Shown here piece after piece: positions 1 to 34,064 of a stretch of 34,064 nucleotides of DNA. The notes below the pieces were generated by a model. The model saw only the letters and a list, made by a program, of their open reading frames with translations. It was not told where the DNA came from and did not search any database. Source of the DNA: Bacteroidales bacterium (GTDB lineage: Bacteria; Bacteroidota; Bacteroidia; Bacteroidales; JAAYUG01). The DNA lies in the NCBI GenBank assembly GCA_012517825.1, contig JAAYUG010000131.1:1-34064 (forward strand), in the 5' to 3' direction. The stretch's first letter is position 1. Every line of letters begins with the position of its first letter. The translations under genes were made by a program, and so were the position numbers.

Positions 1-323
1 AAAATTTAAAAAATAAAGTATCATCGCTCGTATTACCCTTGACAAATTCGGAGCGTGGGCTATCTTTGCTTAACAGGATGACAATGGAACGTCCTAAACT
101 GTTTTGAAAAATATGTCCAGAAAATAGGGGGTCAAACCATTATTATTCAAAGTATTTTTCTTGTTATTTTATTGACTAACAGATAATTAATTGTACAAAA
201 ACTTTTACCAGAATTTTCAATTAGAACAAAACACTTACTATTAAGAAAATGGATTTAAACATTTTGAAAGGGGATATTTTGTGAATGGGGTTAATAAAAT
301 TATGGATGTATTAGTCAGACCAA
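1..323. other. AT-rich leader region without a gene
   Basis: No reading frame of convincing length or composition is visible before the GH95 gene. The only structure I can support is a promoter-like pair at 38-68, listed separately. The rest is A/T-rich and would be a roughly 250-nt leader if that promoter serves the GH95 gene. Confidence 0.5.
38..68 (+). promoter_or_regulatory. Bacteroidota-type promoter candidate, possibly for the GH95 gene
   Basis: CTTG at 38-41 is followed, after 19 bases, by TATCTTTG at 61-68, an exact match to the TAnnTTTG -7 consensus. It would start transcription near 74 and leave a leader of about 250 nt before the GH95 start codon, which is long, so the assignment to that gene is uncertain. 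Confidence 0.45.
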
Positions 324-2798
324 ATGAGCATCTACAAAATATTTATTTCTATGTATCTGAAAACTCTGAATAAACTGATCCTGCTGGGGTTCCTTTGTTT
401 TTCCTGTGCTGGTAAAGAAAAAACGCCGGATAATAACAATCGATTGTGGTACAGATATCCAGCAAAATATTGGAATAGCCAGGCCCTGCATCTTGGCAAC
501 GGATATTTTGGTGCTTCTTTTTTTGGAGGAGTTGAAGAAGAGGTTTTTGCCATATCGGAAAAGAGTTTTTGGACAGGCGGACCTGCCAATGGAAATTGGA
601 CCAAAGCTGGTGTTAATCCGAAAGCAAAAGAATCCCTTCCGCTAATTAGGGCAAAAATCCTTAACGGAGAAACTCTCATAGCTGATAGTTTGGTATCGAA
701 CAATTTTTTTGGTTCATCGGAACTTTTCGGTTATTTTACATCGGTTGGCAATTTATCTGTTAAATTTCTGAATCATGAAGCCCGGACAGATTATTATATA
801 AGAACCCTGGATCTTGAACATTCCCTGGGCACGGTTGAATATGAAATGAACCAGACCAGATACAAAAGAGAGTATTTCTGTTCTTATCCTGATCGTGTTC
901 TTGCCATGCGATTCTCTGCGAATAGTCCCGGAAAGATCTCATTTAATCTAAAAATTGATATTCTGCAGGATTCTTCCAGCATTGAAATTTCAGAGAATAC
1001 CTATCAGGTAAAAGGGTTTATCAACGACAATCATCGCCCATTCAATGTACTGGTATATATGAGGAACCATGGAGGGAAAGTGGGGAAAGACGGGAATTTT
1101 ATGACGGTAAGAAGTTCAGATACAGTTGAGATTTACCTGACTGTTGCAACAGATTATGAGATGAAATATCCCGAATACACAGGCGCTCAACCAGAGAAAG
1201 CAACTACAGATATTATTCATAATGTTATGAAAAATGAATATGGATATCTGAAAAAACGACATATATCTGATTACAGGGCATTATACGACCGGGTTAAATT
1301 TACAGTAGAAGGCAATCATGAAATGGAAAAACTTCCGACAAACGAGCGCTTTCAAAGACTTAAAGCCGGTGCCTCCGATCCGGGCTATAAAGTCCTTGCA
1401 TTCAATCTTGGCCGATACATGATTATCAGCTCATCGCGTCCTAATACCCTGCCTGCCAATCTCCAGGGTGTCTGGAATGTCTTTCGTGTTGCTCCCTGGG
1501 CGGGTAATTATCAGAGCAACATAAACCTCCAGGAAATCTATTGGTCATGTGGCCCGACAGATTTGGCAGAATGTCAGCAAGCATATATCAATTGGATTGA
1601 GAACCTTTCCATCTCAGGAAGAGAAGTGGCAAGGCGGATCTATGGCACCAAAGGCTGGGTCAGTCATACCACCGGAAATATCTGGGGACACGCTGCACCC
1701 ATCGGAAGTCATCCCTGGGGTATGTTCCCAATGGGAGCGGCATGGCATTGTCAGGCTGTATGGGATCAGTTTGCCTTCACCCAGGATACCCAATATCTTC
1801 GAAAGCAAGCTTATCCGCTGTTGAAGGATGCATCTGTATTTTGGCTTGAAAATCTTATCCGGTGGAACGGCTACCTAATAACAGCACCGTCAGTTTCAGC
1901 CGAGCATGGCGCACTGATGACAGAAAACGGGCTGAATCCTGCCTTTCACGATTCCATCAGTAACAACTATTATTATTGCCTTCCGGGAATATACCAGGAT
2001 ATTGAAATGATATGGGATTTGTTTACCAACACGGCATGCGCAGCAAAAATAATTGGCGAAAACACTTTTGCTGATACTCTTTTGAAAACCAGACAAAATC
2101 TTTTGCCATTAAAAATCGGAAAGCATGGCCAGCTTCAGGAATGGTATGAAGACATCGATCATCCGGAATGCCATCACAGGCACATAGCTCATTTATATGC
2201 AGTTTGCCCCGGACACCAGATCAATCCCATAAAAACTCCGGAGCTGGCAAATGCAGCAAAAAAATCATTAAACATGAGGGGAGATGGACGTTTTCCGATG
2301 CAGGAACTGGCATCAGGCGGTAATTGGGCCAGGGCACACCGGATGTGGTGCTGGACGAGGTTAATGGACGGGAATCGTGCTAACAAAATCATGACGGAAA
2401 TGCTTACCGAGCAAGGTTTTGAAAACGGTCTTACCTTTCAGCATGCCGACTATCATTGGGAACGTAAAGACCTTTATAAAGAGGGCGAATTGTATTGTCA
2501 TTTTCAGTTAGATGGTTCTGCTTCTCTTCCGGGATGCATTGCTGAAATGCTTGTTCAGTCGCATATGGATGAAATCCATCTTTTACCAGCATTGCCTGAT
2601 GAATTTAAAACAGGAAAAATAACAGGCCTGAAAGCAAGAGGCGGTTATAGAATTAATATGGAATGGAAAAAGGGGGAGCTAATTCGGGCGGAAATATTGG
2701 CAAAAAAGGAGAGTCCGGTTCCTTTGATCCGTTTGAAAGACAGATTAATCCATCTCAACGATTCCAAAATAATAAAATTCAAAAGAATTGATGATTAA
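324..2798 (+). CDS. Glycoside hydrolase family 95-like lipoprotein (alpha-L-fucosidase or alpha-L-galactosidase type)
   Basis: This 824-residue protein has the layout of GH95 inverting glycosidases: an N-terminal beta-sandwich opening with LWYRYPAKYWNSQALHLGNG near residue 40, then a helical barrel. Visible motifs include NLQGVWN, an N-x-N pair at Asn399/Asn401, HRHIAHLY, GGNWARAHRMW and FQLDG. By family alignment the likely acid is Glu527 (SVSAEHG) and the residue helping to activate water is Asp730. A hydrophobic N-terminus ends in a lipobox-like LCFSC, with Cys28 the likely lipidated residue, so it should sit on an outer membrane. ATG at 324 keeps the signal peptide; ATG at 351 would also do. 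The motifs around Glu527 and Asp730 differ from the usual SPEN and DGNFG forms, so substrate specificity is uncertain. No SusC/SusD pair or fucose-catabolism gene is adjacent. Confidence 0.85.
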   Translation: MSIYKIFISMYLKTLNKLILLGFLCFSCAGKEKTPDNNNRLWYRYPAKYWNSQALHLGNGYFGASFFGGVEEEVFAISEKSFWTGGPANGNWTKAGVNPKAKESLPLIRAKILNGETLIADSLVSNNFFGSSELFGYFTSVGNLSVKFLNHEARTDYYIRTLDLEHSLGTVEYEMNQTRYKREYFCSYPDRVLAMRFSANSPGKISFNLKIDILQDSSSIEISENTYQVKGFINDNHRPFNVLVYMRNHGGKVGKDGNFMTVRSSDTVEIYLTVATDYEMKYPEYTGAQPEKATTDIIHNVMKNEYGYLKKRHISDYRALYDRVKFTVEGNHEMEKLPTNERFQRLKAGASDPGYKVLAFNLGRYMIISSSRPNTLPANLQGVWNVFRVAPWAGNYQSNINLQEIYWSCGPTDLAECQQAYINWIENLSISGREVARRIYGTKGWVSHTTGNIWGHAAPIGSHPWGMFPMGAAWHCQAVWDQFAFTQDTQYLRKQAYPLLKDASVFWLENLIRWNGYLITAPSVSAEHGALMTENGLNPAFHDSISNNYYYCLPGIYQDIEMIWDLFTNTACAAKIIGENTFADTLLKTRQNLLPLKIGKHGQLQEWYEDIDHPECHHRHIAHLYAVCPGHQINPIKTPELANAAKKSLNMRGDGRFPMQELASGGNWARAHRMWCWTRLMDGNRANKIMTEMLTEQGFENGLTFQHADYHWERKDLYKEGELYCHFQLDGSASLPGCIAEMLVQSHMDEIHLLPALPDEFKTGKITGLKARGGYRINMEWKKGELIRAEILAKKESPVPLIRLKDRLIHLNDSKIIKFKRIDD

Positions 2799-2932
2799 GC
2801 GCAAACATTGCGTTAGAAAAATCAAATGCAATCCGATAAGGAAGAATCAACCCCTCATGGCGCATGAAAACAATCGTCATGTGCCTAAAGGGCCGCTTTC
2901 ACTCCGTTTCAGCGGGGTTAAGTCGGATGCCT

Positions 2933-2995
2933 GCGCTAAATGCTAACACATTATGCATTAGTTCGCTTTGCTCCCAATACATAATCCGGTTTAAT
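2933..2995 (+). repeat. 63-bp dispersed repeat, copy A
   Basis: This segment aligns without gaps to 31512-31574, with 50 of 63 positions identical by hand count. Shared blocks include AACACA, TGCATTAG and ATACATAAT. It begins 135 bases after the GH95 stop codon; the other copy begins 14 bases after the GH29 stop codon, in the same orientation relative to the gene. Origin is unknown: it may be a decayed mobile-element fragment or a dispersed intergenic repeat. Confidence 0.7.
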
Positions 2996-3043
2996 ATTAT
3001 AACGTCTTGACTCATATTTTGAAATGTTATAAAATTATGATCG

Positions 3044-3120
3044 AATCCCCGAAGGTATGGAATTATTATAGAAAATGCTTTCAGGTGAATCAATCAGAAC
3101 CCCGAAGGGGTGGATTATGA
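3044..3120 (+). repeat. Pair of CCCCGAAGG-type repeats
   Basis: Two units starting 54 bases apart: AATCCCCGAAGG followed by TATGGAATTATTA (from 3044), and AACCCCGAAGGGGTGGATTA (from 3098). The second contains the palindrome CCCCGAAGGGG. Units with the same core occur in the other orientation at 16347-16420. Similar elements are common between genes in Bacteroidota; their function is not established. Confidence 0.6.
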
Positions 3121-3303
3121 AACCCACATGTTATACAAACGCAAACGCAACGGAAATAAAATCTGCAATAGGCAGGTTTCTTCATACCATTGAAAATCAA
3201 TTTTATTATGATGAAACACCCATGTAATGAAAACTCAAACACTTATGAACAAAATTCACATCATAGGTGTTCCATTCGACCTCTTAAAATCAATTTTGTT
3301 TGG

Positions 3304-3834
3304 ATGAAAAACAACAGAATGCTGGTTGTTTTTCTCTTTTTATCTGCATTAACATTAAGATGTGGACATGAAACAATAACGTGGAAAAAACAATTAAAAA
3401 ATAATATTACTGAACAGAAGATTAACAGAGAGAAGCTCGAATTGCGTTTTTCAGAAAAAACAACAAGTAATCTTTGCCTGGTTGCAAATTATCTGAAGAG
3501 TCAAAATTTTTCAGGCGACTTTTATTTATATGACAGGAAAATAAAATGGTGTTTCGGGGTTGATTCTGTAAAAATACCAGTTGGAATCATTGATATACTA
3601 ATGGAAGAAGACGTTGAATATGTTGCTTGTGCTCAAGGGGTATTCGAATTTGGCTTTAATTTTGGTAACTTTGATAAAGGAACGGGAGAAAAAAGTTTGC
3701 TATTAAGCAGCGAACCGAATAATCCTTTAATTACTTCAGGCAATGTTCGCGCTGAATATATAAAACTTCCGAATGATAATTGTTTGAATCTCAATTGGTA
3801 TTTGGAAATTTTTTGTGCTGATCCAGCCAGGTAA
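3304..3834 (+). CDS. Hypothetical small lipoprotein-like protein
   Basis: I do not recognise this 176-residue protein. Starting at ATG 3304 gives a basic start (MKNNR), a hydrophobic stretch and then LTLRCGHE, so Cys20 could be a lipidation site, although Arg at -1 is poor for a lipobox. The remainder is mixed polar and beta-rich, with Cys residues at several places and no catalytic motif I know. The open frame extends upstream to TTG at 3190, but the added residues lack protein-like character and would bury the signal peptide, so I chose 3304. The gene is clearly AT-rich compared with trmD. It converges on trmD with only 15 bases between the stop codons. Confidence 0.55.
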   Translation: MKNNRMLVVFLFLSALTLRCGHETITWKKQLKNNITEQKINREKLELRFSEKTTSNLCLVANYLKSQNFSGDFYLYDRKIKWCFGVDSVKIPVGIIDILMEEDVEYVACAQGVFEFGFNFGNFDKGTGEKSLLLSSEPNNPLITSGNVRAEYIKLPNDNCLNLNWYLEIFCADPAR

Positions 3835-3849
3835 GAGGTATGCCCGATG

Positions 3850-4563
3850 CTACCTCTCTGAATCTTTCTTTGTTTCCGGCACATCATGATGGGACAGTAA
3901 GCCGGGCCTCAGTTTTCGGGTTCGCTCCAGCGCCTGTTCCATCTTCCATTGCTCAATCTGCTTATCATTTCCGCTCAGCAAAATATCCGGCACTTTCCAG
4001 CCCATGTAATCGGCCGGGCGGGTATAAACCGGAGGAGCAAGAAGGTTATCCTGAAACGAATCCGTGAGAGCCGAAGTTTCATCGGAAATAGCCCCGGGAA
4101 TGAGCCGCACTAGTGCATCAACAATCACTGCCGCGGGCAGTTCACCCCCGCTGAGCACATAATCTCCTATGGATATTTCCATGGTTATGAGATGGTCGCG
4201 AACCCTCTGATCAACCCCTTTGTAATGCCCGCAAAGGATGATCAGGTTCTGACACATGGAAAGGCGGTTGGCCAGCGGCTGACTGAACGGAACCCCGTCG
4301 GGGGTTGTATAAATGACTTCATCGTACTGGCGTTCCGACTTCAGAAACTCAATAGCCCTGTGAATAGGCTCCACCATCATCACCATTCCCCCTCCCCCGC
4401 TGAACGGATAATCATCAACCCGCTTGTGTTTGTCGGTAGCAAAATCACGGATATTGTGCAGGTGGATCTCAACCAACCCCTTCTCCCTCGCCCGCTTAAT
4501 TATGGACTCATCAAACGGACCCCGGAACATGGAAGGAAATATGGTCAGAATATCGATACGCAT
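3850..4563 (-). CDS. trmD: tRNA (guanine-37-N1)-methyltransferase TrmD
   Basis: TrmD uses S-adenosylmethionine to methylate N1 of G37 next to the anticodon, which prevents +1 frameshifting. The 237-residue protein starts [13 protein letters not shown], as the family does. It carries the trefoil-knot motifs [10 protein letters not shown] and [14 protein letters not shown] followed by the conserved hydrophobic helix. [13 protein letters not shown] is the usual N-terminal glycine-rich loop. The frame is open 21 codons further upstream, but ATG at 4563 matches family length and lies just downstream of a TACCTTTG element (4576-4583), so transcripts would have a leader of only a few bases. It is not next to rpsP, rimM or rplS, which accompany trmD in many bacteria. 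Confidence 0.96.
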
Positions 4564-4575
4564 ACCACTTTTTCG

Positions 4576-4583
4576 CAAAGGTA
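4576..4583 (-). promoter_or_regulatory. -7 element upstream of trmD
   Basis: Read on the minus strand this is TACCTTTG, an exact TAnnTTTG match. It lies 12 bases before the trmD ATG at 4563, which supports that start and predicts a near-leaderless mRNA. No clear TTTG -33 box is seen at 19-21 bases. Confidence 0.55.
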
Positions 4584-4771
4584 TTGAAATGAACCCAAAC
4601 ATTGCATCAGAAAAAATTAATGTCATTTTGTCATTATCTTTTTAGTTCTTACTGTCATTTTGTCTTTTCGGTAAGCCATTTTACTGTCCTGATGGCATAA
4701 AAATCAGCCGGAATGAAATTTGAAAATCCTGTTCCGGAAAATCAATGTTAAACCTTTAAAAAATTACAACT

Positions 4772-5218
4772 ATGACCATCGTTCGTTTCCGTCCCGATAG
4801 CAACAATGCCATCAGGAATGATTTCCGCAGTCTGTCGGATATGATTGATTCGTTTTTCAGCAGTCCGTTTTTGCCTGAATTCAATCCGGGTTACCGGCCT
4901 CTGGTGAATGTACTGGAAACCGACTCGGAATACCAGCTGGAACTCAGTGTACCGGGCTTTGACAAGAAAGACATTTCCTTGTCGGTTGAAGATCAGGTAC
5001 TTGTTATTAAAGGCCAGCACAAAGAAGAAAAAACAGAAGATTCGGTTTACCACCGGAGAGAGTTTTCTGCAGGTGAATTTTCTCGCTTCTTTGAACTGAG
5101 CGATGACATTGACACCGAAAAGATCAAAGCCACTCATGAAAACGGCGTTCTGAGGATACGGCTTCCCAAAAAGCCGGAAGCAGTGAAAAAGGCTCCGAGG
5201 GAAATCCATATCAACTAA
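4772..5218 (+). CDS. Small heat-shock protein, Hsp20/alpha-crystallin family
   Basis: A 148-residue ATP-independent chaperone of the alpha-crystallin class, which binds unfolding proteins and keeps them refoldable. The N-terminal arm (to about residue 40) contains the aromatic segment MIDSFFSSPFLPEF. The alpha-crystallin domain follows, opening PLVNVLETDSEYQLELSVPG and closing with the family signature ENGVLRIRLPK. A short basic C-terminal tail follows. Length is typical. It stands alone between the trmD promoter region and a strong terminator at 5256-5299. I see no CIRCE-like inverted repeat upstream, so heat control cannot be deduced. Confidence 0.93.
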   Translation: MTIVRFRPDSNNAIRNDFRSLSDMIDSFFSSPFLPEFNPGYRPLVNVLETDSEYQLELSVPGFDKKDISLSVEDQVLVIKGQHKEEKTEDSVYHRREFSAGEFSRFFELSDDIDTEKIKATHENGVLRIRLPKKPEAVKKAPREIHIN

Positions 5219-5255
5219 GATTCCGAAGAGTAGAGTATTCCGGAAAACCTTTGGC

Positions 5256-5299
5256 AGGCAGGGAAAAAAACGGCAGTTCTTTCCCTGCCTCTTTTTTTT
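5256..5299 (+). terminator. Rho-independent terminator after the hsp20 gene
   Basis: AGGCAGGGAAA (5256-5266) pairs with TTTCCCTGCCT (5280-5290) across a 13-base loop and is followed by C and eight T residues. It starts 38 bases after the Hsp20 stop codon. Confidence 0.8.
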
Positions 5300-5331
5300 G
5301 CGTAAATTTGCCGCTTAATTGACGAAAATTC

Positions 5332-5361
5332 TTTGAGTATTAAAGCTCAAATGTATATTTT
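5332..5361 (+). promoter_or_regulatory. Promoter candidate for the DUF349-pyrG-yidC group
   Basis: TTTG at 5332-5335, 18 bases, then TATATTTT at 5354-5361 (seven of eight bases of TAnnTTTG). The start codon at 5388 follows 26 bases later. A second exact TAAATTTG lies at 5303-5310, just behind the upstream terminator, so there may be two start sites. Confidence 0.5.
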
Positions 5362-5387
5362 CGCAACGGAATTTGTGGAGCACATTT

Positions 5388-7409
5388 ATGGATGAAGCAA
5401 AACTGAATGACGATCCTCGTCAGGAGCATGCGACGAAGCCTGAGGGGCCGGTTATGAATCCTGATGATACGGCAGATCCGGTTTCTACCGAATCCGGGAC
5501 TGACTCTGTTTCCCCGGCGGCCGGGAACGAAGAGCTTACAGCCGTTATTGCGGAAGATCACGCTGATGGCATGGAGGAGATTATAACGGATGAGGTTCTG
5601 CTGACGGAGCAGGAAGGCATATTGCCTGAACATGCCGACGAATTTGAAGGCGTGCACGAAGATCTGGCGAAGGCTGCCGAAGCGGCCGATTATTCCCGGC
5701 TTGACAGGGCAGAACTTCTGCAGGCTTTGAAAAATCTGATCGCCAATACGCCCATTCATCAGATCGGAGATGAAGCGGATCTGATCAAGATAAACTTTTA
5801 CAAAAAATACAAGATTGAAAATGAACGCCGCCGGAAGAAGTTCATCGAAGAAGGCGGCAGAATGGAAGACTTCCATCCCGAAGAAGACCCGCTGGAAACG
5901 GAATTCAAGGAGGTTTTCCATCAGTACCGCGAATTGCGGGCTGACTACAACCGGAAACAGGAGGAAGAAAAGCAGGAAAACCTGAAAGCCAAGTACCAGA
6001 TCATTGAAGAAATAAAAGAACTGGTTAACCGCAGTGAGTCAATCAATGCCACCTTTCAGGAATTCAGGGAACTTCAGAAGCGCTGGCGGAGTATAGGTCC
6101 CGTACCCCAGCAGAACGTCAAGGACCTGTGGGAAACTTACAACCACCATGTTGAAGTTTTCTATGACTACATTAAGCTGAACAAGGAACTGCGCGATCTG
6201 GACTTCAAGAAAAACCTGGAAACAAAGATCAGCTTATGTGAGCGTGCCGAAGAACTGCTTCTCGAGCCGGATGTGCCAAAGGCGTTCAGAATACTTCAGG
6301 AACTGCATGAGGAGTGGCGCGACACGGGTCCGGTGCCGCACGAAATGCGCGAAGAAATCTGGAACCGCTTTAAGGAAATTACTTCCAAGATTAACAAGCG
6401 GCATCATGAATATTATGAAAGCCTGAAATCCCAGCAGGTTAAGAATCTGGAACAAAAGACCGCCCTCTGTGAAAAGGCTGAAGAAATAGCCGCATCGGGT
6501 ATCAGCACCATGAAAGAATGGGAAAAGCGTTACCGCGAGATACTCGAACTTCAGCAGGTATGGAAAACGATAGGCTTTGCCCCGCGGAAGGAAAATCAGA
6601 AGATTTACCAGCGTTTTCGTGCTGCCTGCGATGATTTCTTCCGCCGTCGGCGTGAATTCTTCCAGAAAATGAAGGAAGAACAGCACAACAACCTGCAGTT
6701 GAAAACCGAACTCTGCCTGCAGGCTGAAGCCCTCAAAGACAGTACCGAGTGGAAAAAGACAACGGAAGACCTGATCAACATCCAGAAACGCTGGAAGGAA
6801 ATCGGGCCGGTTCCGCGGAGATATTCCGATGCCATCTGGAAACGTTTCCGCGCTGCCTGCGATGAATTTTTCAACCGGAAAGCGGCATATTACGCAGGAA
6901 TTGACAGCCAGTACGAAGAAAACCTGAAGAAAAAACTCGAGCTGATTGAAGAAATCGAGAAATACCAGCCTGTGGAAAGCGTGGAGGAAAACTTCCGCAA
7001 CCTGAAAGAATTCCAGAGGCGCTGGACTGAAATAGGTTTTGTTCCTCTGAAAGACAAGGAACAGGTTCAGCAGAGGTATAAGGAAGCCATCACCCGTCAT
7101 TTTGAAGGGCTGAAGATGGATGATGAAAGAAAGAATCTCCTGCGTTTCCGGAACCGCCTCGATGCGCTTCAGCAGAAGCCAAGAGGAAACCAGAAGATTA
7201 AGGCCGAACGCGAGCGCCTGATTGGAAAACTTAAACAGCTGGAAAACGAAATTTCGCTCTGGGAAAACAACATAGGCTTCTTCATCAAGTCAAAAAATGC
7301 CGAGTCAATGATCAGTGAAGTGCAGAAAAAGATTGATGATGCAAAGGCACGGATTACCGAGCTCGAGGAAAAAATCCGCATCATCGACATGCACATTTCT
7401 GAATCGTGA
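5388..7409 (+). CDS. DUF349 repeat protein
   Basis: This 673-residue protein has a very acidic N-terminal region (about residues 1-110). It then has five DUF349 repeats that can be counted from W-x-x-x-G-(P/F)-x-P motifs at Trp233, Trp310, Trp392, Trp469 and Trp546. Their spacings are 77, 82, 77 and 77 residues. The repeats are charged and helical, and the last 80 residues (AESMISEVQKKIDDAKARI and around) look like a coiled coil. There is no signal peptide, so it should be cytoplasmic. DUF349 proteins are widespread in Bacteroidota, but a molecular role is not established to my knowledge. ATG at 5388 is preferred to the in-frame TTG at 5373. It lies 41 bases ahead of pyrG and is probably co-transcribed with it. 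Confidence 0.85.
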   Translation: MDEAKLNDDPRQEHATKPEGPVMNPDDTADPVSTESGTDSVSPAAGNEELTAVIAEDHADGMEEIITDEVLLTEQEGILPEHADEFEGVHEDLAKAAEAADYSRLDRAELLQALKNLIANTPIHQIGDEADLIKINFYKKYKIENERRRKKFIEEGGRMEDFHPEEDPLETEFKEVFHQYRELRADYNRKQEEEKQENLKAKYQIIEEIKELVNRSESINATFQEFRELQKRWRSIGPVPQQNVKDLWETYNHHVEVFYDYIKLNKELRDLDFKKNLETKISLCERAEELLLEPDVPKAFRILQELHEEWRDTGPVPHEMREEIWNRFKEITSKINKRHHEYYESLKSQQVKNLEQKTALCEKAEEIAASGISTMKEWEKRYREILELQQVWKTIGFAPRKENQKIYQRFRAACDDFFRRRREFFQKMKEEQHNNLQLKTELCLQAEALKDSTEWKKTTEDLINIQKRWKEIGPVPRRYSDAIWKRFRAACDEFFNRKAAYYAGIDSQYEENLKKKLELIEEIEKYQPVESVEENFRNLKEFQRRWTEIGFVPLKDKEQVQQRYKEAITRHFEGLKMDDERKNLLRFRNRLDALQQKPRGNQKIKAERERLIGKLKQLENEISLWENNIGFFIKSKNAESMISEVQKKIDDAKARITELEEKIRIIDMHISES

Positions 7410-7426
7410 CAACCGGTTACCGCTGA

Positions 7427-9109
<1,683 letters not shown>

Positions 9110-9151
9110 CAAAATGAGTTGAAGTAAAATAAACCACGGGAAACATTCAGC

Positions 9152-11047
9152 ATGGATAAAAACACAGTTATAGGACTTATTTTAATCGGTCTTATTTTCA
9201 TAGTTTTCAGCATCATTAATAAACCGTCGAAGGAAGAGATGGAAGCGGCCCGGCACAGGGCTGATTCCATTGCCGCCTTACAGCAGGCTCAGCAGGAAGA
9301 AAGAGCAAAGGCTTTTCAGGCCGATTCCCTTCTGAAAGCTTCATCGCCGGAGTTGATCAAGGAGCAGGCAGTGGAACGGCAGGAAAAATTCGGCCCTTTT
9401 GCCTCTGCCACTGAAGGGACACCGGAATTCATCACACTGGAAAACGACCTGATACGGTTGGTAATATCCACCAAAGGAGCGCGTCCATACTCCGTTCAGA
9501 TAAAAAAATACCGCCGGTACGATTCCCTGCCGCTGGTGCTTTTCGACGGGGATTCCACCGTATTTTCCCTCGGTTTTTTTGCCCAGAACCGTAAAGTATC
9601 AACCCAGGAACTGATCTTTACCCCGCAGGTAAACCAACGGACATTCCTTGCCACTAAAGATTCCGTTGTGCTTCCTCTGAGGGTAAGCATTGGCGAAAAC
9701 AAGTACCTTGAATATGTTTACTCCCTGAAACCCGGGTCCTACAGGGTCAATCTGGATGTAAAGACCGTCGGCCTTCAGGATGTGATTGCCCAGAATATCA
9801 ATTCGCTGGATCTCGAATGGCAGGCCTACATACCTCAGCTTGAAAAAGGCCGGCAGAATGAAGATAGTTATACGACCATTTTCTACAAATATGCCGGAGG
9901 TGATGTAGAAAACCTGAATCCCCGGTCAAAAAAGGGGGAAAACACGGCCGAACTCAACGTAAAAGTTAAGTGGGTGGCCTTTAAACAGCAGTTCTTTGCT
10001 TCCGTTCTTATTGCCGATGAAAGTTTTGCCAACGGACAGGTAACTTCGGTGCATATTCCCGAACCAAGCCCTTATCTGAGAAAGTTTTCAGCAGTTCTGG
10101 GAGTACCCTATAACCCCAATGCCGACAATACCATTGGCATGTCGTTTTATTTCGGGCCCAATCACTTTACCACACTGAAAAAAGAAGGAGACGACCTTCA
10201 GGAACTGGTGATTCTCGGAAAATGGATTGTTAAATGGATCAACCAGTTTGTGATTATTCCCATTTTCAATTTTCTGAACCGGTTTATATCGAACTACGGC
10301 ATCATTATCCTGATTCTGACCATCATTATCAAGACGGCTTTACTGCCTCTCACCTACCGCAGTTATCTTTCCATGGCCAAAATGCGGGTGCTGAAGCCGA
10401 TGATTGATGAAATCAATGCCAGAATTCCCAAGGAAAAAGCCATGGAACGCCAGCAGGCCACCATGAACCTTTACAAAAAGGTTGGAGTCAATCCTATGGG
10501 AGGATGCCTGCCGATGTTGCTTCAGTTCCCGATTCTCTTTGCCATGTTCCGGTTCTTCCCTACCTCTTTCGAATTGCGCCAGCAAGGCTTCCTGTGGGCT
10601 GATGACCTATCGACCTATGACTCCATTATCAGCTGGTCGGCTCATATTCCCATTCTCAGCAGCATTTACGGCAACCACGTCAGCCTCTTCACCATCCTGA
10701 TGACGGTCACCACGATCATGTCCATCAAGATGAACAACCAGACATCAGCCTCTTCGACGCAATTGCCCGGCATGCAGACCATGATGTACATCATGCCCGT
10801 TATGTTTATGTTCTTCCTGAATAACTTCTCTGCTGCCCTTACCTATTATTATTTCCTCACCAACGTTATCACATTCGGGCAGAACTACCTGTTCAAAAAG
10901 ATGATCAATGAAGAGGAACTTCTGGCAAAACTCAACGAGAACAAGAAAAAGCCGGTGAAAAAGTCACGGTTTCAGATGGCACTGGAGGAGGCTGCCAAAC
11001 GTCAGCAGGCGGGCAAGCAAATTTCCACCGGAAGGAAAAAGAAATAA
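9152..11047 (+). CDS. yidC: Membrane protein insertase YidC
   Basis: YidC inserts and folds inner-membrane proteins, alone or with SecYEG. The 631-residue protein has the long Gram-negative layout. Residues 5-25 form the first membrane segment (VIGLILIGLIFIVFSII). A large periplasmic beta domain runs to about residue 350. The conserved core follows, with segments near 370-400 (YGIIILILTIIIKTALLPL) and around MGGCLPMLLQFPILFAMF, and two closing segments near MYIMPVMFMFFLNNFSAAL and the following YYYFLTNVITF. The Arg of LTYRSYLSMAKMR matches the functionally important positive charge in the hydrophilic groove. The tail is Lys-rich, as expected for ribosome contact. It is the last gene of the group and is followed by a very strong terminator. 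Confidence 0.97.
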   Translation: MDKNTVIGLILIGLIFIVFSIINKPSKEEMEAARHRADSIAALQQAQQEERAKAFQADSLLKASSPELIKEQAVERQEKFGPFASATEGTPEFITLENDLIRLVISTKGARPYSVQIKKYRRYDSLPLVLFDGDSTVFSLGFFAQNRKVSTQELIFTPQVNQRTFLATKDSVVLPLRVSIGENKYLEYVYSLKPGSYRVNLDVKTVGLQDVIAQNINSLDLEWQAYIPQLEKGRQNEDSYTTIFYKYAGGDVENLNPRSKKGENTAELNVKVKWVAFKQQFFASVLIADESFANGQVTSVHIPEPSPYLRKFSAVLGVPYNPNADNTIGMSFYFGPNHFTTLKKEGDDLQELVILGKWIVKWINQFVIIPIFNFLNRFISNYGIIILILTIIIKTALLPLTYRSYLSMAKMRVLKPMIDEINARIPKEKAMERQQATMNLYKKVGVNPMGGCLPMLLQFPILFAMFRFFPTSFELRQQGFLWADDLSTYDSIISWSAHIPILSSIYGNHVSLFTILMTVTTIMSIKMNNQTSASSTQLPGMQTMMYIMPVMFMFFLNNFSAALTYYYFLTNVITFGQNYLFKKMINEEELLAKLNENKKKPVKKSRFQMALEEAAKRQQAGKQISTGRKKK

Positions 11048-11083
11048 GCCTCTGACCGAAGCTCCAGATTCCTGAAACAGATA

Positions 11084-11133
11084 ACGAAGAAACGGTTGGT
11101 GCTTGGCACCAACCGTTTCTTCGTTCGTTTTTT
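11084..11133 (+). terminator. Strong rho-independent terminator after yidC
   Basis: A perfect 19-bp inverted repeat (11084-11102 with 11106-11124) closes on a three-base loop TTG and is followed by TCG and a run of six T residues. The minus-strand copy lacks a T run, so it chiefly stops transcripts coming from yidC. It ends a few bases before the stop codon of convergent ribH. Confidence 0.85.
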
Positions 11134-11139
11134 CGCCAA

Positions 11140-11634
11140 CTATACCTTCAGGTTTTTTTTAACCGCCAGCATTTTCAATGCTGTTATAGCGGCCTCATCT
11201 CCCTTGTTCCCGTGCTTTCCTCCGGCGCGGTCGAGAGCCTGCCGGAGGTTCAGTGTGGTCAATACCCCGAAGACAAAGGGAATTTTGTACCGGAGATTCA
11301 GTTCGGTAATGCCCTGCGTTACACCCTGGCAGATATAGGTAAAATGCGGTGTTTCTCCCTGAATAACGCATCCAAGGCAGATCACCGCATCGGCTTTCCC
11401 CGCATCAGCGAGCCAGGCAGCTCCCAGGGGAAGTTCAAAACTCCCGGGAACATGAATGACCTGAATATCCTCTTTTGAAGCCCCGCAGCGAATCAGGGTA
11501 TTTACCGCACCTTCAAGAAGTTTACCTGTTACTTCCTGATTCCACTCAGCAACCACAATACCAAACCGGTATCCCTTTGCCTCCGGCAAAGGTCCGGTTC
11601 CGAAATCGGAAAGATTTTTTCCTGCAGTGGCCAT
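11140..11634 (-). CDS. ribH: 6,7-dimethyl-8-ribityllumazine synthase
   Basis: RibH condenses the pyrimidinedione and dihydroxybutanone phosphate branches of riboflavin synthesis to lumazine, usually as a 60-subunit shell. The 164-residue sequence has the family signatures FGIVVAEWNQEVTGKLLEGA, VHVPGSFELPLGA-like VIHVPGSFELPLGAAW, CLGCVIQGETPHFTYI with the catalytic His in that segment, and PFVFGVLTT. It follows the TPR gene on the same strand with 27 bases between, so the two are likely one transcript. No other rib gene is nearby. Confidence 0.97.
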   Translation of the reverse strand: MATAGKNLSDFGTGPLPEAKGYRFGIVVAEWNQEVTGKLLEGAVNTLIRCGASKEDIQVIHVPGSFELPLGAAWLADAGKADAVICLGCVIQGETPHFTYICQGVTQGITELNLRYKIPFVFGVLTTLNLRQALDRAGGKHGNKGDEAAITALKMLAVKKNLKV

Positions 11635-11661
11635 TGGATGCTGTGTTCCGCCAAAAACGGA

Positions 11662-12357
11662 TTATTGCTCCATTTTTGCTTTTACACGGGCAATATACTT
11701 ATCGATTGTATTGCTTTCGTTCGACTGGGGAAATTCCTTTTTGATCCGTTCGTAAATAGCCAGCGCGTCCTTGTTTTTGCCCTGCATTTCATATATCTGG
11801 GCGGTTTTCATCAGATATACAGGGGTAGTTAGCTGGTTGGGCGAAACACCGGCCGCTTTGGTATAATACTGCACGGCATCTTCGTATTCTTCTTTCTCGC
11901 TGTAGGCATCTCCCAGGGCACCGTATGCCATGCTCCGGATCATTTCGCTCTTCGTTTTAAATTTTTTCAGATAGCGGATTGCTTCGTCAAAATCGCCCAT
12001 ATGCAGATACGACAATCCGGCATAATATTTTGACAAACGGGCTGACTTCGTAAAACTATAATTATCAATTATATCAAGAAATCCAAGATGGTTGCCGTCG
12101 CCTTCCAGGGCCAACCGGAATGAATCCTGGGCGAAATAATCCTGCGCAACGTACATTTCTCTCTGAGCTTCCGCTTCCCTCGGCTGAAGGACAAACCGCC
12201 GGAGAGCCATATACGCTGCCGCCACTCCCAGAATGACCAGGGCAATAGTTGTCAGCAGTTTCTGGTTTTGCTCAATGAATTTCTCTGTCCGTGTCAGCGC
12301 TGTATCGACCGTTTCAACACCCTTTGGTGCATTGTCTTCCTTTTTTACCTTGACCAT
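11662..12357 (-). CDS. Membrane-anchored tetratricopeptide repeat protein
   Basis: A 231-residue protein with a short cytoplasmic N-terminus and one membrane segment near residues 38-55 (LLTTIALVILGVAAAYMAL). The remainder is helical with TPR units, for example around YAGLSYLHMGDFDEAIRYLKK, AYGALGDAYSEKEEYEDAVQYY and IYEMQGKNKDALAIYERIKK. The design resembles YfgM-type proteins, which act as periplasmic scaffolds near the Sec translocon, but that role is an inference here. It precedes ribH on the minus strand and diverges from recF, an arrangement that recurs in Bacteroidales. A good promoter lies at 12391-12421. Confidence 0.85.
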   Translation of the reverse strand: MVKVKKEDNAPKGVETVDTALTRTEKFIEQNQKLLTTIALVILGVAAAYMALRRFVLQPREAEAQREMYVAQDYFAQDSFRLALEGDGNHLGFLDIIDNYSFTKSARLSKYYAGLSYLHMGDFDEAIRYLKKFKTKSEMIRSMAYGALGDAYSEKEEYEDAVQYYTKAAGVSPNQLTTPVYLMKTAQIYEMQGKNKDALAIYERIKKEFPQSNESNTIDKYIARVKAKMEQ

Positions 12358-12390
12358 AGAAAATGTTTTTTCAGTTTTTTAAGGCAACCG

Positions 12391-12421
12391 CAAAAGTATA
12401 TTTTTTAACCCGTTTGGCGAA
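12391..12421 (-). promoter_or_regulatory. Promoter for the TPR-ribH pair
   Basis: On the minus strand TACTTTTG (12391-12398) matches TAnnTTTG exactly, and TTCG (12418-12421) sits 19 bases upstream at the -33 position. Transcription would start about 25 bases before the TPR start codon. Confidence 0.6.
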
Positions 12422-12474
12422 ATTTTTTCCGCACAATGATACAAATTTTCAGAAGACAGTTTGATGAGGTTTGC

Positions 12475-12482
12475 TACCTTTG
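12475..12482 (+). promoter_or_regulatory. -7 element upstream of recF
   Basis: TACCTTTG is an exact TAnnTTTG match ending 17 bases before ATG 12500. It lies inside the longest open frame, which supports choosing 12500 and not 12461 as the recF start. Confidence 0.6.
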
Positions 12483-12499
12483 CATCAGAGAAGGTTCAT

Positions 12500-13624
12500 A
12501 TGCATCTGCAACGCTTATCACTGGTCAATTTCAAAAATTTCAGGGAGGCCTCTGCCGAATTCAGTCCCAAGATCAATATAATTACAGGACAGAACGGCGT
12601 TGGCAAGACCAATCTTCTGGATGCCATTCATTATCTCTGCATGACCAAGAGCTACTTCAATCCGGTCGACACCCAGAACATACGGCACGGCGAAGAGTTT
12701 ATGCTGATAGAAGGATGGTTTGAAAGGGAAGGTGCTGAAGAATACATAACCTGCGGAGTAAAACGCCACCAGAAAAAACAGTTCAGGCGCAACAGGAAAG
12801 AATATCAGAAACTCTCGGAACATATAGGATTTCTTCCGGTGGTAATAGTTACACCCGAGGATTCGGCCCTGATCAGGGAAGGGAGTGATGAACGCCGCCG
12901 TTTTATGAATGCCGTTATCGCACAATATGACCAGGCCTACCTCGACGACCTGATCACTTACAACCACATTCTTACCCAGCGGAATGCCCTTCTGAAACAG
13001 ATGTCCACCAAAGTCCCAGCCCGCTATGAGGAGGTGGAAGTATGGGATATGACGCTCATTCCTGCCGGACAGCGAATATTCGAAAAAAGAAAACAGTTTG
13101 TCAGCGAACTCGTGCCGGTATTTCAGAAGTATTACAGCACGATTTCATTTGACCGGGAGCAGGTTCGCCTGAGTTACCATTCCCATCTGTCGGATGGAAA
13201 TTTCGGCGATCTCCTGCGCCAGAACTTTGAAAAAGATGTGATTCTGCAGTACACAACCATCGGAATTCACAAGGACGACCTGCTGCTTGACCTTGATGAC
13301 CATATGTTGAGAAGGTTTGGTTCGCAGGGCCAGCAAAAAACCTTTCTGGTTGCCCTCAAGCTGGCCGAATCGGACTTTATACGCCAGTGGAACGGTCAAC
13401 AGCCCATTTTGCTTCTGGACGACATTTTCGATAAATTCGATGACGACAGGGTGCAGAAAATCATCCATCTGGCAGCCGACGACCATTTTGGTCAGATCTT
13501 CATTGCCGACACCAACCGGAACAGGATACGAACGTTTATTAACGAAACCAGAAGCAATTACCGTATCTTTGAGATCAGCGACCAGAGTATCCATCTTATT
13601 GAATCATCGGATGAGGCGAAGTGA
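12500..13624 (+). CDS. recF: DNA replication and repair protein RecF
   Basis: RecF is an SMC-like ATPase that, with RecO and RecR, loads RecA at single-strand gaps. The protein is 374 residues from ATG 12500. It opens MHLQRLSLVNFKNF, as RecF proteins do. The Walker A motif GQNGVGKTN is at residues 30-38. The ABC-type signature lies in GSQGQQKTFLVALKLAE, and Walker B in PILLLDDIFDKFD. The Walker B aspartates and the following D-loop are intact. It overlaps the start of dciA by 14 bases. It is divergent from the TPR-ribH pair and not next to dnaA or dnaN. Confidence 0.96.
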   Translation: MHLQRLSLVNFKNFREASAEFSPKINIITGQNGVGKTNLLDAIHYLCMTKSYFNPVDTQNIRHGEEFMLIEGWFEREGAEEYITCGVKRHQKKQFRRNRKEYQKLSEHIGFLPVVIVTPEDSALIREGSDERRRFMNAVIAQYDQAYLDDLITYNHILTQRNALLKQMSTKVPARYEEVEVWDMTLIPAGQRIFEKRKQFVSELVPVFQKYYSTISFDREQVRLSYHSHLSDGNFGDLLRQNFEKDVILQYTTIGIHKDDLLLDLDDHMLRRFGSQGQQKTFLVALKLAESDFIRQWNGQQPILLLDDIFDKFDDDRVQKIIHLAADDHFGQIFIADTNRNRIRTFINETRSNYRIFEISDQSIHLIESSDEAK

Positions 13625-13901
13625 AACACAGCATATCGGCCAGATACTGGAAGACATTCTGTCGGAATTTCAGATCGGGAGGAAGATGAAAGAAGCCCGG
13701 ATTCTGAATGCGTGGGATGAGGTGGTGGGGTCTTACGTACGTTCCCATACGGTCAAAACCTATATCCGCAACCGGATTCTTTTTGTGGAATTTGACTCGG
13801 CCGTTATACGCAACGAGGTTTTCATGATGAGGGAACAACTGACATCCCGGCTGAATGATGCCGCCGGGGGTCATGTTATCGAAAAAATTGTGTTCAGGTG
13901 A
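13611..13901 (+). CDS. dciA: DciA-like protein (DUF721)
   Basis: A 96-residue DUF721 protein. DciA is the ancestral bacterial factor that helps load the replicative helicase DnaB where DnaC/DnaI is absent. The sequence has the family core ILNAWDEVVGSYVRSHT, then a beta-strand segment NRILFVEFDSAVIRNEVFM and a closing Arg/Asn-rich helix. ATG 13611 is inside the end of recF; the frame is open further upstream, but only because it runs antiparallel in phase through recF, and a start there would give no family similarity. The stop overlaps the start of tilS. The order recF-dciA supports the identification. Confidence 0.88.
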   Translation: MRRSETQHIGQILEDILSEFQIGRKMKEARILNAWDEVVGSYVRSHTVKTYIRNRILFVEFDSAVIRNEVFMMREQLTSRLNDAAGGHVIEKIVFR

Positions 13902-15265
13902 AAACGATGCACGCCTCAAAACCGGAAGACCAGTTTACTGAGCGGCTGAAGGCTTTTGCCGAAGAGAACCGTTTCTTCACAAGCCATTCGAAAGTGCTTC
14001 TGGCCGTGAGCGGAGGAATTGATTCGATGGTCATGGCCCATGCCATGCATTGTCTGGGGAGGGTCCAGGGAATTGCCCACTGCAATTTTCAGTTGCGTGG
14101 CAAAGAATCAGATGATGATGAGGCATTTGTCAGAGAATGGGCCAACCAACACGGGATTCCCTTTCACCTTCAACGTTTCGAAACGGAACGCCATGCACTT
14201 CTGCAGGGAATTTCCCTGCAAATGGCAGCACGTGAACTGCGTTACGGATGGTTTAAAGAGCTGTGCAGGCAGTATGGTTATACGCAGGTTGCCATGGCCC
14301 ATCACCTGGATGACCAGGCCGAAACCTTTTTTATCAACCTGGCCCGGGGCTCAGGCATTAAAGGCCTGGCAGGAATGCCCGCCATGCAGGACGTATTCAT
14401 CCGTCCTCTTCTTTTTACCAACAGAGCCGAAATTGAAGAATATGCCAGGCGCAACGGCATAAGCTGGAGGGAAGACTCTTCCAATCCAACCGAAAAGTAT
14501 TTGCGGAACAAAATACGTCACCGCCTGATCCCCCTGTTCGAATCCATCTATCCCGGTGCCACTGAAAACCTGCTCCAGGCTATGAAAAAGCTTGGAAACA
14601 GCTACCAGATCTGTTCCCGACGACTTGGGGAGTTCATAAACGACGTTGCTGACATTGAAAAAGGGATGACCCGCATCAGCATATCCCGGCTGAACCAGTG
14701 GCCCGACGCCAAAAATCTGCTCACGGAATACCTGGCTCCCTTCCATTTTCATCCCGATATAATTGATGCGGTTTACGCAAATCTGAACGCACAATCAGGA
14801 AAGACCTTCTGCTCATCATCCCACAGGATCACCAAGGACCGGGAAAACCTGTACATAGAGAAAATACAGGAACCTGCCGACGAAGAATACGAAATTGAAG
14901 AAGGAATTCGCTCGCTGACATTCCCCGTGAATATGAAAATCATTTCCTTCCCCAGACCGCGCGGGTATCTTCTGCCTGATTCTCCTCTGGTGGCTTCACT
15001 CGATTACGATAAAATTCAGTTTCCGCTGGTCTTGAGGAAATGGAAAACCGGTGATGCTTTTATTCCACTGGGAATGAAAGGAAGAAAAAAAATCAGCGAC
15101 TTTTTTACCGATAAAAAGATACCTGTTCCGTTAAAAAAGCGAATCTGGCTCCTGACCTCAGCGGGCGAAATTGTCTGGGTCATCGGGTATCGCATCGATC
15201 ATCGCTACCGGATAACTGAAAAAACCAGGAACATCCTGTACATTGAATATTTCCCTCCCGAATAA
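13898..15265 (+). CDS. tilS: tRNA(Ile)-lysidine synthetase
   Basis: TilS attaches lysine to C34 of the CAU anticodon of tRNA-Ile2 using ATP, so the tRNA reads AUA as isoleucine. The 455-residue protein has the PP-loop SGGIDSM at residues 38-44, followed by the family segments VAMAHHLDDQAETF and RPLLFTNRAEIEEYARR. A linker and the C-terminal TilS domain (FIPLGMKGRKKISDFF) follow. The start is GTG 13898, sharing four bases (GTGA) with the dciA stop. ATG 13907 is an alternative that would remove three residues and the overlap. It is the last gene of the recF-dciA-tilS run. Confidence 0.95.
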   Translation: MKTMHASKPEDQFTERLKAFAEENRFFTSHSKVLLAVSGGIDSMVMAHAMHCLGRVQGIAHCNFQLRGKESDDDEAFVREWANQHGIPFHLQRFETERHALLQGISLQMAARELRYGWFKELCRQYGYTQVAMAHHLDDQAETFFINLARGSGIKGLAGMPAMQDVFIRPLLFTNRAEIEEYARRNGISWREDSSNPTEKYLRNKIRHRLIPLFESIYPGATENLLQAMKKLGNSYQICSRRLGEFINDVADIEKGMTRISISRLNQWPDAKNLLTEYLAPFHFHPDIIDAVYANLNAQSGKTFCSSSHRITKDRENLYIEKIQEPADEEYEIEEGIRSLTFPVNMKIISFPRPRGYLLPDSPLVASLDYDKIQFPLVLRKWKTGDAFIPLGMKGRKKISDFFTDKKIPVPLKKRIWLLTSAGEIVWVIGYRIDHRYRITEKTRNILYIEYFPPE

Positions 15266-15310
15266 AGATGATCTATATCACCTTTTCACAGAACAAAGAT
15301 CATTTTTTTC
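15264..15310 (+). terminator. Weak terminator candidate after tilS
   Basis: AAAGATGATC (15264-15273) can pair with GATCATTTTT (15298-15307, one G-U pair) across a long 24-base loop, and the T run continues to 15309. It overlaps the tilS stop codon. The loop is long, so efficiency is doubtful. Confidence 0.4.
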
Positions 15311-15358
15311 ATTAGCAAAACTCAACAGCAAAACGGTAACCAATATATGAATTACCCG

Positions 15359-15366
15359 TACATTTG
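15359..15366 (+). promoter_or_regulatory. -7 element for a possible small RNA
   Basis: TACATTTG matches TAnnTTTG exactly and lies inside the small palindrome GTACATTTGTAC. There is no TTTG at the -33 position. If used, a transcript from about 15373 would end at the terminator near 15560. Confidence 0.35.
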
Positions 15367-15372
15367 TACAGA

Positions 15373-15560
15373 CAAATTACCGGTCATTGAGGGTTTGCAG
15401 GAAGCGATAAGGGTTATCATGGTTGGATGCTTCGTTGCAGAAAGAGAAACAGGTTTTTTTCATAGGCTTTAGTATTAGTTGTTTAGGGTAAAGGTTAATG
15501 CTGGTAGTTTGATTTAGGGTTGATGAAAGGTGCCGGAATTTTTTCCGGCACCTTTTTCTT
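15373..15560 (+). ncRNA. Candidate small RNA of about 190 nt
   Basis: The segment begins just after TACATTTG and ends in a strong terminator. It has no plus-strand reading frame of note. Its 5' part can fold: GCAGGAAGC near 15396 pairs imperfectly with GCTTCGTTGC ending near 15439, enclosing a hairpin GATAA-GGG-TTATC. The 3' part is G/U/A-rich, with two imperfect TTTAGGGT repeats. I do not recognise a known RNA family. The alternative is that the minus strand is the transcribed one, see the small ORF at 15377-15463. Confidence 0.3.
15377..15463 (-). CDS. Possible 28-residue small protein or decayed gene start
   Basis: ATG AAA AAA ACC opens a frame encoding MKKTCFSFCNEASN and continuing to NDR at the stop. 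Its codons (AAC, GAC, CTG, ACC) resemble those of neighbouring genes. The upstream minus-strand sequence is C/A-rich and unstructured near the start codon, like a Bacteroidota mRNA leader, and TAATTTTG at 15603-15610 could be its -7 element. It could be a real small protein, a leader peptide, or the remaining 5' end of a lost gene. No homology can be claimed. Confidence 0.25.
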   Translation of the reverse strand: MKKTCFSFCNEASNHDNPYRFLQTLNDR

Positions 15561-15563
15561 TTT
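15526..15563 (+). terminator. Strong rho-independent terminator with no gene directly upstream
   Basis: AAAGGTGCCGGAA (15526-15538) pairs perfectly with TTCCGGCACCTTT (15543-15555) around a TTTT loop, and the plus strand continues TTCTTTTTG. The minus strand has no T run after the stem. It lies 260 bases beyond the tilS stop, too far for an ordinary tilS terminator. Confidence 0.75.
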
Positions 15564-15650
15564 GTTCTGATGCAACAGATGGTGACACACATCATCCAAT
15601 GTCAAAATTAACATCACTCTTTTTTAGGGAACATTCTAAAAGCGGCGACG

Positions 15651-15658
15651 TATCTTTA
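15651..15658 (+). promoter_or_regulatory. -7 element for the periplasmic TPR gene
   Basis: TATCTTTA (seven of eight bases of TAnnTTTG) ends 23 bases before ATG 15682. No clear -33 box. Confidence 0.45.
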
Positions 15659-15681
15659 TCTAGAAATTAAAACCTACCATT

Positions 15682-16287
15682 ATGAAAACCTGCCTGATCC
15701 TTTCACTTTTTCTGGTTCCGCTGGCACTTTTTGCGCAGCCTTCCGAGTCGACCCAGCAGAGAGCTCCTGTATATGAGGCCAATAATACCGCTTCCGTGCA
15801 GATTGCACCGGATTATTACAGCATGGTGCTGATGCAGGCAGAACAAGCAGCTCAGAAAGAACAGTACAGCAAGGCGATTAAACTACTGAAAGAATATATC
15901 AGTGCGAATGATACCTCAGCGACCCTGTGCACAAAGCTTGCCATATTGTATCTTGAAAACGGACAATATGTAAAATCCCTCAAGGCGGCGAGCCACGCGT
16001 CAGAGCTAAATCCTTCCGATCCGCGGAATTTCAATATTATGGGAATCACGCTGTTCTACCTGGGGAATTATGAACAGGCGCTGAATGCCTATACCAGGGC
16101 CATTGCCCTGAATCCATCCTTTGCGGTTGCCTATTATAACAGAGGCCTGCTCCGGTACGAAATCAATGATAAAAATGGGGCTTATTCCGATTTAATGAAA
16201 GCCCGGGAACTCAACTTTGAAGGTATTGACAGCATCATAGGCGAACTGTTTGCTTATCGCAGCAAAAAAGAAAAGGATAATCAGTAA
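15682..16287 (+). CDS. Secreted tetratricopeptide repeat protein
   Basis: A 201-residue protein with a classical signal peptide (MKTCLILSLFLVPLALFAQ, cleavage expected after Ala18), so it is exported to the periplasm. The mature part holds about four TPR units from residue 55 on, for example AEQAAQKEQYSKAIKLLKEY, KLAILYLENGQYVKSLKAAS, IMGITLFYLGNYEQALNAYT and YNRGLLRYEINDKNGAYSDL. TPR arrays serve protein-protein contact, and no enzyme domain is present. It has its own promoter and is followed by a repeat-rich spacer, so it seems monocistronic. Its partner cannot be named from sequence. Confidence 0.85.
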   Translation: MKTCLILSLFLVPLALFAQPSESTQQRAPVYEANNTASVQIAPDYYSMVLMQAEQAAQKEQYSKAIKLLKEYISANDTSATLCTKLAILYLENGQYVKSLKAASHASELNPSDPRNFNIMGITLFYLGNYEQALNAYTRAIALNPSFAVAYYNRGLLRYEINDKNGAYSDLMKARELNFEGIDSIIGELFAYRSKKEKDNQ

Positions 16288-16589
16288 TTCTTGCTTTTCC
16301 AAGCTGTACAGACAAAATCCAAAGGGGTGATATTATAAAACAGCCAATAATGCCACCCCTTCAGGGCTCCTGTTTATCTTCTCTATCTTGATTCTACTAT
16401 AATGTCGCCCTTTCAGGGCTGATGTTATTTTTGAAATTTGGTTCTGAAGATTTTTTTTCGCGGGAAAGGCAAAAAAACCTTCGCTTTCTGCCGGAATGTT
16501 GGAATTACAGGCAAAGTAAAGCCCGCATAAAGGCCTGTGCGCGGATGCGGGCAAAAGATGTATATTAGCAGGCAACAAAATCTGCTGAT
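16288..16589. other. 302-base spacer with dispersed repeats
   Basis: The spacer between the TPR gene and the M14 peptidase gene holds three units of the CCCC(T)GAAGG repeat family and is otherwise unremarkable. Its last 60 bases are GC-richer and carry TATATTAG (16561-16568), a weak -7 candidate for the peptidase gene. Confidence 0.5.
16319..16420. repeat. Cluster of three CCC(T)GAAGGGG-type repeats
   Basis: One partial unit (AAAGGGGTGATATTATAA, from about 16321) is in the plus orientation. Two units, ATAATGCCACCCCTTCAGGG (from 16347) and ATAATGTCGCCCTTTCAGGG (from 16399), are inverted and differ at three positions. The two inverted units start 52 bases apart, close to the 54-base spacing at 3044-3120. 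Confidence 0.6.
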
Positions 16590-19244
16590 ATGAATAAAAA
16601 AATTTTCCTGTACGCATTCCTTTTCCTGTTTACAGCTTTCGCCGGCCGGGGACAAATTCCGGGTAATCTTGAACCCTCAAAGTATTTTGGTTTTCAACCG
16701 GGAACTGACCGGGAGCTTATCGATTACAACCAGCTGATTACTTACTTCAGTAAGCTGGATGAACAATCTCCGCTCATGAAGATGGAAGAAATCGGTGTAA
16801 GCCCGCTGGGAAAGAAAATGTATGTGGTGTTTATTTCTTCCGAGAAGAACATCCAGCATCTTGACCAGCTGGGAAAGATAAACCGGAAGCTTGCACTGGA
16901 GGCAAACCTGAGCGAACAGGAAAGGAATCAGTTGATCAGCGAAGGAAAGGTATTTGTTCTGGCAACCCTCTCCATGCATTCCGAAGAGGTTGGCCCGTCG
17001 CAGGCCGCACCGATTATAGCCTGGGATCTGGTCAACCTGAAGAAGCCCGGTATGAAAGAGTGGCTTGACCAGGTGGTGTTTATGATGGTTCCCTGCCATA
17101 ATCCTGACGGAATGCAGATGGTTGTTGAAAATTACCGCAAATACAAAGGAACCAAATATGAAGGATGCTCCCTTCCGGGAGTTTATCACAAATATGTGGG
17201 GCACGACAACAACCGGGATTTCATTTCCCTTTCGCAGGAAGATACCAGGGCCATTAACCAGTTGTACAGCAAAAAATGGTTTCCCCAGGTAATGATTGAG
17301 AAGCACCAGATGGGGGCTACGGATGTGCGTTATTTTGCGCCTCCTCCGCATGATCCGATTGCCGAAAATGTGAACGAAGCAATATGGAACTGGATGCGGG
17401 TATTTGGCTCAGCCATGGCCAAAGACATGACCGCCGCCGGTCTGGCGGGCGTGACCCAGGAATACCTGTTCGACGATTACTGGCCGGGTTCTACGGAAAC
17501 GGCCATCTGGAAAAACATGATCGGCATGCTGACCGAATGTGCCAGTGCCAATGTGGCCTCTCCTGTGTGGATTGAGAAGAACGAACTGCAGGTTGACGGC
17601 AAAGGGCTGGGCGATTACAAAAAGAGCATCAACATGCCCCTGCCCTGGCCCGGCGGATGGTGGAGACTGGGCGATATCGTTCAGTACGAAATAGAATCTA
17701 CCTGGTCACTGCTCAGAACAGCCGCCGTGTACCGCGCTGATATCCTCAGACTGCGCAATGACTTGTGCAGAAAAGAAGTGGCCAATGGCCGCAGCATGTC
17801 GCCTGCCTATTACATTCTTCCTGCCGGCCAGCCCGATCAGAGCGAACTGGTCAACCTGGTAAACCTTCTGGATGAGCATGGAATTGATGTTTACGAACTT
17901 GCTTCGGACGTGAAGATCAACAACCTGTTGTTTCACAAAGGCGACATTGCCATACCTCTCGCCCAGCCGTTCCGGCCTTTCATCAAAGAGGTGATGGAAA
18001 AACAAGCCTTTCCCGAACGACACTACACCCCCGGAGGGGAAATGATTCAGCCCTACGACATAACCTCCTGGTCATTGCCCCTGCACAGATCATTGAAATG
18101 CACGGAAATTCCGAAAACAGATGACCTGCTCGATGCTTCCCTCAGGAAGGTTTCCATACCCTATACGCTGAGGATATCGAAATCAGTGCCCTCCGGAAAA
18201 AATACCGTATTGCTCAGTGCAGCCAACAACGGCAGTTTTTCTGCGGCTTTCAGCGCTCTGACCGGCGGGCTGAAAGTGGAGAGAACCGGTACAGCGGTTA
18301 CCATGGGAGAAAATGTTTATCCGTCGGGCAGTTTTGTCATTTCAGCCGGAAAAGAAACCTACGATGCCCTGAACAAACTGGTTCAATCGCTGACGTTCGA
18401 ACCGGTTTTTACCGATCGTAAAAATCTTCCTTCTCTTCAACCGGTCAGGCTTCCTTCCGTAGCACTGGTCGAAAGCTGGTTCCATGATATGGATGCCGGA
18501 TGGACCCGCTTCCTACTGGACCAGTACCATATACCCTATAAAGTTATACGGCCGTCGGACCTTGCCGACCCCAAAAAGGAAATCAAAGCCGATATACTGA
18601 TATTTCCCGACCAGAATAAATCGATTCTGATGGAAGGAAAATACAGAGGAGGAAGCGACAGCTATATGACAGCCGATTATCCTCCTGAGTATGCAAAAAG
18701 AATGGGCAAGAACGGATTGGAAAAAGTGCTCAGGTTTATGAACAAAGGAGGAAGGATTGTCGCCTGGGGAAGGTCTGTCAGTTTGTTTGAAGGAATGCTC
18801 GAAATTAATGAGAATGATACCGTCAGTGATAAAACGGTGAAGGAAGAAAAAGAAGAGTTTGTCCTCCCCTTCCGCGATATTTCGGAGAATTTATCCAGGT
18901 CGGGACTGGTCTGCCCCGGTTCTCTGATGAAAGTCAATTTTCTTCCCGATCATCCCCTGACGTATGGAATGCCTGCATCAGCCGGAGTTTTTTACCGTGG
19001 CCGGCCGGCTTTCCGGACGTTTGTACCCGGGTTCGATATGGACCGCCGGGTGATCGGCAGTTTCCCCGAAAAGGATATCCTTATGAGCGGATACTGCAAC
19101 AAGGAAGAGCTTTTATCAGAACTTCCCACGGCAGTATTGATTACCAAAGGAAAAGGACAGTTGGTGCTTTTCTCCTTTTCACCGGTATTCAGGGCTTCCA
19201 TGCAGGGAAACTACAAATTACTTTTCAATGCCATCCTGATGTAG
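16590..19244 (+). CDS. Secreted zinc carboxypeptidase-like protein, peptidase M14 family
   Basis: An 884-residue exported protein with a signal peptide (MNKKIFLYAFLFLFTAFAG, cleavage near residue 22). The N-terminal third is an M14-type metallopeptidase domain. H-x-x-E is His130/Glu133 in SMHSEEVG, the third zinc ligand is probably His239 in MIEKHQMG, and the general base is probably Glu316 in GMLTECAS. PCHNPDGMQ and NNRDF are also typical. The C-terminal half has no catalytic motif that I recognise; from about residue 630 to 740 it resembles a ThuA/GATase-like alpha/beta fold (ILIFPDQN, GGRIVAWGRS), which is a guess. It probably cleaves C-terminal residues of peptides in the periplasm. Its 3' end overlaps the convergent Mut7-C gene by 27 bases. 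Confidence 0.88.
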   Translation: MNKKIFLYAFLFLFTAFAGRGQIPGNLEPSKYFGFQPGTDRELIDYNQLITYFSKLDEQSPLMKMEEIGVSPLGKKMYVVFISSEKNIQHLDQLGKINRKLALEANLSEQERNQLISEGKVFVLATLSMHSEEVGPSQAAPIIAWDLVNLKKPGMKEWLDQVVFMMVPCHNPDGMQMVVENYRKYKGTKYEGCSLPGVYHKYVGHDNNRDFISLSQEDTRAINQLYSKKWFPQVMIEKHQMGATDVRYFAPPPHDPIAENVNEAIWNWMRVFGSAMAKDMTAAGLAGVTQEYLFDDYWPGSTETAIWKNMIGMLTECASANVASPVWIEKNELQVDGKGLGDYKKSINMPLPWPGGWWRLGDIVQYEIESTWSLLRTAAVYRADILRLRNDLCRKEVANGRSMSPAYYILPAGQPDQSELVNLVNLLDEHGIDVYELASDVKINNLLFHKGDIAIPLAQPFRPFIKEVMEKQAFPERHYTPGGEMIQPYDITSWSLPLHRSLKCTEIPKTDDLLDASLRKVSIPYTLRISKSVPSGKNTVLLSAANNGSFSAAFSALTGGLKVERTGTAVTMGENVYPSGSFVISAGKETYDALNKLVQSLTFEPVFTDRKNLPSLQPVRLPSVALVESWFHDMDAGWTRFLLDQYHIPYKVIRPSDLADPKKEIKADILIFPDQNKSILMEGKYRGGSDSYMTADYPPEYAKRMGKNGLEKVLRFMNKGGRIVAWGRSVSLFEGMLEINENDTVSDKTVKEEKEEFVLPFRDISENLSRSGLVCPGSLMKVNFLPDHPLTYGMPASAGVFYRGRPAFRTFVPGFDMDRRVIGSFPEKDILMSGYCNKEELLSELPTAVLITKGKGQLVLFSFSPVFRASMQGNYKLLFNAILM

Positions 19245-19994
19245 CAAACCTGCGGGAGTTAGCAATTCACTGAGAAATTTCTGCATGCGGCCTACATGGG
19301 AACCTTCCCAGTAGATTTTTCCGCAGGAGGTACAGCAATAAAAGCGGCGATAAAACCGGAACGTACGTTTACTGACCCTGGGTTCGGCTTCTTTCCGCGA
19401 AATCCGTTTAACCTTTCCGTTGCAGCGGGTACAGCGGGAAAACGGTTGGGCCAGTTTGTGCAATGAAAAATAGTTTACCACCTCCTGAATCTGGGTGCGG
19501 GGATTATCGGACCTGATGAAGTAGCCGTGGGTAACACGGTCATTTTTCAGTATTCCGAGGTCGCGGGTCAGGATGATGCGTTTCTGGGAACGGGCAATAT
19601 CAATAATCTCCCTGTCGCCGAGGGAATTTTCATAGACTGTATCGAATCCGGCCAGACGCAGGTACCTGGCCAGCCTTCCCAGGTGGACATCCAGAACAAA
19701 TTTCGGTTTACGCAGAGGCCGGGGCCTGAGATGAGTAACATCCGAAATATCCAGTGTTTCAAAAACAGGATAAACCGATATCTGATCCCCGGGCTGAAGA
19801 TGATGACCGAAGGAAACTGAATTCCCGTTAACCAGAATGAGATCCACTTCGGTATGCGGTACACCGATAGCCTGGATGGCATCCTTCACCGACGGATTGC
19901 CGTTGAAAAGGTAGGGGAAAGCCTTTTGCCGGTACTTCGGCCTCAGAAAATCATTCAGTTCTGCATAAAAGCGGAACATGCAATATTTTTTCAT
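19218..19994 (-). CDS. Mut7-C RNase domain protein with N-terminal ubiquitin-like domain
   Basis: A 258-residue protein of two parts. Residues 1-80 look like the Mut7-C ubiquitin-like (ThiS-related) domain: FRFYAELNDFL, then LILVNGNSVSFGHHLQPGD. The rest is a Mut7-C/PIN-like RNase domain: FVLDVHLGRLARYLRLAGFD, RIILTRDLGIL, then a zinc ribbon CTRCNGK and CTSCGKIYWEGSH. The acidic residues after VLD and TRD are the likely metal ligands. Activity on RNA is inferred from the family. The frame is open to 20015, but ATG 19994 (MKKYCMFRFY) or ATG 19979 fit the domain start better. It follows the permease by fewer than 30 bases and is probably co-transcribed with it. Confidence 0.82.
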   Translation of the reverse strand: MKKYCMFRFYAELNDFLRPKYRQKAFPYLFNGNPSVKDAIQAIGVPHTEVDLILVNGNSVSFGHHLQPGDQISVYPVFETLDISDVTHLRPRPLRKPKFVLDVHLGRLARYLRLAGFDTVYENSLGDREIIDIARSQKRIILTRDLGILKNDRVTHGYFIRSDNPRTQIQEVVNYFSLHKLAQPFSRCTRCNGKVKRISRKEAEPRVSKRTFRFYRRFYCCTSCGKIYWEGSHVGRMQKFLSELLTPAGLLHQDGIEK

Positions 19995-20021
19995 TGCCCG
20001 GATCTTTGAACACACTGCCGT

Positions 20022-21479
20022 TTATCTGGCCGGAGATTTTTCTGCCGATCTTTTCCACAGGAAATACACCGGAATGCCGATAAGAACAATGATCAATCCC
20101 GGCCAGGTAAATTTCGGCTTATAGAAAAGGAGCATCAGCATGACAAAAAGGGAGAAAACCACATACACCGCAGGCAATACAGGATAACCAAAGGCCCTGT
20201 ACAGACGTTCTGCTTCGGGGCGTTTTTTGCGGAGAATGTATATGGCTGAAATAATCAGGACATTAAAGATCATAACGGCAAAGATGACATAGTCGAGCAA
20301 ATCGCTGTACGTGCCGGAAAGACAAAGAAGGATACCCCACACACCCTGAACAGCCAGCCCGATGGCAGGAACATTACGGCGGCTCAATATACCCGTCCTC
20401 CGGAAGAAAAGTCCGTCCTGTGCCATGGCATAGTAAACCCTGGCCCCGGTAAGAATAATACCATTGTTGCAACCGAAAGTTGAGATAACCACTGCCAGGG
20501 CCATAATGATTTCAGCCGGTTTTCCGAGAATCTGGTACATGGAAGCAGTACCCACCCTGTCTTCGGCAGCGTACTGGATACCCCGGGCTGCCGCCGTAAG
20601 GCCTTCCGGATCGCCCCGCAACGGAAGGGATTTCAGGTACACCACATTTACAAGAAAATAGAGAAGTGTAACGATTACTGTACCGAGAAACAGGCTGACA
20701 GGGATGGTCTTTTTCGGATTGATCACTTCGGCCGAAGCAAAGGTTACATTGTACCATGCATCAGCCGAAAAAAGGCTTCCGACCATGGCCGTGGCAAGGG
20801 TTGCCATCAGGGCAAATCCGGTGAGGGATGAAAGAGGATCGGAAGGGTTGCTTCCCCGGGTATTCCATATTCCCTGCGGATTCTGGTCTGCAATGCCTGT
20901 GCCCCGTAACACCCAGAAACCAATAAGAACAAAAAGAATCAAAATGGCAGCTTTGGTGAAGGTAAAGATATTCTGCACCCATTTTCCTTCCTCTACCCCC
21001 CTCATATTGACCCAGGTAAGAAAAACAATGGATGCAATGGCCACAAAGTGAACGGCTGTTACTTTCACCACACCGAGATCCAGCAGAATGTTGGCTTCGG
21101 AAATAGAAGGAATCAGCACACCGAGGTATTTGGCAAAAGCCATACCCACTGCGGCAATTGTGCCGGTCTGTATAACCAGAAACAAGGTCCATCCGTAGAG
21201 AAATCCGAACAAAGGGGAATAGGCTTCCCTGAGGTACACATAGATACCGCCGGCCTGAGGCATCATGGCGGCAAGCTCACCATAGCTTATTGCTGCAATC
21301 ACCGTCATAATGCCCGTCAGAGCCCAGGCCACCAGCAGCCAGCCGGGTGAAGCAAGCTCGCGGGCCATATCGGCACTTACAATAAAGATACCCGACCCAA
21401 TCATCGATCCCATCACCAGCATGGTGGAATCGAAAACATTCAGCCGCCGTTTAAATTCATATCGAACCGTATCTGCCAT
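20022..21479 (-). CDS. APC-family amino acid permease
   Basis: A 485-residue inner-membrane transporter of the amino acid-polyamine-organocation superfamily with about twelve membrane segments. The first helix carries the family substrate-site motif MGSMIGSGIF, and the second the signature YGELAAMMPQAGGIYVYLRE. Length and the closing helices (YVVFSLFVMLMLLFY, GLIIVLIGIPVYFLW) resemble the LAT-like group of exchangers. The substrate cannot be read from sequence. It is the first gene of a minus-strand pair with the Mut7-C gene, and diverges from the lipocalin-like lipoprotein gene. Confidence 0.92.
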   Translation of the reverse strand: MADTVRYEFKRRLNVFDSTMLVMGSMIGSGIFIVSADMARELASPGWLLVAWALTGIMTVIAAISYGELAAMMPQAGGIYVYLREAYSPLFGFLYGWTLFLVIQTGTIAAVGMAFAKYLGVLIPSISEANILLDLGVVKVTAVHFVAIASIVFLTWVNMRGVEEGKWVQNIFTFTKAAILILFVLIGFWVLRGTGIADQNPQGIWNTRGSNPSDPLSSLTGFALMATLATAMVGSLFSADAWYNVTFASAEVINPKKTIPVSLFLGTVIVTLLYFLVNVVYLKSLPLRGDPEGLTAAARGIQYAAEDRVGTASMYQILGKPAEIIMALAVVISTFGCNNGIILTGARVYYAMAQDGLFFRRTGILSRRNVPAIGLAVQGVWGILLCLSGTYSDLLDYVIFAVMIFNVLIISAIYILRKKRPEAERLYRAFGYPVLPAVYVVFSLFVMLMLLFYKPKFTWPGLIIVLIGIPVYFLWKRSAEKSPAR

Positions 21480-21584
21480 TGAACAAAAATTTGCTTTTGT
21501 AAATATGCAGAATTTTCCCTTTCGTCAAAAAATATTACCAAACAGAAACCTTAAAAAACATTCTTTCGTTAAGTGGAAATGAAG

Positions 21585-21592
21585 TATCTTTA
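21585..21592 (+). promoter_or_regulatory. -7 element for the lipocalin-like gene
   Basis: TATCTTTA matches seven of eight bases of TAnnTTTG and ends 30 bases before ATG 21623. TTTC at 21564-21567 is a possible -33 box at 17 bases. Confidence 0.45.
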
Positions 21593-21622
21593 AAATGCAT
21601 TATTAACCAAAACCCTTGTATC

Positions 21623-22030
21623 ATGAAAAAAATCCGTTTCGCAATGCTTTTCGGAATGTTGGCTTTACTGCTTCTGGGCTGCAGTAAAGACGACGAATTT
21701 TCCATTATTGGCAAATGGAACATTGACAAGATCACCGTGAGTTATTATCAGGGGTCGACCCTGGTTCAGACCTATTCGCAGGTAGATTCTCCGGATAATG
21801 ATCTGGGCTGGATAGAGTTCAAAGACGGAGGAACAGGCGTTGATAATGAAAACGGAACGTTTACCTGGACATTAAGCGGGAGCAATTTAACCGTAGTTAC
21901 GGAAAATGAAACCCTTGACCTGAAACTCACCACCAAGGAAAAAAAGAAACTGGTCGGGGAAGCTACTCAGACAATTACTGAAGAGAATGTAACTTACACG
22001 CTCAAGACAGTGATCGAACTCTCCAGGTAA
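21623..22030 (+). CDS. Lipocalin-like lipoprotein
   Basis: A 135-residue lipoprotein: MKKIRFAMLFGMLALLLLGC gives a good lipobox with lipidated Cys20. SKDDEF follows, whose acidic residues after Cys fit the Bacteroidota lipoprotein export signal for the cell surface. The mature part begins FSIIGKWNIDKITV and alternates beta strands (GWIEFKDGGTG, TFTWTLSGSNLTVV), as in the small lipocalin-like proteins of this phylum. Ligand and role are unknown. It has its own promoter and a strong terminator, so it is monocistronic. Confidence 0.82.
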   Translation: MKKIRFAMLFGMLALLLLGCSKDDEFSIIGKWNIDKITVSYYQGSTLVQTYSQVDSPDNDLGWIEFKDGGTGVDNENGTFTWTLSGSNLTVVTENETLDLKLTTKEKKKLVGEATQTITEENVTYTLKTVIELSR

Positions 22031-22109
22031 TTTCTCACAGGGTGCTTCAGGAAGTATTTATTCCAAATTCTTCAATTGAAAAACTCAATTGAGAATCTCG
22101 GTTTATTGG

Positions 22110-22151
22110 ATCAGGCAAACGATCTTCGGATGGTTTGCCTGATTTTATTTT
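22110..22151 (+). terminator. Terminator with UUCG loop between the lipocalin-like gene and ndk
   Basis: ATCAGGCAAAC (22110-22120) pairs perfectly with GTTTGCCTGAT (22133-22143). The inner part adds a short stem closed by a C-TTCG-G tetraloop, with one mismatch between. TTTATTTT follows on the plus strand and overlaps the ndk stop codon. On the minus strand it has no T run. Confidence 0.75.
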
Positions 22152-22576
22152 ACTTCAGGGAAACGTTCGTAAAGCGGAAAAAAGAAATTGCATTCAAACT
22201 GGGCATGTTCATCGCTGTCGGATCCATGCACTGCATTGTCGCGAACATCGTTTCCGTAAAGCTGCCTGATGGTTCCGGCAGCAGCCTTTGAAGGGTCGGT
22301 AGAACCGATGAAATTACGGTAGGCTTCCACAGCATCTTCCTTTTCGAGAATGGCCACCACCACCGGGCCGGAAATCATATATTGTACAAGGCCTTCGTAG
22401 AATGGTTTCCCTTCGTGCACAGCATAAAAGGCACGGGCCTGTGCCTCTGTCATCTGCAGCATCTTCAGGGCAGTCAACCGAAATCCTGCTTCCGAAATTT
22501 TGCCGAGAATGGCTCCTGTATGATTGCTCCGTACCGCACCGGGCTTAATGATTGTAAGGGTATAACGTCCGTTCAT
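22145..22576 (-). CDS. ndk: Nucleoside diphosphate kinase
   Basis: Ndk exchanges the gamma phosphate between nucleoside tri- and diphosphates through a phosphohistidine. The 143-residue sequence is full length, opens YTLTIIKPGAV, and has His117 in the active-site signature NAVHGSDS. The Arg and Lys residues of the nucleotide site (KPGAV, the Arg of GTIRQLYG) are present. It stands alone on the minus strand, divergent from the nrnA-like gene. Confidence 0.97.
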   Translation of the reverse strand: MNGRYTLTIIKPGAVRSNHTGAILGKISEAGFRLTALKMLQMTEAQARAFYAVHEGKPFYEGLVQYMISGPVVVAILEKEDAVEAYRNFIGSTDPSKAAAGTIRQLYGNDVRDNAVHGSDSDEHAQFECNFFFPLYERFPEVK

Positions 22577-22594
22577 TGTTCACAGCGTTTTTCC

Positions 22595-22602
22595 CAAAAA
22601 TA
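22595..22602 (-). promoter_or_regulatory. -7 element for ndk
   Basis: On the minus strand TATTTTTG matches TAnnTTTG exactly, 18 bases before the ndk ATG. No clear -33 box. Confidence 0.5.
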
Positions 22603-22675
22603 AACATTTTTGTTTCAGTCGGGCCAGTTGAGGGGAGAATTCTTCTTCCTGTTGCTCAATTCGTAAAAAACCTGT

Positions 22676-22701
22676 ACGTTTGGTATTTTTGTACCAAACG
22701 T
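22676..22701. promoter_or_regulatory. Palindrome overlapping the nrnA promoter (operator candidate)
   Basis: ACGTTTGGTA (22676-22685) and TACCAAACGT (22692-22701) are perfect 10-base inverted repeats separated by six bases. The -7 element TATTTTTG (22684-22691) lies across the centre, and the start codon is 13 bases downstream. This is where a dimeric regulator would block or assist polymerase; equally, the RNA could form a hairpin just ahead of the start codon. No regulator gene is adjacent. Confidence 0.5.
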
Positions 22702-22713
22702 TATTGACAGATA

Positions 22714-23730
22714 ATGAAGGAGGAATTTGTTCAGAAATTCAGGGAGCTAACCGAATCAGCACGCCGTCCGGCAGTGATTACCCATTTTGACCCTGACGGG
22801 GATGCCGTTGGTTCTGCTCTGGGGATGGCTCTGTATCTTCAGAAAAAAGTGAAGAACAAAGTACCTGTTCTTATTCCCAATACAGACCCGGCTTTCCTGC
22901 AATGGTTGCCGGGCCATGACCAGGTGGTTTTTTACGACCGCGACCCCGAAGCCTGTGCCAGGGTAATTCAGGCTTCCGATTTACTGATTCTGGTGGACTT
23001 CAATGTCAGGAACCGTCTGAAGAAAATGGAACCCTGCGTTTTTGCATCCCGTATTCCTTCCGTTCTCATCGACCATCATCCCGATCCCGACCTTCCGGCC
23101 ATACTCGTGATATCGGATACGGAACGAAGTTCAACCGCCGAGCTGATCTACGATCTGATCATGAGATGCGGAGATGCGGAATTGATTGATACCGACATTG
23201 CCGTTAATCTGTTTACAGGAATTATGACCGATACGGGCTGTTTCAGTTACAATGCATCGCGCCCCCGTACCTTTGAAATTACGGCACAACTTCTGCAGTA
23301 TCCCTTTAACAAGGATACGGTGTACCGGAATGTGTACGATTTCTATTCCGAACAGAGGATGCGGCTCATGGGATACTGCCTGCATCAAAAAATGAAAGTG
23401 ATTCCCGGGTGCCGAACAGCCTATATTGCTCTTACCCGTAAAGAACTGGAAGACTTCCATCATGAACCCGGCGATACGGAAGGATTTGTGAACCTTCCCT
23501 TTTCCATCCGGGGGACGCTGGTAACAGCACTTTTTACGGAAAAGGATGACCATGTAAAAATTTCGTTTCGCTCAAGGGGCAGTTTTGCCGTCAACACCTT
23601 TGCCAGCCGCTATTTTTCAGGTGGTGGACATTTTCACGCTGCCGGCGGGGAATATCCTCTGCCGCTGGATGCTGCCGTTCAGAAATTTACCGAGATGATT
23701 CAACAACATAAGGATGAAATCAGGGATTAA
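22714..23730 (+). CDS. DHH-family phosphoesterase, NrnA-like (nanoRNase / pAp phosphatase)
   Basis: A 338-residue DHH-DHHA1 protein. NrnA-type enzymes degrade short oligoribonucleotides, some also hydrolyse 3'-phosphoadenosine 5'-phosphate or cyclic dinucleotide products, using two metal ions. Visible motifs are HFDPDGDAVGSALG (motif I), LILVDFN (motif II), LIDHHPD (the DHH motif) and the Asp of TGIMTDTGCFS. The DHHA1 domain ends with GGGHFHAAGG, the substrate-binding loop. Which substrate is preferred cannot be read from sequence. It overlaps the first FKBP gene by 17 bases and is probably co-transcribed with it. Confidence 0.93.
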   Translation: MKEEFVQKFRELTESARRPAVITHFDPDGDAVGSALGMALYLQKKVKNKVPVLIPNTDPAFLQWLPGHDQVVFYDRDPEACARVIQASDLLILVDFNVRNRLKKMEPCVFASRIPSVLIDHHPDPDLPAILVISDTERSSTAELIYDLIMRCGDAELIDTDIAVNLFTGIMTDTGCFSYNASRPRTFEITAQLLQYPFNKDTVYRNVYDFYSEQRMRLMGYCLHQKMKVIPGCRTAYIALTRKELEDFHHEPGDTEGFVNLPFSIRGTLVTALFTEKDDHVKISFRSRGSFAVNTFASRYFSGGGHFHAAGGEYPLPLDAAVQKFTEMIQQHKDEIRD

Positions 23731-24253
23731 GACGTGCCCCTTAGTACTGACCATTTTCCTTCTGATCGTTGCCGGCTGTAAAAACCCCGCTCCTGAGGAA
23801 AATACCAGGAAACCGTTCACAGAAGACGATCTGGTGCGGGTAAACAGGTATCTTGTAGAAAAAGATCACAAGGCGATCCGCAGGTTTATCGAACGCCAGG
23901 GCTGGAAAATGCAGCAAACCGCAACGGGACTATGGTACGAAATTATCGAACACGGGCACGGACCTGCGGGATGCAAAGGGTGCATGGCTGTTCTTTCCTA
24001 TAAAGTCAGTCTTCTCGACGGAACCCTTTGTTACAGTTCGGGCAAGGACGGGCTGAAAGAATTTCTTATCGGTCAGGGCGGTGTGGAATCAGGCCTGGAG
24101 GAAGCCATTCTTCTGCTTCATCAGGGCGACAGTGCCCGGCTGGTGTTACCGCCTTACCTGGCTCATGGCCTCACCGGCGATCAGAAAAAGATACCCGGCA
24201 GAGCATCACTGGTTTATGAACTCAGGGTGCTTCGGATCATTCCGGCTCAATGA
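23714..24253 (+). CDS. FKBP-type peptidyl-prolyl isomerase lipoprotein (GldI-like)
   Basis: A 179-residue lipoprotein with signal peptide and lipobox VAGC (Cys22). The N-terminal helical part is followed by an FKBP-like domain from about residue 75 (GLWYEIIEHGHGP to the closing LVYELRVLRI). The FKBP core is recognisable from VSLLDGTLCYSSG, VESGLEEAILLLHQGD and LVLPPYLAHG. The usual aromatic residues of the active pocket are only partly present, so strong isomerase activity is not certain. It overlaps the end of the nrnA-like gene (start ATG 23714), and the second FKBP gene follows 112 bases later. Confidence 0.85.
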   Translation: MKSGIKTCPLVLTIFLLIVAGCKNPAPEENTRKPFTEDDLVRVNRYLVEKDHKAIRRFIERQGWKMQQTATGLWYEIIEHGHGPAGCKGCMAVLSYKVSLLDGTLCYSSGKDGLKEFLIGQGGVESGLEEAILLLHQGDSARLVLPPYLAHGLTGDQKKIPGRASLVYELRVLRIIPAQ

Positions 24254-24315
24254 CCTGTTTACCGAAATCCTGAAGCTGACGCAACCCGAACAAAGGAATT
24301 TGCGTCTGATTAGTG

Positions 24316-24323
24316 TATATTTG
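24316..24323 (+). promoter_or_regulatory. -7 element for the second FKBP gene
   Basis: TATATTTG matches TAnnTTTG exactly, 42 bases before ATG 24366. TTTG at 24299-24302 is only 13 bases upstream, too close for a normal -33 box. Confidence 0.5.
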
Positions 24324-24365
24324 CAAACACTGATTCAAAAAATTTGAACAACAAACCAAAGGATT

Positions 24366-25283
24366 ATGAAAAAGAGTCTTTTTTTCTTCGTGGCCTCGCT
24401 GACAGTTTTTTCTGTGCTTTTTACGGCCTGCAATAAGAGCGATAATACCGATGAGCTGAAAGCCAATGAACAGCGCCTGCTGGTTAAATATCTTTCCGAT
24501 CATAACATAACGGTCCAGCCTACGGCCAGCGGGTTGTACTATATTGAAACCGACACCGGTACGGGGATTCAGCCCGTTATGGGGGATATGGTTCTGATGA
24601 ACTACACCCTGAAAATCATCTCTGACAAAATTGTTGCTACCAGTGATAAGCAAACAGCCATCGATAACGGCATAGTCCAGGAATATTATCTGTATGGCCC
24701 ACAGAAATACATTCTTCAGGAAAACCGGTATGAGAAAGGCCTTCAGGAAGGCATACTGATGATGAAGGAAGGAAGCAAGGCTACGATGATTATTCCCAGC
24801 AGTCTATCATACGGAGGTCTCGGCATGCCCTGGCTGGGAGTTTCGCCTTACTCTACCCTGATCTACAATATAGAACTTCTGCGTGTGATTAAAAACCCGG
24901 ATGCATTTGAAAGGGAGCAGATTGCTGCATACCTCGATACCACATCAATAACAGTGGCCGATTCAACAGCCGATGGATTGTATCATATTATTGACAAGGC
25001 CGGTACAGGCGATCTTCCAACTACCGGAACCATTGTGAAAGTAAACTATAAATTGTATCTGATTGATGGTCGAAAACTTGCAGAGAATAGTCCTGATCAA
25101 CCCTTTTCCTATTCGGTTGGTTCAGCTGGCTATATTGAAGGATGGGACAAAGGAATCCGTCTGACCCGGAAAGGCGAAAAATGCCGGATTATTATCCCCT
25201 GGTACAAAGCTTACGGAAAATCAGGTTTTCAGGTTATACCCCCATACAGTACCTTATTGTATGTTCTGGAACGGGTTGACTGA
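24366..25283 (+). CDS. Lipoprotein with two FKBP-like domains
   Basis: A 305-residue lipoprotein with lipobox FTAC (Cys22). It holds two FKBP-like units. The first runs from about residue 45 to 178 (GLYYIETDTGTG, KGLQEGILMMKEGSKATMII, YSTLIYNIELLRV), the second from about 185 to 305 (GLYHIIDKAGTGD, GWDKGIRLTRKGEKCRIIIP, PPYSTLLYVLERVD). The first unit is closer to the preceding gene in having an inserted region before KGLQEG, the second is nearer canonical FKBP. Role is presumably folding of exported or surface proteins. Its stop codon abuts that of convergent rsmI, and its terminator lies inside rsmI. Confidence 0.87.
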   Translation: MKKSLFFFVASLTVFSVLFTACNKSDNTDELKANEQRLLVKYLSDHNITVQPTASGLYYIETDTGTGIQPVMGDMVLMNYTLKIISDKIVATSDKQTAIDNGIVQEYYLYGPQKYILQENRYEKGLQEGILMMKEGSKATMIIPSSLSYGGLGMPWLGVSPYSTLIYNIELLRVIKNPDAFEREQIAAYLDTTSITVADSTADGLYHIIDKAGTGDLPTTGTIVKVNYKLYLIDGRKLAENSPDQPFSYSVGSAGYIEGWDKGIRLTRKGEKCRIIIPWYKAYGKSGFQVIPPYSTLLYVLERVD

Positions 25284-26009
25284 TTACCTTCCGATCAGAA
25301 AAACACAGAGCCTCCTGTTTACTTCAGGGGGCTTTTTTTTCCATTCTGCCACCGACATGGTTCGTATTTCCTCTGAAGGAGATGTGATATCAGCCGCGAT
25401 GCAGAGCAGGGTATCGGCCTGCAAAACTTTCAGCAGGCTTTCCACCATCTGTTGATTGCGGTAAGGCGTTTCCATGAATATTTGCGTGTAGCCGGTATTT
25501 CCCGCTGTCTGTTCCAACTGCTTCAGTCGGCGAATCCGCTCGTTTTCCTTAACAGGCAGGTATCCGTGAAAGGAAAATTGTTCCGCATTCAGCCCCGATG
25601 CGATCAGGGCAAGAAAAACGGAAGAAGGCCCGGGCAAAGGAATCACGCGGATACCGGCCTTATGGGCGGCCCGTACAAGTTCCTCTCCCGGATCAGCCAT
25701 GGCAGGCAGGCCCGCATCAGACATCAGCGCAACTGTCCGGTGCTCTGTAACGGCCTGGATCAGATCAGGAATTACGGTGCGGGGAGAATGTTCATTCAAT
25801 ACCATCATGGGAAGGGTATCAAAGCTTCCTTTGAATCCCATGTTCCTGAGGTTTCTCCTGGCGGAGCGTTCATCTTCAACAATAAATAACCGGATTTTAT
25901 CCAGTAATTCGAAAAAAAACTCCCCGAAAAAAAGCGACGGCTGGTCGGAAACCAAAGGGGCAGGAACCAGGTAAAGCACAGGGCTGTTTGTTATCACTTC
26001 TTCCGGCAT
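25284..26009 (-). CDS. rsmI: SAM-dependent methyltransferase, RsmI family
   Basis: RsmI 2'-O-methylates C1402 of 16S rRNA. The 241-residue protein belongs to the tetrapyrrole-methylase fold: VPAPLVSDQ near the start, FIVEDERSARRNLR, ALMSDAGLPAMADPGEELV (SAM-binding loop) and PLPGPSSVFLALIASGL. This is the shorter Bacteroidota variant; canonical RsmI proteins are about 280 residues, begin with LYLVPTPIGN and carry extra C-terminal sequence. So the exact modified nucleotide is inferred. The stop codon is directly adjacent to the FKBP stop (TGATTA at 25281-25286). Confidence 0.85.
   Translation of the reverse strand: MPEEVITNSPVLYLVPAPLVSDQPSLFFGEFFFELLDKIRLFIVEDERSARRNLRNMGFKGSFDTLPMMVLNEHSPRTVIPDLIQAVTEHRTVALMSDAGLPAMADPGEELVRAAHKAGIRVIPLPGPSSVFLALIASGLNAEQFSFHGYLPVKENERIRRLKQLEQTAGNTGYTQIFMETPYRNQQMVESLLKVLQADTLLCIAADITSPSEEIRTMSVAEWKKKPPEVNRRLCVFLIGR
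25309..25340 (+). terminator. Plus-strand terminator inside the 3' end of rsmI
   Basis: AGCCTCCTG (25309-25317) pairs with CAGGGGGCT (25325-25333, one G-U pair) and is followed by eight T residues. It lies 26 bases past the FKBP stop codon and within the coding sequence of convergent rsmI. Confidence 0.75.
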
Positions 26010-26355
26010 GGCAACAATACGACCGCACTAAATTACGCAAATCCTTTTTCCAGATCGTTGAATGAAAAAAAATTTCCGGCACATTCCGCAGGAATGCCTC
26101 AAAACCTGATATACCGGCGTAGCTTTCAGAAAATATTATGCCGGTGAGCCGGGGCTTTTTCACCCTCAGCCAATGCCGCCCGGTGCCAGACGGCTGAGAT
26201 ACTTCCTGCCGGGGATGCTGAATCGCTTCGTTCCAAAATATCCTTTTACCGATAAGTTATTTTGATTAAATTGTTCCTGCAATTATTTTTGCAACTTTAC
26301 AAAGAGAAAAAAGCGGAAGCAACGGCTTTGTGCAGTTAAACAAAAGAAATTTCAG
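26010..26355. other. 346-base intergenic region with strong secondary structure
   Basis: No gene is visible between rsmI and the MBL gene. Inverted repeats cluster here. ACCGGCGTA (26112-26120) pairs with TATGCCGGT (about 26136-26144, one wobble pair). CTCAGCC (about 26164-26170) pairs with GGCTGAG (about 26191-26197). GGCACATTCC and GGAATGCC near 26079-26098 pair with one bulge and, on the minus strand, run towards a T-rich stretch. These could be the leader of rsmI or a decayed mobile element. The last 100 bases hold the MBL promoter. Confidence 0.45.
26261..26291 (+). promoter_or_regulatory. Consensus Bacteroidota promoter for the MBL gene
   Basis: TTTG (26261-26264), exactly 19 bases, then TATTTTTG (26284-26291): a full match to the -33/-7 consensus. 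Transcription would start near 26297, giving a leader of about 60 nt. Confidence 0.75.
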
Positions 26356-27117
26356 GTGAAGGTTACATTTCTGGGAACAGGGACATCACAGGGAGTGCCG
26401 GTCATTGCATGCCCCTGCCAGGTATGCAGGTCATTTGACCCGAGGGATAAACGCCTGCGGTCGTCGGTTATGATTGAAGAAAACGGGCTGAACATTGTCA
26501 TCGACACGGGGCCGGACTTCAGAACCCAGATGCTCAGGGAGCACGTAACCAATGTCGATGCCATCCTGTTTACCCATGAACATAAGGATCATACGGCCGG
26601 ACTGGACGATATCCGGTCGTTCAATTACCTGAAGCAACGGCCTATGGATGTATATGCCGAAGAAGCGGTCATTCGCTCTCTGAAAATGGAGTTTGCTTAT
26701 GTGTTTGCCGAGAAAAAGTATCCCGGCGTTCCGCAGATTGAAGTTCATACCATTGGCACAGAACCCTTTATGATTCGGAATCTTTCGATCATTCCCATAC
26801 GGGCTATCCATTATCAGCTTCCGGTTCTGGGTTTCCGGATCGGAGACTTTACCTACATCACCGATGCCAATTACATTCCCGAAGAAGAGAAAGAAAAAAT
26901 AGCCGGCACCCGGTATATGGTTATTTCCGGTCTTCGTAAACAGAAACATATTTCCCATTTCAGTCTGGGCGAGGCCATTGAACTCATCAGCGAATTCAGC
27001 CCCAAACGCGGGTACATCACCCACATCAGCCACCAGATGGGCCTGCATGAGGAGGTTAGCAGGGAATTACCGCCCAATGTAATGCTGGCATACGACGGAC
27101 TGAAAATTGAATTCTGA
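26356..27117 (+). CDS. MBL-fold metallo-hydrolase, PhnP-like
   Basis: A 253-residue metallo-beta-lactamase-fold hydrolase. It begins KVTFLGTGTSQGVPVIACPC and then has CQVC, Cys residues typical of PhnP-type phosphodiesterases and related proteins. The metal motif THEHKDHTAG (His74, His76, Asp78, His79) is intact. The later ligands are probably the Asp of YITDANYI and the His of HISHQMGLH. PhnP acts on cyclic ribose phosphates, but no phn genes are present, so the substrate is unknown. The start is GTG 26356. It has a consensus promoter and is separated from the dehydratase gene by 131 bases with another promoter. Confidence 0.88.
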   Translation: MKVTFLGTGTSQGVPVIACPCQVCRSFDPRDKRLRSSVMIEENGLNIVIDTGPDFRTQMLREHVTNVDAILFTHEHKDHTAGLDDIRSFNYLKQRPMDVYAEEAVIRSLKMEFAYVFAEKKYPGVPQIEVHTIGTEPFMIRNLSIIPIRAIHYQLPVLGFRIGDFTYITDANYIPEEEKEKIAGTRYMVISGLRKQKHISHFSLGEAIELISEFSPKRGYITHISHQMGLHEEVSRELPPNVMLAYDGLKIEF

Positions 27118-27199
27118 AAGGATTCCTGGTGGTGAGGAGATGAACCGGCTGTAACCGGAAAAGATTGTTTGCTCCTGCTGTTTTACGCTGTACAACATA

Positions 27200-27230
27200 T
27201 TGGCCGCACCGCAGGAATGTAGTAGATTTG
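27200..27230 (+). promoter_or_regulatory. Promoter for the dehydratase-asnA pair
   Basis: TTGG at 27200-27203, 19 bases, then TAGATTTG at 27223-27230, an exact TAnnTTTG match. It lies downstream of the longest possible start (27165), so it supports ATG 27249 as the true start. Confidence 0.55.
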
Positions 27231-27248
27231 AAGGTAAACTTTCAGCTT

Positions 27249-29072
27249 ATGGGACTTACAGTAGTAGAAAAAATCCTTGCCGCACATGCCGGAAAAGAAA
27301 AAGTACAACCGGGAGATATAGTTGAAATCGCCATTGACACACGCGTGGCCCGCGATTTCGGGGGTGCCAATGTGGTTCAGCATCTCCGCGAAAACCATCT
27401 CGCAATTGCCGATCCTGCCCGAACCATCTTTACCTTTGACTGCAATCCCACCGGTTCTGACCAGAAATACGCCGCCAACCAGCATCTGTGCAGGCTATTT
27501 GCCAGGGAAAATGGTATTCAGCTTTATGACATCAATGCCGGGATAGGCACCCACATACTCATTGATGAGGGGCTTGTGCTTCCGGGCTTTACGGCTGTTT
27601 CGACTGATTCGCATGCCAACATTCTTGGTGCCATTGGAGCATTCGGACAGGGAATGGGCGATATGGACATAGCTGCCATATGGGCACATGGCAAAACGTG
27701 GTTCAGGGTTCCCCGCTCGGTAAAAATTGACATCAGGGGAGAATGGAAAAAGGAAATAACGGCTAAAGACATTGTTCTGAATCTCCTTGACCGGTTTGGC
27801 GCCAATACCCTTCTCGGCGCATCGGTAGAGCTGACCGGGGAGGCCATCGAAAAGCTTTCCCTCGATGCCCGGATTACCATTGCTTCGATGGCAACCGAGA
27901 TGAGCGCTCTCATTTTCCTCCTTCCTCCCGGCGAAGAAGTTCTCTCCTACTGCTCAGCCCGCTCAGGGAAAAAATGCATTCCGGTGCTTGCCGACGAAGA
28001 TGCACATTATGATGAGGTATATACTGTTGAGGCCTCATCCTTTACAGAAAGAATCTCTCTGCCCGGTAATCCGGAGAATACGGTGCCGGTGGCCGAAGTT
28101 GCCGGCAAAAAGATTGATTCAGGTTTTATCGGAAGCTGTACCAACGGACGGATGGAAGACATGCGCACAGCGGCAGCCATCCTGAAAGGCAGAAAAGTTG
28201 CCCCCGGTGTTGTACTGAAGGTAGTACCTGCCACCTCAGCCATCTGGAGGCAATGTTTGGATGAAGGGATTCTCCGCATTTTTCAGGAAGCGGGGGCACT
28301 GGTTTCCAATCCGGGCTGTGCCGGATGTGCGGCAGGACAGGTGGGGCAAAACGGACCGGGCGAAGTAACCCTCAGTACGGGTAACAGAAACTTCCCGGGA
28401 AAACAGGGCAAAGGAGAAGTTTACCTCGCCTCTCCCGCTATTGTAGCTGCTTCGGCAGTGGCCGGCTACATAACTTTCCCCCACCAGATCCCAAGCCAGC
28501 CGGCTGTATTTAAAACCCTTCCCCCGGAAAAAAAGGAAAAAAGACCGGAACCGGACAAGAAACAGGAAAAAGAAAAATCCATGGTTGCTGAAGGAAAAAT
28601 ATGGCGTATCGACAAGGACAATATTGATACCGACATGATTTTTCACAACCGGCACCTGACCATTACAAACCGCGAGGAAATGGGCAAATATGCCTTTGGC
28701 AACCTGGCGGGATTCGAAGACTTCGCAAAAAATGCCCGGCCCGGAGACATCATTGTTACCGGAAAGAATTTCGGCGCCGGAAGCTCACGGCAACAGGCTG
28801 TTGACTGTTTTATTGCACTGGGCATTCAGTGCATTGTTGCCGAATCCTTTGCTCCCATCTATGAGCGGAATGCCATTAATGCCGGGTTCCCGATCGTCAG
28901 CTGCCCCGGTATACAGGAAACCGAGCTGAAAACAGGCGACAGAATACGCGTCAACTTTGCTACAGGGGAAATAACCAACCTTGAAAACAATAAGAAAATT
29001 TTTGGTACAAAATTTTCAGAAGTGCAAAGGGATATCTATTTTAGAGGCGGAATATTACAGGAGAAACCATGA
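27249..29072 (+). CDS. Aconitase-superfamily hydro-lyase, large and small domains fused (3-isopropylmalate dehydratase/homoaconitase-like)
   Basis: A 607-residue enzyme with a LeuC-like catalytic part (residues 1-425), a Lys/Glu-rich linker (about 425-444) and a LeuD-like swivel domain (445-607). Iron-sulfur cluster ligands are Cys297 (GSCTNGR), Cys357 and Cys360 (NPGCAGC). TDSHANILGAIGA and NRNFPGK are typical. The swivel domain has DTDMIFHNRHL and GKNFGAGSSRQQA. Two unusual points: where most relatives have Asp-His-Asn, this protein has Asp64-Cys65-Asn, and the substrate loop NRHLTI is neither the usual YLRL nor YLRT form. It should dehydrate/hydrate a 2- or 3-hydroxy tri- or dicarboxylate, but the substrate cannot be named. 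ATG 27249 fits the promoter. The last four bases (ATGA) contain the asnA start codon. Confidence 0.8.
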   Translation: MGLTVVEKILAAHAGKEKVQPGDIVEIAIDTRVARDFGGANVVQHLRENHLAIADPARTIFTFDCNPTGSDQKYAANQHLCRLFARENGIQLYDINAGIGTHILIDEGLVLPGFTAVSTDSHANILGAIGAFGQGMGDMDIAAIWAHGKTWFRVPRSVKIDIRGEWKKEITAKDIVLNLLDRFGANTLLGASVELTGEAIEKLSLDARITIASMATEMSALIFLLPPGEEVLSYCSARSGKKCIPVLADEDAHYDEVYTVEASSFTERISLPGNPENTVPVAEVAGKKIDSGFIGSCTNGRMEDMRTAAAILKGRKVAPGVVLKVVPATSAIWRQCLDEGILRIFQEAGALVSNPGCAGCAAGQVGQNGPGEVTLSTGNRNFPGKQGKGEVYLASPAIVAASAVAGYITFPHQIPSQPAVFKTLPPEKKEKRPEPDKKQEKEKSMVAEGKIWRIDKDNIDTDMIFHNRHLTITNREEMGKYAFGNLAGFEDFAKNARPGDIIVTGKNFGAGSSRQQAVDCFIALGIQCIVAESFAPIYERNAINAGFPIVSCPGIQETELKTGDRIRVNFATGEITNLENNKKIFGTKFSEVQRDIYFRGGILQEKP

Positions 29073-30103
29073 AACTGACCATCCCGGAAGGATACCAGCC
29101 ACTTCTGAACCTCAAACAAACCGAAAAAGCCATCAAGCTGGTAAAGGATTTTTTTGAAACGGCTCTTTCGTCAGAACTGCAGTTGCGCCGGGTAACGGCT
29201 CCGATTATCGTAATGAAAGGCACAGGGATTAATGATGATCTGAACGGAGTAGAAAGGCCGGTAAGTTTTCCCATTCGCTCCATGAACGACAGGGTAGCCG
29301 AAGTGGTTCATTCCCTGGCTAAATGGAAGCGTATGGCCCTGGCGGACTATCAGATTGAAGAGAACTTCGGAATTTACACCGACATGAATGCCCTCAGGCC
29401 TGATGAAGACCTGGATAACCTGCATTCCATCTATGTTGACCAGTGGGACTGGGAACGTGTTATGAACCATAACCAGCGCAACCTTGATTTTCTCAAGTAC
29501 ATTGTAAGAAAAATCTATGCCGTACTCAAACGTACCGAGTTCGTAGTGTTCGAAAACTACCCCCATATACGGCCCATTCTGCCGGAGGAAATCACTTTCG
29601 TTCATTCCGAGGAGTTGCTCGACAAGTATCCTTCCCTCACACCGAAGGAAAGAGAATACAAGGCCGCCAGGGAATATGGCGCCGTGTTCATTATCGGCAT
29701 CGGCCATCCCCTGAAAAACGGCGAGCGACATGACGGTCGCGCGCCTGACTATGATGACTGGAGCACAGAAACTGCCAACGGATTCAGGGGCCTGAACGGC
29801 GACATTATTGTATGGAATCCGGTTCTGAACGATGCCTTTGAAATTTCCTCCATGGGTATCCGTGTCAATCCCGAAGCCATGCTGTACCAGCTGAAAATGA
29901 ATAATTGCGAAGAAAGGAAGGAGTTATACTGGCATAAACGGCTTCTGAACGGCGAATTGCCGCAGTCCATCGGCGGCGGTATCGGACAGTCGCGTATCTG
30001 TATGTATTTCCTCAGAAAAGCCCATATAGGGGAAGTACAGGCAAGCATCTGGCCTGAGGAAATGATCACCATGTGCAGAAAGAACAACATTTTTCTGATG
30101 TAG
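29069..30103 (+). CDS. asnA: Aspartate-ammonia ligase (asparagine synthetase A)
   Basis: AsnA makes asparagine from aspartate, ammonia and ATP; it is related to class II aminoacyl-tRNA synthetases. The 344-residue protein carries nearly identical family blocks: VVHSLAKWKRMAL, YTDMNALRPDEDLDNLHSIY, DQWDWERVM, FVHSEELLDKYP, RAPDYDDW, GLNGDIIVWNPVLNDAFEIS, SSMGIRVN and GGGIGQSR. Its ATG at 29069 overlaps the stop of the dehydratase (ATGA), a sign of translational coupling. No asnC regulator is next to it. The GH29 gene begins 57 bases downstream. Confidence 0.97.
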   Translation: MKLTIPEGYQPLLNLKQTEKAIKLVKDFFETALSSELQLRRVTAPIIVMKGTGINDDLNGVERPVSFPIRSMNDRVAEVVHSLAKWKRMALADYQIEENFGIYTDMNALRPDEDLDNLHSIYVDQWDWERVMNHNQRNLDFLKYIVRKIYAVLKRTEFVVFENYPHIRPILPEEITFVHSEELLDKYPSLTPKEREYKAAREYGAVFIIGIGHPLKNGERHDGRAPDYDDWSTETANGFRGLNGDIIVWNPVLNDAFEISSMGIRVNPEAMLYQLKMNNCEERKELYWHKRLLNGELPQSIGGGIGQSRICMYFLRKAHIGEVQASIWPEEMITMCRKNNIFLM

Positions 30104-30160
30104 GATCTTTTTTAAAAACTACCGGATCATTCACTTGGATAATACTTGCACCAAAGGAAT

Positions 30161-31498
30161 ATGAGGATCATTTACATTCTTTCATTTTTTCTGATAATGG
30201 GTTTTCGCCTTTCCGCGCAGGAAAAAAATATGATAGATCCGGCCCTGAAAACACCTCAGGAAATAATGAACCGATTTATGGACATGCGTTTTGGCATGTT
30301 CATTCACTGGGGTCCGGTAACCCTTCGTGGTACTGAAATCGGCTGGTCACGCGGCCATGAAGTTGCAACAGAAGATTACGACAACTTATATAAAGAGTTT
30401 AATCCGGTTTTGTTTGATGCCAGTGCCTGGGTTAAAACCGCAAAAAATGCCGGAATGAAATACCTGATAATCACCAGCAAACACCATGACGGATTTTGTT
30501 TATGGCCCTCTGAATACACCGATTATGACATCATGGCAACACCCTTTAAAAAAGATATTGTGGGGGAACTGGCGAACGCATGCAAAAAAGAAGGCATCCG
30601 GTTCGGCATTTATTTTACCATACTCGACTGGCACGACAAAAACTACCCGCTGCATAACGATGGTAAAGGAATATCGGAAGACGGAAATATGGAAAAATTC
30701 CGTTCAACCATGAAAAACCAGCTGAAAGAACTGGTTACGAAATACGACCCGTATCTGATCTGGTTTGACGGAGGATGGGAAGAACCCTGGACAAATGAAA
30801 TGGGAAGAGAGATTTATACTTACCTGAAAAGACTGAAAAAAGATTTAATCATTAACAACCGGCTTGGGAAGGAAATGACGGGTATCGCCAACAAAAATGC
30901 TGATTACAGTAAAATGGTCGGCGATTTCGATACACCGGAACAACGGATTGGAAATATGAACATGGATTTCCCCTGGGAAAGCTGTATTACAATGGGCACC
31001 CAATGGTCTTGGAAGCCCAATGATAAGCTAAAGTCCGTAAAAGAATGCCTGCAAACGCTTGTAAAAACAGCATCAGGCAATGGCAATCTGCTGTTTAATA
31101 TAGGCCCCATGCCTGATGGGCGTATCGAACAACGACAAATAGACCGTTTGGTGCAGATGGGCGCCTGGCTTAAAAAATACGGAGAAAGCATCTACGGAAC
31201 CAGAGGCGGTCCCTACCTGCCAAACGAGGCATACAGTTCAACCCGTAAAGGCAATATAGTATTTGTCCATTTATTTGAAACGGATAAAACGGAAATTATC
31301 TTACCGGCTTTGCCCGGCGTAAACGTTCAAAAAGCAACATTAATGAACGGAGGTGAAGTACGTTTCAAGGAAACGGACGGTTTTTATAAAATCAGCCTTC
31401 CTGCTGTCCTGCCCGACAGTATCTGTAATGTACTGGTATTGCAGATTAACAGGGAAGCTATCGAAATCCCTGTTATCGGAAATACTTCAATCCCTTAA
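30161..31498 (+). CDS. Glycoside hydrolase family 29, secreted alpha-L-fucosidase
   Basis: A 445-residue exported GH29 enzyme; these retaining glycosidases release alpha-L-fucose from glycans. The signal peptide (MRIIYILSFFLIMGFRLSA) ends before Gln-Glu. The catalytic (beta/alpha)8 domain has MFIHWGPVT, TSKHHDGFCLWPSEYTDYD, YFTILDWH and the nucleophile segment LIWFDGGW with Asp203. The acid/base residue is less conserved and I do not assign it. A C-terminal beta region follows from about residue 340. ATG 30161 is preferred to the in-frame TTG 30146. It lies on the same strand as asnA and the second dehydratase. By eye it is AT-richer than its neighbours, and a repeat shared with the GH95 locus follows 14 bases after the stop. 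Confidence 0.93.
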   Translation: MRIIYILSFFLIMGFRLSAQEKNMIDPALKTPQEIMNRFMDMRFGMFIHWGPVTLRGTEIGWSRGHEVATEDYDNLYKEFNPVLFDASAWVKTAKNAGMKYLIITSKHHDGFCLWPSEYTDYDIMATPFKKDIVGELANACKKEGIRFGIYFTILDWHDKNYPLHNDGKGISEDGNMEKFRSTMKNQLKELVTKYDPYLIWFDGGWEEPWTNEMGREIYTYLKRLKKDLIINNRLGKEMTGIANKNADYSKMVGDFDTPEQRIGNMNMDFPWESCITMGTQWSWKPNDKLKSVKECLQTLVKTASGNGNLLFNIGPMPDGRIEQRQIDRLVQMGAWLKKYGESIYGTRGGPYLPNEAYSSTRKGNIVFVHLFETDKTEIILPALPGVNVQKATLMNGGEVRFKETDGFYKISLPAVLPDSICNVLVLQINREAIEIPVIGNTSIP

Positions 31499-31511
31499 CC
31501 CGATAAATCGT

Positions 31512-31574
31512 GGGCTGAATGCCAACACACTCTGCATTAGCTCGCTTAACTCCTGATACATAATATGCTTTAAT
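31512..31574 (+). repeat. 63-bp dispersed repeat, copy B
   Basis: Matches 2933-2995 at 50 of 63 positions without gaps. It begins 14 bases after the GH29 stop codon. The reverse strand of this copy is open across the element, whereas copy A has stop codons in that frame, so conservation at the protein level is not supported. Confidence 0.7.
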
Positions 31575-31740
31575 CTCCCGGCACAGCCGCACCATCAAAA
31601 TTGTTTGCTCTATAAAGAACAACAGGGAGAACACCTGTCTGAAGCAATGGCCGGTTATTGCCAGGAACTGATGTGGAGCAATTCTTCATAATCTGCTGCA
31701 GAATATATCCTGCCCTTGATAAAATGAGCAAAATACGGGC

Positions 31741-31748
31741 TATTTTTA
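31741..31748 (+). promoter_or_regulatory. -7 element for the second dehydratase gene
   Basis: TATTTTTA (seven of eight bases of TAnnTTTG) ends 16 bases before ATG 31765. A CTTG box upstream is at 22 bases, a little too far. Confidence 0.4.
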
Positions 31749-31764
31749 GCAAAAAAACAGAAAT

Positions 31765-33543
31765 ATGCCCGGAAAAACCTTTGCAGAAAAAATACTGGGT
31801 GCATCGGCAGGCAGTATTGTATTCCGCCAGCCTGACCTGGTGCTCACCCACGACAACACCATGAGTATAAGCAAGACATTCGAAAAAATGGGAGGAACAA
31901 AAGTAGCCTTCCCTGACCGCCTTCTGGTGGTTCTGGACCACAATGCCCCTCCCACAACCGGCAAACTGGCCAATGATTACCAGGCCATACGCCGTCTGGT
32001 CAGGGAGCAGAACATCAAACGGTTTCATGATGCCGGAGAAGGAATATGCCACGAACTTTCGTCCCTCCATGCACGTCCGGGAATGATCATTACCGGGAGC
32101 GACAGCCATACCTGCACGGCCGGCGCTTTCAATGCCCTTGCCGCCGGAATTGACAGGACAGAAGCCGCAGGGCTCTGGAAAAAAGGAGAAACATGGTTTC
32201 GTGTACCCGAGAGCATGAAGATCATCCTGAAGGGAAAATTCAGGGAAGGCGTTTCTGCCAAAGACCTTGCCCTCTGGTTAACGGGAATTCTGGGAGCCGA
32301 CGGAGCCAATTACCTGTCCGTTGAGTTTCATGGCGACGGAGTAAAGAACCTCTGCATGGCCGACCGGATGACACTGGCCAATATGGCGTCAGAAATGGGG
32401 GCAAAAAATGCCGTTTTCCCTCCCGATAAGGTGCTTGCTGATTTTTATGGAACGGAAGCTCTGAACGGAATCTGGGCCGACGAAGATGCCACTTATACAC
32501 AGACCATTGAAGTTGACCTTAACGAAGTTTTTCCCGTGGTGGCTGCTCCCCACCAGGTTGACAATGTGCATCCGGTATCAGAATTTGAGGGAACGGAAAT
32601 ACAGCAGGCGCTGATCGGGACCTGCACCAACGGAAGAATTGAAGATCTTCGCGCCGCCGCAAGCATTCTGGAAGGCAAACAGGTCAAACCGGGGGTACAA
32701 TTGCTGATCATTCCGGCCTCGCGGAAGGTTTACCTCCAGGCCGTCGAAGAAGGGCTTATCAGCATATTTCTTAAAGCCGGAGCCAATATTCTTTCTTCCT
32801 CCTGCGGACCGTGCCTCGGAACAGGACAGGGAATTCCGGCCGACGGCACAACAGTTATTTCCACAGCCAACAGAAATTTCAAAGGCCGGATGGGAAACCC
32901 CAACGCATCCATCTTCCTCGCTTCACCAGCCGTTACCGCTGCCTCGGCCCTCACAGGCTTTATTACTGATCCCACCTCCCTCAGCAGGGGGAAGAAATTT
33001 CCATTTCCTTCCATCCGTCAGAATACCTATACAATTCCGCCCGGAGAAAACCGGAAAACAGGCAATATATGGAATTACGCCGATATTGACCATCTGAATA
33101 CCGACCAGATGTTTGCCGGAAATCTTACCTATACCATTCTCAGCTCGGACGCTGATGCCATACGCCCCCACCTGTTCAAGGGATTTGACGAGAACTTTGC
33201 AGGGAAAGTAGAACCGGGCGACATTATCATTGCAGGGGAGAACTTTGGCTGCGGCAGTTCACGCGAACACCCTGCCGTTGGTCTGGCCCATGCCGGTGTA
33301 AAAGCAGTTATCGTCAAGTCGGTGAACCGCATCTTTTACCGGTCGTGTATCAACCAGGGACTGCTCCTTCTGGTCCATCCCGGATTCGTAAATGCATACA
33401 AACCGGGCGATATGGTGATCCTACGGCCCGAAAAAGGAGAAATCCTTCTCAATGATACTTTGTTCACCTTCCCGCCTCTGCCTGAAACACTTATGGACAT
33501 TGTCAGGCACAAGGGACTGGTAGCCTATTACAAAACCCACTGA
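31765..33543 (+). CDS. Second fused aconitase-superfamily hydro-lyase (homoaconitase/isopropylmalate dehydratase-like)
   Basis: A 592-residue single-chain enzyme with the large domain at 1-430 and the swivel domain at about 430-592. Cluster ligands are Cys287 ([11 protein letters not shown]), Cys347 and Cys350 (SSCGPCLG). The conserved [28 protein letters not shown] and GCGSSREH are all intact, so it should be active. SCGPCLG and NRNFKGRMG are closer to archaeal homoaconitase and dimethylmalate dehydratase types than to bacterial LeuC. The specificity loop after NTDQM reads FAGNLTYT and is not YLRL or YLRT. No leuA, leuB or citrate synthase gene is nearby to name the substrate. It is a distant paralogue of the protein at 27249. 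Confidence 0.82.
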
Positions 33544-33565
33544 GGCATTTACGGGTCAGAACTCT

Positions 33566-33596
33566 TTTGCAGATAAAAAGAGAAATTGTACTTTTG
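33566..33596 (+). promoter_or_regulatory. Consensus promoter for tRNA-Arg
   Basis: TTTG (33566-33569), 19 bases, TACTTTTG (33589-33596), a full match to the -33/-7 consensus, 34 bases before the tRNA. Confidence 0.75.
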
Positions 33597-33630
33597 CACG
33601 CCCGGCACCCTGATCGGGTCTGGCATAACC

Positions 33631-33704
33631 GGTCCGGTAGCTCAGCTGGATAGAGCAGCAGCCTTCTAAGCTGCGGGTCGTGGGTTCGAATCCCGCCCGG
33701 ATCA
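33631..33704 (+). tRNA. tRNA-Arg (anticodon UCU)
   Basis: A 74-base cloverleaf. The acceptor stem GGTCCGG pairs with CCGGATC (one G-U pair), with discriminator A at 33704. The D stem is GCTC/GAGC, and the anticodon stem GCAGC/GCTGC with loop CTTCTAA puts TCT at 33665-33667. The T arm has GGTTCGAATCC. CCA is not encoded. It reads AGA and probably AGG codons. Confidence 0.96.
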
Positions 33705-33717
33705 CGGCAAAAAATTT

Positions 33718-33754
33718 AAACGCCTGTAAAACAAATTTTTACAGGCGTTTTTTT
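33718..33754 (+). terminator. Terminator after tRNA-Arg
   Basis: AAACGCCTGTAAAA (33718-33731) pairs perfectly with TTTTACAGGCGTTT (33737-33750) around a five-base loop; seven T residues end at 33754. Confidence 0.85.
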
Positions 33755-33892
33755 ATGATATAATTTTAGGTACAAGTTTTTTTACCTTCCTGCTATACGT
33801 TACGCGGCTTAACGCAGTGGCGGATTTCGGAGCACAAAACTGTCAAGCCGTCACAAAGATAATTAAACTCTAACTCTTAAAGGAGATACGTA

Positions 33893-34063
33893 TTATATTT
33901 CGATGGGAATCTCAAATTTTTCAAAAAGACGTTTAGCATAATTGGTTATTTCATTTAAATGCCAGCTATCATTGATTTTAATCATTTTAAGATCCGAAAG
34001 CATCTGTATAAGGTCATTCACAGAATATTTTTTAAGTAAGTCTCTATTTTTCAGCTCAATATA
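33893..34063 (-). CDS. C-terminal fragment of a probable transposase (runs off the window)
   Basis: The last 56 codons of a minus-strand gene whose start lies beyond the window. The fragment reads LLKKYSVNDLIQMLSDLKMI then KINDSWHLNEITN, and ends RLFEKFEIPIEI before TAA at 33893-33895. The rhythm of this tail is like the C-termini of IS1634/IS4-type transposases, but that rests on memory of family style and not on a catalytic motif, which would be upstream. It is AT-rich. A fragment of some other protein is possible. Confidence 0.45.
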   Translation of the reverse strand, partial: YIELKNRDLLKKYSVNDLIQMLSDLKMIKINDSWHLNEITNYAKRLFEKFEIPIEI

Positions 34064-34064
34064 T

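Follow-up and report, generated by a model that had tools for sequence, protein, structure and literature searches.

The segment between tilS (13898-15265) and a TPR protein gene (15682-16287) is, judged by its sequence, a real and conserved non-coding RNA gene, and it likely encodes a trans-acting small RNA (sRNA) of about 190 nt that is antisense to start codons. We read it as an sRNA of the FopS/GibS type with an added 5′ module. In Bacteroides thetaiotaomicron, FopS and GibS are described, in the available text of PMC11697453 and PMC7366714, as binding around start codons with their seed R1 and repressing translation. The available text of PMC7366714 also states that Bacteroidetes mRNAs are devoid of Shine-Dalgarno sequences and calls target finding by trans-acting sRNAs in these bacteria an open question. 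The window, i.e., the whole stretch of 34,064 nt that was analysed, belongs to a 3.3-Mb assembly of 207 contigs (G000, here the source genome), and G001 is a sister genome of the same genus. R2 is a profile of short relatives from other genomes, introduced below. The features are:

15359-15366, plus strand: promoter-like element TACATTTG (TAnnTTTG), recognized by sequence; reads TATATTTG in G001
15373-15560, plus strand: predicted small RNA; 174/189 aligned positions identical in G001, fold z -5.18
15373-15390, plus strand: 5′ strand of stem P1; pair probabilities 0.69-1.0, unchanged in G001
15377-15463, minus strand: 28-codon ORF (MKKTCFSF...), judged non-coding from codon changes and a frame shift relative to G001
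15395-15439, plus strand: predicted apical hairpin of the 5′ module; weakly supported, four pairs break in G001
15445-15494, plus strand: first R2 piece, profile positions 4-48; 18.9 bits, E 0.003 in the whole source genome
15452-15466, plus strand: putative anti-start seed GGUUUUUUUCAUAGG, complement of CCUAUGAAAAAAACC
15482-15489, plus strand: first copy of UUUAGGGU
15495-15511, plus strand: 3′ strand of stem P1 (predicted pairing), between the two UUUAGGGU copies
15507-15563, plus strand: second R2 piece, with the second UUUAGGGU and the terminator, profile positions 30-87; 13.6 bits, E 0.145 in the whole source genome
15526-15555, plus strand: intrinsic terminator hairpin with 13-bp arms

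The predicted RNA lies 107 nt past tilS, whose product carries PF01171 and TilS_C domains (Pfam), and 120 nt ahead of the TPR gene. According to the original prediction, a TAnnTTTG element and a perfect 13-bp terminator frame about 190 nt that hold no plus-strand gene. Both elements are found, at 15359-15366 and 15526-15555; the terminator arms (15526-15538 and 15543-15555) match perfectly, the loop is TTTT and the tail T-rich, and no plus-strand ORF in the gap between the genes reaches 60 aa. On the plus strand of the gap (15266-15681), TACATTTG is the single TAnnTTTG; 0.33 are expected on average per shuffled gap (500 dinucleotide shuffles), and the plus strand of the 34-kb window has 16. 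Taken alone, the element is weakly suggestive of a promoter. There is no clear -33 box upstream of it, and the G001 version TATATTTG differs solely at a free position of the motif. The 5′ end at 15373 was placed from this element and the outer P1 pair. At gathering threshold, the only Rfam match in the whole window is a single tRNA.

Conservation was assessed by alignment to G001. The order tilS, segment, TPR gene is retained in this one genome, with 1107/1368 identical positions in tilS (81%) and 472/607 in the TPR gene (78%). Within the gap, identity is 76/93 upstream of the RNA, 174/189 in the RNA and 81/125 (65%) downstream of the terminator. The stretches 15359-15391 (32/33) and 15441-15532 (90/92) are nearly unchanged, and the latter contains the longest identical run of the 3.4-kb alignment, 88 nt (15445-15532; second longest, 38 nt). 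Further upstream, 28 bases (15292-15319) ahead of the promoter-like element are identical in both species and may be a regulator or UP-type site. Past the TPR gene, about 250 bp (16302-16551) stand against 16 bases in the aligned G001 sequence.

Searching 393 genomes of the order with a model of the long-form RNA (R1) recovered it in the source genome and G001 only (242-243 bits), the next match scoring 33.1 bits. The 28 lower R1 loci listed were mostly terminators, with several gene starts and one locus (L078) that resembles another FopS-like sRNA. A genome of the same family (G002, 78% complete) had no R1 match, and a 30-base pattern allowing three mismatches hit only the window site in the source genome.

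The opposite strand had been credited with a native-looking 28-codon ORF preceded by a leader-like upstream, leaving the choice between a small RNA and a small protein or decayed gene. The ORF is present, with the product MKKTCFSFCNEASNHDNPYRFLQTLNDR* and the G001 counterpart MKKTCFCLCTEASHHDTPQRFLQEPQ, and was rejected as coding: six of the seven codons that changed ahead of a 1-base indel are nonsynonymous (9/10 over the entire ORF, three of the changes lying at or after the indel), and the indel puts the ORF end in another frame in the sister species. Conservation peaks upstream of and at the ORF start and not in its body; the least conserved stretch of the RNA, 15392-15440 (41/50), comprises the apical hairpin and most of the ORF body. 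That the minus strand encodes a 28-codon protein or preserves a decayed gene start is extremely improbable on these grounds, despite the typical leader and MKK start and despite the real gene-start consensus to which the RNA core is complementary. The leader is real as sequence but is the complement of a common translation-start region inside the RNA; the native look of the ORF is explained by the conserved core GGUUUUUUUCAUAGGCUUUAGUAUUAG, which is complementary to a Bacteroidota leader with its start codon. Of the two options, the small RNA is thus favoured by conservation, by the kept promoter-like and terminator elements and by family resemblance, and the protein is disfavoured by the codon changes and the shifted frame. 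A decayed gene may nevertheless be the distant origin of the start-complement segment.

This complementarity emerged from a blastn search with the RNA against the 393 order genomes, which gave matches at E ≤0.01 in 36 of them (source genome and G001 included), most of the matches listed falling inside 15428-15492. Among 28 non-self loci that were fetched, 15 have an opposite ORF of at least 78 aa whose ATG lies in or adjoins the match; hence, the RNA contains the complement of a leader and start codon. Two further loci (L011 and L017) are short sRNAs, and the remainder are other coding or unclear sites. The start-complement segment is probably the working part of the RNA.

Predicted pairing was evaluated on 368 ORF starts, assigned by a simple rule, from 569 kb of the source genome; for 20 of the 40 stretches sampled, the choice fell largely on contigs in which SusC or the FopS model had matched. 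The seed pairs with these starts at a mean of -21.1, compared with -19.0 for shuffled seeds (sd 0.66; 0/60 as low). In windows inside genes the mean is -22.0 vs -21.4 for 30 shuffled seeds (sd 0.63), and at 306 internal ATGAA windows the raw mean, computed without shuffle control, is -22.7 vs -21.1 at starts. Raw duplex energies are therefore no weaker inside genes than at starts, and the two are separated only via the shuffled seeds and a register test: ATG-aligned, 9.2% of the 368 starts reach at least 16/35 identities, vs 1.0% of 7787 internal ATGs.

The best predicted partners, both on contig C137, are a response regulator near 25.8 kb, which ranks first among the 368 sampled starts (-41.7), and a FadL-type porin near 10.7 kb (predicted duplex, -41.0 kcal/mol). 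A profile of the window core (R3) has four non-self matches at E ≤10, all weak (E 0.31-6.3) and all in translation start regions, namely those of the FadL-type porin, a lysine-rich protein, an exonuclease-like protein (just before the start) and a GH20-like protein. We also compared SusC with other starts, using 12 SusC starts (13 matches over the cut-off minus L200, for which no start was found) and removing nine shared rows from the background. The window seed has no clear SusC preference (-23.3 vs -21.1, p=0.06). The seed of a second sRNA of the source genome, on contig C49, does show a strong predicted preference for SusC (-24.2 vs -17.7 at 359 other starts, p=6e-5; with 15 shuffled seeds the difference is -1.2, sd 0.7), and the seed of the short family described below behaves likewise (p=1.4e-4).

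A gapped pattern derived from the core (TTTTTCATAGG, TTAG and TTTAGGGT) was searched in public species genomes and gave 96 matches in 95 stretches, in which the pattern columns are invariant by construction, and the terminators, missing opposite ORFs, upstream box and other columns are not. At 84 of the matches, including two copies of G001 itself (L126 and L112), a terminator follows directly downstream and the opposite ORF is shorter than 60 aa; we found no published name for these sRNAs. Nine of the remaining 12 resemble gene starts and were dropped for opposite ORFs of 56-1000 aa without terminator (L111, L113, L127, L173, L175, L180, L184, L188 and L189), and three fail one criterion (L163, with a terminator and an opposite ORF of 84 aa; L148 and L183, with a short ORF and no terminator found). 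Among 80 record titles listed, the hosts are nearly all Bacteroidota and mostly Bacteroidales; an archaeal title (L119) and a Lachnospiraceae title (L153) may be binning errors.

These short Bacteroidales sRNAs resemble the window RNA in their CAUAGG seed, the UUUAGGGU element, the terminator directly downstream and the lack of a long opposite ORF, but they have no 5′ module. TAnnTTTG stands 49-53 nt ahead of the matched core in 52 of the 84. Of the 71 with the seed TTAGGTTAG, 70 carry an upstream TTTGGCAYGATATTTG-like box, with TGGCA 32-35 nt before the core in 69 (L105-L199); from the box, a variable spacer leads to a conserved ATAGAGG beside the seed. The box is possibly a dedicated promoter. 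The sigma-54 promoter consensus has a GG-N10-G spacing and a C at -12; 69 of the 70 boxes have the spacing, but none of the 70 has the -12 C, and we do not assign the box to sigma-54. Just ahead of the window seed a similar box was discerned by eye, but G001 does not retain it. Our search of the open-licence literature listed as relevant the RbpB/FopS and GibS papers, a B. thetaiotaomicron transcriptome atlas and a Porphyromonas study of RNA-binding proteins; within it we found no account of these short sRNAs beyond Bacteroidaceae, and none of a form that a stem encloses.

The relation between short and long forms was examined with profile R2, built from 31 short sRNAs of other genomes with the window RNA and the C49 sRNA held out. 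It scores sequence only, because RNAalifold gave no pairs on the 31 sRNAs, whose terminators are out of register. In the whole source genome R2 has 15 matches at E ≤1, of which the best is the orphan sRNA at C49:23816-23886 (29.3 bits, E 1.8e-6). The profile matches the window RNA in two collinear pieces (15445-15494 and 15507-15563), from which we infer that it may be a short sibling with profile positions 30-48 doubled around the P1 3′ strand and the rest of the module added 5′. Another 11 matches include ten translation starts on the opposite strand, those of a response regulator, a FadL-type porin, two SusC proteins, an SDR enzyme, an esterase, a GH20-like protein, an HU-like protein and two proteins without Pfam match (response regulator, SDR, esterase, HU-like and FadL-type named by Pfam; SusC by position; GH20 below cut-off; the rest by eye). 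The response regulator start outscores the first R2 piece of the window RNA (20.0 vs 18.9 bits), as expected if starts and sRNA mirror each other; the score alone therefore does not tell an sRNA from its target.

Together with the window RNA, the source genome thus has an orphan sRNA of the short form (C49:23815-23889, minus strand, L034), with a copy in G001 (L112), and a third candidate (C138:27930-28015, minus strand, L279), which has TTAG repeats and a terminator and is without the CATAGG seed.

The short relatives also bear on a cis-acting origin, in which the RNA would serve the TPR gene as leader or attenuator, or derive from the tilS 3′ UTR, and its similarity to starts would be incidental. 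The close spacing to both genes (107 and 120 nt), the want of a clear -33 box and the TPR gene start itself, which at -32.8 is among the ten best predicted partners of the sample, would fit such an element. Yet a strong terminator separates the RNA from the TPR gene, the gap past it is merely 65% identical between the species, and the short relatives are orphan units in other gene contexts; we regard a cis element as rather unlikely.

That the 5′ part can fold, as originally proposed, agrees with the computations: the predicted fold of the RNA surpasses those of 200 shuffles (z -5.18, terminator included), and 15367-15512, which is without the terminator, still reaches z -3.14. The predicted stem P1 comprises 17 pairs and closes a multibranch fold. 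Its strands are identical in G001, so the comparison neither proves nor breaks P1, and because the long form occurs in two of 393 order genomes, source genome included, P1 is without covariation support. Imposed on G001, the minimum-energy structure of the window RNA keeps 57 of 63 pairs; of the six that it loses, four belong to the apical hairpin, one belongs to the seed hairpin and one is at the terminator loop. The structure predicted for G001 itself keeps 55/63, with eight broken.

The closed multibranch fold with its 17-pair P1 and the repeated UUUAGGGU would also suit another kind of structural or protein-binding RNA, 6S-like or a protein sponge acting through U-rich and AGGGU elements, for which start complementarity would be secondary. 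We consider this quite improbable: the conserved core is matched by the short-sRNA profile, the source genome is without an RF00013 (6S RNA) match, and the Rfam matches at E up to 10 depend mostly on the terminator. The RF00013 search was run at E 0.001, with 5/14 control genomes positive; for Bacteroidota-specific 6S-like families, coverage was limited to scanning the window with Rfam. None of the 20 Rfam matches at E up to 10 (L20 leader with 22.1 bits, GibS, RefA5 and others) reaches its gathering score, and all five low-score alignments displayed include the terminator hairpin.

Among known systems, the preferred reading as a start-antisense sRNA finds its closest parallel in FopS, according to the available text of PMC11697453 a family of paralogous sRNAs (Rfam RF04319) that is conserved within Bacteroidaceae with 12-15 paralogs per genome, is bound by RbpB and has SusC-type mRNAs among its main targets. 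The window RNA shares with FopS a rho-independent terminator and a seed that is, by computation, complementary to the start-codon region (UUUUUCAU core), and two small RRM_1 proteins of 97 aa each, members of the class that includes RbpB, are encoded in the source genome. By analogy, it may work like FopS. Nevertheless, it scores 19.5 bits against the gathering score of 56 and was accordingly not filed as FopS; it has an internal insertion between two UUUAGGGU copies and its SusC preference is at p=0.06. In addition, the FopS seed is single-stranded and 5′ in the published description, whereas some 80 nt separate the window seed from the inferred 5′ end and the predicted P1 encloses it. The C49 sRNA (29.3 bits), L017 (29.6) and L011 (28.5) are likewise below 56. 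FopS itself exceeds the Rfam cut-off in 55 of 295 order genomes, and the matches listed span at least 16 family labels, so that it seems to reach beyond one family.

GibS (RF04182) also acts at start codons, and its seed (model consensus GUGUUUUUCAUAGUAuUAGAU) resembles the window core; as described in the available text of PMC7366714, it differs in that its 5′ seed region is single-stranded and that a second seed, R2, is present. The GibS model has no plus-strand match; its minus-strand match (23 bits against the gathering score of 115) covers the neighbouring TPR gene start.

If transcribed, the window RNA would pair with several mRNAs in the cell, its core (15452-15489) binding their leader and first codons (CCUAUGAAAAAAA type), and would thereby block translation initiation, as described for GibS and FopS of B. 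thetaiotaomicron in the available text of PMC7366714 and PMC11697453. The 5′ module (P1 and apical hairpin), whose 3′ strand lies between the two UUUAGGGU copies, would enclose the seed; it may lend the RNA stability or influence how accessible the seed is, perhaps with an RRM-type RNA-binding protein. We also considered that the long form is a switchable start blocker, with P1 looping the seed and a ligand, temperature or an RNA-binding protein altering access. The long form would then be one branch of a start-antisense sRNA family that spans the order and mostly has its own upstream box. If true, one RNA would join a sensor module to a trans-acting seed; we hold this to be unlikely. Averaged over GGUUUUUUUCAUAGG, the unpaired probability is 0.47 for the full RNA and 0.50 once the 5′ module is removed. 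The prediction thus gives no support to P1 hiding the seed, and with 0.49 in the short relatives and 0.63 in the C49 sRNA, seed accessibility does not discriminate between the forms.

Orphan relatives sharing the core exist in many uncultured Bacteroidales, and the four copies scored (window RNA, C49, L017 and L011) are below the Rfam cut-off, which suggests that start-antisense sRNAs may be a general regulatory layer of the order with the gut FopS as one branch. An RNA that carries the complement of a common leader-plus-start sequence yields testable targets.

Two observations concern the short family separately. Five viral contigs (L292-L296) contain its pattern, with opposite ORFs of 5-31 aa, and in four of them a hairpin and T-rich tail were seen by eye just downstream, suggesting phage-borne members. 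The minus strand of L145 has two near-identical sRNA copies (5711-5735 and 6232-6256) at a distance of roughly 520 nt, and in both of them TATCTTTG precedes the matched core by 29 nt.
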